Assembly (NCBI GenBank): GCA_024644595.1
Contig: JAHEHL010000009.1
Span: forward strand, 395,512 to 459,511
From: Porticoccaceae bacterium
GTDB taxonomy: Bacteria; Pseudomonadota; Gammaproteobacteria; Pseudomonadales; Porticoccaceae
Length of the DNA stretch: 64,000 nucleotides
Direction: 5' to 3'
Under the pieces are notes generated by a model that was not told the DNA's origin, did no database searches, and was given only the letters and a program-made list of their open reading frames with translations. Shown here one piece after another: positions 1 through 64,000 of the stretch; position 1 is the first letter of the stretch, and each line of letters opens with the position of its first letter. The position numbers were made by a program, and so were the translations under genes.

Positions 1-1912
1 TCTCGGTGACAGAAAGATGCGATCCAGTTTCATCGAGACGCGGCAGTTCGTAAGGGTAGATGTCGGCTTTGGCCAACTCGGGTGCACCGTCGACTCGGAC
101 GATGTTTGCAACCTTTTTCCCGCTGCGAATCAGACTGCGGATAGCGCGATGAACCAACAGGTCGGCGTAGCGGCGAATCGGTGAGGTGAAATGGGTGTAG
201 GCATCAAATGCGAGACCAAAATGACCATTATTTTCCGCCTGGTACACCGCCTGACTCATGGAACGCAGCATAACGGATTGAATAACCGACGCATCATCTC
301 GGTGTTTGACCGCTCTTAATACACGCTGATAGTCCTCTGGCTGCGGATCGTCACCCCCGCCAAGGCCTATACCCAGTTCGCCGAGAAAGTCCCGCAGAGA
401 GGAGAGACGCTCTTCGCTGGGGCCTTCATGAACACGATAGAGCGCCGGCAACTTGGCTTTCTCCAGAAAATGCGCAGTGCACACGTTAGCCGCCAACATA
501 CACTCTTCAATTAAGCGATGCGCCTCGGTTCGTTTAACCGGAATGATCTGACTGATCTTGCGTTGGGCGTCGAAAAGAATACGGGTTTCTTGTGTATCGA
601 AGTCGATTGCGCCGCGCTGATTGCGACGCTTGTGCAGTACAGTGTAGAGATCATGCAACGAATCGATCTGCGGGAGAATGGTAGTAAATTGATTGCGCAG
701 GTTGTCACTGTCGGCAGATTTTTTCTCTTCGATTATCTGCGCCACCTGGGTATAGGTGAGCCGCGCGTGGGAATACATTACCCCTTCGTAAAATTGATAC
801 TTTGTGACATCTCCCTCACGGCTAACCTGCATCTCGCAGACCATGCACAAACGATCTTCACGGGGATTGAGTGAACACAGGCCGTTGGACAATTTCTCCG
901 GCAGCATCGGCACCACATGGTTGGGAAAGTAGACCGAGTTACCGCGCTCGAAAGCTTGGCGATCCAGCGCACTGCCGGGTTTGACATAATGTGACACGTC
1001 GGCGATTGCGACAATTAATTTCCAGCCACCGCGAGATTTCGGTTCACAATAAACCGCATCATCAAAATCACGAGCATCTTCACCATCGATAGTAACCAGA
1101 GGCAGCGCGCGCAGATCGACGCGGAAGTCTTTATCCGTAACATGGTCCGGTATGGCATCGGTCTCAGCCTGCACCTCATCGCTCCAGCCGTGAGGGATAC
1201 CGTAATTGCGAATTGCCACCTCGATCTCCAGACCGGGGTCGAGATGATCACCCAGCACCTCACTGATATGACCACTGGGCGGACTGTTGCGTGATGGCGC
1301 CTCGGTGATATCGACCAGCACTATTTGACCGGGCTCTGCAGCGCAGAGCTGATCCGCGGGAATTAAAATATCCTGGCTGATACGCGGGTTGTCGGGACGC
1401 ACAAAGTGAATACCACTCTCGCAAAAATAGCGCCCGACCAGCTGTTTGGTCTGGCGCTCGACCACATCGACCAGAGTTCCCTCTGGACGTCCCCGGCGAT
1501 CCCAGCCGGCAATTCTCAGCAGCACAATATCGCCGTCAAAAACGCGGCGCATCTGGCGGCTGGAAAGATAGATATCCTGCTCTCCACCCTGCAGTGGGCT
1601 GACAAAGCCATAACCTTCAGGATGACCGATAACACGACCTTTTATCAGGTTCAGTTTATCCAGTGTGCCGTAGGCATCAACTCGGTTGCGAGCAATTTGG
1701 CCATCGCGCTCCATGGCCCGCAGCCGTCGGCGCATCGCTTCGATCTGATCGTCATCGACCAGCTGCAGACCCGCACAGATTTCCGCATGAGTTAGTGGGC
1801 CGACACTCTCATGCAGATAGTCGAGCACAAACTCACGGCTGGGAACCGGACGCTGGTAGCGCTCCGCTTCACGGCTGGCATGGGGATCGGTAGGTTTTTG
1901 TTGTCGAGCCAT
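1..1912 (-). CDS. rnr: Ribonuclease R (3'-5' exoribonuclease), 3' end beyond window
   Basis: Processive 3'-5' exoribonuclease that degrades structured RNA and acts in mRNA, rRNA and tmRNA-linked quality control. I translated the minus strand from ATG at 1912 (MARQQKPTDPHASREAERYQ); the frame stays open to the window edge, giving about 637 visible residues of the usual 750-850. In order: an N-terminal winged-helix region (FVLDYLHESVGPLTHAEICA), cold-shock/OB domains (GYGFVSPLQGGEQDIYLS), then the RNB catalytic domain with the hallmark EDARDFDDAVYC acidic cluster and the HFTSPIRRYADLLVHR motif. The S1 domain and basic tail lie outside the window. A promoter candidate lies at 2007-2034. In related genomes rlmB follows downstream, which would be out of view here. 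Confidence 0.95.
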   Translation of the reverse strand, partial: MARQQKPTDPHASREAERYQRPVPSREFVLDYLHESVGPLTHAEICAGLQLVDDDQIEAMRRRLRAMERDGQIARNRVDAYGTLDKLNLIKGRVIGHPEGYGFVSPLQGGEQDIYLSSRQMRRVFDGDIVLLRIAGWDRRGRPEGTLVDVVERQTKQLVGRYFCESGIHFVRPDNPRISQDILIPADQLCAAEPGQIVLVDITEAPSRNSPPSGHISEVLGDHLDPGLEIEVAIRNYGIPHGWSDEVQAETDAIPDHVTDKDFRVDLRALPLVTIDGEDARDFDDAVYCEPKSRGGWKLIVAIADVSHYVKPGSALDRQAFERGNSVYFPNHVVPMLPEKLSNGLCSLNPREDRLCMVCEMQVSREGDVTKYQFYEGVMYSHARLTYTQVAQIIEEKKSADSDNLRNQFTTILPQIDSLHDLYTVLHKRRNQRGAIDFDTQETRILFDAQRKISQIIPVKRTEAHRLIEECMLAANVCTAHFLEKAKLPALYRVHEGPSEERLSSLRDFLGELGIGLGGGDDPQPEDYQRVLRAVKHRDDASVIQSVMLRSMSQAVYQAENNGHFGLAFDAYTHFTSPIRRYADLLVHRAIRSLIRSGKKVANIVRVDGAPELAKADIYPYELPRLDETGSHLSVTE

Positions 1913-2006
1913 AAGGGTTGATCTGTCCTGGTGCTATCGCTGCGATTTGTCTGCGAGGTTTGCGAGACCCATTCCGCGTGGCGAAGTCTGTTGAAGTAGG
2001 TCTGTT

Positions 2007-2034
2007 AGAATAGACCCGAGAGAGACGTTGTCAG
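2007..2034 (-). promoter_or_regulatory. Predicted sigma-70 promoter of rnr
   Basis: On the minus strand a CTGACA -35-like box (2029-2034) is separated by 16 bp from a TATTCT -10-like box (2007-2012), about 95 bp before the rnr start codon. It lies just past the intrinsic terminator at 2077-2112, as expected for a new transcription unit. Both boxes are imperfect, so this is a pattern-based call only. Confidence 0.4.
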
Positions 2035-2076
2035 TCTATGTGTTATGGGCAACAGAGTAAAAGGAATTCGCCACGT

Positions 2077-2112
2077 AAAAAAATCCCGGACCGGGAGTCT
2101 TGTCCGTCCGGG
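2077..2112 (-). terminator. Intrinsic terminator before rnr (minus strand)
   Basis: CCCGGAC (2085-2091) pairs with GTCCGGG (2106-2112) across a 14-nt loop. On the minus strand the stem is followed by T7 (2083-2077). It probably ends transcripts of the sensory operon, whose last gene stops about 400 nt upstream at 2516, and insulates rnr. Confidence 0.6.
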
Positions 2113-2165
2113 CTTCAGTTACATTCAACTTTTAATGGGGTCTACCCGTGTGAATATTGCAGCAG

Positions 2166-2210
2166 TGTATCGATTAATATTGTATCGATTAATATTGTAT
2201 CGATTAATAT
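2166..2210. repeat. Three perfect tandem copies of a 15-bp AT-rich unit
   Basis: The unit TGTATCGATTAATAT occurs three times head-to-tail with no mismatch, at 2166-2180, 2181-2195 and 2196-2210, followed by a further TG. Each copy holds the palindromes ATCGAT and ATTAAT. It lies in the 603-bp non-coding stretch 1913-2515, where I otherwise find only the rnr promoter, the terminator and no convincing gene. It could be an iterated protein-binding site or a replication-slippage product; its function is unknown. Confidence 0.85.
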
Positions 2211-2515
2211 TGACTCGCACCATCCTTGGTGCACGACCTCCTAGTCGCCATGTATTCATACAAAAAGGCGGTGGTATGACGTGCGCTGATACGGCTTTGC
2301 TTCCCTGCTGACCAACTCCCTGTCAGTCATGCCTCTAGCGTCTTGCTTATCAGCGCCGTCTGTATAAACAGCAGTGTAGGACTGTTATTTATTTCACCAC
2401 TACCATCCCTTTGAACGCATCATGCTAGGGAGTCAATACAGGGTTCCATAATAGGCATGTGATTCACAAAAAAACATTACACTGACGGATTAATACTAAA
2501 GGATTAGTTTCGCAA

Positions 2516-4762
2516 TCAGGAAACCAGAAAATCTTCGATGTGTTCTCGGATCTGCTTGACGCGAATGAGGTTCTTTTGGGCGTCCAGAGAGCCGTAATCA
2601 GCCCTGAATGCCGTTACCATCTCACGCAGTTCGGTCATCCCGTAAAGTCCAGACAGCCCCATCAGATCATGAATAATCTCTCGTACGCTGGCGTTTTCAT
2701 TATTCCTCAACTGATCGTCGAGCTTATCAAGGCTGTCATAGAGCGCCTTTTTTAACTCATCCACCGGCACTACGGTGGAGAGCAACCCCGCCCCTCTGGG
2801 AGCCGGTGCATCGGTGTAGCGGGCGACAACTTTTGTCAGTGCATCAATCAGTTCATTTTCGTTGACCGGCTTTAACAGCACCATTGCGGCGCCGGCTTTA
2901 CTAATGCGCTCACGCTCGACCATGGTGACATCGGCCGTTATGGCGATAATCGGCGGGCTTTCACCAGACTGCTGAATAATCGTTTCGCTGGCCGTCACAC
3001 CATCGATGATTGGCATATGAATATCCATAATTATGGCGTCGACATGCAGCTTGCTGGCAATTTCGATGGCCTCCTGACCGTTGTTTGCGGTCAAACAACT
3101 GGCGCCATAGCCCTTCAGCAGACGCACCAGCAGCTTCTGATTAAAAGCATTGTCCTCGGCGACCAGAATAGTCACGCCGGCGAGTACTTCATCTGCAGAG
3201 GCGCTGTGGTTTGGCGAACCAACCAGGCTCTCGCTATTGGGCGCGGCGTTTTCCTCCAGCTCACAGGTAAATGAAAATACCGCACCGTGATCAACCTGGC
3301 TGCTAACAGTGATTTCACCGCCCATCACATGGATGAGGTTCTTGCAGATTGAAAGGCCGAGTCCCGTGCCGCCGAAGCGACGATTGATCGATGTATCTTC
3401 CTGAGAGAACGGGTCAAACAACGTTGGTATTTTCGACTCTTCGATACCCTTCCCGGTATCGGCAACCGAACATTCCAATATCACCTTACCGGCTTCGTTA
3501 CCGAGACAGCGAATATCAACACTAACACTACCCGAGTCGGTAAACTTGATCGCATTGCTCAACAGATTACTAATGACCTGCGTAAAGCGCACTGGATCAC
3601 CAACCAGCGCCCGGGGAACATTGTCAGCGATGTGATAACTCAACGTCAGACCTTTGACCTCGGCGCGCTGTCGATGTATCGCCATTAGATCGGCAATCCA
3701 TGACTGAATATAGAAAGAAATTTTTTCCAGAGTAAAGCCGCCGACTCTCGCTTTGGAGAACTCAAGGATATCGTCGATCATCGTCAGCAACATGCTCGAC
3801 GACATACCAATAATTCGCAGATTTTCTTCTCGCTTTGCAGCGTCGGTTTCGATCGAGAGCAGCTTGGAAAACCCAATCACCGCAGTCAGCGGTGTGCGCA
3901 ACTCATGACTCATTCTGGCAAGAAACTGATCTTGCGCTTCCATTGCCTCCTCAAGCTCAATCAGGGTAATTTGCAGCTGCGCTGTCGCGCGAGCCACTTC
4001 GCTCTGCATACGAACATTGGATTGGCGCACGCTGGTGGCCAACTGGTTGATACCTGAGGCCAGTTTTCGCACTTCCAAAGGGCCGTCTTCCACCGCCAGG
4101 TTACTCAGATTACCGGCCTCCATCGACTCCACTACTTCAGTGAGCGACTCAACCGGCCGCGAGATGCTGCGCCCAATGCGCATGGCCAACCACGCGGCCA
4201 CCAGCAGCCCAAGAGTCGAGACCAGCAGAATCGCAAATATTCCCTCACGATATTGTTGCTCAAGTATTTTGTCGGTCAGGGACACGACAACCCAACCGAG
4301 CACTTCTGGATCCGGCGTCTGGCCTTCATCGTAGTCTTCCAGGGCAGGTGTCGTCAGCGTCACGCGGGCGTAAAAGTACCAGTTGTGGTCGATAAATCGG
4401 GGCTTGCCAAACTCATAGGTACCAGGCATATCAACAACCGCCGGATTCAGCTCGCCAATGGCCACACTGGTCTGTTGGGCGGCATTATAAAAAAGTAGCC
4501 CATTAACCGAGGGAATATCGAGCACTGACTCACCGAGCTCCTTTAGCATCTGTTGATTATTCGAATAGAGAGCAAATTCGGCATTGGATGAAATTTGCTG
4601 CGCGGCAACAGATCCAGTGTTGTGGAGATTGGCTAACAGCACGCTGCGCTGACTGGAAATCATATAGCTGGCGAGAACAACACACAGCAAGGCGAGTGGC
4701 AGCAGTGATGTAATTAATAGCCGCGAGTGAATTCTCGAGATCTTCTTTTTATTGGCTGTCAC
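2516..4762 (-). CDS. Hybrid sensor histidine kinase (HAMP-HisKA-HATPase-REC-HPt)
   Basis: Inner-membrane sensor kinase of 748 aa with a full phosphorelay in one chain. Two membrane segments (about 12-34 and 175-195) flank a periplasmic sensor region of about 140 residues. These are followed by HAMP (about 195-250), HisKA with SHELRTP (phospho-accepting H286), HATPase with NLLSNAIKF, DTGKGI and GGTGLGLSI, a REC domain (about 530-648; E536, D537, phospho-acceptor D580, K631), and a C-terminal HPt-like segment, HDLMGLSGLYG (H698). The start is GTG at 4762; its GGGGAG ribosome site lies in the last codons of the upstream gene, so the two are translationally coupled. As last gene of the operon it probably signals to the LuxR-type regulator at its head. 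The architecture is BarA-like; the ligand is unknown. Confidence 0.9.
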   Translation of the reverse strand: MTANKKKISRIHSRLLITSLLPLALLCVVLASYMISSQRSVLLANLHNTGSVAAQQISSNAEFALYSNNQQMLKELGESVLDIPSVNGLLFYNAAQQTSVAIGELNPAVVDMPGTYEFGKPRFIDHNWYFYARVTLTTPALEDYDEGQTPDPEVLGWVVVSLTDKILEQQYREGIFAILLVSTLGLLVAAWLAMRIGRSISRPVESLTEVVESMEAGNLSNLAVEDGPLEVRKLASGINQLATSVRQSNVRMQSEVARATAQLQITLIELEEAMEAQDQFLARMSHELRTPLTAVIGFSKLLSIETDAAKREENLRIIGMSSSMLLTMIDDILEFSKARVGGFTLEKISFYIQSWIADLMAIHRQRAEVKGLTLSYHIADNVPRALVGDPVRFTQVISNLLSNAIKFTDSGSVSVDIRCLGNEAGKVILECSVADTGKGIEESKIPTLFDPFSQEDTSINRRFGGTGLGLSICKNLIHVMGGEITVSSQVDHGAVFSFTCELEENAAPNSESLVGSPNHSASADEVLAGVTILVAEDNAFNQKLLVRLLKGYGASCLTANNGQEAIEIASKLHVDAIIMDIHMPIIDGVTASETIIQQSGESPPIIAITADVTMVERERISKAGAAMVLLKPVNENELIDALTKVVARYTDAPAPRGAGLLSTVVPVDELKKALYDSLDKLDDQLRNNENASVREIIHDLMGLSGLYGMTELREMVTAFRADYGSLDAQKNLIRVKQIREHIEDFLVS

Positions 4763-4766
4763 GTCT

Positions 4767-5771
4767 CTACTCCCCGTCCAGGCGCTGGCGGTAAAATTGC
4801 TCTTCTCTCAGAGGCACTTTGAGGCTAGCGGCAACCGAATAATTAAAGTGTATTGAATAATATTCTGGCTCATAAGCTCGCCCCTGGTGCTCGGGCGACA
4901 GTATTATCTGACTAACCAGCTCAAGAGTTTGCTTGGCCACATTATCCGGTGACGAGAAGACAGCCGCCAGCGCTCCGGCTCTGAGATACGTGCGCGAAAA
5001 GGCAATAACCGGCACTTTGTGCCTGTAACTCAGATGTAATATCCATTTTGCCGTTGCCAGATTGATCAGCCGGCTGTCGGGCACCGGGATAAACACGTCA
5101 CTGCGGCTTAATGCTGGCTCTATTTTGTGGATCGGGTTATCGCTGGCACCAATACTGACAAACTCAGACTCCATGCCAGTCTTATCGATGATCTTAGCAA
5201 TCCTGGCCTGCTGACCAGCTGAAGAGGGACCGAGCATTACACTGGTCTTTTTAGCCGCGGGTAAGAGTAGCTTTGCAAGACGAATACTGCGATCTACAGG
5301 TTGGTCGATGAAGACCGAGGAGATATGCCTGACAAACGCTCCCTCATCCGAGCCGAAGTATCGCTTGGCCAGCGCGGAAAATGAGCTCTCGGTGATCAAA
5401 ACGCTGAGAATCGGCAGGCTGAGATCCTGAGAATTGGCTATCTGTCGATAGGCAGTATCGGCGGCGGCAGTGCCGATGGTGACAATTAAGTCATTGGATT
5501 CAGGCTGGAGATCACTATCATTTTGCCTTGAGACAAACTCTACCGACACCTTGAATTGACCTGGCAGCGTCTTTTCCAACCCCCGCCTGACCGTATCCAT
5601 AACGGCAACATAGTCCGCCGACGGTTTACTGATTAGGAATAAAAGTCTGAGTGGGTCGGCATTAACCTTAAGACTCAAGGTCATCAATAATAGCGCAACC
5701 ACCACAGAAACAAGCCGAGTTTTGCCCGGCTGACCTCTACGACGTGCTGTGCAATGTGACCAAATACTCAT
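4767..5771 (-). CDS. Periplasmic ABC-type substrate-binding protein (ABC_sub_bind family), orphan
   Basis: About 334 aa with an N-terminal signal sequence (hydrophobic VVALLLMTLSLKVNA, cleavage probably before DPLRLLF), so periplasmic. The body resembles the ABC_sub_bind (PF04392) type I binding-protein fold: LFLISKPSADYVAVMDTVR near the N-terminus, NDLIVTIGTAAAD, and late KVPVIAFSRTYLRAGALAAV. I chose ATG at 5771; an in-frame TTG lies two codons upstream. No permease or ATPase gene is near. Instead it sits between a TonB receptor and a hybrid kinase, with 4 bp to the kinase start. Inference: it presents a ligand to the kinase rather than feeding a transporter. The ligand cannot be read from the sequence. 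Confidence 0.8.
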   Translation of the reverse strand: MSIWSHCTARRRGQPGKTRLVSVVVALLLMTLSLKVNADPLRLLFLISKPSADYVAVMDTVRRGLEKTLPGQFKVSVEFVSRQNDSDLQPESNDLIVTIGTAAADTAYRQIANSQDLSLPILSVLITESSFSALAKRYFGSDEGAFVRHISSVFIDQPVDRSIRLAKLLLPAAKKTSVMLGPSSAGQQARIAKIIDKTGMESEFVSIGASDNPIHKIEPALSRSDVFIPVPDSRLINLATAKWILHLSYRHKVPVIAFSRTYLRAGALAAVFSSPDNVAKQTLELVSQIILSPEHQGRAYEPEYYSIHFNYSVAASLKVPLREEQFYRQRLDGE

Positions 5772-5842
5772 GTCCAATTCAATGATTCACCGACTTTGAT
5801 ATTAAAACTAAAAACGGGCTGATATCGTGCGAGCAATGCTTG

Positions 5843-7915
5843 CTAAGGCATGGAAAGCCTCACACCGAGGATATATTGGGTTTCAAAATTGTGGTACTGG
5901 TAGAACTCACTATAGGGGTCGCCGACGTTTTGCACGGTAAATGACAAGTCAATTTTAGATCGGCCCGCTGTCACACGTTTGGCTGCTTTGAGATCTACTC
6001 TCGTGTGGCTTTCCACAGGTTGACCACGAAAGTGCTTGGTCGCCGCGTTGTAGTTTGCGGTGGAGCTGATGGTGATGCCACTGTCATAGCGATAACTGGC
6101 CATCAAGCCGGCGCCGTGCTTGAGGCTGTATTCGCCGAGATCACGGATCTCAATTGCTGGCGGTGAGGTATAGAGTGTCCAGCCATCAATATCCGAAAAG
6201 CTGTAATAGCCACGCAGCATAAATCGCTCGTCGGGTTTGTACTGAATCTGTATCTCGAAGCCGTCAACGTCCAAAGTATCGGTGTTATCGCGAATATTGA
6301 CGAAGTTATCCAGGTCGGGATATCCCGAGCGACGCTCATTGATCACATCCGTGAGCTGCTCATGATAGATACGCATATCCAGATTCAGACGTTGGTCAAA
6401 CAGGTAGCCTACGTAACCAAATTCAATGCTGCGCAGCTGCTCATTATCGATATCCGAGTCCGAAATCACGCTGGCATCAAGGATAATATTTTCGTTATAG
6501 CGAACAACCTGCTTTTGCATATTTTCCAGCAGCGTGGGTGATCTGAAGCTGCGGTTATGAGCGATGCGAAAAATATGATTTTGGTTGAGCTGATAGTTGA
6601 GGGCGACACGATAGGAATGATAGCTGTCGGCGCTAGTATTATCTTCATAAATCAGACCGGCGTTAAACACCAGTTTGTCGGTGGCTGTCCACTCTAGATT
6701 GCTATAGGCGCGGTGCGAGGTTCTGGTCATATCGTCAGAACTATCAAACAGCTCCTGTCCGGCAACCCGGTCATAGCGTAACGCCACGCCTGTCACGGCA
6801 CGCAGATTGTCCAGCGGATTGAATGTCGATCTCAACTCCAGATCCCAGCGCTCAGACTCAGAGTGATTGCTGTCGTCAATAACCAGCTTGTCCGGCAGGC
6901 CTGGCAGCGGCCAGTAGGGAGACGTATCGGGCACGCCAATCGCTTCGGATAATGTCAGTGGTGTGGTCTCATCAGTGATATCGAGATCATTGTGATACAG
7001 CGCAAGCTTGATTTTATTGCCGCCACGGGTCAAACGAGTCCAGTTAACATATTGATAGCGATAGAAAATATTGCGATTAAAGTACTCGCGCTCTCCAATG
7101 CCCAAATCACTGTCGCTGACACCTGCCTGAAACTCAACACTGTCACTGGCTGTTGGCGTCCACAGCCCACGAAAATTGGCAGTGATATTCTCTGAGCTAT
7201 CGTTGACGATGATTGGTGTCTCTTTAAAAGACGAGTCATCAAAGCCGTCATTTCTGCGAAAACTCACTGTCGTGCGATGGTGTGCCGAGCCCAGTTTGCC
7301 CGTGTAAGCAACACTGGCATCGCGAGTCGCGCCAGTACCAAGCTGTGAGTTCACCACCCACCCACTGTCGAGTAATGGGGATCGCGTGACAATATTGATC
7401 GAGGCAAGAAACGCATTGCTGCCATCGGCCGCGGCATTAGCGCCTCGTACAACCTCAATATATTCAATCTCATCTAATGTCACACCAAGCGACGACCACT
7501 CCACGGCTGAAAACAATGACTCGTAAACCGAGCGCCCATCAACTTTGACTTCCAGGCGTCTGGGATACTCGTCACCCAGCGCGTGGTAAGTAGTACCCAT
7601 GCGACTGCCATCAACGAAATAGGTCTGGAAACCCGGCACCAGACGGAACAGGTCAATCAGACCCACCGCTGTTGAGGCCTGAATAGTCTGACGATCGATA
7701 ATAGTTACCGAGGCCGGTGTCTGCGCCAGCGTCTGGTCCATATGAGTGGGACCACTGACCAGCGGGATCTCGACAAGGAAATCCTCTTCTGTGAGCACAT
7801 AGTCATCACTAGCGAATAGAGCCCCACAGGCAAACATACTCGCACCCAAAAACATTGTGGCGTGCAGCAAATATGAACTTGCGCGTACTCTTTTAATTAC
7901 CGAAGTAAAAGGCAT
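5843..7915 (-). CDS. TonB-dependent outer-membrane receptor
   Basis: 690 aa outer-membrane receptor. The signal peptide is near residues 15-35 (LLHATMFLGASMFACGALFAS). The plug domain (about 50-165) contains TPASVTIIDRQTI, LFRLVPGFQTYFVDG and IEYIEVVRGANAAADGSNA, ending in INIVTRSP; the rest is a predicted 22-strand barrel rich in alternating aromatic/polar residues. The C-terminus (GVRLSMP) lacks the usual terminal aromatic. The start at 7915 has an AGGGG ribosome site. The gene lies between the response regulator and the binding protein. Substrate is unknown; the plug is of the general colicin-I/vitamin/siderophore type, but no Fur box is visible at the operon promoter. Confidence 0.9.
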   Translation of the reverse strand: MPFTSVIKRVRASSYLLHATMFLGASMFACGALFASDDYVLTEEDFLVEIPLVSGPTHMDQTLAQTPASVTIIDRQTIQASTAVGLIDLFRLVPGFQTYFVDGSRMGTTYHALGDEYPRRLEVKVDGRSVYESLFSAVEWSSLGVTLDEIEYIEVVRGANAAADGSNAFLASINIVTRSPLLDSGWVVNSQLGTGATRDASVAYTGKLGSAHHRTTVSFRRNDGFDDSSFKETPIIVNDSSENITANFRGLWTPTASDSVEFQAGVSDSDLGIGEREYFNRNIFYRYQYVNWTRLTRGGNKIKLALYHNDLDITDETTPLTLSEAIGVPDTSPYWPLPGLPDKLVIDDSNHSESERWDLELRSTFNPLDNLRAVTGVALRYDRVAGQELFDSSDDMTRTSHRAYSNLEWTATDKLVFNAGLIYEDNTSADSYHSYRVALNYQLNQNHIFRIAHNRSFRSPTLLENMQKQVVRYNENIILDASVISDSDIDNEQLRSIEFGYVGYLFDQRLNLDMRIYHEQLTDVINERRSGYPDLDNFVNIRDNTDTLDVDGFEIQIQYKPDERFMLRGYYSFSDIDGWTLYTSPPAIEIRDLGEYSLKHGAGLMASYRYDSGITISSTANYNAATKHFRGQPVESHTRVDLKAAKRVTAGRSKIDLSFTVQNVGDPYSEFYQYHNFETQYILGVRLSMP

Positions 7916-7940
7916 ATTTAACCCCTGAATATTAATTTTT

Positions 7941-8612
7941 TTAGTTGTCGGCGGTTAGATCTTCGTCGAGACCAAGCTTCTGGCCCAAAATACCCGCCTG
8001 GGTACGATTGGTCAGTCCAAGCGCTCTCAGCATGGCGCTGACATGCACTTTGACTGTGTTTTCTGAAAGGTCCAGTTCCCTTGCGATCTGTTTGTTAGAC
8101 CGACCCTGGGTAATGCAACGCAAAATCTCAAGCTGGCGCTTGGTCATCTGATCTGCCACCACATCGATATCCGCTCCGGAATCAACCTCGTCAATCACGG
8201 TTGCCATACCTGGCATCGACTCACGCAGCGAATCAGGGGTGTAGTGCTGGCCTTTCAGGGCGCGGGACATAGCTTCAAACAATGCATCTTTGGGAGCCGA
8301 TTTTGTGACGAATCCGGTAGCGCCAAAATCCATACATTTTCGGATATGCGCCGGGTTTTCAGATGCGGAGAGAACAATAACGGGAAGGTTCGGATAGCTT
8401 TCGCAAAGCATGGCGATAAAATTAAAACCACCGCCAGCGCCCGGCATAAAGAGATCGACAATAACCAGATCGATACTTTCCTTGGCGAGAATGGTGAGCG
8501 CCGTATCGCCATGATCTGTCGTGGTGACATCGATACCTTTGTACTCTTCAAGCAGTGTGGCCTTGAGCCCAACACAGACAAAAGCGTGATCATCAACTAT
8601 GAGAACGTGCAT
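7941..8612 (-). CDS. NarL/FixJ-family response regulator (REC + LuxR HTH)
   Basis: Cytoplasmic transcription regulator of about 223 aa. The receiver domain has the LIVDDH acidic pair, phospho-acceptor D53 in LVIVDLFMPG, and the K of FVTKSAP; a linker leads to a LuxR-type helix-turn-helix (MTKRQLEILRCITQGRSNKQI, then SENTVKVHVSAMLRALGLTNR). I prefer ATG at 8612 because AAGGA lies 8 nt upstream; a GTG 21 nt further up has its purine stretch too close. It is the first gene of the four-gene operon and the likely output of the hybrid kinase at its end. Confidence 0.93.
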   Translation of the reverse strand: MHVLIVDDHAFVCVGLKATLLEEYKGIDVTTTDHGDTALTILAKESIDLVIVDLFMPGAGGGFNFIAMLCESYPNLPVIVLSASENPAHIRKCMDFGATGFVTKSAPKDALFEAMSRALKGQHYTPDSLRESMPGMATVIDEVDSGADIDVVADQMTKRQLEILRCITQGRSNKQIARELDLSENTVKVHVSAMLRALGLTNRTQAGILGQKLGLDEDLTADN

Positions 8613-8675
8613 GTTTTCATTCCTTGTCTTCACGTCCCTGCGTAATTGACTTCAGCTATTTCATAGCCTCGCCTA

Positions 8676-8704
8676 AATATAATGCCTAATCATTAGACAA
8701 ACAA
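8676..8704 (-). promoter_or_regulatory. Predicted promoter of the regulator-receptor-kinase operon with palindromic operator
   Basis: On the minus strand TTGTTT (-35, 8699-8704) and TATATT (-10, 8676-8681) are 17 bp apart, giving a leader of about 55 nt before the ATG at 8612. The spacer holds a perfect 11-bp palindrome, CTAATCATTAG (8686-8696), a possible operator for repression or autoregulation. Sequence pattern only. Confidence 0.5.
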
Positions 8705-8781
8705 CTCAAACTATCCATAAATGGATATGTAATTCATTCATCGCCTATTTGTTCATCATAGGCCCTGCTCTAAATTAGCCG

Positions 8782-8919
8782 CTACAATTCGGTCAGCGCG
8801 GAGGATATTGCCTGTTGCAGCGAGTCATCCTGTGGCGCCATGTCTCGGGCCCTCAGCAATGCCTTTTTCGCTTCATCCTGACGACCCAACCGACTTAAAC
8901 CGACACCCTGATGTCGGTT
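8782..8919 (-). pseudogene. C-terminal remnant of a TPR-repeat protein
   Basis: A minus-strand frame different from the adjoining sugar transferase gene encodes about 45 residues ending at TAG 8784-8782, including GVGLSRLGRQDEAKKALLRA and ARDMAPQDDS. The spacing G-x2-L-x2-LGR-x2-EA-x3-L-x2-A-x4-P fits a tetratricopeptide repeat plus a closing helix. There is no start codon or upstream part: homology begins exactly where the sugar transferase stops looking like its family (about 8918). It is best read as the 3' stump of a deleted TPR gene. TPR lipoproteins commonly accompany exopolysaccharide/PEP-CTERM gene clusters, which suits the neighbours. Confidence 0.6.
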
Positions 8920-9895
8920 CCCCGCCCATGCCGTAGCGTTGCTGCCGAAATATCACCAGGCCCTTTGAAGTAAGTTTGATAGCGAGCGCAATCACTATCA
9001 TGGGAATCGCAATGAGTAGCAGAATGAGGCTGCCGACAACCAGATCGAGTGTGCGCTTGGCAAACTTGTCCAGGCCCGTATGCGGTGATTCAAACACACT
9101 GATGGCGGGCATACCTTGAATGTCCAGCCAACTGGCGCTGAGTAGATCAAAACTAAATAGATCGAGCATCATGTACGCCGATACGGTGGTGTCAGCCAGC
9201 TCATTGAGCAGTTGTTTGATGCGCTTTTCAGCGGCCAATGGCAAGGTGATGAAAATAGTATCGATGGAACCTTCCTTGGCCTGTTTGATCAGCTCTTTTG
9301 AATCGCCTTTGATGCGATCCGAGTCAGAGATATAGCGTCTCGTGCCATTGGTTTTGCGGTCGTCAAAGTAGCCGATGAAGTTGTAGCCAGACCAGGGCAT
9401 TGACGTGATACGGGCCTCGAGGCTGGCACCTAATTCAGTGGCGCCATAAATTGCCACTGACTGTACACGCATACCGTTGTCACGGAACAGACGCAGCATC
9501 ATGCGAAATATCGAGTGCCAGGAAATCAGCTCAATCGGAGTGAGGACAAACCAGTAAAACACCATCTCGCGGTTATAGAGATCTGAAGGATGGAATACCA
9601 TGTCGACCAGAATTAACACTAACACCACGGCCAGCCAGTTGCTGCCCACCGCAGTGACTTCTGCTCTGATGCTGATGCCGCGCCAAGATTTATAGTTGGA
9701 GCTGGATTCGGAGAGGAAGCTGAACAATACGATTGAAATTAACAACAGCCAGTTGTAGAGAGGTACCCAGCTGAGCTTGAGCACAGAAACCAGCGCCACC
9801 AGTGTGCAACCAATGATTCCGGCGTCGATAAGACGGGAAAAAGCATTAATCTTGGCGTCGTGAGGACGCACCATCCTTGATTTTTGATCGACCAT
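8873..9895 (-). pseudogene. Truncated undecaprenyl-phosphate sugar phosphotransferase (WcaJ/EpsB-type)
   Basis: The family primes exopolysaccharide synthesis by moving a sugar-phosphate to undecaprenyl phosphate. The 340-aa frame has 4-5 N-terminal membrane helices (about 25-130), a nucleotide-binding-like domain (VAIYGATELGASLEAR, GYNFIGYFDDR), then FAKRTLDLVVGSLILLLIAIP, the helix that opens the catalytic bacterial sugar transferase domain. Conserved sequence ends at FRQQRYGMGGE (about 8918); the remaining 13 residues are foreign and the usual 110-130 catalytic residues are missing (full-length proteins are about 460 aa). Downstream DNA encodes a TPR tail in another frame. Probably inactive after an internal deletion. 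Confidence 0.8.
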
Positions 9896-9937
9896 AAGAC
9901 AAGACTGACTCTAAGCGATTAGTTCCTGAAAACGAGT

Positions 9938-9970
9938 TTACGCAACCGATTTTTTATATCGATTGCGTAA
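9938..9970. repeat. Inverted repeat between the sugar transferase remnant and the PEP-CTERM gene
   Basis: TTACGCAACCGAT (9938-9950) and ATCGATTGCGTAA (9958-9970) form a 13-bp stem with one mismatch and a 7-base loop. It lacks a clear T-run on the minus strand, so it is either a weak terminator/processing hairpin after the PEP-CTERM gene or an operator. Confidence 0.5.
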
Positions 9971-10012
9971 CATTGAAAATGTGATTCAGTTCGCTTTTCA
10001 AGAGAGAACGGG

Positions 10013-10636
10013 TTATCGCTTCGATGATTTCCTTAGCCCTGCCAATCCAATCAATCCGGAAAAGAACAGCCATGCAGCTGCGGGGAGCGGCACCTCAGAG
10101 ACGGCCCACTCGGTGTAGTGTGAGACATCATTTTGTCCAGTGATGGCAACTTGCACTGTGTTACCTTGAATCCCATCGTCTTCGATCAGGAACAGCCATA
10201 CCAGGCTTGCAGCTTTGATGGTTACATAGCCAACAAAATCAGTGCTGGTGGTAATGGTCTTGCCGCTGAAGCCAGTTTCAATTTTGTTGCCCGTTAAGCC
10301 CGGAACCACAACGCCTTCAAAGGCCAGCATATTGACCATATCGGGATTGGGGTGATCCTGAGCCGTGGCAACATTGCCATTGGCGCCATAAAATTGATTG
10401 GCATTAATATCAGATATATCGCCTGCAGAAATCACACCACCGCAAGACGTGGAGCAAAATAACTGATCGGTGACGCCGTTGTTATCACCGCCCTGATCAA
10501 CTCCATCCGGGCCCCATATCTCGAGCAAATCGACCGTATCGGCCTGGGCAACAGGAAGTACCAGCAACCCAATTGCGCATAATGTTGTAAAAAATAACTG
10601 TTTGGTTTTCCCTTTCGTTCCGAGTTTCATTTCCAT
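10013..10636 (-). CDS. PEP-CTERM sorting-domain protein (exosortase substrate)
   Basis: Predicted exported protein of 207 aa. The N-terminus has a signal peptide (FFTTLCAIGLLVLPVAQA, mature part from DTVDLLEIWG). The C-terminus carries a typical PEP-CTERM tripartite signal: VPLPAAAWLF motif, hydrophobic helix (FSGLIGLAGL) and basic tail (RKSSKR). Known for the family: such tails are recognised by an exosortase and the proteins are linked to exopolysaccharide and biofilm or floc formation. The mid part is small-residue rich, with two cysteines in FCSTSCGG, and has no enzyme motif that I recognise. ATG 10636 has AGGG 8-9 nt upstream. No exosortase gene is in the window; only a broken sugar transferase and a TPR stump lie beside it. 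Confidence 0.88.
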   Translation of the reverse strand: MEMKLGTKGKTKQLFFTTLCAIGLLVLPVAQADTVDLLEIWGPDGVDQGGDNNGVTDQLFCSTSCGGVISAGDISDINANQFYGANGNVATAQDHPNPDMVNMLAFEGVVVPGLTGNKIETGFSGKTITTSTDFVGYVTIKAASLVWLFLIEDDGIQGNTVQVAITGQNDVSHYTEWAVSEVPLPAAAWLFFSGLIGLAGLRKSSKR

Positions 10637-10731
10637 GTCGCCATCCCTGCAGTACTCTTACATTGCTGTTGAATGCTGTACTGCCTTTCAATGCGGTTCG
10701 CAGATCCAGCCTATGAACCAGTTCCCACCAT

Positions 10732-10753
10732 AAATGTGAAGCACTTCACATTC
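10732..10753. promoter_or_regulatory. CRP-type operator upstream of the PEP-CTERM gene
   Basis: TGTGA-N6-TCACA with perfect 9-bp arms (AATGTGAAG at 10733-10741, CTTCACATT at 10744-10752) inside a 22-bp site that matches the classical CRP/Vfr consensus closely. It lies about 100 bp upstream of the PEP-CTERM start. A weak CATAGG at 10710-10715 could serve as -10 in class II geometry. Binding by a CRP homologue is inferred from the consensus. Confidence 0.6.
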
Positions 10754-10870
10754 TCCTACAGGTAAGTTAAAAGATAGACCATAGCAATGCGCTGTCAAGC
10801 TAGCAGCGCCGAAATTCCACGTCCCAACCATGAATGACATACAGGGTAAATGGGCTTTCTGCTGGCATTA

Positions 10871-10900
10871 AAAAAGGCGGCCCTTTCGGAGCCGCCTTTT
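10871..10900 (-). terminator. Intrinsic terminator of the rpsP-rimM-trmD-rplS operon
   Basis: GGCGGC (10876-10881) pairs with GCCGCC (10891-10896) across a 9-nt loop. On the minus strand a T6 run follows (10875 downward). It lies 28-57 bp after the rplS stop. Ts also flank the other side, so it may work in both directions. Confidence 0.85.
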
Positions 10901-10927
10901 GCTGATAACTGATGGTTAAACCAGTTA

Positions 10928-11284
10928 TTAACCCAGCTTTTCTTTAATACGCGCAGATCGACCTGAACGCTCACGCAAGTAGTAGAGCTTGGCGCGACGA
11001 ACCGCACCGCGACGCTTAACTTCAATGCTGTCTACCAGTGGGCTGTAAGTCTGGAAGGTACGTTCAACACCGATACCGTTAGAGATTTTGCGCACGGTGA
11101 ACGAAGAGTTGAGCTGACGGTTGCGCTTGGCCAGTACCACGCCTTCAAAGGCCTGCAGACGCTCGCGAGCACCCTCTTTTACTTTAACCTGAACAACCAC
11201 GGTATCACCGGGGCTGAAGTCTGGGATTTCTTTGTTCATCTGCTCTTTCTCAAGGGCAGCGATAATTGCTGTTTTGTTAGTCAT
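10928..11284 (-). CDS. rplS: 50S ribosomal protein L19
   Basis: 118 aa ribosomal protein located at the 30S-50S interface. Family signatures: [55 protein letters not shown] and the C-terminal [18 protein letters not shown]. The start ATG at 11284 gives the conserved [15 protein letters not shown] and has GAGGAG upstream; a longer frame to 11323 is only a 5' extension. It is the last gene of the rpsP-rimM-trmD-rplS operon, followed by a strong terminator. Confidence 0.97.
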
Positions 11285-11356
11285 GTCTTGCTCCTCAATT
11301 TTCATTGGTTGGTGGCATGCCACCTGTTTTAGAGCTCTGTACAGAGAGGATGGACA

Positions 11357-12109
11357 CTATCCCTTGCCATCATCTGCCAGCGCAGCACTCATTTCCTTGA
11401 GTAGAGCCTTTTGCTCGGTCGTGAGCTCAAGGCGGTCCAGTAAATCCGGTCTTCTGAGTTGCGTTCGCAGCAATGATTGCTGCAGACGCCAACGTCTAAT
11501 TTTTTCGTGGTTACCTGACAGCAGCACCTCTGGTACGGCCAGCCCCTGATAATCTTCTGGCCGCGTAAAGTGCGGACAGTCCAACAGGCCATCGGCAAAC
11601 GAGTCCTGATCAGCTGAGTCTCGGTGTCCCAGAGCACCTGGTATCTGGCGAATTAACGCATCCATCAATACCATGGCAGGGAGTTCGCCACCGCTGAGAA
11701 CGTAGTCACCAATTGACCACTCCTCATCTACTTCCAGCGCTATCAGCCGCTCGTCGATCCCTTCGTAACGACCAGCAATCAATATCAATGACTGCTGTGT
11801 TGCAAATCTGTTTACCGCGCCCTGCTCAAGGACTTGTCCCTGAGGTGAGAGGTAGACCACTTTGGTCTGTTCTCCTGCCCACTCTTTGGCAGCGGCTATC
11901 GCCATGCGCAATGGCTCGACCATCATCACCATTCCGGGGCCGCCTCCGTAGGGGCGATCGTCGACTGTCTGGTGACGGTCTTGCGTAAAGTCTCGCGGGT
12001 TGAAGTTTTTGCACTCAACCAGGCCATTCTTTACTGCGCGCCCGCTGATCCCATACTCGGTCAGCGCACTAAACATCTCCGGGAACAGGGTAATCAGTGC
12101 AATTTTCAT
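11357..12109 (-). CDS. trmD: tRNA (guanine-37-N1)-methyltransferase
   Basis: S-adenosylmethionine-dependent SPOUT enzyme that methylates G37 next to the anticodon and prevents +1 frameshifting. 250 aa, normal length. N-terminus [37 protein letters not shown] and the trefoil-knot cofactor site [16 protein letters not shown]; then RQIPGALG and the C-terminal helices with [13 protein letters not shown]. It lies between rimM and rplS in the conserved ribosomal-maturation operon. Confidence 0.98.
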
Positions 12110-12140
12110 TTACCTGTACCTCTGAAGCCGGTTGCTGATT

Positions 12141-12662
12141 TTAGAAATCAGGATCCCAGATCACGTCGATTCTCTTGTCCACCAGACTCACACTGGTGAC
12201 AAACTGATCAACGTAGGGAATTAATCTCTCTTCTCGATCAATACTCTCGGCATCGCCCTTAACAACCAGTACGTCGTTGGCGCCGGTTTCGAGAAGTGAC
12301 TTAACCCTGCCAAGCCTGATCTGATCTCCCTGATGATGGGTAATCACTGTCAGCCCTTCGAGCTGATACCAGTAGAAGTCATCATTTTTCAGCTCGGGAA
12401 GTTTTTCTTTTTCGACCAGGATGTCTTTACCACACCAGGTCTGAGCTAAATCGCGATCATCTATCCCAACGATATGCGCCACCAGGTTTTCACCGTGTCT
12501 GCGCCACTCGTCAACCATCAGCTGTTTCAAGCCAGACTCTGTTTCAACCCACCAGGGTTGAAAGGAGCAGAGCGTTTCCACCTGCTCAGTAAAGGAATAA
12601 ACCTTCACCCAGCCACGCACGCCAAATACAGTCGTTATGCGACCAACAACCAGAGTTTCCAT
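12141..12662 (-). CDS. rimM: Ribosome maturation factor RimM
   Basis: 16S rRNA processing factor that binds S19 and assists assembly of the 30S head. 173 aa: N-terminal RimM barrel (VVGRITTVFGVRGWVKVYSFT) and C-terminal PRC-barrel (DFYWYQLEGLTVI, GRVKSLLETGANDVLVV, LIPYVDQFVTSVSL). Second gene of the rpsP operon, about 45 bp after rpsP and 31 bp before trmD. Confidence 0.97.
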   Translation of the reverse strand: METLVVGRITTVFGVRGWVKVYSFTEQVETLCSFQPWWVETESGLKQLMVDEWRRHGENLVAHIVGIDDRDLAQTWCGKDILVEKEKLPELKNDDFYWYQLEGLTVITHHQGDQIRLGRVKSLLETGANDVLVVKGDAESIDREERLIPYVDQFVTSVSLVDKRIDVIWDPDF

Positions 12663-12706
12663 CGATTCATGATCTCCAGATGCACTTAGCGGCAGCTGCG
12701 GATAGA

Positions 12707-12958
12707 TCAGGCTGCGACTTTGGCAGCCTCTTTGATCAGCGCTTTAACGCGATCACTGATCTGCGCACCCTGGCCCTGCCAGTACGTTACGCGGTCAAGA
12801 TCCATGCGCAGACGCTCTTCAGCGCCGCGAGCTACCGGGTTAAAAAAGCCGATACGCTCGATATAGCGTGCATCACGTGCATTGCGTGAGTCGGAAACTG
12901 TGATGTGGTAAAATGGGCGTTTCTTAGCGCCACCACGTGCCAATCTAATTGTTACCAT
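12707..12958 (-). CDS. rpsP: 30S ribosomal protein S16
   Basis: 83 aa small-subunit assembly protein. It has the full signature [40 protein letters not shown], and the C-terminal [19 protein letters not shown]. First gene of the rpsP-rimM-trmD-rplS operon. The 198-bp gap from ffh (12959-13156) contains a weak GCGC-arm hairpin followed by T5 on the minus strand and should carry the operon promoter, though I could not fix one confidently. Confidence 0.98.
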
Positions 12959-13156
12959 TTACAAAAATCCTGTGTTCAAACTGGCATTATCGCCAGACTT
13001 GATGCTTTTAAAGTTCCGCGCAGAAAAAGGCGCAGCTCCCCCGAAAGGCGCGGTATCTTACGTTAAAAGAGATTAAAAGGAAACACCTTTAAGCGGCAAT
13101 CAAACAGCCACCAAAAGCGTCTTTTTTAGCCCAAAACGGCGCTGAAGAGCAGTCGT

Positions 13157-14578
13157 TCAGCGACGCGGGAACCCGCCTGGAGGCAATCCGCCCAGCGGTG
13201 GCATTGCTCCGCCCATAGCGCCGCCGGAGCCGCCGCCCATGCCACCTAAGCCACGCATCATATTTTGCATGCCCTTACCTTTCATTTTTTTCATCATTTT
13301 GCCCATCTGCTTGTGCTGTTTGAGCAGGCGATTAAGATCCTGAATGGTGGTTCCAGAGCCGACCGTAATACGGCGCTTGCGTGAGCCGTTGAGAATATCC
13401 GGATTGCGGCGCTCTTTCGGGGTCATCGAGTCGATAATAACGGTCATTTTGCCAAACTGGCTGGTGACATTCTGCTGCTGCATCATCTGTGACATATTGC
13501 CCATGCCTGGCAGCTTATCCATCAGTCCGGCCATGCCACCCATATTGTTCATTTGTTCTAGCTGATCGCGCAGATCTTCCAGATCAAAACCTTTTCCCTT
13601 GGCCATTTTCTGGGCGAGCTTTTCGGCCTTCTTTTTGTCAACCTTGCGCTCGACATCTTCAATCAATGACAGCACATCACCCATGCCGAGAATGCGCGAG
13701 GCAATTCGCTCAGGGTGGAACGGCTCAAGTGCATCAACCTTTTCACCAACACCGAGGAATTTAATCGGCTTGCCGGTGATATGCCGCACTGATAGCGCGG
13801 CACCGCCGCGGGCGTCGCCATCAACCTTGGTCAGAATCACACCGGTCAAGGGCAGCGCCTCATTAAAGGCCTTGGCGGTATTAACCGCATCCTGACCAAT
13901 CATGGCATCTATAACAAACAGGGTTTCGACGGGGTTGGCGGCGGCGTGTACCTGTTTGATCTCACTCATCATCTCGTTGTCAACATGGAGACGACCGGCG
14001 GTATCAACTATCAGAACATCGACAAATTTCTTTTTTGCCGCCGCGATGGCACCCTCAACGATGGCGACCGGCTTTTGGCTGATATCACTGGGGAAAAAAT
14101 CGGCGCCCACTTCTGCGGCGAGGGTCTTGAGCTGCTCGATTGCGGCAGGGCGATAGACGTCCGCAGAGACAACCATAACCTTTTTCTTTTCCCGCTCGCT
14201 CAGATAGCGCGACAGCTTGGCGACCGATGTAGTTTTACCCGCACCCTGAAGACCGGCCATCAAAATAATCGCTGGAGGTTGTGCCGCGAGATTGAGGGTT
14301 TCGTTTTTCTCCCCCATCACGCTTTCCAGTTCGGCCTGAACAATTTTCAGGAACTGCTGGCCGGGATTGAGGCTGCGATTGACCTCTTGCCCCAGGGCAC
14401 GCTGTTTGACCTGTTCGATAAAATCTTTGACCACTGGCAGCGCAACATCTGCTTCAAGCAATGCCATTCGCACTTCACGCAAGGTGTCTTGAATATTGGC
14501 TTCGCTAAGACTGGCTTTGCCCGATATTTTTTTCAGGCTGTCAGAGAGGCGGTCACTGAGGTTTTCAAACATTGCCAT
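13157..14578 (-). CDS. ffh: Signal recognition particle protein Ffh
   Basis: SRP54 GTPase that binds 4.5S RNA and signal sequences of nascent membrane proteins and docks to FtsY. 473 aa. N domain (MFENLSDRLSDSLKKISGK); G domain with P-loop GLQGAGKTTSVAKLS, DTAGR, TKVDGDARGGAALS; M domain with RRITVGSGTTIQDLNRLLKQ followed by a Met/Gly-rich tail (GMQNMMRGLGGMGGG). ATG 14578 is chosen; a second ATG two codons later is possible. Divergent from the ypjD-like gene, an arrangement seen widely in gammaproteobacteria. Confidence 0.98.
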   Translation of the reverse strand: MAMFENLSDRLSDSLKKISGKASLSEANIQDTLREVRMALLEADVALPVVKDFIEQVKQRALGQEVNRSLNPGQQFLKIVQAELESVMGEKNETLNLAAQPPAIILMAGLQGAGKTTSVAKLSRYLSEREKKKVMVVSADVYRPAAIEQLKTLAAEVGADFFPSDISQKPVAIVEGAIAAAKKKFVDVLIVDTAGRLHVDNEMMSEIKQVHAAANPVETLFVIDAMIGQDAVNTAKAFNEALPLTGVILTKVDGDARGGAALSVRHITGKPIKFLGVGEKVDALEPFHPERIASRILGMGDVLSLIEDVERKVDKKKAEKLAQKMAKGKGFDLEDLRDQLEQMNNMGGMAGLMDKLPGMGNMSQMMQQQNVTSQFGKMTVIIDSMTPKERRNPDILNGSRKRRITVGSGTTIQDLNRLLKQHKQMGKMMKKMKGKGMQNMMRGLGGMGGGSGGAMGGAMPPLGGLPPGGFPRR

Positions 14579-14696
14579 GGGTATTTTTTCCGACTATTTA
14601 CTGATGCGCAGCATTATAGCAATATTTTTTACCAACTCTTCACCCGGCCCCTTGAATATGACACACTCTGTTGAAATAGTTAGCGACTTCACAGCA

Positions 14697-15503
14697 ATGT
14701 CCAGTTCAGCAATGACCAGCCTATTCGCCAGCGCAGCAATCGCTCTATACCTTGTGTCTTTTAGCTATCAGGTGGTGCAACTGCGCAAGCAGATCCATAC
14801 ACCCAGCATGCTGTTGCAGTTGATTGCGCCGGTGGCGATTGTGCTGCACAGTCTGGCGGTTGCTGATTTGCTGTTCCACAGCGATGGGCTCGACCTCAGT
14901 CTGCTGAAAATTTTTGCCCTGATTGCCCTGATTGTTAATGTGGTGGTATTTTTCAGTGGCCTTAAAAAGCCTATCCACAGCCTCAATTTGATTTTATTCC
15001 CACTTTCGGCCGCGTCGATTGCCGCAGCACTGCTCAGCCCCAGCACCAAAGCTGCGGTAATTCTTCAACCGAGCATTCAACTGCATGTGCTGATTTCGAT
15101 TCTCGCCTACAGTTTGTTGGCCATCGCGGCCCTGCAAGCCGCGCTGATCGGCTATCAGAACTGGCAGCTCAAACACAAGCATCAGAATCTGTTGATGCGG
15201 GCCTTTCCCGCACTAGAAAGCATGGAGGCGCTGCTGTTCGAGTTAATCTGGGCAGGCGAGATTATGCTCAGCTTGGCACTGATCAGTGGCTTTCTTTTCT
15301 ATGAGGACTTCTTCGCTCAGCACCTGCTGCACAAAGTGGTGTTTAGCGTCATGGCCTGGGCGTTCTTTGGGGCGCTGTTGTGGGGTCGACTGACCAAGGG
15401 CTGGCGGGGCAAGACCGCGATACGCTGGACCTGGGCAGGCTTTATTGCAATTTTGCTCGGCTATGTCGGCAGCAAGTTCGTTCTCGAATTTTTACTCGCC
15501 TGA
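14697..15503 (+). CDS. Cytochrome c assembly-type inner-membrane protein (YpjD/CcsA-like)
   Basis: Polytopic inner-membrane protein of about 268 aa with eight or so predicted helices, belonging to the CcsA/CcmC/HemX-like cytochrome c assembly superfamily (PF01578). The helices include ALYLVSFSYQVVQLRKQ, LHSLAVADLL and SIQLHVLISILAYSLLAIAALQA, with conserved histidines in the later helices (AQHLLHKVVFSVMAW). The frame is open from 14496, but the upstream part overlaps ffh antisense; ATG 14697 (MSSSAMTS) or ATG 14658 are both possible, neither with a strong ribosome site. It is followed after 100 bp by a CNNM/CBS gene, the conserved ypjD-yfjD order. Exact role is unknown in the family. Confidence 0.85.
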   Translation: MSSSAMTSLFASAAIALYLVSFSYQVVQLRKQIHTPSMLLQLIAPVAIVLHSLAVADLLFHSDGLDLSLLKIFALIALIVNVVVFFSGLKKPIHSLNLILFPLSAASIAAALLSPSTKAAVILQPSIQLHVLISILAYSLLAIAALQAALIGYQNWQLKHKHQNLLMRAFPALESMEALLFELIWAGEIMLSLALISGFLFYEDFFAQHLLHKVVFSVMAWAFFGALLWGRLTKGWRGKTAIRWTWAGFIAILLGYVGSKFVLEFLLA

Positions 15504-15603
15504 CTGTAAAACCCTCTTGGTCGTTCTTAGGCGTTCAGCAGTATTGCCAAAAGCAAAGAACTGCTTCAACATATCCTTCCCTGTTCTTAAAGGCTTGTAA
15601 TTC

Positions 15604-16887
15604 TTGGACGTTTCCGAATCGTCGATGCTGTGGTTAGCTCTTCTAATCCTGCTATTGTTATCTGCATTTTTCTCTGGCTCTGAAACCGGCATGATGTCGC
15701 TCAATCGCTACAGATTGAGGCATCAGCGCAAAAAAAGCGCGGGCGCACGGCGCGCAGCCAAACTCCTGGCCATGCCCGATCGCCTCATTGGGTTAATTTT
15801 GATCGGCAACAACGCGGTTAATATTCTTGCCGCAATTATCGCCAATGCTCTGGCTATACTCTATGTCGGCGAGGCGGCGGCACCCTGGGTTGCCACCGCA
15901 ACCCTGACCATACTGGTGCTGGTATTCTCAGAAGTAACGCCTAAGACCATTGCGGCACAACATCCTGAATGGTTCGCCTTTAAAGCGAGCCATGTGCTGA
16001 AGCCGCTGCTGACGCTTTTCTGGCCACTGGTATGGGCGATCAACAAGCTAACAAATGGTCTGATCAAGCTGCTTGGCTTTGATCCCAACGCAGCGCGCGA
16101 CGATGGTCTTGATACGGAAGAGTTGCGCTCGGTTGTGGATGTGTCCGGGCACAAGATATCCGACAGCCACCAGGGTATGCTCAAGGGCATTCTCGATCTG
16201 GAGACGGTTACGGTTGAGGATATTATGATTCCTCGGAGTGAGATCAATGGCCTGGATATCGAAGACGATATCGAGGTGGTGCTGGCCAAGCTATTCAAAT
16301 CTGAGTATACCCGTCTGCCTATCTATGAGGGTGATATCAATAATATTGTTGGTATCTTCCATATGCGCAAAGCCAATCATCTGGCCCGCACCGAACAGGC
16401 CACACATAGTGCGATCAAACGCTTTTCCGAAGAGCCCTACTTTATTCCAGAGAGCACCACGCTGATCAATCAGCTGCTGAACTTCAAAACCACACGCAAC
16501 CGCTTCGCCATGGTGGTCGACGAATACGGCGATGTGAAGGGGTTGGTGACACTGGAAGATATTCTTGAGGAGATTGTTGGCGATTTCACCACCAACACCG
16601 CAGATGAAGCCGATGAGATTATCGACCGCGGCGATGGCAGCTACCTGATAGATGGCGCCGCAACCATTCGTGAAATTAACAAAGCCACCGATTGGAGCCT
16701 GCCCACTGACGGACCCAAGACGCTCAACGGTGTCGCGCTGGAGCAGCTCGAGAGTATCCCCGACGGCAATGTCAGCTTTGTCGTTGGGGCCTATCGCTTT
16801 GAAACAGAAGAAATCAACGGCACGATGATCAAGAAGATCCGTGTCAAACTGATGAAAAAGAAGGTCGTCGAAACTGACGCAGACTGA
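15604..16887 (+). CDS. CNNM/CorC-HlyC family membrane protein (DUF21 + CBS pair + CorC_HlyC)
   Basis: 427 aa, YfjD/CorB-like. N-terminal DUF21 membrane domain (ALLILLLLSAFFSGSETGMMS, LIGLILIGNNAVNILAA, LTILVLVFSEVTPKTIA), a CBS-domain pair (VEDIMIPRSEINGLD; YTRLPIYEGDINNIVGIFHMR; RFAMVVDEYGDVKGLVTLED) and a C-terminal CorC_HlyC domain. Members have been tied to Mg2+/Co2+ transport or resistance. The TTG at 15604 is chosen (LDVSESSML matches the family's usual N-terminus); an ATG at 15625 is the alternative. Confidence 0.92.
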   Translation: MDVSESSMLWLALLILLLLSAFFSGSETGMMSLNRYRLRHQRKKSAGARRAAKLLAMPDRLIGLILIGNNAVNILAAIIANALAILYVGEAAAPWVATATLTILVLVFSEVTPKTIAAQHPEWFAFKASHVLKPLLTLFWPLVWAINKLTNGLIKLLGFDPNAARDDGLDTEELRSVVDVSGHKISDSHQGMLKGILDLETVTVEDIMIPRSEINGLDIEDDIEVVLAKLFKSEYTRLPIYEGDINNIVGIFHMRKANHLARTEQATHSAIKRFSEEPYFIPESTTLINQLLNFKTTRNRFAMVVDEYGDVKGLVTLEDILEEIVGDFTTNTADEADEIIDRGDGSYLIDGAATIREINKATDWSLPTDGPKTLNGVALEQLESIPDGNVSFVVGAYRFETEEINGTMIKKIRVKLMKKKVVETDAD

Positions 16888-16925
16888 TTGGAAGTGAGCA
16901 CCTGAGTGCGCTCGATTGGTGGGCT

Positions 16926-17114
16926 CTAGTAGAACGGATTGACCTTCTGATTTCGCTCGCCGCAGGCAATGATTACATCGCGGCGCTGATCGTTATCCAG
17001 CATCGACCAAAGTCGAATCTCATCGGCCGTTCTGTAACAACCGACACAGATATCCTCATCGTTTAGCATACACACCGAAGTACAGGGTGATGCCACCGGT
17101 TTATCAGCTCTCAA
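16926..17114 (-). CDS. DUF1289 family small cysteine-rich protein
   Basis: 62 aa protein with the family's four-cysteine pattern CTSVCMLNDEDICVGCYRT followed by EIRLWSMLDNDQR. The cysteines suggest a metal-binding knuckle; function is not established. It starts with TTG at 17114, overlapping the TGA of the carbonic anhydrase gene by 4 bp (TTGA), so it is translationally coupled as the last gene of a nudL-carbonic anhydrase-DUF1289 operon. Confidence 0.85.
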   Translation of the reverse strand: MRADKPVASPCTSVCMLNDEDICVGCYRTADEIRLWSMLDNDQRRDVIIACGERNQKVNPFY

Positions 17115-17635
17115 CGCTCCACCTCGACCAGATCAGTCAGCATCGCCTGACCCTTATGCACATAGCCTGCCGCAGATCCAAGCAGCATGGTTCGAGCCTG
17201 CTCATCAAGCTGACGCACAACCTTGCCTGGGGAACCAACCACCAGTGAGCCGTCGGGAATAACACTGTTTGCCTTGATCAGAGTGTTGGCGCCAATAATA
17301 CAATCACTGCCAACTTTGGCACCGTCAAGAATCACTGCGTTGATACCCACCAGAGTTCGATCACCGACTTCCAGGCAGTGGATCATGGCATTGTGGCCGA
17401 CGGTGACGTCCTCACCAATGATGAGCGGTTGGCCTGGATCACAGTGCAGTACGGCGCCATCCTGAATATTGCTGCGGGCGCCCACCTCAATCAAATCACA
17501 ATCACCGCGAATCACGGCATTAAACCAGACACTGGCGTTTTCCTTGAGAACAACCTCCCCCATAATGTCGGCGCTCTGCGCAACAAAAACACTGGGGTGT
17601 ATGTCGGGGGTCTTTTCGCCAATCCGGTAAATCAT
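17111..17635 (-). CDS. Gamma-class carbonic anhydrase family protein (YrdA-like)
   Basis: 174 aa left-handed beta-helix protein with hexapeptide repeats: PSVFVAQSADIMGEVVL, SVWFNAVIRGDCDLIEVG, DVTVGHNAMIHCLEVGDRTLVG, LVVGSPGKVVRQL. Putative metal-binding histidines are present (H in AVLHCDPG, H in VGHNAMIH and IHCLEV). Start ATG 17635 (MIYRIGEK) is preferred over a longer frame to 17701, which would overlap nudL. Only 10 bp after nudL. Family members are cytosolic zinc/iron proteins; carbonic anhydrase activity is not proven for all. Confidence 0.9.
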   Translation of the reverse strand: MIYRIGEKTPDIHPSVFVAQSADIMGEVVLKENASVWFNAVIRGDCDLIEVGARSNIQDGAVLHCDPGQPLIIGEDVTVGHNAMIHCLEVGDRTLVGINAVILDGAKVGSDCIIGANTLIKANSVIPDGSLVVGSPGKVVRQLDEQARTMLLGSAAGYVHKGQAMLTDLVEVER

Positions 17636-17645
17636 TATTTTCTCT

Positions 17646-18293
17646 TTAAAGTGTGCTGTTGTTTGCGGCCGCTTTTTCTCGTAACTCCGCGATACGTTCA
17701 TCGCTTGGGTAATCGAGGTCTATATCGGCATCCAGGGTGGCATTCAGCATATCGGTCAACACCTTTAACGTGAAGCCCCAAATTTTATAGTGCTTGTACG
17801 CTAAAAACGGGAAGCGCAGCCCACCGTAGCCTGTATCCATCTCGAAGTAGTCGTAGCGACTGGTATCCATAAACATTTTCAGTGGCACATCGAACAGTGC
17901 GCCAATTTCGCTCGGATCAGCGGTCAGCTGCAGTGGCATATCGACCAATCCGACAAACGGAGTAACATTGAGATCGCGACGTCTGGGGGTAGCAATCGGA
18001 AGCGTTGCGATGGGCTCAACCAGATGTGGCAATAGCCCGATCTCTTCATGAGCTTCTCGAAGAGCCGTCTCCAGCAAGTCGCTGTCACCGCTGTCCCACA
18101 TACCTCCGGGAAAGGCGACTTCGCCAGCATGATTATTTAGATGTAAGGCGCGCTGGGTTAGTATCACATGGGGGTCAGAAACATCGCCATGGAGAGCGAC
18201 CAAAACCGCAGCCGACGAGCCTCGTTCTTGCGGGTCAGGCTGATATCGTTCGAGCGGAAAGTTTTTTAGACGATGTTTAATGGTTTCTAGCAT
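17646..18293 (-). CDS. nudL: CoA pyrophosphatase (Nudix hydrolase NudL)
   Basis: 215 aa Nudix enzyme predicted to cleave coenzyme A and derivatives to 4'-phosphopantetheine and 3',5'-ADP. The Nudix box is GGMWDSGDSDLLETALREAHEE followed by IGL; the NudL/CoA-specific flanks HVILTQRALHLNNHAGEVAFPGG are clear. The C-terminal half includes IWGFTLKVLTDMLN. First gene of the minus-strand trio and divergent from another Nudix gene 41 bp away. Confidence 0.9.
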   Translation of the reverse strand: MLETIKHRLKNFPLERYQPDPQERGSSAAVLVALHGDVSDPHVILTQRALHLNNHAGEVAFPGGMWDSGDSDLLETALREAHEEIGLLPHLVEPIATLPIATPRRRDLNVTPFVGLVDMPLQLTADPSEIGALFDVPLKMFMDTSRYDYFEMDTGYGGLRFPFLAYKHYKIWGFTLKVLTDMLNATLDADIDLDYPSDERIAELREKAAANNSTL

Positions 18294-18334
18294 TCTTGCA
18301 TTATACTCATCTCTCTTCGATTTCTGAGACTTTC

Positions 18335-18886
18335 ATGAATTTTTGTTCCAGCTGCGGGCAGCCCGTTATAAAAAAAATCCCACATGGGGACAATCGCGAG
18401 CGTCATGTCTGCGAGCACTGCACTACCATTCACTACCAGAATCCTCGGGTAATTGCCGGAGTACTGCCTGTCTATGGTGATCAGGTGTTGTTGTGCCGTC
18501 GCGCAATTGAACCGCGCCACGGCTTCTGGACTCTGCCGGCCGGGTTTCTCGAGAATGGTGAATCGTCTCTGACGGGTGCGCTGCGCGAATGCGTGGAGGA
18601 GGCCAATGCCGAGGTTGTCGAACCCAGCCTTTACGCACTGTTTGATATTCCACAAATTAATCAGGTCTATGTTTTTTATCGTGCCCGGCTAGAACAGCCT
18701 ACATTTAACGCTACCTTTGAATCCTCAGAGGTAGCGTTGTTTGATGAGGCAGATATTCCATGGGGGGAGCTGGCTTTCCCGGTGGTTGAACTGGCGTTAT
18801 ATAATTTCTTCAACGATCGTCGGGACGGCGAATATATTGTTCGTCATGATGAGATTCGCCGCCCCTGGAAAAGCCCCAGAGGCTAG
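18335..18886 (+). CDS. Nudix hydrolase with N-terminal zinc ribbon
   Basis: 183 aa. An N-terminal four-cysteine zinc ribbon (FCSSCGQPV ... HVCEHCTTIHYQNP) precedes a Nudix domain with the box GFLENGESSLTGALRECVEE and then AN in place of the usual xG, a variant common in this subfamily. The start ATG 18335 (MNFCSSC) follows a short leader; an upstream in-frame ATG at 18296 is unlikely. Predicted nucleoside-diphosphate-linked substrate, unidentified. Convergent with the next gene (4-bp overlap of the 3' ends). Confidence 0.87.
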   Translation: MNFCSSCGQPVIKKIPHGDNRERHVCEHCTTIHYQNPRVIAGVLPVYGDQVLLCRRAIEPRHGFWTLPAGFLENGESSLTGALRECVEEANAEVVEPSLYALFDIPQINQVYVFYRARLEQPTFNATFESSEVALFDEADIPWGELAFPVVELALYNFFNDRRDGEYIVRHDEIRRPWKSPRG

Positions 18887-19662
18887 AAGACTAATCGTAG
18901 ACCGACAAACAAACCGTCAAATTCGGCATCAGCTCGCAACTCGTCGCGATCGTCAATTTCGATCAACATGGAACGATAACCAATACTCAAGCCTGCTTCG
19001 AGGGTTGGCGCAATGCTGAAGTCATAGTTTATTTCAGCACTCCAATCGATCAGATTAAAGTCGTTAACATTAATCCAGTTACCGCTGACTGACGCTGACA
19101 ATCCACTAAACGTCAAGTCAATCCCAGCGCGACCATAGATCAGTGGAATAGTGGCATCGAGATCAACCTGCTCCTGTTCAGTGGAGCCAACCAGACTGGC
19201 CTGACCATCAAATATGCGCGCACTTATCCCCAGATCCAGATCTACAAGGTTGTCGAGCACTTCATAGTAAAAGGTTACATCGGTGTGACTGAGATCGAGA
19301 TCCACATCGACAGCCTGGTCGATCGGAAAAGTTACTTCATCAAGTCGGGTACCGGCTGGCACCACACCCTGCCCGGCCCACTGCAGATCAATGCGAGCAA
19401 GACGAAGATTAGGTAATAGAGGAATTGGGTGTTCCAGTGCGATAAACCCATAGTTGGCATTTTCTTCAGAGAGATTAAGAGTATTGTCGAGACTGATATC
19501 GGTGCTGCCAACATTACCGGAGGGACTTGATTGCCAGGTGCCAATGCCGGCGGTGAAGCCAACGATATCGGCGCTGGCGAAGACCGGCGTGATCGTTAAT
19601 GCTGTGACGGTTAAGGCGGTAAAAAGCCCGGAGTGCAGAGGTGAAGAAAGAGAGAAAGCCAT
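18883..19662 (-). CDS. Outer-membrane beta-barrel protein, TIGR04219-like
   Basis: 259 aa. Signal peptide (LFTALTVTALTITPVFASA), mature start near DIVGFTAGIGTWQS, then alternating amphipathic strands and a terminal FDGLFVGLRLVF ending in phenylalanine, typical for BAM-inserted barrels. The N-terminal GFTAGIGTWQSSPSGNVG and IALEHPIPLLPNLRL segments resemble the TIGR04219 outer-membrane family, whose function is unknown. Single gene; its 3' end overlaps the convergent Nudix gene. Confidence 0.8.
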   Translation of the reverse strand: MAFSLSSPLHSGLFTALTVTALTITPVFASADIVGFTAGIGTWQSSPSGNVGSTDISLDNTLNLSEENANYGFIALEHPIPLLPNLRLARIDLQWAGQGVVPAGTRLDEVTFPIDQAVDVDLDLSHTDVTFYYEVLDNLVDLDLGISARIFDGQASLVGSTEQEQVDLDATIPLIYGRAGIDLTFSGLSASVSGNWINVNDFNLIDWSAEINYDFSIAPTLEAGLSIGYRSMLIEIDDRDELRADAEFDGLFVGLRLVF

Positions 19663-19843
19663 AATGGAAAGTCCTTATTCATTGAGTTTAGCAGTGCAGC
19701 CAGTGGTATTTAATTGGCCGAAAACGCCGCCGATTGTAGTCCCTTGCGAAATCGGAAAATCTCGACCAAGGCACAAAAATATCCATGGTTAAGATTGAAC
19801 ATCAGGTCAGAGAAAGCAGTAAACCGAGACTAAAAATAGAATC

Positions 19844-19880
19844 AAAAAAAGAGCCGCCGCAAAGTTTAGTCTGCGGCGGC
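19844..19880 (-). terminator. Intrinsic terminator of grxD
   Basis: GCCGCCGC (19853-19860) pairs with GCGGCGGC (19873-19880) over a 12-nt loop; on the minus strand it is followed by CTC and T7 (19850-19844). It starts 24 bp after the grxD stop. Confidence 0.9.
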
Positions 19881-19903
19881 AAATAAGATGGTACGAGGCA
19901 CCT

Positions 19904-20227
19904 TTATTCTTCGGTTGGAGCAGCCTCATCGATCAGGGGCTTCAATTCACCCTTTTCATGCATATCACAAATAATATCGCAACCACCGACCAGCTCACCA
20001 TTAACCCAAAGCTGCGGAAAGGTTGGCCAGTTGCCGTAGGTTGGCAGGTTGGCGCGAATTTCAGGATTGGAGAGCACGTCAACATAGGCAAAGCGCTGAC
20101 CACAAGCCATCAAAGCCTGAACGGTGCGTGAGGAGAAGCCGCACTGAGGCTGGTTGGGCGAGCCCTTCATATAGAGAATAATTGAGTTGCTCTCTACCTG
20201 TTCGCGAATGGTTTCCATAATGTCCAT
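19904..20227 (-). CDS. grxD: Monothiol glutaredoxin Grx4
   Basis: 107 aa. CGFS-type glutaredoxin that binds and passes on [2Fe-2S] clusters with BolA partners. Signatures: ILYMKGSPNQPQCGFSSRTVQAL, YVDVLSNPEIRANLPTYGNWPTFPQLWVNGELVGGCDI. ATG 20227 has GAGG about 10 nt upstream. Divergent from the Fur-box operon, with which it shares a 316-bp intergenic region; the iron link is suggestive but may be chance. Confidence 0.97.
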   Translation of the reverse strand: MDIMETIREQVESNSIILYMKGSPNQPQCGFSSRTVQALMACGQRFAYVDVLSNPEIRANLPTYGNWPTFPQLWVNGELVGGCDIICDMHEKGELKPLIDEAAPTEE

Positions 20228-20404
20228 AGAGACATATCCTCTAAAAATAATAAGTTGATCAACATGCAGTTGCTTTGAGAAGCGGCGTATTTTACCTGTT
20301 TCATGTCGCTGACAACACCGTCAAAGACCTTTAATTACCGCAATTACACGACAATTTTAATAAACCATCGAATGCCAACCCCGCGGCGGCTCACATTCAC
20401 CTTA

Positions 20405-20431
20405 AAATGCAAATGAGAATGATTTGCATTT
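20405..20431. promoter_or_regulatory. Fur-box-like operator
   Basis: AAATGCAAAT and ATTTGCATTT form perfect 10-bp arms separated by 7 bp (20405-20414, 20422-20431). The centre reads TGAGAAT-G-ATTTGCA, matching 11 of 14 positions of the Fur 7-1-7 consensus TGATAAT-N-ATTATCA. It covers the -35 box of the porin-operon promoter, as expected for iron-dependent repression. Confidence 0.65.
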
Positions 20432-20452
20432 GCGTTTAGATGATTCTATAGT
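20424..20452 (+). promoter_or_regulatory. Predicted sigma-70 promoter of the porin/FMN/PepSY operon
   Basis: TTGCAT (20424-20429) and TATAGT (20447-20452) with an optimal 17-bp spacer, leading to a 5' UTR of about 85 nt before the porin ATG. The -35 box lies within the Fur-like palindrome. Confidence 0.65.
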
Positions 20453-20543
20453 TAGCAAGCATTTAAAGACCGCTCCAAACCTGACACACGTCTTACGGAA
20501 AAGCAGGTCAATTTCGATCACACTATTTTAAGGAAATCAGCAT

Positions 20544-21749
20544 ATGAAGAAGCACCTTCTCGCCACCTTTATCGGCTTGAACATGACTGCAGCGGCGCAG
20601 GCAGCCACCCCAACTATGGAAGAAATGTGGCAACTTATTCAGCAGCAGCAAAGCGAAATCGCAGAACTTAAACAGCAGCTCAACAATAACGATGCGCGTA
20701 TCACAGAGACTGAAGTTGCCGCTGAAGCAACCATCAGCGCAGTTGAACAGTTCACTCTCTCACCTGTCGCGCTCAGCAAGACAACTTTTGGCGGTTACGG
20801 CGAGCTGCACTACAACAGCCTTGAGCGCGACAACGCATCTGCGTCTAAAGATGAAATCGATTTTCATCGTTTCGTGATGTTTACCGGCCACCAGTTCTCA
20901 GATGATGTGCGCTTTTTCTCCGAACTCGAAGTGGAACACAGCATTGCCGGTGATGGCCAGGTTGGCGAAATCGAGCTCGAGCAAGCCTATATCGAATGGG
21001 ACTTTGCCGGCCAGCAGCGGGCTAAAGCAGGCCTCTTTTTACTGCCGATTGGTATTATCAATGAGACCCATGAACCTGAAACGTTCTACGGTACTGAGCG
21101 CAACAATGTCGAAAAAAATATTATTCCCGCGACCTGGTGGGAAGGTGGTGCGGCAATCAGTGGCGAGATCAGTGAAGGACTTTTCTATGATCTAGCGCTC
21201 CATTCCGGTCTGTTTTTAGATAGTGGCGAGTACAAGCCTCGCGATGGCCGCCAAAAAGTCGGTAAGGCTAGAGCTGACGATATGGCCTTCACCGGGCGCC
21301 TGAAATACACCGCTATTCCAGGTCTTGAACTTGCCGCCTCAGTCCAAGTTCAGTCAGACATGCACCAGGGTGTAGGCGATGAAATCGGTGGCACATTATT
21401 CGAAACACATATTGCCTGGCAGCGCGATGCCTTCCAGCTGCGCGCACTCTATGCACAGTGGGATTTCGACAACGCTATCAATAGCATTGCCGCTGGAGCG
21501 GATGATCAGACCGGCTTCTATATTGAACCCTCTTATCGCGTTAACGAGAAACTTGGCCTGTTTGCACGCTACAGCGAATACGACAATCTTGCTGGCAACT
21601 CCAACGACACCGCAGTTGAGCAATTTGATCTCGGCCTGAACTATTGGCTGCATCCCAATGTCGTTTTCAAAATGGATTACCAGAATCAGGATGCTCCCGG
21701 CGAGACGGGCTATGACGGTATAAATCTCGGCGTAGGCTACTCTTTCTAA
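20544..21749 (+). CDS. Outer-membrane porin, OprO/OprP-like, with N-terminal coiled coil
   Basis: 401 aa. Signal peptide MKKHLLATFIGLNMTAAAQA; then a short coiled coil (MWQLIQQQQSEIAELKQQLN), as in trimeric porins that tether to peptidoglycan; then a barrel starting TTFGGYGELHYNS and ending GINLGVGYSF with terminal phenylalanine. The stretch HEPETFYGTERNNVEKNIIP and ATWWEGGAAISG is characteristic of this porin subgroup. AAGGAA lies ahead of ATG 20544. First gene of the Fur-box operon, so an iron-related solute rather than phosphate is the working guess. Confidence 0.85.
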   Translation: MKKHLLATFIGLNMTAAAQAATPTMEEMWQLIQQQQSEIAELKQQLNNNDARITETEVAAEATISAVEQFTLSPVALSKTTFGGYGELHYNSLERDNASASKDEIDFHRFVMFTGHQFSDDVRFFSELEVEHSIAGDGQVGEIELEQAYIEWDFAGQQRAKAGLFLLPIGIINETHEPETFYGTERNNVEKNIIPATWWEGGAAISGEISEGLFYDLALHSGLFLDSGEYKPRDGRQKVGKARADDMAFTGRLKYTAIPGLELAASVQVQSDMHQGVGDEIGGTLFETHIAWQRDAFQLRALYAQWDFDNAINSIAAGADDQTGFYIEPSYRVNEKLGLFARYSEYDNLAGNSNDTAVEQFDLGLNYWLHPNVVFKMDYQNQDAPGETGYDGINLGVGYSF

Positions 21750-21778
21750 AGGCGGCCACAACTATGGTATCGATGTAA

Positions 21779-22360
21779 ATGCGCAGACAAACATCCGCAG
21801 CCGCTGACCGCTACCCGGCAGCGGCCTTTCTCAGCCTGATCATAGGTCTGACTCTCAGCATGACCTCACTGGCGGCCGCAACCACGGCCGCCAGGGGCGT
21901 TTTTCAGTCCGGGCCGGATTTTATTGCCGAGTGTTTCGCGTCTCAACCCTCTGAAAAGAAAACCCTCTGGCTAACCGATGAGCTTCGCCAACAGGTGAGT
22001 AAAATACTCGGTCACCCGATAGCCGGTCTGCGCGTACGCTACCATCAGAATGGCAGTAAGACGGCCTGGATTCTTGAAGAGATTGGTAAAGAAATGCCCA
22101 TTACGATTGGCGTGATGGTCGACAATCACACTATCCAGCAAGTGAAGATTCTCGCCTATCGGGAAAGCCGTGGCGGCGAAGTACGCTACCCTGCCTACAC
22201 GCGGCAATACCAGGGCGCATCACTCAAGCCTGATCTCAGTCTTAGTCAATCTATCGACGGCATTACCGGAGCGACACTGTCGGTCTGGGCAGTCAATAAA
22301 GTCGCTGCATTGGCGCTCTATTTTGATGGCGTCGTGACACAGCAACGCACTGACGCTTAA
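21779..22360 (+). CDS. FMN-binding domain protein with covalent flavinylation motif
   Basis: 193 aa. The N-terminal hydrophobic segment (FLSLIIGLTLSMTSLAAA) directs it to the periplasm or membrane. The C-terminal FMN_bind domain carries DGITGATLS (D160-S168), matching the D-x2-[ST]-G-A-[ST] site where ApbE links FMN to the last threonine (T166). Such domains relay electrons outside the cytoplasm, as in NqrC/RnfG and extracellular or iron reductases. It lies 30 bp after the porin and before a PepSY-type membrane protein, suggesting a small electron-transfer module. Confidence 0.85.
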   Translation: MRRQTSAAADRYPAAAFLSLIIGLTLSMTSLAAATTAARGVFQSGPDFIAECFASQPSEKKTLWLTDELRQQVSKILGHPIAGLRVRYHQNGSKTAWILEEIGKEMPITIGVMVDNHTIQQVKILAYRESRGGEVRYPAYTRQYQGASLKPDLSLSQSIDGITGATLSVWAVNKVAALALYFDGVVTQQRTDA

Positions 22361-22458
22361 CAAAGTGATGTTTATAGAACTGAAACCTAGAGATACCCAG
22401 AGCAGAAAAAAATCGATAACGTTACCGCAGCAATCTCGCTAACCGTTAAACTATTGCC

Positions 22459-23220
22459 ATGACCAATAAAACCTCTCCGACATTCTCCCATTCTGCTCGC
22501 ACCAATATTCTCTGGCACCGCCGCCTTGGGCTGTCGGTTTTTTTGCTGCTTATTTTTCTCGCAATCAGTGGGTTTGCTCTCAATCACTCACCGGCGCTAA
22601 AGCTCAATCAAATCGCCCTTTCTAATAACTGGCTGCTATCGTGGTACGGCCTTGAAAAAGCCCCCGCAAAAGGATTTCAAGTCGACGGCCAATGGCTCTA
22701 CCACAATGGTGATGCCGAGCTGTTTGTCGATGGCACAGAAGCCGCACCCTGCCGGGCACCGCTGTTATCCGCAGCGGCAAATGACAATGGGCTGTTTGCA
22801 CTCTGTGCCGATAGCTTGGTTATGCTTACCCCGCAGGGTCAGTTTGTCGAACAATTTTCAGCTATCGATGGTCTGCCCACCGCATTGCAGGGGCTCGCTG
22901 TGGTCGATAATCGGCTTTATTTGATCAACGAGTCAATCGCAGCTGAGTTCGACCCCGAGCGCTGGTCAATCAGCCCAGCTCCGATGGCGGTGGATAAGCT
23001 GGCCCGCTCGCAGCAAGCTATGGCTACTCTGCCTCAAGCACTCGCACAGCAACTTGAACAGCACCAGTCAGGGCCAAGCATCTCTCTGGAAACTGTTATT
23101 CTTGACTTGCATAGCGGCCGCTTTTTTGGCCAGTTTGGTGTGTTGTTTATCGATCTGATTGGTATTCTGATCTGTATCCTTTCCATTACCGGCCTTATCG
23201 CCTGGATAAATCGGCGCTAG
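22459..23220 (+). CDS. PepSY-associated transmembrane protein
   Basis: 253 aa. A cytoplasmic N-terminus with HRRLGL leads into TM1 (SVFLLLIFLAISGFALNH); a periplasmic domain of about 175 residues contains two cysteines (CRAPLL, ALCADS); then a PepSY-TM-like ending ETVILDLHSGRFFGQFGVLF and a final helix (IGILICILSITGLIAWI). Related PepSY-TM proteins include putative siderophore or ferric reductases; here only two helices are present, so this is a short relative. It probably works with the flavoprotein encoded just upstream. A terminator follows at 23309. Confidence 0.8.
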   Translation: MTNKTSPTFSHSARTNILWHRRLGLSVFLLLIFLAISGFALNHSPALKLNQIALSNNWLLSWYGLEKAPAKGFQVDGQWLYHNGDAELFVDGTEAAPCRAPLLSAAANDNGLFALCADSLVMLTPQGQFVEQFSAIDGLPTALQGLAVVDNRLYLINESIAAEFDPERWSISPAPMAVDKLARSQQAMATLPQALAQQLEQHQSGPSISLETVILDLHSGRFFGQFGVLFIDLIGILICILSITGLIAWINRR

Positions 23221-23308
23221 CCAAGACCCTTGTGCAGGGCAATCGGTCGTTGCCAGCATAAATAAAGCGCGCTACTATTTACTTATCAACCGTTAATCTA
23301 ATGATCAG

Positions 23309-23330
23309 GGCAGCACAGCTGCCTTTTTTT
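23309..23330 (+). terminator. Intrinsic terminator of the porin/FMN/PepSY operon
   Basis: GGCAGC-ACA-GCTGCC (23309-23323) followed by T7 (23324-23330) on the plus strand, 89 bp after the PepSY gene and before argD. Confidence 0.85.
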
Positions 23331-23380
23331 GTTAATCCGAAAACGTTATTTTTACACAGGCAAAGGATGCATATCAGACA

Positions 23381-24559
23381 ATGACCAGCAACGCACTGAT
23401 GAACACTTACGGTACCAGAGCGGCAACCTTGGAAAAGGGTGAGGGCGCATGGCTGTGGGACGCCAATGGCAACAAATATCTCGACGCGCTCTCAGGAATA
23501 GCCGTCTGCGGGTTGGGGCACTCGCATCCGGCGGTGGCGAAGGCGGTTTCTGAACAGGCTGCAACGCTCACCCATTGCTCTAATTTCTTTTCCATCCCCA
23601 ACCAAGAGCAACTCGCCGAAAAACTCTGCAACGCCTCGGGAATGGAAAACGTTTTCTTTGGCAATTCCGGTGCCGAAGCCAATGAAGCGGCAATAAAAAT
23701 CGCCCGCCTGCACGGCCATAAGAAGGGCATCAAGCTGCCAACCGTTCTGGTAATGGACAATGCCTTTCATGGCCGCACACTGGCAACGCTGACCGCGTCG
23801 GGCAGCCGCAAGGTGCAGGCCGGTTTTGAACCGCTTATCCGAGGGTTTGTTCGCTCACCCTTCGACAACATCGAAGCGCTGGAAACCATCGCTGACAACA
23901 ATGCCGAGATCTGTGCCGTGCTGGTGGAGCCGATACAGGGCGAAGGCGGCGTTCGTGTTGCCAGCGACAACTATCTACAACAGTTACGCGCACTCTGCGA
24001 CGCCAAGGGCTGGCTGCTGATGCTCGACGAAGTACAGACAGGTAATGGCCGCACAGGTAAGTACTTCTGTTATCAACACAGTGGCATCCTGCCCGATGTA
24101 GTGACCACCTCAAAAGGACTGGGTAACGGCGTGCCGATAGGCGCATGCCTGGCACAGGGTGAAGCAGCTCAACTGATGCAACCAGGCAACCATGGCTCCA
24201 CATTTGGCGGTAATCCCCTCGCCTGCGCCGCTGCACTGGCAACCATTACCAGCATCGAAAACGGCGGCCTGATGCAGCGTGCCAGCCATATCGGCGACAG
24301 AATTATGGATGGACTAAGAGCAGAACTTGAGGGCGTCGAGCAGGTCGTTGCGATTCGCGGCAAGGGCTGCATGATTGGCGTTGAGCTGAACCGACCCTGT
24401 AAATCACTTTTCGCCGCAGCAATGGCCAAAGGTTTGATTATCAATGTCACCGCAGACTCTGTAGTGCGTTTGCTGCCGCCTCTGATTATGAGCGACAGTG
24501 AAGCAGATCAAGTGGTGGCGATACTAGCACCGTTGATTAAACATTTTGCCGCCGACTAG
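23381..24559 (+). CDS. argD: Acetylornithine aminotransferase (class III, PLP)
   Basis: 392 aa. Pyridoxal-phosphate enzyme of arginine synthesis, converting N-acetylglutamate semialdehyde to N-acetylornithine (often also serving lysine synthesis). Motifs: [70 protein letters not shown], the PLP-lysine segment [15 protein letters not shown] and [12 protein letters not shown]. The argF gene follows 13 bp downstream, forming an operon. Confidence 0.95.
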
Positions 24560-24572
24560 AGCGAGACTGCGT

Positions 24573-25493
24573 ATGGCTATCAGACATTTTCTTACCCTTC
24601 ATGATCTTAGCGCTGATGAACTCAATCAGGTGATCAATCTCGCCATCGAAATGAAGGCTGCTCACCGCAGCGGCACTCAGCGACCAATATTTGCCGGCAA
24701 GGTTCTGGGGATGATTTTTGAAAAGTCGTCGACTCGTACCAGAGTGTCATTCGAGGCGGGCATGGCCCAACTGGGGGGCGATGCACTGTTCTTATCACCC
24801 AACGACACCCAACTTGGGCGTGGCGAACCTATTGAAGATTCCGCCCGCGTGATTTCACGCATGGTGGATCTGGTGATGATCAGAACCTTTGGTCATAACA
24901 AGATTGAGACCTTTGCCAAATACTCGAAGGTGCCGGTTATCAATGCGCTTTCCGATGACTTTCACCCCTGTCAGTTGCTGGCAGATATTCAAACCTTTGT
25001 TGAACACCGCGGCGCGATCACTGGCAAAACCGTTGCCTGGATTGGTGATGGCAACAATATGTGTCAATCGTGGATTAATGCGGCGATGCTGCTCGACTTT
25101 AATCTCAATATTGCCTGTCCTGCAGGTTATGAACCCAGCGCCGAGTTGCTTGCCCGGGCCGGTGCGCGTGTCACACTCACCGATGATCCAGTCGTCGCTG
25201 TAAGCGGCGCCAATCTGGTTACCACAGACGTGTTTGCCTCTATGGGTCAGGAAGATGAACAACAACAGCGCCTCGCCCACTTCGCCAATTATCAGGTCAA
25301 CCATGATCTGATCAGTCATGCCGCTAAGGATGTGTTGTTTATGCACTGCCTGCCCGCGCACAGAGAAGAAGAAGTCTCAGCGGCCTTACTGGAAGATGAA
25401 TCTATCTCGGTGGTCTGGGATGAAGCGGAAAACCGTCTGCACGCGCAGAAGGCGCTGATGGTATTTTTACTTGAGGCAAGCAAGGCAGCCTGA
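24573..25493 (+). CDS. argF: Ornithine carbamoyltransferase
   Basis: 306 aa. Joins carbamoyl phosphate and ornithine to form citrulline; the carbamoyl phosphate comes from CarAB encoded next door. Motifs: carbamoyl-phosphate site [19 protein letters not shown], ornithine-site residues and the catalytic [11 protein letters not shown]. Start ATG 24573 (MAIRHFLTL) is preferred over a longer frame beginning inside argD. Convergent with greA. Confidence 0.96.
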
Positions 25494-25515
25494 CCGGCTG
25501 CCCTGAGGGAAATCG

Positions 25516-25992
25516 CTAGATAAACTCGACGTTGTCGATTTCATATTCAACGTCGCCACTGGGGGCTTTGACCACCACAACTTCGCCGATCTCTTTGCCC
25601 ATAAGTGCTCGCGCGATTGGCGACTGATAAGAAATTTTTTGTAATTTCACATCCGCTTCATCATCGCCGACAATTTTATAGGTGACCGTTTTATCCAGAT
25701 CGAGATTGATAATGGTCACTGTTGAGCCAAAAATAACCCGATCACCATGGGGAACTTTAGCGATATCAATAACCTGAATGTTTGACAGTTTCCCTTCGAT
25801 CTCCTGAATCCGTCCTTCAGCAAAACTCTGCTGTTCACGCGCGGCATGATATTCGGCATTCTCTTTCAGGTCGCCGTGTTCACGGGCCGTGGCAATGGCT
25901 TCGATTATGCGCGGGCGAACCACCTTGAGCAGATGCTCAAGTTCTTTTCGCAGGGCGATCTCACCTTCAACCGTCATTGGACTCTTCTGCAT
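25516..25992 (-). CDS. greA: Transcription elongation factor GreA
   Basis: 158 aa. Stimulates transcript cleavage in backtracked RNA polymerase. N-terminal coiled coil ([40 protein letters not shown] with the conserved D-E tip) and a C-terminal FKBP-like domain ([19 protein letters not shown]). ATG 25992 overlaps the carB stop codon by one base (TAATG) and has AGGAG ahead, so greA is coupled to carB, as in the common carA-carB-greA order. Confidence 0.97.
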
Positions 25993-28900
25993 TACACTAT
26001 CTCCTGATGCAATGTCTGGATGCATCGCACCGTGGGTTCACCATTAAATTTCAGTGCTTCACACACTGCATTGCCGCCCGCCATAGTAGTCGTGTAATAG
26101 ACACGATGTTGTTCGGCGCTGGAACGAATGGCAGAGGAATCTGAAATCGCCTGACGCCCTTCTGTTGTATTGATGATCAGGTCGATCTTATCACTCTTGA
26201 TCATATCCACAATATGCGGACGACCTTCCTTGACTTTGTTGACCAGCGTCACCGGCAGACCAGCTTGTTCTATAGCTTTCGCCGTTCCTTTGGTGGCTAC
26301 CAGTTTAAAACCGAGATCTGAGAGCTCACGAGCCAGAGCCGGAACCTGATCCTTATCGCGTTCACGAACACTGACAAAAGCGGTGCCCTTGGAAGGAATT
26401 TCATCACTGGCGCCAAGTTCGGCTTTGCCATAGGCTTCGGCAAAGGTAGCGCCCACACCCATCACTTCACCGGTAGATTTCATCTCTGGCCCAAGGATCG
26501 GGTCAATGCCGGGGAATTTGTTAAACGGGAACACCGCTTCTTTAACACTGAAGTAAGGCGGAATAATTTCTTTAGTGAAATTCTGTGATTCGAGAGTTTG
26601 ACCCACCATACAGCGCGCGGCGATTTTCGCCAGCGAGACACCAATGCACTTGGAGACAAACGGCACCGTGCGTGATGCTCTGGGGTTGACCTCAATCACA
26701 TAAATTTTGCCGTCCTGAAGTGCCAACTGTACATTCATCAGGCCGCGCACACCCAATTCAAGGGCCATTTTTTTACACACTTCACGCATTTCATCCTGAA
26801 TATCTTCGGCCAGGCTGTATGGCGGCAGAGAACAAGCCGAGTCACCGGAGTGAATGCCGGCCTGCTCAATATGCTGCATGATCGCGCCGATCACCACCTG
26901 CTCGCCGTCGCTGACAGCGTCAACGTCCATCTCAATAGCGTTGGGCAGGAAGAAGTCTAGCAATACCGGTGAATCGTCAGACACTTTAACCGCTGTCTTC
27001 ATATAGTGACGCAGTTCGTCTTCCTTGTAGACAATTTCCATGGCCCGTCCACCGAGCACATAGGACGGTCTCACAACCAGTGGATAGCCAATTTCTTTGG
27101 CCAGTTCAACCGCTTCATCGGCGCTACGCGCAGTGGCGTTTTGCGGTTGTAAAAGCCCCAGTTTTTGGATCATCTGCTGGAAACGCTCGCGGTCTTCAGC
27201 GCGATCAATCGCGTCGGGCTCGGTTCCGATAATCGGCACGCCGGCTGCTTCAAGTGCACGGGCAAGCTTCAGTGGCGTCTGGCCACCAAACTGCACAATT
27301 ACACCTTTGGGCTTTTCGATGCGAACAATTTCCAACACATCTTCCAGAGTGACTGGCTCAAAAAATAGCCGGTCGGACGTGTCGTAATCGGTTGAGACGG
27401 TTTCAGGATTGCAGTTAACCATGATCGTTTCATAACCATCTTCACGCATCGCCAGTGCGGCGTGTACACAGCAATAATCAAACTCGATGCCTTGACCGAT
27501 GCGGTTGGGGCCGCCCCCGAGGACGAGAATTTTGTCGCGTCCGCTGGGACGAGCCTCACACTCTTCTTCGTAGGTGGAATACATATAAGCGGTATCGGTG
27601 GAAAACTCCGCAGCACAGGTGTCGACGCGCTTGTAGACCGGATGCATATCGAACTGGTAACGCAATTCGCGCACGGCAGTTTCACCACAGCCGAGCACAT
27701 CACCAATTCGGCGATCTGAAAAACCCTTGCGCTTGAGAGCATAGAGGCTACGCTTATCGAGATCAGCAAGGTTACGCTGGCTGAGTGCCATCTCATCTTT
27801 GATTAAATCTTCGATCTGCACCAGAAACCAGGGGTCAACCTTGGTCAAGGCAAATATTTCTTCACGGCTCATACCCTGCCTGAATGCATCAGCCAGGTAC
27901 CAGATGCGCTCCGGTCCGGCGACAGCCAACTCACCATTTAACAGCGCTGTCGCATTCTCGGTATCCGCCGTGATTTTGGGTTCAAAACCGGCAGAATCCA
28001 CTTCCAGCCCACGCAATGCTTTTTGCAGCGACTCCTGGAACGTTCGACCAATCGCCATCACCTCACCGACCGACTTCATCTGTGTGGTCAAAGCAGAATC
28101 GGCCTGCTCAAATTTTTCAAAGGCAAAGCGCGGAATTTTTGTGACGACGTAATCAATGCTTGGTTCGAAGGATGCCGGGGTGGCACCACCGGTAATTTCA
28201 TTCTGCAGTTCATCAAGGGTGTAGCCAACCGCCAGTTTGGCCGCGACCTTTGCAATCGGGAAACCGGTCGCTTTAGAGGCCAGCGCAGAGGAGCGTGATA
28301 CCCTGGGGTTCATCTCGATAACGATCAGACGCCCATCTTCCGGGTTGACCGCAAACTGCACATTGGAGCCGCCGGTCTCAACACCGATCTCTCGCAACAC
28401 CTTGATCGAGGCATTGCGCATAATTTGGTACTCTTTGTCGGTCAGAGTCTGCGCCGGAGCGACAGTAATCGAGTCACCTGTGTGGATGCCCATCGGGTCG
28501 AGATTTTCAATCGAGCAGATAATAATGCAATTATCTTTGCGGTCTCGAACCACCTCCATTTCAAACTCTTTCCAACCAATCAACGACTCATCGATAAGCA
28601 GTTCATTGGTGGGCGAGAGATCCAGCCCACGTCGGCAGATCTCTTCGAATTCTTCACGATTGTAGGCAATGCCGCCACCGGAGCCACCCATGGTAAATGA
28701 GGGCCGAATAATACAGGGAAATCCAAAGCGATCAGCGACCTGAGCGGCCTCTTCCATACTGTGGGCAATACCCGAATTGGGCGTGTCGAGGCCAATGGCT
28801 TTCATCGCCTTGTCAAAGCGCTCCCGATCTTCTGCTTTATCGATGGCATCAGCATTGGCGCCAATCATTTGCACACCATGCTTTTCCAACACTCCATGTT

Positions 28901-29210
28901 TGGCCAGATCCAGCGCACAGTTTAGTGCGGTCTGCCCACCCATGGTCGGGAGCAGTGCGTCGGGCTTTTCCTGCTCAATAATGCGTTCAACAGTGCGCCA
29001 TTCAACCGGTTCGATATAGGTGGCGTCGGCCATCGCCGGGTCAGTCATAATCGTCGCCGGGTTGGAGTTCACCAGAATCACCCGGTAGCCCTCTTCGCGC
29101 AGCGCTTTACAGGCCTGAGCGCCAGAGTAGTCAAACTCGCAGGCCTGACCAATGATGATCGGGCCAGCGCCAAGTATAAGGATGCTTTGAATGTCAGTTC
29201 TTTTTGGCAT
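25992..29210 (-). CDS. carB: Carbamoyl-phosphate synthase large subunit
   Basis: 1072 aa. Makes carbamoyl phosphate from bicarbonate, ammonia and 2 ATP for pyrimidine and arginine synthesis. Duplicated ATP-grasp halves: N half begins [21 protein letters not shown], with [20 protein letters not shown]; second half begins [20 protein letters not shown], with [18 protein letters not shown]; the C-terminal MGS-like allosteric domain has [13 protein letters not shown] and [11 protein letters not shown]. Normal length, 17 bp after carA. Confidence 0.98.
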
Positions 29211-29227
29211 GTCTTCTCCGAAAGCGG

Positions 29228-30370
29228 CTAGCGTCGCGCTTCCATTAACTGAATAAATTGATCAAACAGGGATGCGGCATCGTGGGGGCCGGGGCTCGCT
29301 TCAGGGTGACCCTGAAAGCTGAACGCGGGCTTATCGGTGCGGCGAATGCCTTGCAGGCTTCCATCAAACAGCGAGCGATGAGTCGCCACCAGATTAGCAG
29401 GCAAATTATCTTCATCTACTGCAAAACCGTGGTTTTGACTGGTGATCATGACCACATTGTTCTCGACATCTTCAACCGGATGGTTAGCGCCGTGGTGGCC
29501 AAATTTCATTTTTATTGTTTTAGCACCCGAAGCTAGCGCCAACAACTGGTGACCAAGACAGATACCAAATACGGGTATATCGGTTTCAAGAATTTCTCGA
29601 ATCGCCTCAATGGCGTAATCGCAGGGTTCCGGATCACCGGGGCCGTTCGAGAGAAAGACACCATCTGGCTGCATCGCCAGCACGTCACTGGCCGGTGTTT
29701 TGGCCGGCACAACGATCAGCTCACACGCGCGATCAACCAGCATACGCAGGATATTGCGTTTGACGCCGAAGTCGTAGGCAACCACTTTGTACTTAGTGCT
29801 CTGAGGATCCTGCTGACGATGACCAACGCCGAGTTCCCAGCTGTGCTCTGTCCATTGATAGGCACTTTCTACTGTGACCTCCTTGGCCAGATCCATCCCT
29901 TTTAAACCGGCAAAACCACGCGCCGCTGCCAGGGCGGTTTCGTCATCAATTTCGCCAGCCATAATGCAGCCATTTTGCGCACCACTCTCACGCAAGATGC
30001 GCGTCAACTTGCGGGTATCGATATCGGCGATGCCAAGGATATTTTTTTCTTTCAGATATTCATCCAGCGACTGCTGGCTGCGGAAGTTGGAAACCAATAA
30101 CGGCAGGTCCCGGATAACCAAACCCGACGCCCAGATCCGATCTGATTCGGCATCTTCATCATTGACGCCGACATTGCCGATATGGGGATAAGTCAGGGTA
30201 ATAATTTGTTGGGCATATGAGGGGTCAGTAAGAATTTCCTGATACCCGGTAAGGGCTGTATTGAAGACTACTTCACCAACAGAACATCCATCCGAACCAA
30301 TGGCAGTTCCTCTGAAAATTGTTCCGTCTGCTAGCGCAAGTACGGCTTCCCGGTGAGTCTGGGAATTCAC
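29228..30370 (-). CDS. carA: Carbamoyl-phosphate synthase small subunit (glutaminase)
   Basis: 380 aa. Hydrolyses glutamine and channels ammonia to CarB. N-terminal CPSase small domain ([35 protein letters not shown]) and class I glutamine amidotransferase domain with the nucleophile in [13 protein letters not shown] and the His/Glu pair in [16 protein letters not shown] 30370 is preceded by an AGGAGG-like site. A terminator-like hairpin lies upstream at 30455-30490. Confidence 0.98.
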
Positions 30371-30454
30371 ACAACCTCCTAATTAGTTAACATAAAGCGT
30401 GGACCTGAACTCAGGCAACTCCGATAACGGCATCAGTCGACTGTGAATATTTGT

Positions 30455-30490
30455 AAAAAAGCGAGATGAAACTCCGCGTCTCATCTCGCT
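30455..30490 (-). terminator. Terminator (or attenuator) between dapB and carA
   Basis: AGCGAGATGA (30460-30469) pairs perfectly with TCATCTCGCT (30481-30490); on the minus strand a T6 run follows (30460-30455). It sits 85 bp before carA. A second smaller stem (ACCGCA/TGCGGT, 30531-30549) lies between it and dapB. It either ends the dapB transcript or regulates carAB. Confidence 0.75.
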
Positions 30491-30638
30491 AAATAAAATA
30501 TTCTGCTGTGCTCTAACCTCTCGGAATGAGACCGCATTAAGGGTGCGGTGTTAGGAGAGTATTGTATTGAACAGTGCCGATTTTGTCCATCACTGTTACA
30601 ACTATTTCGGCGCTCGCAAGCGTCTCAAACGGTACCTG

Positions 30639-31466
<828 letters not shown>

Positions 31467-31494
31467 CTAATCGGGCAGTTTACGCAGGTCAATT

Positions 31495-32619
31495 TTAGCC
31501 GGTCAAATTATCGAAGAATTTTTTTACACCATCAAACCAGCTGCTGCTGCGCGGCGAGTGCTTGCTGTTGCCATTCAGACTCTGCTCAAACTGTTCCAAC
31601 AGTTTGCGCTGCTCCGCGCTGAGGTTGATCGGGGTTTCCAGCACCACTCTACAGAGCAGGTCACCCACGCCACCGCCACGAACAGGCGCAACGCCCTTGC
31701 CGCGCAGACGGAATAACTTGCCGCTCTGAGTCTCGGCCGGAATTTTTAACTTAACTTTGCCGGAGAGAGTCGGCACTTCAATCTCGCCACCGAGAGCGGC
31801 CTGAGCGAAACTAATGGGTACTTCGCAGTGCAAATTACTGTCATCACGAACAAAAATCGGATGATCGCGCACCACCATTTGCACATAGAGATCGCCTGGC
31901 GGACCACCCTGAGGGCCAGCTTCACCTTTACCACCGAGGCGAATGCGATCACCTGTATCAACTCCCGCAGGAATTTTAACCGACAGTGTTTTGCGCTCTT
32001 CTTTGACGCCTTGACCGTGACAGTCACCACAGGGGTCAGAAATCATCTGACCACGACCACGACACTGGGGGCAGGCCTGCTGAACCGAGAAAAAGCCCTG
32101 AGACATACGCACCTGGCCAGCACCATTACAGGTGCTACAGGTAACCGGCGAAGAACCTTTGCGCGCGCCCGACCCGTCACAAGTATCACAGCTGGACATA
32201 GTCGGTACATCGATCTGAACGGTCTTGCCACGCACAGCGTCTTCAAGATCTAACTGCAGGTCGTAGCGCAGATCAGATCCACGCGCCGGACCGCCGCGTC
32301 CACGACCCCCGCCGCCAAAGATATCGCCAAACACGTCACCAAAGACGTCACTGAAGTTGCCGCCGCCAAAACCGCCGCCACCGCCGCTTTGACCGTCAAC
32401 GCCGGCATGACCGAAACGATCATAAGCTGCTTTTTTTTCCTCGTCACCGAGGATTTCGTAGGCTTCTTGAGCTTCCTTGAATTTGTCTTCTGCATCAGCA
32501 CCGTCCGGATTCCGGTCCGGATGGTATTTCATCGCTATACGACGAAATGCCTTCTTGATGTCAGCATCGGAGGCGCCTTTTCCCACGCCCAGTACATCGT
32601 AATAATCGCGCTTGGCCAT
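31495..32619 (-). CDS. dnaJ: Chaperone protein DnaJ
   Basis: 374 aa co-chaperone that stimulates DnaK ATPase. J domain with the HPD triad (MKYHPDRNP), a Gly/Phe-rich linker ([20 protein letters not shown]), a zinc centre of four CxxCxGxG motifs ([32 protein letters not shown]) and C-terminal client-binding domains. Follows dnaK in the grpE-dnaK-dnaJ cluster, with a strong hairpin between dnaK and dnaJ. Confidence 0.98.
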
Positions 32620-32655
32620 AAACTGTTTCTTTATTCTCGATTTTCACCAATATGA

Positions 32656-32683
32656 TTAGGCGCGGATCTGTGTCCGCGCCTAA
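32656..32683 (-). other. Intercistronic hairpin between dnaK and dnaJ
   Basis: TTAGGCGCGGA (32656-32666) pairs perfectly with TCCGCGCCTAA (32673-32683) over a 6-nt loop. No T-run follows on the minus strand, so it is more likely an mRNA-stability or processing element that sets the DnaK:DnaJ ratio than a full terminator. Confidence 0.75.
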
Positions 32684-32705
32684 TAGTAGAAAAACAATGA
32701 CAGAC

Positions 32706-34634
32706 TTACTTCTTGTCGTCTTTGTCTTCCGCTGCTTCCTCTTGAACTTCTTCGAACTCAGCATCCATCGCATCGTCTCCGGCAGCCTGTTCGCCACCAG
32801 CCTGTCCGGCCTCGGCCTGCTCGGCATACATCTTTTGCGCCAGAGATGAAGAGGCCTCGGAAAGCACCTTGGTCGCCGCGTCAATGGCATCTTTATCATC
32901 GCCCTGAACAGCTTCTTCGACACCTTTAATAGCCGCCTCGATAGCAGACTTCTCTTCATCAGAAGCCTTGTCACCAGCTTCTTCAAGGGTCTTCTTGGCC
33001 GCGTGAGCGAGGCCGTCTGCCGTGTTCCGGGTCTGCACCAGATCAGCAAACTTCTGATCTTCGGCAGCGTTGGCTTCAGCATCCTTGACCATTGCGTCGA
33101 TCTCTTCATCAGACAAACCCGAAGAGGCTTTAATGATGATCGACTGCTCTTTGCCTGTGGCCTTGTCTTTAGCGCCCACATTCAAAATACCGTTGGCATC
33201 AATATCGAAGGTCACTTCAATTTGCGGCATACCACGCGGTGCAGGTGGAATATCAGCCAGATCAAAGCGGCCTAGTGACTTGTTCTGTGTCGCTTGCTTG
33301 CGCTCACCCTGAACCACGTGAATAGTCACAGCAGTCTGGTTGTCATCCGCAGTAGAGAAGATCTGCGATTTCTTGGTTGGAATCGTCGTGTTTTTCTCAA
33401 TCACCGGTGTCGCCACGCCACCCATGGTTTCAATACCCAGGCTCAGCGGGGTCACATCGAGTAACAGCACATCGGTTACATCACCAGCCAACACCGCACC
33501 CTGCAGAGCAGCACCTACGGCAACGGCTTCATCAGGGTTAACATCTTTGCGTGGCTCTTTGCCAAAGAATGCAGTTACTTTTTCCTGCACTTTGGGCATA
33601 CGCGTCTGACCACCGACAAGAATAATCTCGTCGATTTCGCCAACGGACTTACCAGCATCTTTCAATGCAATCTTCATTGGCGTCAATGATCGCTCAACCA
33701 GATCTTCAACCAGCGATTCAAGCTTGGCGCGAGTCAACTTGACCACCAGGTGCTTCGGACCAGTCGCATCAGCAGTAATATACGGCAGGTTTACTTCGGT
33801 CTGCTGGCTCGAAGAGAGCTCAATCTTGGCCTTCTCTGCAGCTTCTTTAAGTCGCTGCATCGCCAGCGGATCACCGTGGATATCAATGGAACTTTCACGC
33901 TTGAATTCAGCTGATAAATATTCGATCAGGCGCATATCAAAGTCTTCACCGCCAAGGAACGTGTCACCGTTGGTTGCCAATACTTCAAATTGCTTTTCAC
34001 CGTCGACATCGGCAATCTCGATAATTGAAATATCGAAGGTACCACCACCGAGATCGTAAACCGCAACCACCCGATCACCAGCTGTTTTATCAATACCATA
34101 GGCCAGCGCCGCTGCAGTGGGCTCGTTGATAATACGTTTGACATCGAGACCAGCAATACGGCCAGCATCTTTAGTTGCCTGACGCTGTGAGTCGTTGAAG
34201 TAAGCAGGTACAGTGATAACGGCTTCAGTGACTTTCTCACCAAGGTAATCTTCTGCGGTCTTTTTCATTTTCTTAAGCACTTCGGCAGAGATCTGCGGGG
34301 CCGCTTTGCTGTCGCCCTTCACTTCTACCCAGGCATCGCCGTTGTCAGCTTTGACGATCTTATAAGGCACCATTTTGATGTCTTTTTGAACTACATCATC
34401 TTCAAAACGACGTCCGATCAGACGTTTTACTGCGTACACAGTGTTGTGCGGATTGGTCACTGCCTGGCGCTTCGCCGACTGACCAACCAGAATCTCACCT
34501 TCGTCGGTGTAGGCGACAACCGATGGTGTGGTGCGCGCACCTTCCGAATTTTCTATTACTTTGGGTTTATCTCCTTCCAGAACGGCAACACATGAGTTGG
34601 TCGTTCCAAGGTCGATTCCGATAATTTTGCCCAT
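32706..34634 (-). CDS. dnaK: Chaperone protein DnaK (Hsp70)
   Basis: 642 aa ATP-dependent chaperone. The nucleotide-binding domain contains [50 protein letters not shown] and [13 protein letters not shown]; the substrate domain begins at [17 protein letters not shown]; the C-terminal lid and acidic tail end in [16 protein letters not shown] sigma-32 type promoter lies at 34720-34748 in the grpE-dnaK gap. Confidence 0.99.
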
Positions 34635-34719
34635 CAGTTAAATCTCCATTACTTTGCTAAAATCCTGTTTCCAGGGTTTGTCATTTGTTAGTTGATGTTT
34701 GTACAACTTCTTGTTTTGT

Positions 34720-34748
34720 TATGTGGGTGCAGGCTGGACAAATTCAAG
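34720..34748 (-). promoter_or_regulatory. Heat-shock (sigma-32) promoter of dnaK
   Basis: On the minus strand CTTGAA (34743-34748), 15 bp, then CCCACATA (34720-34727), close to the sigma-32 consensus CTTGAA-N13-17-CCCCATNT. It lies about 85 bp ahead of the dnaK ATG. Confidence 0.7.
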
Positions 34749-34799
34749 GGCTGTGGAATTAATTAATGTCTGATTTAAACCCCGCCCCTCAAATCGCCA

Positions 34800-35390
34800 T
34801 CAGGAAGCCTGCGACACCACCACCATGGCCGGCCGGATTAATCGTCCATTGAGGGTGTAGCCCTTCTGGAACACATTCATCACTGTGTTTGGCTCGAGGT
34901 CTGGGTTGGGAACCATTGACACTGCCTGATGCAGGTCGGCGTCAAATGGCTGGCCGGCCGGATCAATCGGCTCAATCTTGAACCGAGCCAGTACATCAAT
35001 AAAACTCTTGAGTGTTAATTCAATGCCCTCGGCCACCGCCTTCTGACTCTCGTCATCAACGGCAATAGCACTCAGTGCGCGCTCCAGATTGTCGACAACA
35101 GGGAGTAGATCAGCAGAAAATTTATCCAGCGCATACTTGTGTGCATTCTCGATATCGCGCTCTGTGCGACGACGCACATTCTGCATCTCGGCCTGAATTC
35201 TCAAGACCTGATCATTGGCATCAGCGAGCTGCTGCTGTAATTGCTCGGATGAGGAATTCTGCTCCTGTTCCTGCAGCAGTTCCTGCTCGATCTCTTCGTT
35301 GCTCACCGGCCCGGCCTGGTCAACATTATTGTCATCAGCCTCGACGGCATCATTGTTCTTGGATTGATCAGCTTCTGTTTCGTGCGACAC
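34800..35390 (-). CDS. grpE: Nucleotide exchange factor GrpE
   Basis: 196 aa exchange factor for DnaK. Acidic disordered N-terminus ([17 protein letters not shown]), a long coiled coil ([20 protein letters not shown], then [20 protein letters not shown]), and the C-terminal beta-wing ([33 protein letters not shown]). First gene of the chaperone cluster with its own sigma-32 promoter; divergent from recN. Confidence 0.97.
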
Positions 35391-35444
35391 GCCAATTCCT
35401 CATATCGTTGGTTATATTGGCCATAATTTTTTGGCTTATTCCCA

Positions 35445-35472
35445 ATATGGGGACAAACTATTCAGTTTCAAG
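35445..35472 (-). promoter_or_regulatory. Heat-shock (sigma-32) promoter of grpE
   Basis: On the minus strand CTTGAA (35467-35472), 14 bp, CCCCATAT (35445-35452): a complete match to the sigma-32 consensus. Its upstream edge is only 3 bp from the -35 box of the divergent recN promoter. Confidence 0.85.
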
Positions 35473-35475
35473 CGA

Positions 35476-35504
35476 TTGCCTAAAGGCATTCTGTTCTGTA
35501 TAAA
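35476..35504 (+). promoter_or_regulatory. Predicted sigma-70 promoter of recN
   Basis: TTGCCT (35476-35481) and TATAAA (35499-35504) with a 17-bp spacer, giving a 5' UTR of about 20 nt before the GTG start at 35532. A CTGT half-site overlaps the -10, but no full LexA palindrome is visible. Confidence 0.6.
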
Positions 35505-35531
35505 ACGAACATCGCTCTCAGGTATGAAACC

Positions 35532-37208
35532 GTGCTGCTATCTATCCACATCAACAACTACACTCTGGTCGAATCCCTCGAGATCGAGTTCGCCCGTGGC
35601 ACCACCGCAATCACCGGCGAAACCGGTGCCGGCAAGTCGCTGGTATTGGATGCGCTGGGCATGGCACTGGGTGACCGCGCCGATAGCGACACTATTCGAC
35701 ACGGCAAATCCCGCGCCGAAATTACTGCCACCTTTGATATCAGAAAAATTAATGCCGCTCACCAATGGCTGCAAAAAAATGACTTTGATGAGGCTGATGG
35801 GCAATGTATTTTGCGTCGACTGTATACCACTGAGGGTCGTTCGCGCGGCTACATCAATGGTCAGCCCTGCACCATGCAACAACTGCAACTGCTCGGCGAA
35901 ATGCTCACCGATATTCACAGTCAGCACGAACACCAGTCGCTGTTGCGCCGTGAAACCCATCGCCGTCTACTCGATGAATATGCCAATACCACAGAGCTGG
36001 CCGACGAGGTATCAAAGGTTTTCAGACGCTGGAAACAGGTTAATAAACACCTCAATGATTTAATCGAGCGCGCCGATGAACTTGCTGCACGCCGCGAGCT
36101 GCTTGCTTTTCAAGTCAAAGAATTACAGCAGCTGGGACTGGACAACAATGAGCTAAGCAATCTGGAAAAAGAGCAACAAACCCTTGCTAATGCCGGCCAG
36201 ATCCTGGAAGACAGCCACAATCTGCTGGCAATTTGCGATCAAAGCGAAGGCTTCAATATCCGCGATGGCCTTAACCGTGCTCTGTCTATTCTCTCAGGCC
36301 TCAAACATAAACCCGATGCGTTGCTCAACGCCGAGGAGATGCTGCAGAGCGCAATGATTCAGGTGGAGGAAGCAATTCATGAAATCGACAACCACATTGA
36401 CCGCTTTGAAGCGGATCCCCAGCGCCTGCAGCAGGTTGAAGAACGCCTCTCGGCGATCTTTGAATTATCACGCAAGCATAGGGTGAATGCTGACCAGCTA
36501 GTGGAGACTCTCGAATCACTTGATGCCGAATTAAAGGAACTGGATGACGGCGGCGAGAGTATCGACAGCCTGCAGCAAGAACAAGACCGGCTGGCCGCAC
36601 TTTACAGTCAACAGTCGGCTCAGTTAACCGCTCTGCGCAGTAAAGCAGCCGTGACCATGGCCGCTGAAATCAATCAACAGCTCCAGCTGCTGTCGATGCA
36701 GGGTGCCGAGCTGGTGGTGTCGCTGACTCCAGCGGCCGACGGAGAGCTGCGTGCCAGCGGTGGTGAAGACATAGAATTTCTGATTTCCACTAATCCCGGA
36801 CAGCCCGCCAAAGCACTGCAGAAAATCGCTTCCGGCGGTGAATTATCCCGAGTCAGTCTGGCGATACAGGTGGTGGCAGCCGCGCATTCGGAGATTCCAA
36901 CGCTGGTGTTTGATGAGGTGGATGTGGGTATCGGCGGCAGCACAGCGGATGTTGTCGGGCAGCTGCTGAAACAGCTCGGCGAGCGTGGCCAGGTTATTAG
37001 TGTGACCCACCAACCTCAGGTTGCGGCGCATGCGCATCATCATTATCGCGCCAGTAAAATTGTCGACACAGTTGGCGCTGAGTCTGCGATGACCCCACTC
37101 AATCAGCAGCAGCGTATCGAAGAGTTGGCGCGCATGTTGGGTGGCGCCAAGGTTACCGAGCAGACTCTTTCCCATGCGTCGGAGATGCTGAGTTTGGCGG
37201 CGGGCTAA
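35532..37208 (+). CDS. recN: DNA repair protein RecN (SMC-like ATPase)
   Basis: 558 aa. SMC-family protein acting in double-strand break repair. Walker A ITGETGAGKSLVLDALG; conserved Q-loop region IHSQHEHQSLL; long coiled coils (about 150-365); signature ASGGELSRVSLAIQVV; Walker B LVFDEVDVGIGG; and CVTHQ-like VISVTHQPQVAAHA. Starts with GTG (MLLSIHINNYTLVESLEIEF). Divergent from grpE, the usual gammaproteobacterial position. Confidence 0.97.
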   Translation: MLLSIHINNYTLVESLEIEFARGTTAITGETGAGKSLVLDALGMALGDRADSDTIRHGKSRAEITATFDIRKINAAHQWLQKNDFDEADGQCILRRLYTTEGRSRGYINGQPCTMQQLQLLGEMLTDIHSQHEHQSLLRRETHRRLLDEYANTTELADEVSKVFRRWKQVNKHLNDLIERADELAARRELLAFQVKELQQLGLDNNELSNLEKEQQTLANAGQILEDSHNLLAICDQSEGFNIRDGLNRALSILSGLKHKPDALLNAEEMLQSAMIQVEEAIHEIDNHIDRFEADPQRLQQVEERLSAIFELSRKHRVNADQLVETLESLDAELKELDDGGESIDSLQQEQDRLAALYSQQSAQLTALRSKAAVTMAAEINQQLQLLSMQGAELVVSLTPAADGELRASGGEDIEFLISTNPGQPAKALQKIASGGELSRVSLAIQVVAAAHSEIPTLVFDEVDVGIGGSTADVVGQLLKQLGERGQVISVTHQPQVAAHAHHHYRASKIVDTVGAESAMTPLNQQQRIEELARMLGGAKVTEQTLSHASEMLSLAAG

Positions 37209-37313
37209 AGCCTTTCTTCTTCCCCTCAAATAAAGTCATCGCCCCACTCCACTCGCGATGCCACTATCTTGCCAGCCAGACCCGGGCCCTAGCTATACGC
37301 TATAAATAGCCTA

Positions 37314-37796
37314 TCATCGTGCCTCGAAGCGGTGAGCATCGCGATTTTTCACTACCTGATCGGCGGCAAAAACCCGACCATTCATAACCACATACACGCC
37401 GGCATCGAGCACTTGAATGGCGCCAACTGCGCAACCGATATTGAACACTGCATCAGTCTGGGTAAACGCTGCAGGTTGCAGAGCGCCGGTGAGGACAATC
37501 TTTTTATCGCCATAGTCTGTCAACCAGCCGGCGGTTTCTACCATGCCGTCGGTGCCGTGAATAATCAGGATATGCTCAGCGGTACAGGCACGCACGCTGT
37601 GCTGAATAATCCGCCGGTGTTGATCGGCCATATCCAGACTGTCGAGGCGCATCAACTCCTCGACACTGAACTCAAAGCCAACATTCATACTCTGTAAAAC
37701 CGGTCCCACCACCGGGTCGCCAATCTGGAATTCGCTTAGGGCATCAAAGTAGAGCTTGTCGATGGTGCCACCGGTGGTGAAGATTTGCAGAAACAT
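37314..37796 (-). CDS. Short asparaginase-domain protein
   Basis: 160 aa, matching only the N-terminal catalytic domain of type I/II L-asparaginases (normally about 330 aa). Both catalytic threonine motifs are present: TTGGTIDK near the start and HGTDGMVETA (about residues 80-89), plus KIVLTGALQPAAF. The ORF is intact with no sign of a missing half downstream (105 bp to the convergent recN), so it is a natural short form found in several proteobacteria. Two bases separate it from pepQ upstream, so they form an operon; a role in amino-acid or peptide turnover is plausible but untested. Confidence 0.8.
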   Translation of the reverse strand: MFLQIFTTGGTIDKLYFDALSEFQIGDPVVGPVLQSMNVGFEFSVEELMRLDSLDMADQHRRIIQHSVRACTAEHILIIHGTDGMVETAGWLTDYGDKKIVLTGALQPAAFTQTDAVFNIGCAVGAIQVLDAGVYVVMNGRVFAADQVVKNRDAHRFEAR

Positions 37797-37798
37797 AT

Positions 37799-39124
37799 TT
37801 ATTTGCTCCCGCGAAACGCGTCGCGGGTCAGGTTTTCCAACGAACCATCGGCATGCACAACAATATTGTCTTCGATCCGAATGCCACCAAAGGGAATAAA
37901 TTCATCCACACGTGTCCAGTTGATTTTGGTGGCATGCTCACTCTGGCGAAGCTTGTTCAGCAGCGCAGGAATAAAATACAGCCCCGGCTCAACGGTATGG
38001 ATCTGGTTGGCGACCATCGGCGCGGCGTTGCGCAGCTTGGGATATTTTGCCGGAGGTGGCAGCAGATCGCCTTGGGCATTGGCGAGGTTGCCACCCTTGT
38101 CGTGCACGTTGCAGCCGAGCTGATGGCCGAGACCATGGGGATAAAACGTTGCGGTAATATCACAGGCAAAGGCTTCCTCTGCAGAGACACTGATAATATC
38201 AAACAGGCGCAGTACTTCTGCGGCCTTGTGGTGCGACAACACGTGCAGGTCAACAGGGCTTTTACCGATGCCACCACCGGCGACCAGCTCAAGCTGCCTG
38301 ACATCCATGGCTTTAATCATTGCGGCAAAATCAGAGCCGGAGTCATAGGCGTAGGTGCGGGTAATATCGGACGCGTAGCCGTGCACGGCAACGCCGGCAT
38401 CAATCAAGAAGCTCCGTGGCGACCTTGGCTGTTTATCGAGATTGTGGTGATGTAATACCGCGGCATGTTCATTGACCCCGGCAATAATGCCGTAGGGCAT
38501 TTCATTCTCACTGCAGTTGCAGGCGCGCAGATAGGCGGCGGCAATTTCCAGCTCAGAAGCACCCGCCATAAATGCATCACGTGCTGCAAGGTGTGCGGGT
38601 ACAGCGAGACGATTAGCTTCGCGGACACATTCCTGTTCATAGGCAGTTTTACCAAGGCGTTGATAATCAATCTGGTCGGTGACCGATTTAGGATTCCAAA
38701 CGTCATTGCTGATGCCAAGGCTGTTTACTTCACTGATCAATGCAGTGCCGCCCTCGCGGCTGCCAAGCTGTTTTTTTAGCTCTGGTATCGAAGCGTATTC
38801 AACAACCTCCAGACCACGTTCAAAACCTGGCGGCAAGCCCTGAGGGGCGGTGTGCCAAATATCTTCCACGCAGAGTAAAAACAGACGTGGGGTGTCAGAG
38901 TTGGCCGAGATCTGCAGATAGGATCCGGTGCGTTTACCCAACGGCACCCATTCGCGAAAATAGGGGTTGGGAATAAATGGATAGGCTGAATCATCGGCAA
39001 ACTGTATTTTGCTATCACCCGCGGCAATAACGATTTCATCGAATCCGGTCGCGGCTAGAATCGCCTGGAACCTGCGCATTTTTTCGCTCACATGTTGAGC
39101 ATACAAGTTAGCGTGATCGGTCAT
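37799..39124 (-). CDS. pepQ: Xaa-Pro dipeptidase
   Basis: 441 aa M24-family metallopeptidase that cleaves dipeptides with C-terminal proline. N-terminal prolidase domain (GDSKIQFADDSAYPFIPNPY) and a pita-bread catalytic domain with metal ligands visible in FLIDAGVAVHGYASDITRTY (two Asp), HGLGHQLGCNVHD (His), TVEPGLYF (Glu) and GIRIEDNIVV (Glu). Length matches PepQ. In an operon with the short asparaginase gene. Confidence 0.95.
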   Translation of the reverse strand: MTDHANLYAQHVSEKMRRFQAILAATGFDEIVIAAGDSKIQFADDSAYPFIPNPYFREWVPLGKRTGSYLQISANSDTPRLFLLCVEDIWHTAPQGLPPGFERGLEVVEYASIPELKKQLGSREGGTALISEVNSLGISNDVWNPKSVTDQIDYQRLGKTAYEQECVREANRLAVPAHLAARDAFMAGASELEIAAAYLRACNCSENEMPYGIIAGVNEHAAVLHHHNLDKQPRSPRSFLIDAGVAVHGYASDITRTYAYDSGSDFAAMIKAMDVRQLELVAGGGIGKSPVDLHVLSHHKAAEVLRLFDIISVSAEEAFACDITATFYPHGLGHQLGCNVHDKGGNLANAQGDLLPPPAKYPKLRNAAPMVANQIHTVEPGLYFIPALLNKLRQSEHATKINWTRVDEFIPFGGIRIEDNIVVHADGSLENLTRDAFRGSK

Positions 39125-39253
39125 CTTTTTTACTCATATTTTGAGGTTAATTTTTAAGCCTGTTCAGCTGGCACAACTGTGACGAACAAACGTCTTTATA
39201 ACCCACCTTATTTTGCATAGCGAGTGTAGTTTTTTTCGCGTAAAGTCCGCGCC

Positions 39254-40033
39254 ATGTTTTCATCTCTGATCGTTTTTGAACCCGCATTCTATCTTTTGGC
39301 CGCAACCGTAGTCCTGCTCACCGGCATGTCGAAAGGCGGCTTTGCCGGTGGCCTGGGAACCCTCGCTGTGCCGCTGCTAACGCTGGCAGTTGATCCGCGA
39401 GTGGCTGCGGCAATTATGCTGCCAATTCTGGTATGTATGGATTTTGTTAGTCTCGCCACCTACCGGAAATACTGCAACCAAGCCATCTTAATGACTCTGG
39501 TGCCGAGCGCGATTATCGGCATTATTGTTGGCACATTGAGTTTTCATTTAATGAGTGCGCAGTTTATTCGCCTGATTATCGGCGTATTGTCGCTGTATAT
39601 TGTCGGGCAATATTTTTACAAGCGCTGGTTCAAGCACGACCCGTCACAGCAGCCTGTTCTATCGCCGGTAAAAGGTCGACTGTGGGGTTGCATAAGCGGT
39701 TTTACCAGCTTTGTGGCTCATGCCGGCGGACCACCACTTTCAATTTATCTCCTGCCACTGCGGCTGGATAAAAGCGTTTTGGTGGGTACCTCGGTGGTGT
39801 TTTTTACGATTATAAATATCGCTAAGTTGATCCCTTACGCCTGGCTCGGTCAGCTTGGCAGCGAACACCTGATGACCTCGCTGGTGCTGCTGCCACTTGC
39901 GCCGATTGGCGTTCAACTCGGTGTCTATCTGCACCACCGGGTCAACGAAGAGCTTTTCTACTGGCTCTCCTATTTGCTGCTCGGTTTGATTGGCATCAAG
40001 TTAGTCTCTGAAGCCCTGCTTCCTCTGCTGTAA
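39254..40033 (+). CDS. TauE/SafE family membrane permease
   Basis: 259 aa with about eight membrane helices. Family features: LTGMSKGGFAGGLGTLAVPLL at the first repeat, GTLSFHLMSAQFIRLIIGVL, and SGFTSFVAHAGGPPLSIYLLP at the second repeat, both halves carrying the characteristic G-rich turn. Members export or import organosulfur compounds (sulfite, taurine derivatives, sulfoacetate); the substrate here is not deducible. Single gene, divergent from pepQ. Confidence 0.9.
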   Translation: MFSSLIVFEPAFYLLAATVVLLTGMSKGGFAGGLGTLAVPLLTLAVDPRVAAAIMLPILVCMDFVSLATYRKYCNQAILMTLVPSAIIGIIVGTLSFHLMSAQFIRLIIGVLSLYIVGQYFYKRWFKHDPSQQPVLSPVKGRLWGCISGFTSFVAHAGGPPLSIYLLPLRLDKSVLVGTSVVFFTIINIAKLIPYAWLGQLGSEHLMTSLVLLPLAPIGVQLGVYLHHRVNEELFYWLSYLLLGLIGIKLVSEALLPLL

Positions 40034-40056
40034 CCTTTGCGCAAGGATACAAAATA

Positions 40057-43000
40057 TCACTCTCGGACTGCTGCGGCCTCGGCGTCAAATGTTGATAACG
40101 GCTGTTTAGCTGCAGGCTTGAAGTCGTGAACAATCAGGTAGAGACAGGGAATCAAAATCAGCGTGATTGCGGTAGCGGTTAAGATACCAAAGCTCAATGA
40201 CAGAGCCATCGGAATCACGAACTGCGCCTGCATACTGGTTTCAAATAACATCGGTAGCAGACCGACAAAGGTTGTTAGCGTCGTCAGCAGGATCGCTCTG
40301 AATCGTCGCTTGCCTGCAGCAAGCAGGGCCTTTTCGTCGGAGTCTTCCGTTTCCCGTGCTCGGTTGGCAAACTCGACCAATATCAGGCTGTCGTTTACGA
40401 CCACCCCGGATAGCGCAATCAAACCAGCAATCGACAGTGAGCTGATCGCCATATCGAAAACAATATGGCCAATCACTGCGCCGATAAAACCAAACGGGAT
40501 AACTGACATAATCACCAGCGGCTGTATGTACGAGCGCAGCGGCACGGCAAGCAGGCCGTAGATCAAGAACAGCGAAGCAATGCCGGCAACAATCAAACGC
40601 TTAATCAGTTCGGCTTCATCCTGACTTGACCCGGAAACACCAAATTCAACCGTTGGGTGATCCTTGAGTAACTGCGGAATAAAGTTTTCCCGAATGTCGG
40701 CAATAACTGCGTTGCTCTGAACTTTTGAGGGGTCGGCGTCAGCAGTGATAACCACCGCACGCTTGCGGTCGGTGCGAGAAATTTTAGCCAGCCCAAGGCC
40801 GAGTCGAATATCAGCAACTTCACTGATCGCCACCGCCTGGCCGCTGGCGGTACGAATATGCATATCTTCCAAGGTAGCTATTGAGCTGCGCTCCTCACGG
40901 GGATAGCGAACCATAACCTTTAAACTATGGGGTCCGCGCTGCAAACGCTGCACTTCTTCGCCATAAAATGCCTGGCGCACCTGACGCGCGACATCAGCGA
41001 GAGAGATACCAAGTTGGCTGGCGTAGGGCTTGAGACTGATCAGAATTTCACGGCCGCCCACACCCTGGGAGTTGTAGATATCAAACACACCGTCGTATTC
41101 GCCAAGTTTATTTTGCAGTGCGACCCCCGCGGCGGTGAGCTCGTCGGGATCGGGGCCATAGAGCGCCAGACTGATCTTGGCACCACCCCCGGCACTGGTG
41201 CTGGAGTAGTAATCCTGCTTACGCACATTGGGCAGAGTGCCAACCTTTTCGCGCCACAACTTTTCGATTTCAGTTGCCTCCAGCGGACGGTCTTCACCGT
41301 GGGTTAACTGGACGCGGAAGCTAGCCGAGACATCCGATGAAGACCAGAAAAAAACATGCTCCAACAAACTTGGGTTTCCCGTCTCCGCCTGGTAGTCGCG
41401 ATCAACGGCATAGATCGCTTCTTCATTGGCTAATAGCGCCTCTTCAAAACTCTCAGTAGAGCTACCATCCTGCATGGTGATCACAGAGTAGATACCATCT
41501 CCGGGCACATCAGGGAAAAATTCAAAGCGCGCTATACCACCCGTAAGGGTCGAAATGGCGATCATTAACACGCCAATAAAGGTTGCCAGCGTGGCGTAGC
41601 GGTACTCCATACAGCGCTTCAAGAAGGGCTGATACACATTTTCGACAAAGCGTATCAAGCCGGCATTTATCGCCTCTTGCCAACGTTTGATGGTGGCATC
41701 GATAACATTGCGCGACTTCTCGGGGCCACCAAACTTCAGCCCAACCAGGTGCGAAGGCAAAATTAACTTTGATTCAACCAGTGAAAACAACAGACAGAGA
41801 ATCACCACGACTGCCAGCGCTTCATTCATTGCCGCCAGCCCGCCACCGACAAACAAGAGTGGCGCAAAAGCGGCTACAGTGGTCAACACGCCTATGGTAG
41901 ACGGCACGGCAACTCGTTTGGCGCCGGCAATCACGGTCTCGACGGGCGCACTGTAGATCATGTTCTTGTCGTCTGATTCGGCCAGCACCCTGTCAGCCTC
42001 ATCCTTGACCTCGGTATAGACACTCTCACCAATCACAATGGCATCATCGACAACGATCCCGAGCACCAGAATAAAGGCAAACAGGCTCAACACATTGATC
42101 GTGACCGGAAACGGGTTGATCGGCATCAGCCAGATTGCGCCGAGAAAACTGACCGGAATACCAAGCACAACCCAGCCAGCAACACGCAGGTTAAGAAATA
42201 GTCCCAATACCACTGCAACCAAAATCGCACCTGCCGCCAAATTACTCAACATCATGTCGAGTCGCCCGCGCAGATAGAACGAATCATCATTATAAGTATT
42301 GATACTTAACCCTTCGGGCAGGCTCTGACGCTTAACCTCAACGTACTTCTGAACCGCTTCGCTAATGGTAATGATGTCCTGGTCGGGGAGCGTAAAAACG
42401 CCCACTGAAAAAGCCTTGGCCCGATCGAAATGCAGTAGGCTAGGAGACTCGGTAAAACCATCTTTAATCGTCGCAATATCCGAGAGTAACAATTGACTGC
42501 CATCGTCGCGGCTGCGCATTACTAGCCCAGCAAAATCCTCACCGGTGTAAGCCTTGCCCTGAGTACGCACCAGAACATTGCCGTTGCTTGCTTTAATCAT
42601 TCCCGCGGGCAGGTCCAGAGATGAACTTCGCAACACCTGAGCCACTTCAGCCAGAGTCAGGTTGAGTTCCCGGAGACGCTCCTCTTTCACTTCAATCGAA
42701 ATTTCGTAGTCATCTACACCCCAGAGTTGGGCGCGCTTGACCTCAGGCAACTCAATAACCTCATCGTATAATTGCTGCCCCATCTCTTTGCGCGTGCGCT
42801 CGTCCATCTGGCCAGAAATGGCGATACCCAGTGCCCAGCCATAATTGTCCATGCGCTTGACGGTAGGTTTTTCCAGGTTATCCGGAAGATTAACAATACT
42901 GTCGATACGGTTCTCAACCACAGCCATCAGCTCGTTGATATTCTCACCAGGCTCTATTTCCAGACGCACATAGGCCACATTGCGACTCGCATTGGCATTA

Positions 43001-43254
43001 ATTTCTTTGATGCCCTTAATACCCTGCAGTGCTGCCTCCATAGGCAAAATCACCGCTTTCTCAACTTCAATAGGTGCAGCACCGTTGTAAATAGCCGTTA
43101 TCTCAATCGAGTCGTTGTCGCCGCGCGGAAACATTTCTTTGCTCAGGTTGCCCACACTGAGAATGCCGGCAAACAGGATAAACACCATCAGCAGGTTTGC
43201 CGCCACAGGATTTTTGGTGAACCAGGCCATCAAACCAGAACTATTCCGCATCAT
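40057..43254 (-). CDS. RND efflux transporter permease (AcrB/MexB superfamily)
   Basis: 1065 aa inner-membrane proton antiporter. TM1 is VAANLLMVFILFAGILSV; the porter-domain repeat motifs are clear; the TM4 proton-relay aspartates lie in VLGIVVDDAIVIGESVYTE; TM10-12 include IPFGFIGAVIGHIVF and SGVVVNDSLILVEFANRARE. It starts ATGATG with a 4-bp ATGA overlap with the adaptor gene. No outer-membrane TolC-like gene is alongside. The EMFPRGDNDSIEITAIYNGA-type N-terminus is found in an environmental RND branch of unknown substrate rather than in the classical antibiotic pumps. Confidence 0.94.
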   Translation of the reverse strand: MMRNSSGLMAWFTKNPVAANLLMVFILFAGILSVGNLSKEMFPRGDNDSIEITAIYNGAAPIEVEKAVILPMEAALQGIKGIKEINANASRNVAYVRLEIEPGENINELMAVVENRIDSIVNLPDNLEKPTVKRMDNYGWALGIAISGQMDERTRKEMGQQLYDEVIELPEVKRAQLWGVDDYEISIEVKEERLRELNLTLAEVAQVLRSSSLDLPAGMIKASNGNVLVRTQGKAYTGEDFAGLVMRSRDDGSQLLLSDIATIKDGFTESPSLLHFDRAKAFSVGVFTLPDQDIITISEAVQKYVEVKRQSLPEGLSINTYNDDSFYLRGRLDMMLSNLAAGAILVAVVLGLFLNLRVAGWVVLGIPVSFLGAIWLMPINPFPVTINVLSLFAFILVLGIVVDDAIVIGESVYTEVKDEADRVLAESDDKNMIYSAPVETVIAGAKRVAVPSTIGVLTTVAAFAPLLFVGGGLAAMNEALAVVVILCLLFSLVESKLILPSHLVGLKFGGPEKSRNVIDATIKRWQEAINAGLIRFVENVYQPFLKRCMEYRYATLATFIGVLMIAISTLTGGIARFEFFPDVPGDGIYSVITMQDGSSTESFEEALLANEEAIYAVDRDYQAETGNPSLLEHVFFWSSSDVSASFRVQLTHGEDRPLEATEIEKLWREKVGTLPNVRKQDYYSSTSAGGGAKISLALYGPDPDELTAAGVALQNKLGEYDGVFDIYNSQGVGGREILISLKPYASQLGISLADVARQVRQAFYGEEVQRLQRGPHSLKVMVRYPREERSSIATLEDMHIRTASGQAVAISEVADIRLGLGLAKISRTDRKRAVVITADADPSKVQSNAVIADIRENFIPQLLKDHPTVEFGVSGSSQDEAELIKRLIVAGIASLFLIYGLLAVPLRSYIQPLVIMSVIPFGFIGAVIGHIVFDMAISSLSIAGLIALSGVVVNDSLILVEFANRARETEDSDEKALLAAGKRRFRAILLTTLTTFVGLLPMLFETSMQAQFVIPMALSLSFGILTATAITLILIPCLYLIVHDFKPAAKQPLSTFDAEAAAVRE

Positions 43255-44414
43255 CCGGCACTTCCCATAGGCTTGAGCAGCATACCTTCAATTGCAGGGC
43301 CCATGGCACTGACAACAATCTCGACACCCTCCTCCAATCCACTGCTGATGTAATAATAATCTCGGTCGCTGAAGCTAACTTCTACCGGCGTCAATCGCAG
43401 GCGTTTATCGCTGTCAACTACTGGCACACGGTCGTTTTCCAGCAGCACATGACGTGGCACGGCAAAGATATTGTCGAGAGTTTTGCCTTTGATATCTGCA
43501 CCGACAAAGGTGCCCATCAGCAGGTTGGGCGTCGTGGGTTTCTGAGGCTGATTGATGCCGTATGGATCTGCGACGCGCGCAACCAGATAATGGGCTCTGT
43601 TCAACTGATCGACGACACCTTCCGAGCGGACAATTTTAGCTGTCCAGCTCGCTGGCATTGAGGCAACCGTGGCGTTAAGACTCACGTCGGGCAGTGCGCT
43701 GTCATCCAGGTGTGATATCAGATCTAATCGCGCCAGATCTTTCTCGGTCAATGGCAGGCGAATCTCCGCAAAGTCGATCGCGAAAATTTCACCCAATGGC
43801 GCTGCGACGGTTACATATTGCCCTATATCCACTGTCTTGGCCGCCACCATTCCGAGGTAAGGTGCGCGAATGGTGGTGCGGGCGAGCTTGAGCTTAGCTT
43901 GTTTAACCTCGGCCTCAGCCTGCAACACATTAGCTCGCGCTTCAGCCAGATAGGGTTTTCGCAGTGCCAACAGCGGAGCTTCCTCCGCCGGACGACCGGT
44001 CATAGCCCATTCTTTTTCTGCTTGGGCGGCTCTCGCCAACTCAAAAGTATATTGAGCGTTCATGCTGATCAAGCGTGCTTCCGCCCGCTGCAGGGCGACT
44101 TCGTAATCGGTTGGATCAAGCTGCAGCAAGATATCCCCTTTCTCAAACGTGCCACCGACAACAAACTCCGAGGAAACGCTCAAAACCGCGCCAGAGACCT
44201 CTGAAATCAATTTGGTACGCGTTCGCGGCAGTACCGTCCCCTGAGACTCAACATGCAGTTGAGCGCTACTCGCATTCAACACCAGGGTTTTTACCGCCAA
44301 TGCTGTATCGGGAGACTCAAGCTTAAGCGGCGCGGGACGCGCCGCTGTGATGACAATCGAAATAATTGCGGCCGTGGCAAGCACGCCAATCGGCAAAAGC
44401 AGTTTTTTATACAT
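43251..44414 (-). CDS. RND periplasmic adaptor (HlyD/MFP family)
   Basis: 387 aa membrane-fusion protein. N-terminal membrane anchor (LLLPIGVLATAAIISIVITA), half-lipoyl motifs (SAQLHVESQGTVLPRTRTKL and FEKGDILLQLDPTDYEVAL), an alpha-hairpin (AEARLISMNAQYTFELARAA and onward), the second lipoyl half (LARTTIRAPYLGMVAAKTVD) and beta-barrel/membrane-proximal domains. ATG 44414 with AGG 7 nt upstream is preferred; a TTG at 44432 is the alternative. It forms an operon with the permease, divergent from the ECF sigma gene. Confidence 0.9.
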   Translation of the reverse strand: MYKKLLLPIGVLATAAIISIVITAARPAPLKLESPDTALAVKTLVLNASSAQLHVESQGTVLPRTRTKLISEVSGAVLSVSSEFVVGGTFEKGDILLQLDPTDYEVALQRAEARLISMNAQYTFELARAAQAEKEWAMTGRPAEEAPLLALRKPYLAEARANVLQAEAEVKQAKLKLARTTIRAPYLGMVAAKTVDIGQYVTVAAPLGEIFAIDFAEIRLPLTEKDLARLDLISHLDDSALPDVSLNATVASMPASWTAKIVRSEGVVDQLNRAHYLVARVADPYGINQPQKPTTPNLLMGTFVGADIKGKTLDNIFAVPRHVLLENDRVPVVDSDKRLRLTPVEVSFSDRDYYYISSGLEEGVEIVVSAMGPAIEGMLLKPMGSAG

Positions 44415-44613
44415 GATGGTCCTGATAGACAATTTTTGCGAAGAATACCAGAGACTGGCCTCAGGGTTCTACTACATTACATATGAAGAGTTTCTGAGTT
44501 CCAGCGTGCTGGCAATTCAACAGTTTATACGACTAAAAACATTTACTGGACCGGCAATCCAATTGCCTGAATTTACCGTAAAAGTGTTATGGTTATCCGG
44601 AGCTATACAGAGC

Positions 44614-45264
44614 ATGCTTACAACAACTAAAAATTCGTCGTCGAATCAAATATCTAGTGGTGACCGCGTGGCCGTTTTGAAATCCTCAGAAAAGCGTTCT
44701 GACCAATGGAGTCAGCTGCTTATTTCTGTAGGCGAAAATCGTGATCGCCAGGCGTTTGCTCAGCTATTTCGTCATTTCGGTCCACTTCTGAAGGGCTTCG
44801 CCCATGCCACCCGCAATGAAGGTTGGTTTCCCGGTCTGGGCGACGACCTGGTGCAAGAAGTGATGATCAAGGTCTGGAACAAGGCGTCCGGTTTTAATGC
44901 CGAAAAAGCCTCCGCAACCACGTGGATCTACACTGTAGCTCGAAACTGTAGGATCGATATGTTGCGACGCAAAAGCAATACACAGCACCTGCCGTTGGAA
45001 AACGAGGATTTCTGGCACGAGGAGGATAACGACACACCGATCTCTCTTCTGCAACAGAAACGATCAGAGGACCGGGTTCAAGAATCCCTGGCACAACTGC
45101 CGAAAGAACAGGATGAGATTCTGCGCAAAGTCTACCTCGAGGGAAAATCTCATGCTGAGGCCTCCGCAGAACTTGGATTACCGCTGGGCACCGTCAAATC
45201 ACGGGTACGCCTGGCTTTACAGAAAATGCAAATAATCGTGTCTGCAGAGGCGCAAGATGTCTAA
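44614..45264 (+). CDS. ECF sigma factor (RpoE/ChrR-type group)
   Basis: About 216 aa. Sigma region 2: AFAQLFRHFGPLLKGFAHAT, DDLVQEVMIKVWNKASGFN, ATTWIYTVARNCRIDMLRRK; region 4: QLPKEQDEILRKVYLEGKSH and AEASAELGLPLGTVKSRVRL. Start ATG 44614 (MLTTTKNSS) is chosen; the frame stays open upstream to 44347 but that part overlaps the divergent adaptor gene. The last 8 bp overlap the anti-sigma gene. Partnered with a ChrR-type protein, this type of sigma answers singlet oxygen or organic peroxides in known cases. Confidence 0.92.
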   Translation: MLTTTKNSSSNQISSGDRVAVLKSSEKRSDQWSQLLISVGENRDRQAFAQLFRHFGPLLKGFAHATRNEGWFPGLGDDLVQEVMIKVWNKASGFNAEKASATTWIYTVARNCRIDMLRRKSNTQHLPLENEDFWHEEDNDTPISLLQQKRSEDRVQESLAQLPKEQDEILRKVYLEGKSHAEASAELGLPLGTVKSRVRLALQKMQIIVSAEAQDV

Positions 45265-45955
45265 TAACTTTAAATCACAAACTAACTTTCACCCCGACGA
45301 AACCATGCTGGTGGATTTCTCCGCCGGAACTCTGGCGACTGCCCCATCGATTTGTGTCTCAGCACACCTGCACTTCTGCAGCCAGTGCAAAGCCAAACTT
45401 ATGCGTCTTGACCAGGTCGGCTCACAATTAATGTGTGAGGCGAACCCAATTGATCTGGATGATGGTGCATTCGATGCGATGATGGAAAAGATTGACAGCG
45501 ATAGCCTGGATTCGAGCCCTGGCCGCAGCGCCTGCGCAAAAACGGAAAGCAGCGAAAATTTACTTGGTTTTCCCTACGCAGTAAGTAAGTTGGTGAAAAA
45601 TAATTTGGTTTCGAAGACCTGGAAGAGACTGTCGGGCTCTGTAGATATAGCACGATTTAAAACCGGACAGGAAGAGTTTGAAGTCGCCCTGCACAAAATT
45701 TGTGCCGGCGGTAAAACACCCAAGCATGATCACAAGGGTCTCGAGTATACCGTCGTATTGAAGGGCAGCTTCTCGGATGAGAGCGCCGTCTACCGCGAAG
45801 GTGACTTCTTGGTCCGCAAGCCCGGTGATGTGCATCAGCCAATGGGCGCTCAAAATGGCGAGTGCATCTGTCTCTCTGCCCTGTCGGCGCCAATCAAGCT
45901 CACCAACCCGCTCGGCTTCCTGATGAAGCCCTGGTTGCGCATCAACCCAATGTAA
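45257..45955 (+). CDS. ChrR-family zinc anti-sigma factor with cupin domain
   Basis: 232 aa. N-terminal anti-sigma domain: HPDETMLVDFSAGTL and HLHFCSQCKAKL, giving the H-x3-C-x2-C zinc pattern. The C-terminal cupin domain (about 125-225) carries KHDHKGLEYTVVLKGSFSDE and KPGDVHQPMGAQNGECICLSA, with metal-binding His/Glu residues. In characterised ChrR proteins the cupin part is needed for release of the sigma under singlet oxygen. AGAGG lies ahead of ATG 45257, and the gene overlaps the sigma gene by 8 bp. Confidence 0.9.
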   Translation: MSNNFKSQTNFHPDETMLVDFSAGTLATAPSICVSAHLHFCSQCKAKLMRLDQVGSQLMCEANPIDLDDGAFDAMMEKIDSDSLDSSPGRSACAKTESSENLLGFPYAVSKLVKNNLVSKTWKRLSGSVDIARFKTGQEEFEVALHKICAGGKTPKHDHKGLEYTVVLKGSFSDESAVYREGDFLVRKPGDVHQPMGAQNGECICLSALSAPIKLTNPLGFLMKPWLRINPM

Positions 45956-45974
45956 TACCGTTTTTCCTGCCCCG

Positions 45975-46004
45975 TCCTCTACCCAACTTCCCTCGGGTAG
46001 AGGA
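45975..46004 (+). terminator. Terminator after the ECF sigma/ChrR operon
   Basis: TCCTCTACCC (45975-45984) pairs with GGGTAGAGGA (45995-46004) over a 10-nt loop; a pyrimidine-rich stretch with T3 and T4 runs follows. The T-run is weaker than in the other terminators, but the stem is perfect. Confidence 0.65.
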
Positions 46005-46131
46005 ATGTTTCCTTTTGTTATTTGCGTCGGCTTTAATAGCTATCGCTAATTGCTGATTGGCAATTCTCTCGCGGCGGCTATTCCGCTACACTGCGTGTTC
46101 TTTCAATTGCACACAGTCGACTTATTTATCC

Positions 46132-47796
46132 ATGGCACAATACGTATACACAATGAACCGGGTGAGCAAAATTGTTCCCCCGAAACGCGAAATTCTTAAA
46201 GATATCTCCCTCTCTTTTTTCCCTGGCGCCAAAATTGGAGTGCTTGGTTTAAATGGCTCAGGTAAATCCACCCTCCTGAAAATTATGGCTGGGCTGGACA
46301 AGGAAATTCAGGGCGAGGCGCGGCCTATGCCCGACCTCAATGTCGGCTATCTGGCGCAGGAGCCTTGGCTAGACCCTGAGAAGGACGTGCGCGGCAACGT
46401 AGAAGATGGTGTTCGTGAAGCCGTGGATGCTCTGAAAGAGCTGGATCAAATCTATGCTGACTATGCCGATCCGGATGCCGATTTTGATGCACTGGCCAAG
46501 CGCCAGGGTCAGCTGGAAGAAATTATTGAAGCCTGGGATGCACACAATCTTGACCACGCTCTGGACGTGGCCGCCGATGCGTTGCGCCTGCCACCCTGGG
46601 ATGCCGACGTCACATCACTATCCGGCGGTGAAAGACGCCGCGTAGCGCTCTGCCGCCTGCTGCTGTCGCGCCCGGATATGTTGTTGCTGGATGAGCCGAC
46701 CAACCACCTGGATGCCGAGTCTGTGTTCTGGCTGGAAAAATTTCTTGAGGAGTTTTCCGGCACCGTGGTTGCGGTAACCCACGACCGGTATTTCCTCGAC
46801 AATGTCGCCGGCTGGATTCTCGAGCTCGACCGCGGCCACGGAATTCCCTATGAAGGCAACTACTCAACCTGGCTGGAAGGTAAAGAGCGTCGTCTGAGAA
46901 CCGAATCCAAACAAGAAGCTTCGCGTCAGCGTGCGTTGAAGCAGGAGCTCGAATGGGTCCGGCAGAACCCCAAGGGCCGTCAGGCAAAAAACAAAGCTCG
47001 ACTGCAGCGTTTTGATGAGCTGAATTCACAGGAATTCCAAGCCCGCAACGAGACCAATGAGATCTATATTGCTCCCGGCGAACGTTTGGGCGACAAAGTT
47101 ATTGTGCTGGAAGATGTATGCAAAGGCTTTGGTGATCAGCTGCTGATCGATAATCTCAATCTGTCGATTCCCAAGGGCGCAGTGGTCGGCATTATCGGCG
47201 GCAACGGGGCCGGTAAATCGACACTGTTCAGAATGATTGCCGGCACAGAAAAACCGGACAGCGGCACTGTCACGCTCGGCGAAACCGTCAAGGTGGCCTA
47301 TGTTGAACAGAGCCGAGACTCGCTTGATGACAATCACAATGTCTGGGAAGCGATCTCCGGTGGCCATGACATGCTTAAGATTGGCAACTATGAAGTCTCT
47401 TCCCGAGCCTATGCCGGGCGCTTTAATTTCCGCGGCTCCGACCAGCAAAAAAGGGTCGGCGAACTTTCTGGCGGTGAGCGTGGACGATTACATCTGGCCA
47501 ATACCTTGAAACAGGGCGCCAACGTGTTGTTACTTGATGAGCCGTCCAACGATCTCGATATCGAAACGCTGCGCGCGCTGGAAGAAGCGATCCTCTCCTT
47601 CCCTGGCTGTGTGATGGTGATTTCTCACGATCGCTGGTTCCTCGACCGAATTGCCACCCATATCTTGGCTTATGAGGGTGATAGCGATGTGCAGTTCTTC
47701 GAAGGGGGTTACAGCGAATATCACGAAGACTTTATTCGCCGCAAAGGCGGCGATGCGCAACCCACAAGAGTTAAATACAAGCGCCTAAGAGCGTAA
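46132..47796 (+). CDS. ettA: Energy-dependent translational throttle protein EttA
   Basis: 554 aa ABC-F ATPase that binds the ribosomal E site and gates the first elongation step by ADP/ATP ratio. Two nucleotide-binding domains: GLNGSGKSTLLKIMAG, LSGGERRRVALCRLL, LLLDEPTNHLDAESVFWLE; and GGNGAGKSTLFRMIAG, LSGGERGRLHLANTL, LLLDEPSNDLDIETLRALEE. The linker between them (KERRLRTESKQEASRQRALK and onward) and the arm insertion are of EttA type. Start ATG 46132 (MAQYVYTMNRVSK) matches the family; the frame open to 46057 is a 5' extension. Confidence 0.96.
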   Translation: MAQYVYTMNRVSKIVPPKREILKDISLSFFPGAKIGVLGLNGSGKSTLLKIMAGLDKEIQGEARPMPDLNVGYLAQEPWLDPEKDVRGNVEDGVREAVDALKELDQIYADYADPDADFDALAKRQGQLEEIIEAWDAHNLDHALDVAADALRLPPWDADVTSLSGGERRRVALCRLLLSRPDMLLLDEPTNHLDAESVFWLEKFLEEFSGTVVAVTHDRYFLDNVAGWILELDRGHGIPYEGNYSTWLEGKERRLRTESKQEASRQRALKQELEWVRQNPKGRQAKNKARLQRFDELNSQEFQARNETNEIYIAPGERLGDKVIVLEDVCKGFGDQLLIDNLNLSIPKGAVVGIIGGNGAGKSTLFRMIAGTEKPDSGTVTLGETVKVAYVEQSRDSLDDNHNVWEAISGGHDMLKIGNYEVSSRAYAGRFNFRGSDQQKRVGELSGGERGRLHLANTLKQGANVLLLDEPSNDLDIETLRALEEAILSFPGCVMVISHDRWFLDRIATHILAYEGDSDVQFFEGGYSEYHEDFIRRKGGDAQPTRVKYKRLRA

Positions 47797-47806
47797 AGGA
47801 CTTTCT

Positions 47807-48235
47807 ATGAGCAGCATTTGGTACACTCGGCCTGATCTCGAAAAGATGAATGGCGAGTTAAATCAGGGCACGATTGTAGAACATATCGGCATTAAGATGA
47901 CTGAGGTCGGTGACGATTATCTGGTTGCAACCATGCCTGCAGATGCGCGGACCTTCCAACCCTATAAGGTGGTTCACGGTGGTGCCAATGTGGTGTTGGC
48001 GGAGACTCTGGGCAGTGTAGCCGGAGCCCATGTGATTGATTTGGCCACCAGTAAATGTCTCGGCCAGGAAGTCAGCGCTACCCACCTGCGCCCGGTTTCC
48101 AGCGGTCTGGTGACTGGCATCGCACGCCCTGTTCACTTAGGTCGCCGTTCTCATGTGTGGGAGATCCGCCTGCATGATGATCGTGGCAAACTGACCTGTC
48201 TGGCCAAGCTGATACTGGCGATTATTCCCGCCTAG
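47807..48235 (+). CDS. Hotdog-fold thioesterase (PaaI/YdiI-like)
   Basis: 142 aa. Acyl-CoA or aryl-CoA hydrolase of the PaaI/YdiI group. The conserved helix motif VVHGGANVVLAETLGSVAGA contains the catalytic Glu; later strands include CLGQEVSATHLRPVSSGLVTG and LGRRSHVWEIRLHDDRGKLTC. Closest in pattern to YdiI/MenI, but no menaquinone genes are nearby, so substrate is open. It starts 10 bp after ettA, so the two are likely cotranscribed. Confidence 0.88.
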   Translation: MSSIWYTRPDLEKMNGELNQGTIVEHIGIKMTEVGDDYLVATMPADARTFQPYKVVHGGANVVLAETLGSVAGAHVIDLATSKCLGQEVSATHLRPVSSGLVTGIARPVHLGRRSHVWEIRLHDDRGKLTCLAKLILAIIPA

Positions 48236-48274
48236 TAACCACTCACTGGAGCAGCCACGGCGCCTGCTCCTAAT

Positions 48275-49111
48275 CTATTGGGTCTCTGCCTGCCATCGGA
48301 ACAGGTTCATCTCTATAAAGACAAATGCCACCAGCCACATAAAGGCGTCCCAGAAGTCGAGGAAATCGCCTAACATTCCCCAGTAGGCTGCGGCGGCAAA
48401 CAAAATCGCGTAGAGCAGTGCTTTGATCACGGTGCTGGCGGTAACCACTCGACCGTGAAAGCGGCCCTGGATCTGCAACCACACATCAACTTCTAAAATC
48501 ACCACCACAGCAATCCAAGTGAACGAGTTGATCACATCAACCCAAGCCAGCCACTGCACTGCCTGCCAATCAGTTTGCGTGCCGAGCACCATCTGGCCGT
48601 TGAGTTTAAACAGTGCTTGGTTAGAGGCCAGCTGATCGATCAGCGCGGCGCAGCTATGCTGATCAAGCAATGGATATTCATCAATGGTGACAATCGTAGA
48701 ATAGCCCTGCCCGATCAAGGCACAGAGATCGTCGACGACAAAGGGACTGATATTGTAGGTCAACAACATTTTGTCGAAATAGCCATAAAAGGCGTAGAGA
48801 ATAAAGCCATAGGAAAAAGTGCGAACAGCCATAAAGCTGTATTTTACTTTTGGCAACCGCAACACAGGGTCTGGAATCGCTGAGGTTTCCAGCTCAAACA
48901 ACAGTAGCAATAACACCCAGGCTGCGGTGTCGATGGTGGCAGCAAACCCCGAAATCAGATCTCCAAACACAATACCCTGACTAAAGGTCTGCTCGGTAGC
49001 CAGCCACTCTTCCTGAAAAAACAGATAAACATTGAATATCAGGACTGCGTAAACGCTGTATTTAAACAGCCGAAAAATGAATGGCGCGGAGGAATAGCTA
49101 TCGCTGCTCAT
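48275..49111 (-). CDS. Uncharacterised polytopic membrane protein
   Basis: 278 aa; I do not recognise a family. Predicted helices: LFKYSVYAVLIFNVYLFFQ, TIDTAAWVLLLLLFELE, VRTFSYGFILYAFYGYF, FTWIAVVVILEVDVWLQ, STVIKALLYAILFAAAAYWG and FWDAFMWLVAFVFIEMNLF, with an extramembrane stretch of about 60 residues in the middle (DDLCALIGQGYSTIVTIDEY, containing two Cys overall). Acidic residues sit inside several helices. The start ATG overlaps the fRMsr stop by 4 bp (ATGA), so it is coupled to methionine-sulfoxide repair. The reading frame, codon pattern and overlap support a real gene; function is unknown. Confidence 0.8.
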   Translation of the reverse strand: MSSDSYSSAPFIFRLFKYSVYAVLIFNVYLFFQEEWLATEQTFSQGIVFGDLISGFAATIDTAAWVLLLLLFELETSAIPDPVLRLPKVKYSFMAVRTFSYGFILYAFYGYFDKMLLTYNISPFVVDDLCALIGQGYSTIVTIDEYPLLDQHSCAALIDQLASNQALFKLNGQMVLGTQTDWQAVQWLAWVDVINSFTWIAVVVILEVDVWLQIQGRFHGRVVTASTVIKALLYAILFAAAAYWGMLGDFLDFWDAFMWLVAFVFIEMNLFRWQAETQ

Positions 49112-49551
49112 AGTTTTTCTGCCAGCAGATGGACGAGTGATTCAAGGCCCTGTTGATCGTGATGATCAAAGCGATCCGTTTCTGGACTATCGATATCGAG
49201 CACGCCGATCAGCTTGCCGGCAACAAAAATCGGCACCACAATTTCGGAGTTGGAGGCTGCATCGCAAGCAATATGCCCAGGGAACTGATGTACATCGGCC
49301 ACCACCATGGTTCTTCTGGTCGTTGCAGCAGCGCCGCAAACTCCAGCGTCCAGTGCAATTCGGGTACATGCGGGTTTGCCCTGAAACGGTCCCAGGACTA
49401 GTTTGTTGCGCTTGAGCAGGTAAAAACCAACCCAGTTGATATCGGTCATTTCCATCCACAGCAGTGCCGAGCAGTTCGCCAGATTGGCGATGCGGTCATT
49501 TTCACCTTCAATAAGGCCCTGTAGCTGCTCGGCCAGTAGTGTGTAATTCAT
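49108..49551 (-). CDS. msrC: Free methionine-(R)-sulfoxide reductase (GAF domain)
   Basis: 147 aa GAF-fold enzyme that reduces free Met-R-O. It has the three catalytic-type cysteines in PACTRIALDAGVCGAA and HIACDAASNSEIVVPI, as in E. coli fRMsr (YebR), and the C-terminal GVLDIDSPETDRFD. ATG 49551 (MNYTLLAEQ) is the family start; the frame to 49605 runs into the SPOR gene. First gene of a two-gene unit with the unknown membrane protein. Confidence 0.92.
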   Translation of the reverse strand: MNYTLLAEQLQGLIEGENDRIANLANCSALLWMEMTDINWVGFYLLKRNKLVLGPFQGKPACTRIALDAGVCGAAATTRRTMVVADVHQFPGHIACDAASNSEIVVPIFVAGKLIGVLDIDSPETDRFDHHDQQGLESLVHLLAEKL

Positions 49552-49579
49552 TGTTGCTACCTCTCTGAAGCCCTGCGTC

Positions 49580-50200
49580 TCACTCACTGTTACGCATGGA
49601 TGCAATTGAACGCACCCAGTATTGTAACTCGGGATTTAACTCGACTATTTGTTTTACATTCTGCTGTGCTTGCTGCCGCGACTCATACTGACCCCAGACC
49701 AAAGCAAATAGATGCTGGTTGTTGACCATAATATTTTGAATTATCACGCTACCGGCGGGTAGGACAATGCGCTCTGCCACTTGCCCGGCTGCCGTCTGAC
49801 TCAGGTAGGCGCCCAGCTGCACTGTAAACCCCCTTGCGCTGATATCAAATGCCGCGGGCTCATTGCCAGCTTGCAGCGGGGTCTCTTGATCGCCAATATT
49901 ATCGCTGGCGGGTTGTGGCTCTGGCGTTCGCATTGACGGCACGGCAGCCGTTCCCTGAAACACTTCATGGTTTTTCATTGACGTCCGTTCTGATTCAACC
50001 GGAGTGCCGCCGCGAAGGCGCCGCTGACTGCAATCCCAATTGGCGCTCGAATCACCTTCAGCTTGGCAATACCAACCGATAGAAACCGCATTGGCTTCTC
50101 CAGCTAACTCAGAGTTAAGCGACGAGCACCCCGAAACAGCGAAAAGTGTCGCGACAGTGAGTGCGGGCAAGCGCTGGCTGAGCAGTGTTGATTTCGGCAT
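49580..50200 (-). CDS. SPOR-domain lipoprotein
   Basis: 206 aa. N-terminal lipoprotein signal with lipobox VSGC (Cys25), so membrane-anchored in the periplasm; a low-complexity linker (about 60-120); a C-terminal SPOR domain (FTVQLGAYLSQTAAGQVAER, QHLFALVWGQYESRQQAQQN) which in known proteins binds denuded septal peptidoglycan. It ends 28 bp before the msrC start. Likely cell-division or cell-wall related; no close named homologue recognised. Confidence 0.82.
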   Translation of the reverse strand: MPKSTLLSQRLPALTVATLFAVSGCSSLNSELAGEANAVSIGWYCQAEGDSSANWDCSQRRLRGGTPVESERTSMKNHEVFQGTAAVPSMRTPEPQPASDNIGDQETPLQAGNEPAAFDISARGFTVQLGAYLSQTAAGQVAERIVLPAGSVIIQNIMVNNQHLFALVWGQYESRQQAQQNVKQIVELNPELQYWVRSIASMRNSE

Positions 50201-50262
50201 AGACTGATCTGATGACTTATTCTTATTGTCGCCGGGCGAGCCGCTCCGGCACTGGAAGGCTA

Positions 50263-50562
50263 TTAAATCCCCATTCGTGCGAGGATGTCTAGAACCTCAT
50301 GCAATGTGAACGCCAACTTTGGGTGTTGCGCTTCGTAGATCAGACTTTTTTGCTCGAAGAGTTCTCGCAGATTGTGCTCATCGGCAGCCTCCGGAGTGAG
50401 CTGCTGATCCTCTGTGAGCTGCAAGATGCCATTCACCATACTACTCAAAAGTGCTTTATCTTCTGCGCTGATAGACGACGTGCTGGCGAGATGATCGTGC
50501 AACTCCCTCAATCGCACCTTCAACTCACTCTGGTCACCGTTTTTCGTTCTGTTATGCATCAC
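50263..50562 (-). CDS. DUF4404 family small protein
   Basis: 99 aa soluble, mostly helical protein: LKVRLRELHDHLASTSSISA, DKALLSSMVNGILQL, and the conserved C-terminal PKLAFTLHEVLDILARMGI, which marks DUF4404. No catalytic motif or membrane segment. Function is unknown for the family. Single gene, divergent from amt. Confidence 0.8.
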   Translation of the reverse strand: MMHNRTKNGDQSELKVRLRELHDHLASTSSISAEDKALLSSMVNGILQLTEDQQLTPEAADEHNLRELFEQKSLIYEAQHPKLAFTLHEVLDILARMGI

Positions 50563-50705
50563 TTCATCCTTTGCTTGTCGTTCGCGATGTGGCCATATTT
50601 AAAGGTGCTTTGACGAAACGGCTATGGAATATGGCTAAAACCGCAACTGTCTTTTGATTATAGACACGGAGATGCACGGCTCAGCAAAAATGCGGCTTTA
50701 AACAG

Positions 50706-50722
50706 TGCATCAGTTTAGTGCG
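50706..50722. promoter_or_regulatory. NtrC-like site upstream of amt promoter
   Basis: GCAT-N7-GTGC (core 50707-50721) resembles the NtrC consensus GCAC-N7-GTGC with one changed base. It lies 15-30 bp upstream of the -24 element, closer than typical enhancers. Confidence 0.4.
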
Positions 50723-50736
50723 CCATGGGGAATCCG

Positions 50737-50752
50737 TGGCATAAAAATTGCT
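50737..50752 (+). promoter_or_regulatory. Sigma-54 promoter of amt
   Basis: TGGCATAAAAATTGCT matches the -24/-12 consensus TGGCAC-N5-TTGCW with the GG and GC dinucleotides 10 bp apart. It lies 125 bp before the amt ATG. Nitrogen control through sigma-54 and NtrC is the norm for amt genes in gammaproteobacteria. Confidence 0.8.
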
Positions 50753-50799
50753 TAGACTGCTTAAAGAGGTGCAATTAACACCTTGCAAGGACAAAAAGC

Positions 50800-50855
50800 G
50801 CACACACATAGTGCAAAACTTACTCTTTAGATGAATAAACGCACTAAATTAGTGC
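50800..50855. promoter_or_regulatory. Two NtrC-type palindromes in the amt leader
   Basis: GCACACACATAGTGC (50800-50814) and the perfect palindrome GCACTAAATTAGTGC (50841-50855) both fit GCAC-N7-GTGC. They lie 48-103 bp downstream of the -12 element, in the presumed transcribed leader, with centres 41 bp apart (about four helical turns), suggesting cooperative binding on one DNA face. Confidence 0.55.
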
Positions 50856-50876
50856 TTTACCAACAAGGGACATCCT

Positions 50877-52187
50877 ATGCCAACTCGATACCGACCACTG
50901 ACAGGAGTAGCTCTTGTACTTCTGGCGACCCTGTTTTCAAACCAGGTCTTTGCCGATGAACTGAATGCTGCAAATACTGCCTGGATTCTGACCGCCACAG
51001 CTCTGGTACTGTTTATGACCATTCCCGGACTGTCTCTTTTTTACGGCGGTCTGGTTCGCTCGAAAAATATTCTCTCAGTACTGATGCAATGTTTCGCGAT
51101 TACCTGTGTAGCATCACTGCTCTGGTTTACCGTCGGCTACAGTCTCGCCTTTGGCGACGGTGGATCCGCCAACGCTTTCATCGGCGGCTTTGACAATATT
51201 TTGCTCGCCAATGTGCTCGAGGGATCTATGTTCGGGGATATTCCCGAGTCGGTATTCGCGATGTTCCAAATGACTTTTGCCATCATTACTCCGGCGCTGA
51301 TTGTCGGTGCGTTTGCCGAGCGTATTCGGTTCAGTGCCATGCTGTTGTTTAGCGCTCTGTGGTTGCTTGTTGTCTATGTTCCGGTCACTCACTGGGTGTG
51401 GGGCGGCGGCTGGCTTGGCGAGATGGGTCTGCTCGATTTTGCCGGCGGAACGGTTGTCCATATTACCGCAGGTGTCGCCGCGCTGGTGGCCGCGCTGGTT
51501 ATCGGCCCTCGTAAAGGTTTCCCCACGCAGGCTATGCCTCCACACAATCTGACTATGACCGTTACCGGTGCCGGCATGCTCTGGGTTGGCTGGTTCGGCT
51601 TTAACGCCGGTTCTGCGCTAGCCGCCAACGGCGATGCTGGCATGGCAATGCTGGTAACACATATCTCGGCTGCCGCAGGCTCACTGGCCTGGATGACCAT
51701 GGAATGGATCAAATATGGCAAACCTTCGGTATTGGGTATTGTCACCGGTATGGTCGCCGGACTCGGTACTATCACTCCGGCATCCGGCTTTGTTGGCCCC
51801 GGCGGCGCGCTGGTAATTGGCATTAGCGCCGGTATTATCTGTTACTACGCTACCCAGGCGATCAAACAGCGCTTTAAAATCGATGACTCTCTGGATGTTT
51901 TTCCGGTGCACGGTGTTGGCGGTATTCTCGGCACCCTGTTTGCCGGCATCTTTGCATCGGACGCCCTCGGGGTGTTCAGTGGCCAAGGGTATAATGACGG
52001 CATGACCATGGCCTCTCAGGTACATGTGCAAATCGTGGGGATTGTCTCAACCTTCGTCTACACCGCAATTGTGACCTGGATTCTGTTAAAGCTGATTGAC
52101 GCCATAATAGGATTACGTGTCGATCTGGAAGATGAAACACAGGGTCTGGATCTCGCCGATCACGATGAGAGAGGATATGATCTGTAA
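50877..52187 (+). CDS. amt: Ammonium transporter
   Basis: 436 aa, 11 membrane helices after an N-terminal signal segment (GVALVLLATLFSNQVFADE). Motifs: GLSLFYGGLVRSKN, the pore twin histidines in GTVVHITAGVAALVAALVIG and FPVHGVGGILGTLFAG, and GWFGFNAGSALAA. C-terminal cytoplasmic tail LDLADHDERGYDL, the PII/GlnK-binding region. Its usual neighbour glnK is not next to it (a DUF4404 gene is upstream). Expression is predicted from the sigma-54 promoter at 50737. Confidence 0.97.
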   Translation: MPTRYRPLTGVALVLLATLFSNQVFADELNAANTAWILTATALVLFMTIPGLSLFYGGLVRSKNILSVLMQCFAITCVASLLWFTVGYSLAFGDGGSANAFIGGFDNILLANVLEGSMFGDIPESVFAMFQMTFAIITPALIVGAFAERIRFSAMLLFSALWLLVVYVPVTHWVWGGGWLGEMGLLDFAGGTVVHITAGVAALVAALVIGPRKGFPTQAMPPHNLTMTVTGAGMLWVGWFGFNAGSALAANGDAGMAMLVTHISAAAGSLAWMTMEWIKYGKPSVLGIVTGMVAGLGTITPASGFVGPGGALVIGISAGIICYYATQAIKQRFKIDDSLDVFPVHGVGGILGTLFAGIFASDALGVFSGQGYNDGMTMASQVHVQIVGIVSTFVYTAIVTWILLKLIDAIIGLRVDLEDETQGLDLADHDERGYDL

Positions 52188-52282
52188 CATTCAGGAAGGC
52201 TGAAAACACATAACGAGAGTCCGAACACCATCCGCCGAACCAAGGCTCAAAGCATTAGCGGGGTGAACTAAAGGGGCGTTGA

Positions 52283-52309
52283 GCCGCTGGTATTTATCAG
52301 CGGCTTTTT
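52283..52309 (+). terminator. Intrinsic terminator of amt
   Basis: GCCGCTG (52283-52289) pairs with CAGCGGC (52298-52304) over an 8-nt loop, followed by T5. The T-run touches the stop codon of the convergent btuF gene. Confidence 0.9.
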
Positions 52310-53219
52310 ATTGCCCGTCGATAACCTCGCGAGGAAGTGATTGACGAGCGCGGTTCAGGAAATCACACATCATCGCTGCGCCGTCGAGTATCCTTCCTGA
52401 ATGTCGCTGCATCAGATCTGCGTGGATCAGATAGACATGGTCATTTTCGACAGCCGATATCTGGCTCCATCTGCTCCAGTTATCGAACCAGTGTGGTTTT
52501 TCCTCTTTGCTGCCGCCGGCAATGATCACCTGTGGATCGGCGGCAACGATCGACTCGATATTAACGTACGGCACCAGTGGAACAGCATCGGCGAAAATAT
52601 TACTGCCGCCACAAAGTTCAATCACATCACTGACAATATGCTCGCCATTTAAGGTGATCAGCGGTTCATCCCATATCTGATAAAAGGTACGAATCTTGGG
52701 CTTGGCGCTGTATTCTTCCCGTAATGCATTCAGACGCCGAGTGAAATCCGCGGCCCGACTTTGGGCGAAGTCAGCGTGGCCAGTGAGGGCCCCAAAACGC
52801 GAAAAAAGTCTGGGGATATCCTCCATGGTTCGAGTTTCGACAACAAAGACGGGAATCCCCAGTTGACGAATGCGCTTAATGATTTTCTCACCATTGCCGG
52901 ATTGCCAGGCGATCACCACATCCGGCTGCAGTGACAGTATCAGTTCATAGTTAGCCGCTGCGTGGTTATTGACTCGGGGGATTTGCTGCGCCGCTGCGGG
53001 ATAATTACTGTACTCATCAGCGCCGACAATTTGCTCGCCGGCACCAATATAAAACAGCACTTCAGTAATATTTGGGGCGAGGCTGATAATTCGTCGCGCG
53101 GGCTGCTCAAGCACCAAGTTGTTACCGAGATCGTCACGCACACTGATCTCGGCAAGTGGTTCGAGGGAAAAACCGAGACCAAACAACAGTGTGCTGACAG
53201 CGGCCGTAAAGCGCTTCAT
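52308..53219 (-). CDS. btuF: Periplasmic cobalamin-binding protein
   Basis: 303 aa. Signal peptide (FTAAVSTLLFGLGFSLEPLA), then a class III periplasmic binding protein: RIISLAPNITEVLFYIGAGEQ, IVGADEYSNYPAAAQQIPRV, LILSLQPDVVIAW, and late DPQVIIAGGSKEEKPHWFDN. The SLAPN and YPxxA signatures fit BtuF more than siderophore-binding proteins. Its ATG overlaps the ATPase stop (TGATG). Last gene of the riboswitch-controlled B12 operon. Confidence 0.9.
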   Translation of the reverse strand: MKRFTAAVSTLLFGLGFSLEPLAEISVRDDLGNNLVLEQPARRIISLAPNITEVLFYIGAGEQIVGADEYSNYPAAAQQIPRVNNHAAANYELILSLQPDVVIAWQSGNGEKIIKRIRQLGIPVFVVETRTMEDIPRLFSRFGALTGHADFAQSRAADFTRRLNALREEYSAKPKIRTFYQIWDEPLITLNGEHIVSDVIELCGGSNIFADAVPLVPYVNIESIVAADPQVIIAGGSKEEKPHWFDNWSRWSQISAVENDHVYLIHADLMQRHSGRILDGAAMMCDFLNRARQSLPREVIDGQ

Positions 53220-53992
53220 CAGCTGATTACCAGTGGTTTATTAGTGGCCGGATGGCGAGCAATGGTGACTTTGACACCAAATACCTGGTCGATTAATTGT
53301 TCAGTTAGAACTTGTTCAGGGGATCCCTGTGCGGCCACCTCACCACCATTAAATACCACCAGATTATCGGCACAGCGTGCTGCCAGATTAAGATCGTGAA
53401 CAACCATCACCACTCCCACACCTCTACTCGCCAACTGCCGGACAATATCCAGCGTCAATTGCTGATGCGCCAGATCAAAAGCGGATGTCGGCTCATCCAG
53501 CACCAAAAACTGTTCGCCATGTTCACAGGGCAGCCAGATCTGCGCCAATACCCGAGCTAATTGTACGCGCTGCTTTTCTCCCCCTGACATCTGCGTATAA
53601 AAACGTCTTTGCAGATATTGTGCATCGACCAGTTTTAATGCGTCGGCAATAATCTCGGCATCTCGATTGGTGCCGGTCTGGTGGGGTATGCGACCCAGGC
53701 CCACCACTTCGTTTGCCGTAAAGGGAAAATTCAACAGCGAGTGCTGAGGTAATACTGCCAGCATCTGCGCTTTTAATTGCACCGGCCAGTCACTGAGAGG
53801 CCGCTGATTAAATATCACTTCACCTGCGGTGGGCGCCATCTCACCAGTTAAAACCCGAAGCAGACTGGACTTGCCCGCTCCATTGGGCCCGACAATAGCG
53901 GTTACGGCACCCGGCTGGACTTGCATGCTGACATTGCGCAGCAGGTCAAAACCGGACAGGTGCAGAGAGATATTATGTGCCGCCAGTGTCAT
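53219..53992 (-). CDS. btuD: B12/haem-type ABC transporter ATPase (HmuV/BtuD-like)
   Basis: 257 aa. Walker A VGPNGAGKSSLLRVLTG, Q-loop LPQHSLLNFPFTANEVVGLG, signature MSGGEKQRVQLARVLAQIW, Walker B QFLVLDEPTSAFDLAHQ, H-loop MVVHDLNLAARCAD. The Q-loop stretch is the one usually annotated as hemin importer HmuV, but the operon (BtuB receptor, BtuF, adenosyltransferase, cobalamin riboswitch) points to B12. 3 bp after the permease gene. Confidence 0.88.
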   Translation of the reverse strand: MTLAAHNISLHLSGFDLLRNVSMQVQPGAVTAIVGPNGAGKSSLLRVLTGEMAPTAGEVIFNQRPLSDWPVQLKAQMLAVLPQHSLLNFPFTANEVVGLGRIPHQTGTNRDAEIIADALKLVDAQYLQRRFYTQMSGGEKQRVQLARVLAQIWLPCEHGEQFLVLDEPTSAFDLAHQQLTLDIVRQLASRGVGVVMVVHDLNLAARCADNLVVFNGGEVAAQGSPEQVLTEQLIDQVFGVKVTIARHPATNKPLVIS

Positions 53993-53995
53993 TGC

Positions 53996-55096
53996 CTAGA
54001 CCTCGCGACGCTGCTGTAAGAGCAGCACAATAAAGAACGGCGCACCGAGCAGTGCAGTGAGAATTCCCGTGGGCAGTTCTGCAGGCAGCACCACCACCCG
54101 GGCAAGGCTGTCGGCAATCACCAACAAGATGGCACCGGCCAAGGCAGAACAGGGAATCAACCAACGATGATCGGGACCAATCAGCAGTCGCACGACATGG
54201 GGAATCACCAGACCGACAAAACCAACCATACCAGCCAGCGCCACTGACACACCAACACCCAGTGCCGTCAACACAATCAGCCGACGCTTGACCTGCTGAA
54301 CGTCGATACCCAGATGACGCGCTTCCGATTCCCCCAACAGCAGTGCATTGAGTGCGGCACTGTCCGCAGGAAACCTGAGCAATAAAATCAGGCTGACCAG
54401 CGCCATAATAAACACCTTGGACCAACTGGCAGCACTTAGATTGCCCATTTGCCAGAGACTGATCTGACGCAACATATCATTGTCGGCAAAATAACTCAGC
54501 AGACTGTTTAAAGCCCCGGCCAGGGCGCCGATGGCGATACCGGCCAATAGCATGGTGGTGACTGACGTACCTATACCTGAGGTTGCCAAACGATAGACAA
54601 GAATAGTAGCCACAAAGCCGCCGAGAAAGGCGCCCGCAGCGACCAGCGAAAGCCCCATCAGCACGCCACTTTCTACCACACTACTGCCAAATAGACCGGT
54701 GGCGAAAACAATGACCAAACTGGCACCGACTGACGCACCACCGGAGACCCCAATCAATGAGGGGTCTGCCAGAGGGTTGCGAAACAGCCCCTGCATAACG
54801 GCCCCGGTGCTGGCTAGAACGGACCCGACAAACATCGCCAGCAAAACTCGCGGCAGCCGGATGTCAAACAGAATAACCTGGGTTTGACTGGTCACAGCTT
54901 GAGAATCGGCCGATAGACTGACTGCCATGGCATGCCAGGCATCGACAAACGAAATTGAAACTGTGCCCACGGTCATCGAGAACAGTGCAACCGCTGGTAA
55001 CAGCAGCGCCAATATCGCGAGCAACCATGGCGAACGAATCCGGCGCAAACTAGAAGTCCACTCCTTTGCGCGCCATGATTCCTTCGTTGTAGGCAT
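53996..55096 (-). CDS. btuC: FecCD-family permease of the B12 importer (BtuC-like)
   Basis: About 350-366 aa with 10 predicted helices: WLLAILALLLPAVALFSMTV, RLPRVLLAMFVGSVLASTGA, QGLFRNPLADPSLIGVSGGA, GGFVATILVYRLAT, LNALLLGESEARHLGI and VGFVGLVIPHVVRLLIGPDH, the last being the coupling-helix and ABC-contact region. The start is uncertain: ATG 55096 overlaps cobO by 47 bp, while TTG 55048 begins 2 bp after the cobO stop with GGAG upstream. Inner-membrane channel partner of the ATPase encoded next. Confidence 0.88.
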   Translation of the reverse strand: MPTTKESWRAKEWTSSLRRIRSPWLLAILALLLPAVALFSMTVGTVSISFVDAWHAMAVSLSADSQAVTSQTQVILFDIRLPRVLLAMFVGSVLASTGAVMQGLFRNPLADPSLIGVSGGASVGASLVIVFATGLFGSSVVESGVLMGLSLVAAGAFLGGFVATILVYRLATSGIGTSVTTMLLAGIAIGALAGALNSLLSYFADNDMLRQISLWQMGNLSAASWSKVFIMALVSLILLLRFPADSAALNALLLGESEARHLGIDVQQVKRRLIVLTALGVGVSVALAGMVGFVGLVIPHVVRLLIGPDHRWLIPCSALAGAILLVIADSLARVVVLPAELPTGILTALLGAPFFIVLLLQQRREV

Positions 55097-55664
55097 GCTT
55101 GATCTCTTTAATTTCAGAGACTGTATCCGCCCACTCCACCAATCCATTGCCACCACCGCGACCAGTCACCACTACTGACTGATTGTGAGGTCGATTTTTC
55201 AGCGCAGTCATGACCTTCTCTTCGTCGAGATATTTAAAACTTAGCATATAGGTCAGCTCGTCCAAAACCACCAGATGGTAGCTCTCATCAGCAAGCATTT
55301 CTGTCGCCACCGCCCAGCTTGTTTCAGCGGCTGCAATATCACCGGAACGGTCCTGAGTATCCCAGGTAAAGCCAGTGCCCATCTGCTGAAACGTCACCTG
55401 AGGACATTGATCTCGCACATAGAGCTCTTCACCAGAGAGCTGCTCTCCCTTAATAAACTGCACTACCCCGACTTTGTAACCGTAGCCGAGCGCTCGCATC
55501 ACCATACCAAAGGCAGAACTGGACTTACCTTTTCCATTGCCGGTCAGCAGTATCGAGACACCGCGCTCAGTGCTGGCCGCAGCGATGGAGGCATCAATAT
55601 TTTCCTTGAGCTTTTCCATCTTCTTCTGATGCGACTGCTGTTTTTTATCCTGTTTATCACTCAT
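55050..55664 (-). CDS. cobO: Cob(I)yrinic acid a,c-diamide adenosyltransferase
   Basis: 204 aa (BtuR/CobO/CobA family). Transfers adenosyl from ATP to reduced corrinoids, making coenzyme B12 from imported cobalamin. P-loop LLTGNGKGKSSSAFGMVMRA, ALGYGYKVGVVQFIKGEQLS, YHLVVLDELTYMLSFKYLDE and VVTGRGGGNGLVEWADTVSE. The presence of an adenosyltransferase within the uptake operon, without any corrin-ring synthesis genes in view, suggests salvage. Confidence 0.95.
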   Translation of the reverse strand: MSDKQDKKQQSHQKKMEKLKENIDASIAAASTERGVSILLTGNGKGKSSSAFGMVMRALGYGYKVGVVQFIKGEQLSGEELYVRDQCPQVTFQQMGTGFTWDTQDRSGDIAAAETSWAVATEMLADESYHLVVLDELTYMLSFKYLDEEKVMTALKNRPHNQSVVVTGRGGGNGLVEWADTVSEIKEIKHAYNEGIMARKGVDF

Positions 55665-55701
55665 GCTAATTTACTCAGTTGATAGATTTGCTACGCGAAC
55701 T

Positions 55702-57642
55702 TTAAAGACTTAAACGCAGACCTATGTTGGCCCCAAAACCTAGCGTCCGGTAACCGTATACTTCTTCATAGTCTTCGTCGAGAAGGTTATCCAAACGTAG
55801 ATAGACGTCGAGCTTATCAGTTGCCTGATAATTAAAATTGATATTCAACAAGGTGTAATCATTCAGCGTGACGGTCTGCGCCGGTGTTGGCCAGGGCGGA
55901 AAAAAGGTGTCGGTCTGCGAGCCGCTGTACTGCACATTGGCATTTACTTGCAACGTATCAACCGCCTGCCAGGCAAGATTAATACTGCCTGTGTGACGTG
56001 GACGACGGATCTCATCGAGGAGACCACCAGCGCCGTCAGACTCCACTGAATCACTGTAGGTGTAGGCGGCATTCAGCGACAGGGTGTCGCTTAGCTCTCC
56101 GATAACCGAGACCTCAACTCCCTGACGCTTGCTGACACCCTGTTTGTTGCCTGAGGTGTAACCCCAGGTAACCGGATCGAGCACAAAGCCATCTATTTCA
56201 TTTTCCAGATCGGCATCAAATAGCGTCGCTGACAGGGTCAGATCACCGTCGAGCAACTGCTGATCAATACCCAGCTCCCAGCTGGTCGACTCTTCTGGCT
56301 GCAAGTCAGCGTTGCCAATAAAGTTGGTGTAGTAGCCAAAGCGCTCGGCGAATGTTGGATTTTTTATCGCTGTGCCATAGGCCCCACGCAGTCGTGTCGC
56401 GTCGGCTAACTGATATACGGCCTCGACCCTATAAGTGGTCGCGCTGTCGAACTCCGAGTTGTCATCATAGCGTCCACTGGCCGCCAGACTCAGGCTATCG
56501 CTGAGTTCGGTACGGTACTCAAGGGCAACGCTGTCGGTATTGCGCTCGCGATCCTGATTGGGGTCATAGATCGCGCCAAAGCCGTAATCTTCAATCGGAC
56601 CGCGCTGCTGAAAATCTTCCTCTTCGCGCTCGATCAGCAACGAAACACGCTGACTGGAATCGCCCCAAAACAGCGAACCGATATACTGAAATTGATCTTT
56701 ACTTGAGGCGGTTGATACGCCAAGTAGAGACGCGGCAAAGTTTTCATTGTCATGTTTTGACTGGGCGATTAGCAGTTTGTGCTGAATATTGCTGTCGACA
56801 GGCTGATAGTCGGCTTGAACACGCATAGTGGTATTACGGAATTCCGATACCAGATCCTGGTCTTCAATAAAGCCATCAAAATCATTGTCGGTATCAAACT
56901 CATTCATGCCCTCAGACTGACGCGCAGCGAAGGAAAGACGCAGCTCATCACCAGCGTCCCAACCGGCTTTGAGATTGGCGCTGGTATTCTGATAACCATC
57001 TTTTTCAGTTCCGCTACGTGAAATATTGGCGCCATCGGTTTCCAGATGGGTTACTCCGAAGCGAATATCAAAATCACCCTGTCTCGATCCAATGCTGACC
57101 CCACTGTGATAGGTAGCGAAGTTTCCCGCTTCCGTGAACGCGCTGGCAGTCAGCGGCTGATCAGCGCTGCGCGTGACAATATTAATGACACCGGAGACCG
57201 CATCACTGCCGCGCATCGCACTCTGGGGCCCACGAATGACTTCGATACGCTCAATTTCGTCGGCACTCAGGGTACCCCAGTTAACTTCATCGCTCTGCGA
57301 TGGATCATTGGCCTCAACACCATCAATTAAAACCAGCAGATGATTAGCTTCGGCGCCGCGAACACGTACTTGTGTTGCGGATCCCTGCACGCCGCTTCGA
57401 CTGACGGCAAGACCGGGAATATCGCGCAGCAGATCGCTGACACTGAGAGCGGCGCGGTTGGCGAGTTGCTCACGGTCAATTACGCTAATCGCATTGGCCG
57501 ACTGTGCAGCTGCAATAGGCAGCAGCGACGCACTAACCAGTACTTCTTCGATTTCGTCTGCTTGCGCAGCCTTGGGCAATATGGCCGCTGATAAGGCCAG
57601 TGATACAGCAAATGCTGCGGGGTAAATTGTTTGAACTTTCAT
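55702..57642 (-). CDS. btuB: TonB-dependent vitamin B12 receptor BtuB
   Basis: 646 aa. Signal peptide (MKVQTIYPAAFAVSLALSAA), TonB-box-like DEIEEVLVSAS at the mature N-terminus, plug domain (SANAISVIDREQLANRAALS, VRGAEANHLLVLIDGVEAND, ERIEVIRGPQSAMRGSDAVS, GVINIVTR) and a barrel ending in YRTLGFGANIGLRLSL. ATG 57642 is the sensible start; the frame is open to 57723 but this lies in the riboswitch expression platform. First gene of btuB-cobO-btuC-btuD-btuF. Confidence 0.93.
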   Translation of the reverse strand: MKVQTIYPAAFAVSLALSAAILPKAAQADEIEEVLVSASLLPIAAAQSANAISVIDREQLANRAALSVSDLLRDIPGLAVSRSGVQGSATQVRVRGAEANHLLVLIDGVEANDPSQSDEVNWGTLSADEIERIEVIRGPQSAMRGSDAVSGVINIVTRSADQPLTASAFTEAGNFATYHSGVSIGSRQGDFDIRFGVTHLETDGANISRSGTEKDGYQNTSANLKAGWDAGDELRLSFAARQSEGMNEFDTDNDFDGFIEDQDLVSEFRNTTMRVQADYQPVDSNIQHKLLIAQSKHDNENFAASLLGVSTASSKDQFQYIGSLFWGDSSQRVSLLIEREEEDFQQRGPIEDYGFGAIYDPNQDRERNTDSVALEYRTELSDSLSLAASGRYDDNSEFDSATTYRVEAVYQLADATRLRGAYGTAIKNPTFAERFGYYTNFIGNADLQPEESTSWELGIDQQLLDGDLTLSATLFDADLENEIDGFVLDPVTWGYTSGNKQGVSKRQGVEVSVIGELSDTLSLNAAYTYSDSVESDGAGGLLDEIRRPRHTGSINLAWQAVDTLQVNANVQYSGSQTDTFFPPWPTPAQTVTLNDYTLLNINFNYQATDKLDVYLRLDNLLDEDYEEVYGYRTLGFGANIGLRLSL

Positions 57643-57699
57643 GTTGACGATCCTCTTGCACTCACACCCGAGTGAAAAATAAAGTTTACGGGGGCGTGC

Positions 57700-57748
57700 A
57701 AAAAAACCGACAGAGACTGTCAATCAGCACAAGACCGCACCCCGCGGT
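57700..57748 (-). promoter_or_regulatory. Expression platform of the B12 riboswitch (terminator hairpins)
   Basis: On the minus strand a small stem GACAG-TCT-CTGTC (57721-57709) is followed by GG and T7 (57706-57700), a terminator-like element; a second stem, ACCGC/GCGGT (57734-57748), lies between it and the aptamer. Together they suggest transcription control before btuB. Confidence 0.5.
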
Positions 57749-57761
57749 TTGTCTGCGTTGC

Positions 57762-57965
57762 GATAGGCCGGTCTCCGGACTCATAAGCGAGACGCTTTTA
57801 AAGCGACTCCATTTGGCGCCTTCCCATGCAGATGCACAGTGGCTTAATGCCAAATTTTCTTATTTACCGTTGCGGGGGCAGTGTTGGGATAGCCTCTATT
57901 GCCAATTCCTGGCGGGGCGCACCAACTTCCCGTTTCACCCTTATGACCCCATTCAGTGCTGGTCA
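57762..57965 (-). promoter_or_regulatory. Cobalamin riboswitch
   Basis: Read on the minus strand from about 57965: AGGGTGAAACGGGAAGTTGG, then the near-invariant B12 box ACTGCCCCCGCAACGGTA (about 57882-57865), ending in AGTCCGGAGACCGGCC (about 57781-57766). Order and spacing match the adenosylcobalamin aptamer. It lies 120 nt before btuB and should shut the uptake operon when B12 is plentiful. With its expression platform it accounts for most of the 467-bp gap between btuB and the ABM gene. Confidence 0.93.
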
Positions 57966-58109
57966 AAAAGAGAACCTATTGCAGAAGCAAGAGTCGGCAA
58001 TCTAATCTCATAAATCACTCAAGTCAAACGCAATTGATCGATCATGGTATTTATTCAAGCAGCTTTCGCATGCTAACCTTTAAGTTCAAAAACACAGGAT
58101 CGTACAACC

Positions 58110-58394
58110 ATGCTAGCAGTGATGATTAAACGGCATCTGGCTCCCGGAATGGAGAGTACCTATGAAGAGTTTTCACGAAAAATTATTCAGGCGGCGGTGC
58201 CGGCCAAGGGTTTTATCTCCAGCAAGGCTTTCAAGGATATTAATGACTCGGGCATGCGTTACACGCTGATCCAGATGGAAACTCTCGCCGACTGGCGGGC
58301 CTGGCAGAATTCTGCCGAGCGCAAAGCGGCACTGGTACAAATTCAACCACTGTTACGAGAACCGGAAACGGTAACGATTTTAACCACTGCATAA
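58110..58394 (+). CDS. ABM-domain (antibiotic biosynthesis monooxygenase-like) small protein
   Basis: 94 aa dimeric alpha/beta-barrel type protein: MLAVMIKRHLAPGMESTYEE, AKGFISSKAFKDINDSGMRY, TLIQMETLADWRAWQNSAER. The family includes haem-degrading and quinol monooxygenases, but no haem ligand or catalytic residue can be assigned here. Single gene, convergent with radA (20 bp between the stops). Confidence 0.75.
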   Translation: MLAVMIKRHLAPGMESTYEEFSRKIIQAAVPAKGFISSKAFKDINDSGMRYTLIQMETLADWRAWQNSAERKAALVQIQPLLREPETVTILTTA

Positions 58395-58414
58395 GACCTG
58401 CCTGGCAACCGGCC

Positions 58415-59782
58415 TTACAGAGCCTCCAGCGCCTCGGTGACTTTTCGCACGCCAATGACTTGCATCCCTTTGATAGGCTGCTTCGGCACATTGCCCGCCG
58501 GCACAATGGCGCGACTAAAGCCATGTTTGGCCGCCTCGCGCAGTCGCTCCTGACCATTGGCCACCGGGCGAATTTCACCAGCCAAGCCCACTTCACCAAA
58601 GACCACCAGATCCTGGGGCAGTGGCTGATCTCGAAAGCTGGAAATGACCGCCAGAATCAACGCCAGATCGGCACTGGTTTCGAGCACCTTGACGCCGCCA
58701 ACCACATTGACAAAAACATCCTGGTCGCCAACCGCAATGCCACCGTGACGGTGTAAAACTGCCAGTAACATTGACAGGCGATTGTGATCAAGACCCACTG
58801 TAACCCGCCGTGGATTACCGAGGTGGCTGTCGTCCACCAGCGCTTGCAATTCCACCAGCAGCGGTCGAGTGCCCTCCCAGACAATCATTACCACACTGCC
58901 AGATGAGACCTCTTCACCGCGCTGAAGAAAAATTGCCGAGGGGTTGGGGACTTCACGCAGACCTTTGTCGGTCATAGCAAATACGCCCAGCTCATTAACC
59001 GCGCCAAAACGATTTTTATGGCTGCGAAGAGTACGAAAATGGTTGTCGCTGGAGCCTTCAAGCATCAGCGAGCAGTCGATCATATGCTCAAGTACTTTAG
59101 GTCCCGCCAGAGAGCCGTCTTTGGTGACATGGCCGACCAGTATTAACACTGTGCCGGTCTGCTTGGCAAAACGCACCAGCATGGCAGCACTTTCGCGTAC
59201 CTGGGAAACGCTGCCCGGCGCCGAGGCGACTTCTTCGATATGCATAACCTGAATCGAATCGACCACCAGAACTTTTGGTCGCTTCTGTTCGGCAATGGCG
59301 CAGACTGTTTCGACGGAGGTCTCTGCCATAATTTCTAATTTGTCGGTGGGCAGGCCGAGGCGATTGGCGCGCATGGCTATCTGTTGTGGTGACTCCTCAC
59401 CGGTGACATAGAGTGACGAATGATTTTCAGCCAGCTGACAAAGTGTCTGCAACAATACGGTACTTTTACCGGCGCCTGGCTCACCGCCAAGCAGTACACA
59501 GGAGCCGGGGACCAACCCACCACCGAGCACCAGGTCGAGCTCACCGGTGCCGGTACTGATACGTGGAATTTCATCCAGAGCGATATCAGCGAGAGTCTTG
59601 ACCGCACCGTCAACCGCGCCGGCAAAACCGGGACGCAGTACTTTGCCACCGCGCGCGGGTGCACTGAGGCGGATTTCAGACAGAGTGTTCCAGGCATTGC
59701 ACTCAGTGCACTGACCTTGCCATTTGCGATAGTCGGCCCCGCAGTCATTGCAGACATAGGCTGATTTGGTTTTTGTCACCAC
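58415..59782 (-). CDS. radA: DNA repair protein RadA
   Basis: 455 aa RecA-like helicase that extends recombination intermediates. N-terminal zinc finger CNDCGADYRKWQGQCTEC, Walker A LLGGEPGAGKSTVLLQTL, LVVDSIQVMH, the RadA motif HKNRFGAVNELGVF, and a C-terminal Lon-protease-like domain (QDVFVNVVGGVKVLETSADL, VVFGEVGLAGEIRPV). The real start is GTG at 59782 (GTGGTGACAAAAACC) preceded by GGAGAG 5 nt away; the frame open to 60109 overlaps the divergent GNAT gene. Confidence 0.96.
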   Translation of the reverse strand: MVTKTKSAYVCNDCGADYRKWQGQCTECNAWNTLSEIRLSAPARGGKVLRPGFAGAVDGAVKTLADIALDEIPRISTGTGELDLVLGGGLVPGSCVLLGGEPGAGKSTVLLQTLCQLAENHSSLYVTGEESPQQIAMRANRLGLPTDKLEIMAETSVETVCAIAEQKRPKVLVVDSIQVMHIEEVASAPGSVSQVRESAAMLVRFAKQTGTVLILVGHVTKDGSLAGPKVLEHMIDCSLMLEGSSDNHFRTLRSHKNRFGAVNELGVFAMTDKGLREVPNPSAIFLQRGEEVSSGSVVMIVWEGTRPLLVELQALVDDSHLGNPRRVTVGLDHNRLSMLLAVLHRHGGIAVGDQDVFVNVVGGVKVLETSADLALILAVISSFRDQPLPQDLVVFGEVGLAGEIRPVANGQERLREAAKHGFSRAIVPAGNVPKQPIKGMQVIGVRKVTEALEAL

Positions 59783-59909
59783 GTAATCTCTCCTTACAAC
59801 TGAGGTCCATTTAATCTTATTACTGTTGTTATGTACAGTAATATGGCTATTCTCAAGTTGCAGCGTGGCAGCTAAGATAGCCAGCCACAAAAATTGCCCA
59901 GAGAATACT

Positions 59910-60413
59910 ATGCAACCGAGCTCGGAACACTCCGATTTTAAAATACGCCAGGCAACTGAGCTGGACTGCGCGACAATTCTGCGCTTTATCACCCAACTTG
60001 CAGAATACGAGAAGCTGGCCCATGAGGTGGTCGCCGATGAAAAGAAATTGGCAGCAACACTATTCGGAGATAACCCTAGCGCCGAGGTGGTGATTGCCGA
60101 ATACGACACTAAGCCAGTTGGTTTTGCGCTTTATTTCACTAACTATTCCACCTTTCTCGCCCAACCCGGAATCTATCTTGAAGACCTGTTTGTGGATATC
60201 ACCATGCGCGGAAAAGGCTTTGGAAAAGCGCTCCTAACTCATCTGGCAAAGCTGGCGGTCGAGCGCAACTGCGGCCGCCTGGAATGGTCTGTTCTCGACT
60301 GGAACCAACCGGCAATCGATTTTTATCGCGCATTGGGAGCAGAGCCTATGGACGGCTGGACGGTTAATCGTCTCACCGGTGCTGCGCTGACCAACCTCGC
60401 CGCAACTGCATGA
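59910..60413 (+). CDS. GNAT-family N-acetyltransferase (diamine acetyltransferase-like)
   Basis: 167 aa. FKIRQATELDCATILRFITQ, LAEYEKL, then the acetyl-CoA pyrophosphate loop ITMRGKGFGKALLTHLAKLA preceded by GIYLEDLFV, and the terminal WNQPAIDFYRALGAEPMDGW. The LAEYEKL plus YLEDLFV pattern is typical of the SSAT-like (spermidine/thialysine) group. ATG 59910 chosen (MQPSSEHSDF). Divergent from radA. Confidence 0.9.
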   Translation: MQPSSEHSDFKIRQATELDCATILRFITQLAEYEKLAHEVVADEKKLAATLFGDNPSAEVVIAEYDTKPVGFALYFTNYSTFLAQPGIYLEDLFVDITMRGKGFGKALLTHLAKLAVERNCGRLEWSVLDWNQPAIDFYRALGAEPMDGWTVNRLTGAALTNLAATA

Positions 60414-60486
60414 AGGCGCCAGTTAAAAGTGCGCAGTTTAAAATCTTAACCTCGTTCACAGGGTAGCTTTCTGATACAGTATTCCG

Positions 60487-61617
60487 ATGTCGCTGATACC
60501 CGAAAAAACCATCACTATCTCACCTACTCTGGCCGCCACTATCGGGCTGGAAGAGACCGTGTTGCTGCAACTTTTGCAGGAATGTATCAGCCATAGCAAC
60601 CCCGAGCAGAGTCAGGGTTTGAACTGGGTTACCGTGGACGGTGAGAGGCTGCTCAACCTGGCACCCTTTTGGCGCGAAGAGGATATCGTCCGCCTCTCCA
60701 CCGGGCTACATGAGAAGGGTTTACTGTTGATTGGCGGCGCACCATTTTCTGGTCAGCGCGAGTTCCGTTTTGCCTTTAATGATGCGGTCGCCTCAAGTGC
60801 TAACTGCGGACCCGCTCAAACCCAAACGGCAACCCGGTCAGTCGCAACAACAGCCGTTCCAGCATCAGCCAAAACCATTGGCAACAGTTGGCAACCCAGT
60901 CAGGATGCGATGCGTCAACTGAGCCAGTTAGGGGTCACCCAAGCGTTTGCCGAGCAGCAGATTCCACAGTTTGTTGCCTACTGGCGCGATCGCAATGTGC
61001 CACGCCATAGCTGGGAATCAAAATTTATCAAAGAGGTCTGGCGCCAGTGGCAGCAAGCCGAGGCAACTTCTTACCGCCGCCGTCAGGAAGTGGCACTTAC
61101 TGGAGACTGGCGACCGTCGCGAGATGCGTTGCAGATTTTGATCGGCCAGGGCGGCATTAACAGCAACTTTGTTGAGGATGCGATTCCAGAGTTTATTCTC
61201 TACTGGCGCGACCGCGGTGACGTTTCCAGCACCTGGGACTCAAAATTTATCCAGCATATTCGTCGTCAATGGCAGTTTTACACTGGCATGATGGAGCAGG
61301 ACAGTATGCCGCGGGCGATCGAAATTCAGTGGCGACCAAAGGAGTCAGTCTACGATGTACTGCAGATGGCGAACATCAGCCGTCAGTTCGCCGACCAGTT
61401 ACTGCCTGAATTTATTCTCTATTGGCAGGAAAACGGCACGCCACAGTGCTCCTGGAGTACCAAGTTTCTCCAATACGTAAAGCGTCAGTGGGCGCGCCAT
61501 ATTCAACCACCGTCAACGGGTACCGCAGATGGCAAACAGCAAGGATCTAATCCAAACGGTCGCATCCGGGATCGCAGCATCATCGACGCTCTCTCAGACC
61601 GCAGCTGGGCAAGCTAA
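60487..61617 (+). CDS. DnaT-like protein with three tandem ssDNA-binding (DnaTB) domains
   Basis: 376 aa. N-terminal winged-helix-like region (about 1-95; LNLAPFWREEDIVRLSTGLH, EKGLLLIGG), a flexible linker (100-132), then three copies of a domain of about 55 residues at roughly 135-190, 208-263 and 282-337. Each has the pattern W-x-P-x9-L-x6-F-x8-P-x-F-x2-YW-x12-W-x3-F-x7-RQW, the PF17948 DnaT DNA-binding signature (for example IPQFVAYWRDR, IPEFILYWRDR, LPEFILYWQEN). E. coli DnaT has one such domain. The 3' end overlaps the lambda-P-like gene by 89 bp. Inferred primosome or helicase-loading role. Confidence 0.85.
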   Translation: MSLIPEKTITISPTLAATIGLEETVLLQLLQECISHSNPEQSQGLNWVTVDGERLLNLAPFWREEDIVRLSTGLHEKGLLLIGGAPFSGQREFRFAFNDAVASSANCGPAQTQTATRSVATTAVPASAKTIGNSWQPSQDAMRQLSQLGVTQAFAEQQIPQFVAYWRDRNVPRHSWESKFIKEVWRQWQQAEATSYRRRQEVALTGDWRPSRDALQILIGQGGINSNFVEDAIPEFILYWRDRGDVSSTWDSKFIQHIRRQWQFYTGMMEQDSMPRAIEIQWRPKESVYDVLQMANISRQFADQLLPEFILYWQENGTPQCSWSTKFLQYVKRQWARHIQPPSTGTADGKQQGSNPNGRIRDRSIIDALSDRSWAS

Positions 61618-62194
61618 ACCAACCCCGGCCAGCCCCGAACTGATTGATGCAATCAATCAGATTTTTGCGCTGTTCCAGGTTAACTACCACAATCAGTATT
61701 ACGCGGCCTTTGGTGACAACACCAAGTCGGAAAACCTGGCAAAAAAACTCTGGCTGAATAAAATCGGTGACTTTGCCCCGGAGACGATCCTCAAAGCAGC
61801 GGAAAAAATTATCGCTGACAGTGAATACTTGCCAACCTTGCATAAAATGCTTAATGCCTGTCGTGCAGCGGGAATGCCTGCTGGCCTGCCCTCTCCGCGC
61901 AATGCCTACCTGGAAGTCTGTAATAAGGCCAGCCCCAAGGCCGCACAACAGTGGTCCCACCCGGCTGTCTATGCCGCTGGCCGCGACTGCGGCTGGCACT
62001 TTCTCGCCAATACCAGTGAGAATAAGGCGTTTACCCCGTTCACCGAAATCTATCAGCAGTACTGTGATCGGGTGCTGGCCGGAGAAGAATTTCAGATTGA
62101 GCCGCCAGAAGCATTGCCAGAGACATCACTGAAACCGGCGAGTAAAAAACAGGCTTTGAGTGAACTGGATTCTCTCAAGAAGATGTTCAACTAG
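61529..62194 (+). CDS. Replication protein P-like (phage lambda P family) helicase loader
   Basis: 221 aa. The order of motifs parallels phage lambda P: an N-terminal low-complexity part; PELIDAINQIFALFQVNYHN; LAKKLWLNKIGDFAPETILK, followed by YLPTLHKMLNACRAAG; SPRNAYLEVCNKASPKAAQQ; GWHFLANTSENKAFTPF followed by RVLAGEEFQIEPPEALPE; C-terminal ALSELDSLKKMF. Lambda P loads DnaB helicase at the phage origin. Here no other phage gene is near and the gene starts inside the DnaT-like gene (89-bp overlap, +1 frame relation), pointing to a domesticated host function. Assignment is from pattern similarity, not alignment scores. Confidence 0.75.
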   Translation: MANSKDLIQTVASGIAASSTLSQTAAGQAKPTPASPELIDAINQIFALFQVNYHNQYYAAFGDNTKSENLAKKLWLNKIGDFAPETILKAAEKIIADSEYLPTLHKMLNACRAAGMPAGLPSPRNAYLEVCNKASPKAAQQWSHPAVYAAGRDCGWHFLANTSENKAFTPFTEIYQQYCDRVLAGEEFQIEPPEALPETSLKPASKKQALSELDSLKKMFN

Positions 62195-62224
62195 CGCGCA
62201 AGAAAACTCACGAGACCACATCTA

Positions 62225-63994
62225 ATGCCGATGACTCCGTTGATCCACAACTCAACCGCCCGGCGTATGGCGAAAACCATCCTCAACGGCTTTCGCAGCT
62301 ATTTTGCTGACTACCTCAACTCTACCCTGAGTGCCAAAGCACGCTTTGAAAAAGCTGACTGGCACGGTGTCCAACAGGCCAATGTCGACCGACTTGAACT
62401 GTATAAAGCCAAAGTCGCGCAAACCGTTATGTATCTGGAGATGGTCACCAATAAGGATATCGCCAATCTGGATCTCTGGACGGAAGCTAAAAAAGCCTAC
62501 ACACAGTTGGTATTTAACTTCCCCAATTTTGAGATCGCTGAGACGTTTTTCAATTCTGTGTTCGCCGACTTGCATGACCACGACAAAATTAGCGACGACA
62601 TTATCTATGTTTTGTCGTCTCAGCTGATTGAAGCACCCGCCGCCGAATACAGTATTTTTGTGCGCTATGACGGCGCTGATCTGCGCGATACTTTTAGGCG
62701 CATTCTCAAAGAGTCCGAGTTTTCCCTGCCCGGTGAAGACATCGAACTGGATCTGGATTGCATTTTAGACGTATTCAATCAGGAAGTTATTCCACAACTG
62801 ACTGGCCCGGCAGCCGAACTTAAATTTGACCTGTTGGAGTCGACTTTTTATCGCGGCAAAGCCGCCTATATGGTTGGCCGTGTGCTTGATGGCGAGCAGA
62901 TTTTCCCTATGGCGTTGGTGATTTTAAATACTGAACAGGGCCAGCTCTATGTTGATACAGCAATCTTTAATTCAGATGAGCTGAGTGTGATTTTCAGTTT
63001 TACTCGTAACCATTTTATGGTCGATGCGCCACTACCCTATCAGTATGCGCATTTTCTCAAGACACTGATGCCGCTCAAACTGGACTATGAGATCTACAAT
63101 TCTCTTGGCTTTCCCAAACATGCCAAGACCGAATTCTATCGACAGCTGGTGCACCAACTGGATAATTCCAGCGACCAGTTTATTGTTGCGCCAGGCATTA
63201 AAGGTATGGTGATGACGGTTTTTACACTGCCTTCATACAATATTGTGTTCAAAATTATTAAAGATAAATTCGCCCCGCCCAAAGAAGTGACCCATCAGAC
63301 GGTGCGTGAAAAGTACCGATTGGTTTCACGCCACGATCGTATTGGGCGAATGGCTGATACTCAGGAATTTGATAATCTGGTGTTTCCTCTGAATCGATTC
63401 TCCGATCAATTGATTGAAGAACTGCAAAAAGTGGCGCCGTCATCCATTGAAATTCGCGGTGACAGGTTAGTCATCAAACACCTTTACACCGAACGTTATA
63501 TGACGCCGCTCAATATTTATCTGGAAAGCGCCAATGACGATGAGATTCGCAATGCCATGGAAGAGTATGGCAACTGTATCAAACAGCTAGCTGCGGCAAA
63601 TATTTTTCCCGGCGATATGCCACTGAAGAATTTTGGTGTGACCCGACATGGCCGTGTGGTGTTCTACGATTATGATGAGATCGCTACACTGACCGATTGT
63701 AATTTCCGCAAGATTCCTCAGGCGCGCACCGAAGAGGAAGAGATGCAGTCAGGTACCTGGTACACAGTTGCCCCCGATGATGTCTTCCCCGAGGAGTTTC
63801 GCCTGTTCTTTTCCGGCAATAATAAAGCGCGGAAGATGTTTGAGGAGATGCATAGCGATTTATATCAAGTGGAATTTTGGCAGGACCTGCAAGAAAAAAT
63901 TCGCGGTGGATTTGTTCTCGATGTCTTTCCCTATCGTCGCGCCAGGCGCTTTGACCGCGGCAAAGACTCTGTTCTGCAGGTTTTCTCCGGCTAA
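62225..63994 (+). CDS. aceK: Isocitrate dehydrogenase kinase/phosphatase
   Basis: 589 aa. Bifunctional enzyme that phosphorylates and dephosphorylates isocitrate dehydrogenase to switch flux between the TCA cycle and the glyoxylate shunt. Features: N-terminal regulatory half (ILNGFRSYFADYLNSTLSAK), nucleotide site APGIKGMVMTVFTLPSYNIV followed by FKIIKDKFAPPKEV, YTERYMTPLNIYLE, and the catalytic FPGDMPLKNFGVTRHGRVVF with YDYDEI. Normal length; 30 bp after the lambda-P-like gene. aceA/aceB are not in the window. Confidence 0.97.
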   Translation: MPMTPLIHNSTARRMAKTILNGFRSYFADYLNSTLSAKARFEKADWHGVQQANVDRLELYKAKVAQTVMYLEMVTNKDIANLDLWTEAKKAYTQLVFNFPNFEIAETFFNSVFADLHDHDKISDDIIYVLSSQLIEAPAAEYSIFVRYDGADLRDTFRRILKESEFSLPGEDIELDLDCILDVFNQEVIPQLTGPAAELKFDLLESTFYRGKAAYMVGRVLDGEQIFPMALVILNTEQGQLYVDTAIFNSDELSVIFSFTRNHFMVDAPLPYQYAHFLKTLMPLKLDYEIYNSLGFPKHAKTEFYRQLVHQLDNSSDQFIVAPGIKGMVMTVFTLPSYNIVFKIIKDKFAPPKEVTHQTVREKYRLVSRHDRIGRMADTQEFDNLVFPLNRFSDQLIEELQKVAPSSIEIRGDRLVIKHLYTERYMTPLNIYLESANDDEIRNAMEEYGNCIKQLAAANIFPGDMPLKNFGVTRHGRVVFYDYDEIATLTDCNFRKIPQARTEEEEMQSGTWYTVAPDDVFPEEFRLFFSGNNKARKMFEEMHSDLYQVEFWQDLQEKIRGGFVLDVFPYRRARRFDRGKDSVLQVFSG

Positions 63995-64000
63995 CTAGCG

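Follow-up and report, generated by a model that had tools for sequence, protein, structure and literature searches.

Every bacterium has to load its replicative helicase, and this step is a point at which replication is controlled. In E. coli, the dnaT gene lies directly before the gene for the helicase loader DnaC, on one strand, and DnaC is an AAA+ protein. A comparable order occurs in bacteriophage lambda, where the initiator gene O directly precedes the loader gene P and the ends of the two genes overlap, as well as in Escherichia phage PAS61, in which a DnaT-domain gene annotated as 'primosomal protein I' stands directly before the P gene. Two phages annotated like PAS61, ZX5 and ST15-VIM1phi2.1, gave no match to the DnaT profile. 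Another type of pair, DopC/DopE, was reportedly proposed by Brezellec et al. in 2017 as a lambda-derived gene pair of bacteria devoid of DciA and DnaC/I. That work is cited in PMC13326638, PMC6784150 and PMC10201434, and the first of these speaks of DopE as a family of loaders; moreover, Brezellec had already singled out the Cellvibrionales in 2016 as lacking both DciA and DnaC/I (PMC5109545).

An earlier note on the window, the 64-kb stretch of DNA from a marine bacterium analysed here, had suggested a domesticated loader pair resembling that of a phage, a reading that is well supported by the P family, the fold, the same place over several families and a near-complete exclusion with DciA. 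We assign the pair to the DopC/DopE type that Brezellec et al. proposed in 2017, as a standard member that shares with this type a P-family gene, an initiator-like DnaT partner directly upstream, a fixed chromosomal place and a host without a match to DciA or E. coli DnaC. The best explanation, with a probability of about 0.86, is that the pair is a phage O/P-type module turned chromosomal DnaB loader, replacing DciA. Since DopC/DopE was reportedly proposed in 2017, the core of this finding is already known. The sequences suggest three additions to it, namely a range of one to four DnaT domains, an old triplication and a C-terminal tail. The tail and its use by phages seem new: a literature search that did not extend to the text of Brezellec et al. 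2017 listed no paper on either, and no experimental study of the DopC/DopE loader class. The locus represents a clean member of this least studied class of loaders.

The gene pair, its chromosomal place and its products

According to ORF calls in the window, the DopC-type gene occupies positions 60487-61617 of the forward strand and encodes 376 aa, while the DopE-type gene, with 221 aa, follows on the same strand at 61529-62194. The two ORFs have 89 nt in common (61529-61617), which are read in two frames as the end of DopC and the start of DopE, in agreement with the overlap given in the earlier note; in lambda, the overlap is 4 nt. Pfam matches on the flanks also agree with that note's placement of the pair between a GNAT acetyltransferase gene (59826-60413, forward strand) and aceK (62225-63994, forward strand). 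Before them, on the opposite strand, lies radA (58415-59989, start approximate), recognized by RadA-type Pfam matches. Unlike the phage-borne lambda pair, the pair in the window stands among core genes.

Within the window's family, DnaT matches are present in 58 of 61 sampled genomes, with exactly three in 55 of these, and both genes occur in all 20 loci fetched, which excludes a chance occurrence of the pair. These family loci have ATG starts and overlaps of 86-92 nt. A scan of named genomes yielded 371 loader relatives, and the locus counts rest on the best 80 of these, which belong to Porticoccaceae/SAR92, Halieaceae, Cellvibrionaceae and uncultured kin; a single Flavobacteriaceae label (L053) is taken as a binning error. 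In 79 of the best 80 loci a DnaT ORF precedes the loader, carrying three domains in 77 and two in 2, and the sole exception, L030, is a contig edge. The radA gene is found in 73 of the 80 and is divergent in all 73, aceK follows downstream in about half (41), and the GNAT gene is a minority neighbour (13). The loader's first residue aligned in 71 of the best 80 loci; 55 of these have an overlap of 89 nt, 13 have one of 86 nt, one each has 92 and 95 nt, and L093 has none. Hence the pair holds a fixed chromosomal place outside prophages, and the prophage island considered in the earlier note is contradicted by the core neighbours and by the same location across families. Extra P-like genes are seen at L175-L177 and L179-L181 (genomes G185, G094, G195 and G066), with up to ten matches in G185; most have no DnaT neighbour, L176 and L177 have one, and they are perhaps prophage copies.

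The DopC-type protein combines a winged-helix-like N-terminus, DnaT domains and a C-terminal tail, as seen from the ORF, the Pfam matches, an AF2 model (mean pLDDT 72.8) and the family alignment. PF17948 matches it three times (E 2.3e-66), confirming the three tandem copies described before: domain 1 at 60877-61068 (G000:C7:456388-456579, E 5.2e-20), domain 2 at 61093-61284 (G000:C7:456604-456795, E 1.8e-24) and domain 3 at 61315-61506 (G000:C7:456826-457017, E 7.6e-23), all on the forward strand. Additionally, DopC matches a PHROG replication initiation protein (E 2.6e-14). E. coli DnaT shares the PF17948 ssDNA-binding domain but has one copy instead of three, another N-terminus and no W tail, and DopC reaches 17.2 bits with the E. 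coli DnaT equivalog NF002770, which requires more than 201 bits over the whole protein. PAS61 likewise differs from DopC in its single DnaT domain, and lambda O in having none by the DnaT profile.

The DnaT domains of DopC match the DnaT-ssDNA structure 4ou7 in a profile search (E 0.003) and 4ou6 in a fold search (prob 0.99, but E 0.22). In the mature preprimosome of E. coli, four DnaT C-terminal domains are wound around the lagging strand (PMC13377028). Three such domains in a single chain would form a ready-made stretch of this filament, so that DopC may coat ssDNA as a covalent stand-in for it. The N-terminal domain (residues 1 to about 100, 60487-60786) matches phrog_6493, a DnaD-like helicase loader, at E 0.001. 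The winged-helix-like character attributed to it in the earlier note appears in the AF2 model, as helices and strands over residues 13-97 with a block pLDDT of about 69-90; in the fold search, the Foldseek matches to winged-helix proteins are weak, every one having an E of 0.25 or more. A winged helix here might place DopC at oriC or at forks through contact with DnaA, PriA or DNA.

The DopE-type protein matches PF06992 (Phage_lambda_P) with 31.8 bits against a cut-off of 26 (E 1.5e-7) and PHROG_109, 'P-like helicase loader', at E 4.2e-17. Moreover, lambda P chains bound to DnaB take the first five places among the PDB matches of its AF2 model (mean pLDDT 72.2) in Foldseek: three are from 9oa1 (E 2.3e-4 to 7.1e-4) and two from 9oa2 (E 0.2 and 0.3), so that three of the top five lie below 0.001. 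The lambda-P-like second gene of the earlier note is supported by Pfam, PHROG and fold alike, and the searches with PF17948 and PF06992 that it called for match the first and the second protein, respectively, the P family being detected above its cut-off. Phage G39P (1no1) ranks ninth (prob 0.95, E 1.5), and a G39P Pfam match remains below its cut-off. The sequence profile of DopE finds no lambda P, and no true match at all, among PDB chains, and it matches 10 of 20 phage P proteins tried, lambda P not being one of them; the link to lambda P is therefore drawn by the fold search alone. The closest homologues in the phage collection are replication P proteins, at 28-29% identity. From the fold resemblance to lambda P on DnaB, DopE may bind DnaB and, like lambda P, hold its ring open.

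The AAA+ ATPase domain of DnaC/DnaI was not found in DopE, whose Pfam matches at E up to 1 are PF06992 and PF11417, and PF05258 (DciA) is absent from the Pfam matches of DopC and DopE. A whole-genome scan with PF06992 gave no match in the window's genome; because DopE itself scores above the cut-off of this model, the result is taken as a miss of the first-look filter. This miss is a caution for every absence claim made from the same kind of whole-genome search, the present analysis included.

Exclusion with DciA and the place of other loaders

The order was sampled with 145 genomes, of which 90 match the loader profile, 89 the DnaT profile and 45 the DciA profile, with 42 of the last above the Pfam cut-off. 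When these are cross-tabulated, 89 genomes have DnaT and the P-like gene without DciA, 44 have DciA only, one has both and 11 have neither (Fisher p 1.5e-25 for exclusion, not corrected for relatedness). DopC/DopE is in this sample the commoner loader system (89 of 145) and not an oddity. In the one genome with both, G119, the P-like gene stands alone, without a DnaT gene, beside DciA. Counted by hand over family handles, the pair is found in 28 of 47 and DciA in 17, one of which holds G119, leaving 2 with neither. Four of the 11 genomes with neither system show DciA matches below the cut-off (E 0.006 to 0.7), and five fall in families whose other members carry the pair. Two families with one genome each (89% and 83% complete), seen in G082 and G104, have neither DciA nor the pair, which may reflect either incomplete assemblies or another loader.

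In a sample of 369 genomes from the class, P-like matches occur in 10 and DciA in 298. Five of the ten, namely the window's own genome, G203, G245, G374 and G480, have an upstream DnaT gene and no DciA. No upstream DnaT gene was seen in G283, G288, G360 and G517, two of which are represented by short loci, and the tenth genome, G527, was left out of the upstream-gene check; three of these last five carry DciA.

The earlier note had suggested a check for other replication factors in the genome, and this gave a divided result: DnaB (a frame of 491 aa) and PriA (753 aa) are present, while profile and sequence searches of the genome gave no match for DciA, E. coli DnaC or PriC. In the order, PriC matches 3 of 145 genomes, all below the cut-off, and seems to be missing throughout. 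E. coli DnaC matches 40 of the 145, only two of them more strongly than about 1e-8 (G121, E 2.6e-34; G132, 5.3e-13); DnaC was ruled out as the loader, both strong matches being in DciA genomes, of which G121 has 6% contamination. A residue in the docking helix of DnaB is said to separate helicases served by DciA (serine) from those served by DnaC/I (glycine) (PMC9912922). At this helix the window's DnaB reads DDWPRLSSAAQ and E. coli DnaB reads EDWARISGTMG; by this comparison the window's DnaB is perhaps of the serine type.

Because DnaB and PriA are present, DciA, DnaC and PriC are undetected in the genome, and the pair and DciA exclude each other almost completely in the order, helicase loading in the window's genome is most likely the task of this pair. 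It probably serves both initiation and restart, since no other loader was detected there. A pair used for restart only, in the manner of PriA-DnaT-DnaC, with loading at oriC left to an unseen loader or to a self-loading DnaB, is improbable. DnaT domains are indeed known from restart (PMC13377028), PriA is encoded in the genome, and the 11 of 145 genomes with neither DciA nor the pair make undetected loaders conceivable. However, DciA, a protein that serves initiation in other bacteria (PMC5109545), is absent from 89 of the order's 90 P-positive genomes, and the strong DnaC matches of the order are confined to G121 and G132, with none in the window's genome. Far less probable still is a prophage remnant or phage-defence decoy without any role in chromosome replication. 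The phage P proteins closest to DopE and the extra P-like copies in some genomes could be cited for it, but core genes on both sides, the divergent radA in 73 of the best 80 loci and the DnaT matches in nearly all family genomes speak against it. A prophage remnant was ruled out by these neighbours and by conservation over families, and an anti-phage defence by the lack of any PADLOC match. The reading of the pair as a former phage module that now loads DnaB in place of DciA has its own difficulties, as the comparisons suggest, in the low identity to phage P, the failure of the sequence profile to find lambda P and the 11 genomes with neither system.

The C-terminal W tail and its phage counterparts

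DopC ends in a tail of the form D-x-[SDN]-W. In the window, the DRSWA codons (residues 371-375) lie at 61597-61611 of the forward strand, and DRSWA stands at the end of every one of the 21 DopC sequences in the family alignment. Scored as [DNST]x?[DSNE]W in the last 20 residues, a pattern written after the tails were seen, the motif is present in 149 of 154 DnaT ORFs adjoining a loader, or 137 of 142 when identical ends are counted once; E. coli DnaT, which lacks it, was set aside before the count. The five ORFs that deviate read DRHW, DYQW and, in two cases, DETW, or have a broken end (L093). As a control, 76 of 3792 mechanical frames of at least 100 aa from the same loci carry the motif.

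A similar end occurs in phages. The motif is present in 11 of 18 phage O-like proteins encoded directly before a P gene, a set that includes two near-identical pairs and leaves out two P loci without an annotated upstream gene. Lambda O is one of the 11, and its end, NTDWIYGVDL, resembles the tail of DopC. Four of the seven proteins without the motif have a W-rich end, for instance HWNSPEAW; PAS61 ends in this way and not in DxSW. In lambda, the C-terminal region of O is held to bind P, and the part of P held to bind O is the N-terminal one (PMC6022878). An allele of O with 294 of its 299 residues, which ends just after TDWI, is inactive (PMC6022878). From the sequence comparison we infer that the DopC tail is a docking tail for the loader, a reading that is strengthened by the essential end of lambda O. 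The tail would hold DopE-DnaB at the coated DNA, and it offers a small testable handle on how initiator and loader meet, in lambda and in these bacteria.

When IMG/VR was scanned with the DnaT protein, seven contigs matched. Five of them (L195-L199, the same contigs as L203-L207) encode a protein of 166-180 residues, with starts assumed, in which two DnaT domains are followed, close to the end, by an invariant DRSWA. These five contigs are Mu-like: all have a frame of 587-635 aa with an rve match, above the Pfam cut-off in one, the three checked have an AAA_22 frame, and a GemA-type gene is recognized by Pfam in four and by shared phrog_286 in the fifth. These contigs are 23-38 kb long; 11-13 kb of each were read, and this part showed no P-like gene. 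Mu depends on PriA and DnaT for its replication in E. coli (PMC3325207). Another contig, L202 (2352-3429), carries an O-like initiator (HTH_36; phrog_270) that has no DnaT domain. This initiator terminates in DRSWAE, and it shares about 80 nt with a frame of 152 aa, which corresponds to the N-terminal half of DopE with the middle part missing. By analogy with lambda P, this shortened DopE would keep the half to which O binding is assigned. In addition, the single DnaT proteins encoded by nine further contigs (L200/L209, L201/L208 and L210-L216) lack the tail; the three from L201, L211 and L212 adjoin a P-like frame, at E 0.013 in L211 and L212.

With odds only slightly better than even, a tail of the form D-x-[SDN]-W(A) acts as a portable tag that docks P-type loaders, together with DnaB, to DNA-binding proteins, and phages of these bacteria exploit it: the Mu-like ones could bring the host's DopE-DnaB to transposition forks, and the phage of L202 puts the tail on an unrelated initiator. 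Against a docking tail stand the seven phage O-like proteins without the motif and the tail-less DnaT proteins of the nine viral contigs, the three beside a P-like frame included. These tail-less proteins fit another account, in which the tail binds DnaB, DnaA or PriA directly or owes its conservation mainly to the start of DopE being encoded by those bases; the chromosomal tail codons do lie in the dual-coded stretch. This account appears rather doubtful, since the five Mu-like phage proteins all keep the tail and the stretches read around them contain no P-like gene, since among the 11 phage O-like proteins with the motif 10 overlap their P gene by 4 nt or less, and since the last five residues of lambda O, just after TDWI, are essential, with P binding at the C-terminal region of O (PMC6022878).

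History of the repeats and of the loader

Across relatives, DopC proteins contain one to four DnaT domains. Across 23 triple-domain proteins, a repeat and its positional counterpart in another species are 42, 58 and 54% alike for domains 1, 2 and 3, compared with 36, 36 and 39% for repeats at different positions and 37, 36 and 41% for repeats within one protein. Because same-position repeats are more alike than other repeats, the triplication probably predates the radiation of the triple-domain proteins; the margin is small for domain 1, and the repeat tree is poorly resolved.

The loader tree comprises 88 sequences, L127 and L129 being left out with fewer than 100 aligned residues. In it, the loaders of triple-domain loci cluster with both four-domain and three two-domain ones (36 rows, support 98/95), and a single-domain group of ten rows stands beside them (support 100/99). 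A second single-domain group (f6, f27 and f38), with a longer N-terminus, is placed apart from the main group, next to the P protein of Halomonas phage QHHSV-1 (support 96/85). The phylogeny against phage P proteins proposed in the earlier note has thus placed one group beside a phage P; two independent domestications are not claimed, because the AU test does not reject a single clade (p 0.23).

In the ten-row group beside the triple-domain loaders, the DopC frames have 144-181 residues and no room for a winged helix within the frame, so this domain is not needed everywhere. These short single-domain DopC frames, of about the size of E. coli DnaT, are found at L134, L136, L139, L144, L178, L183-L186 and L191, in families f2, f8 and f35.
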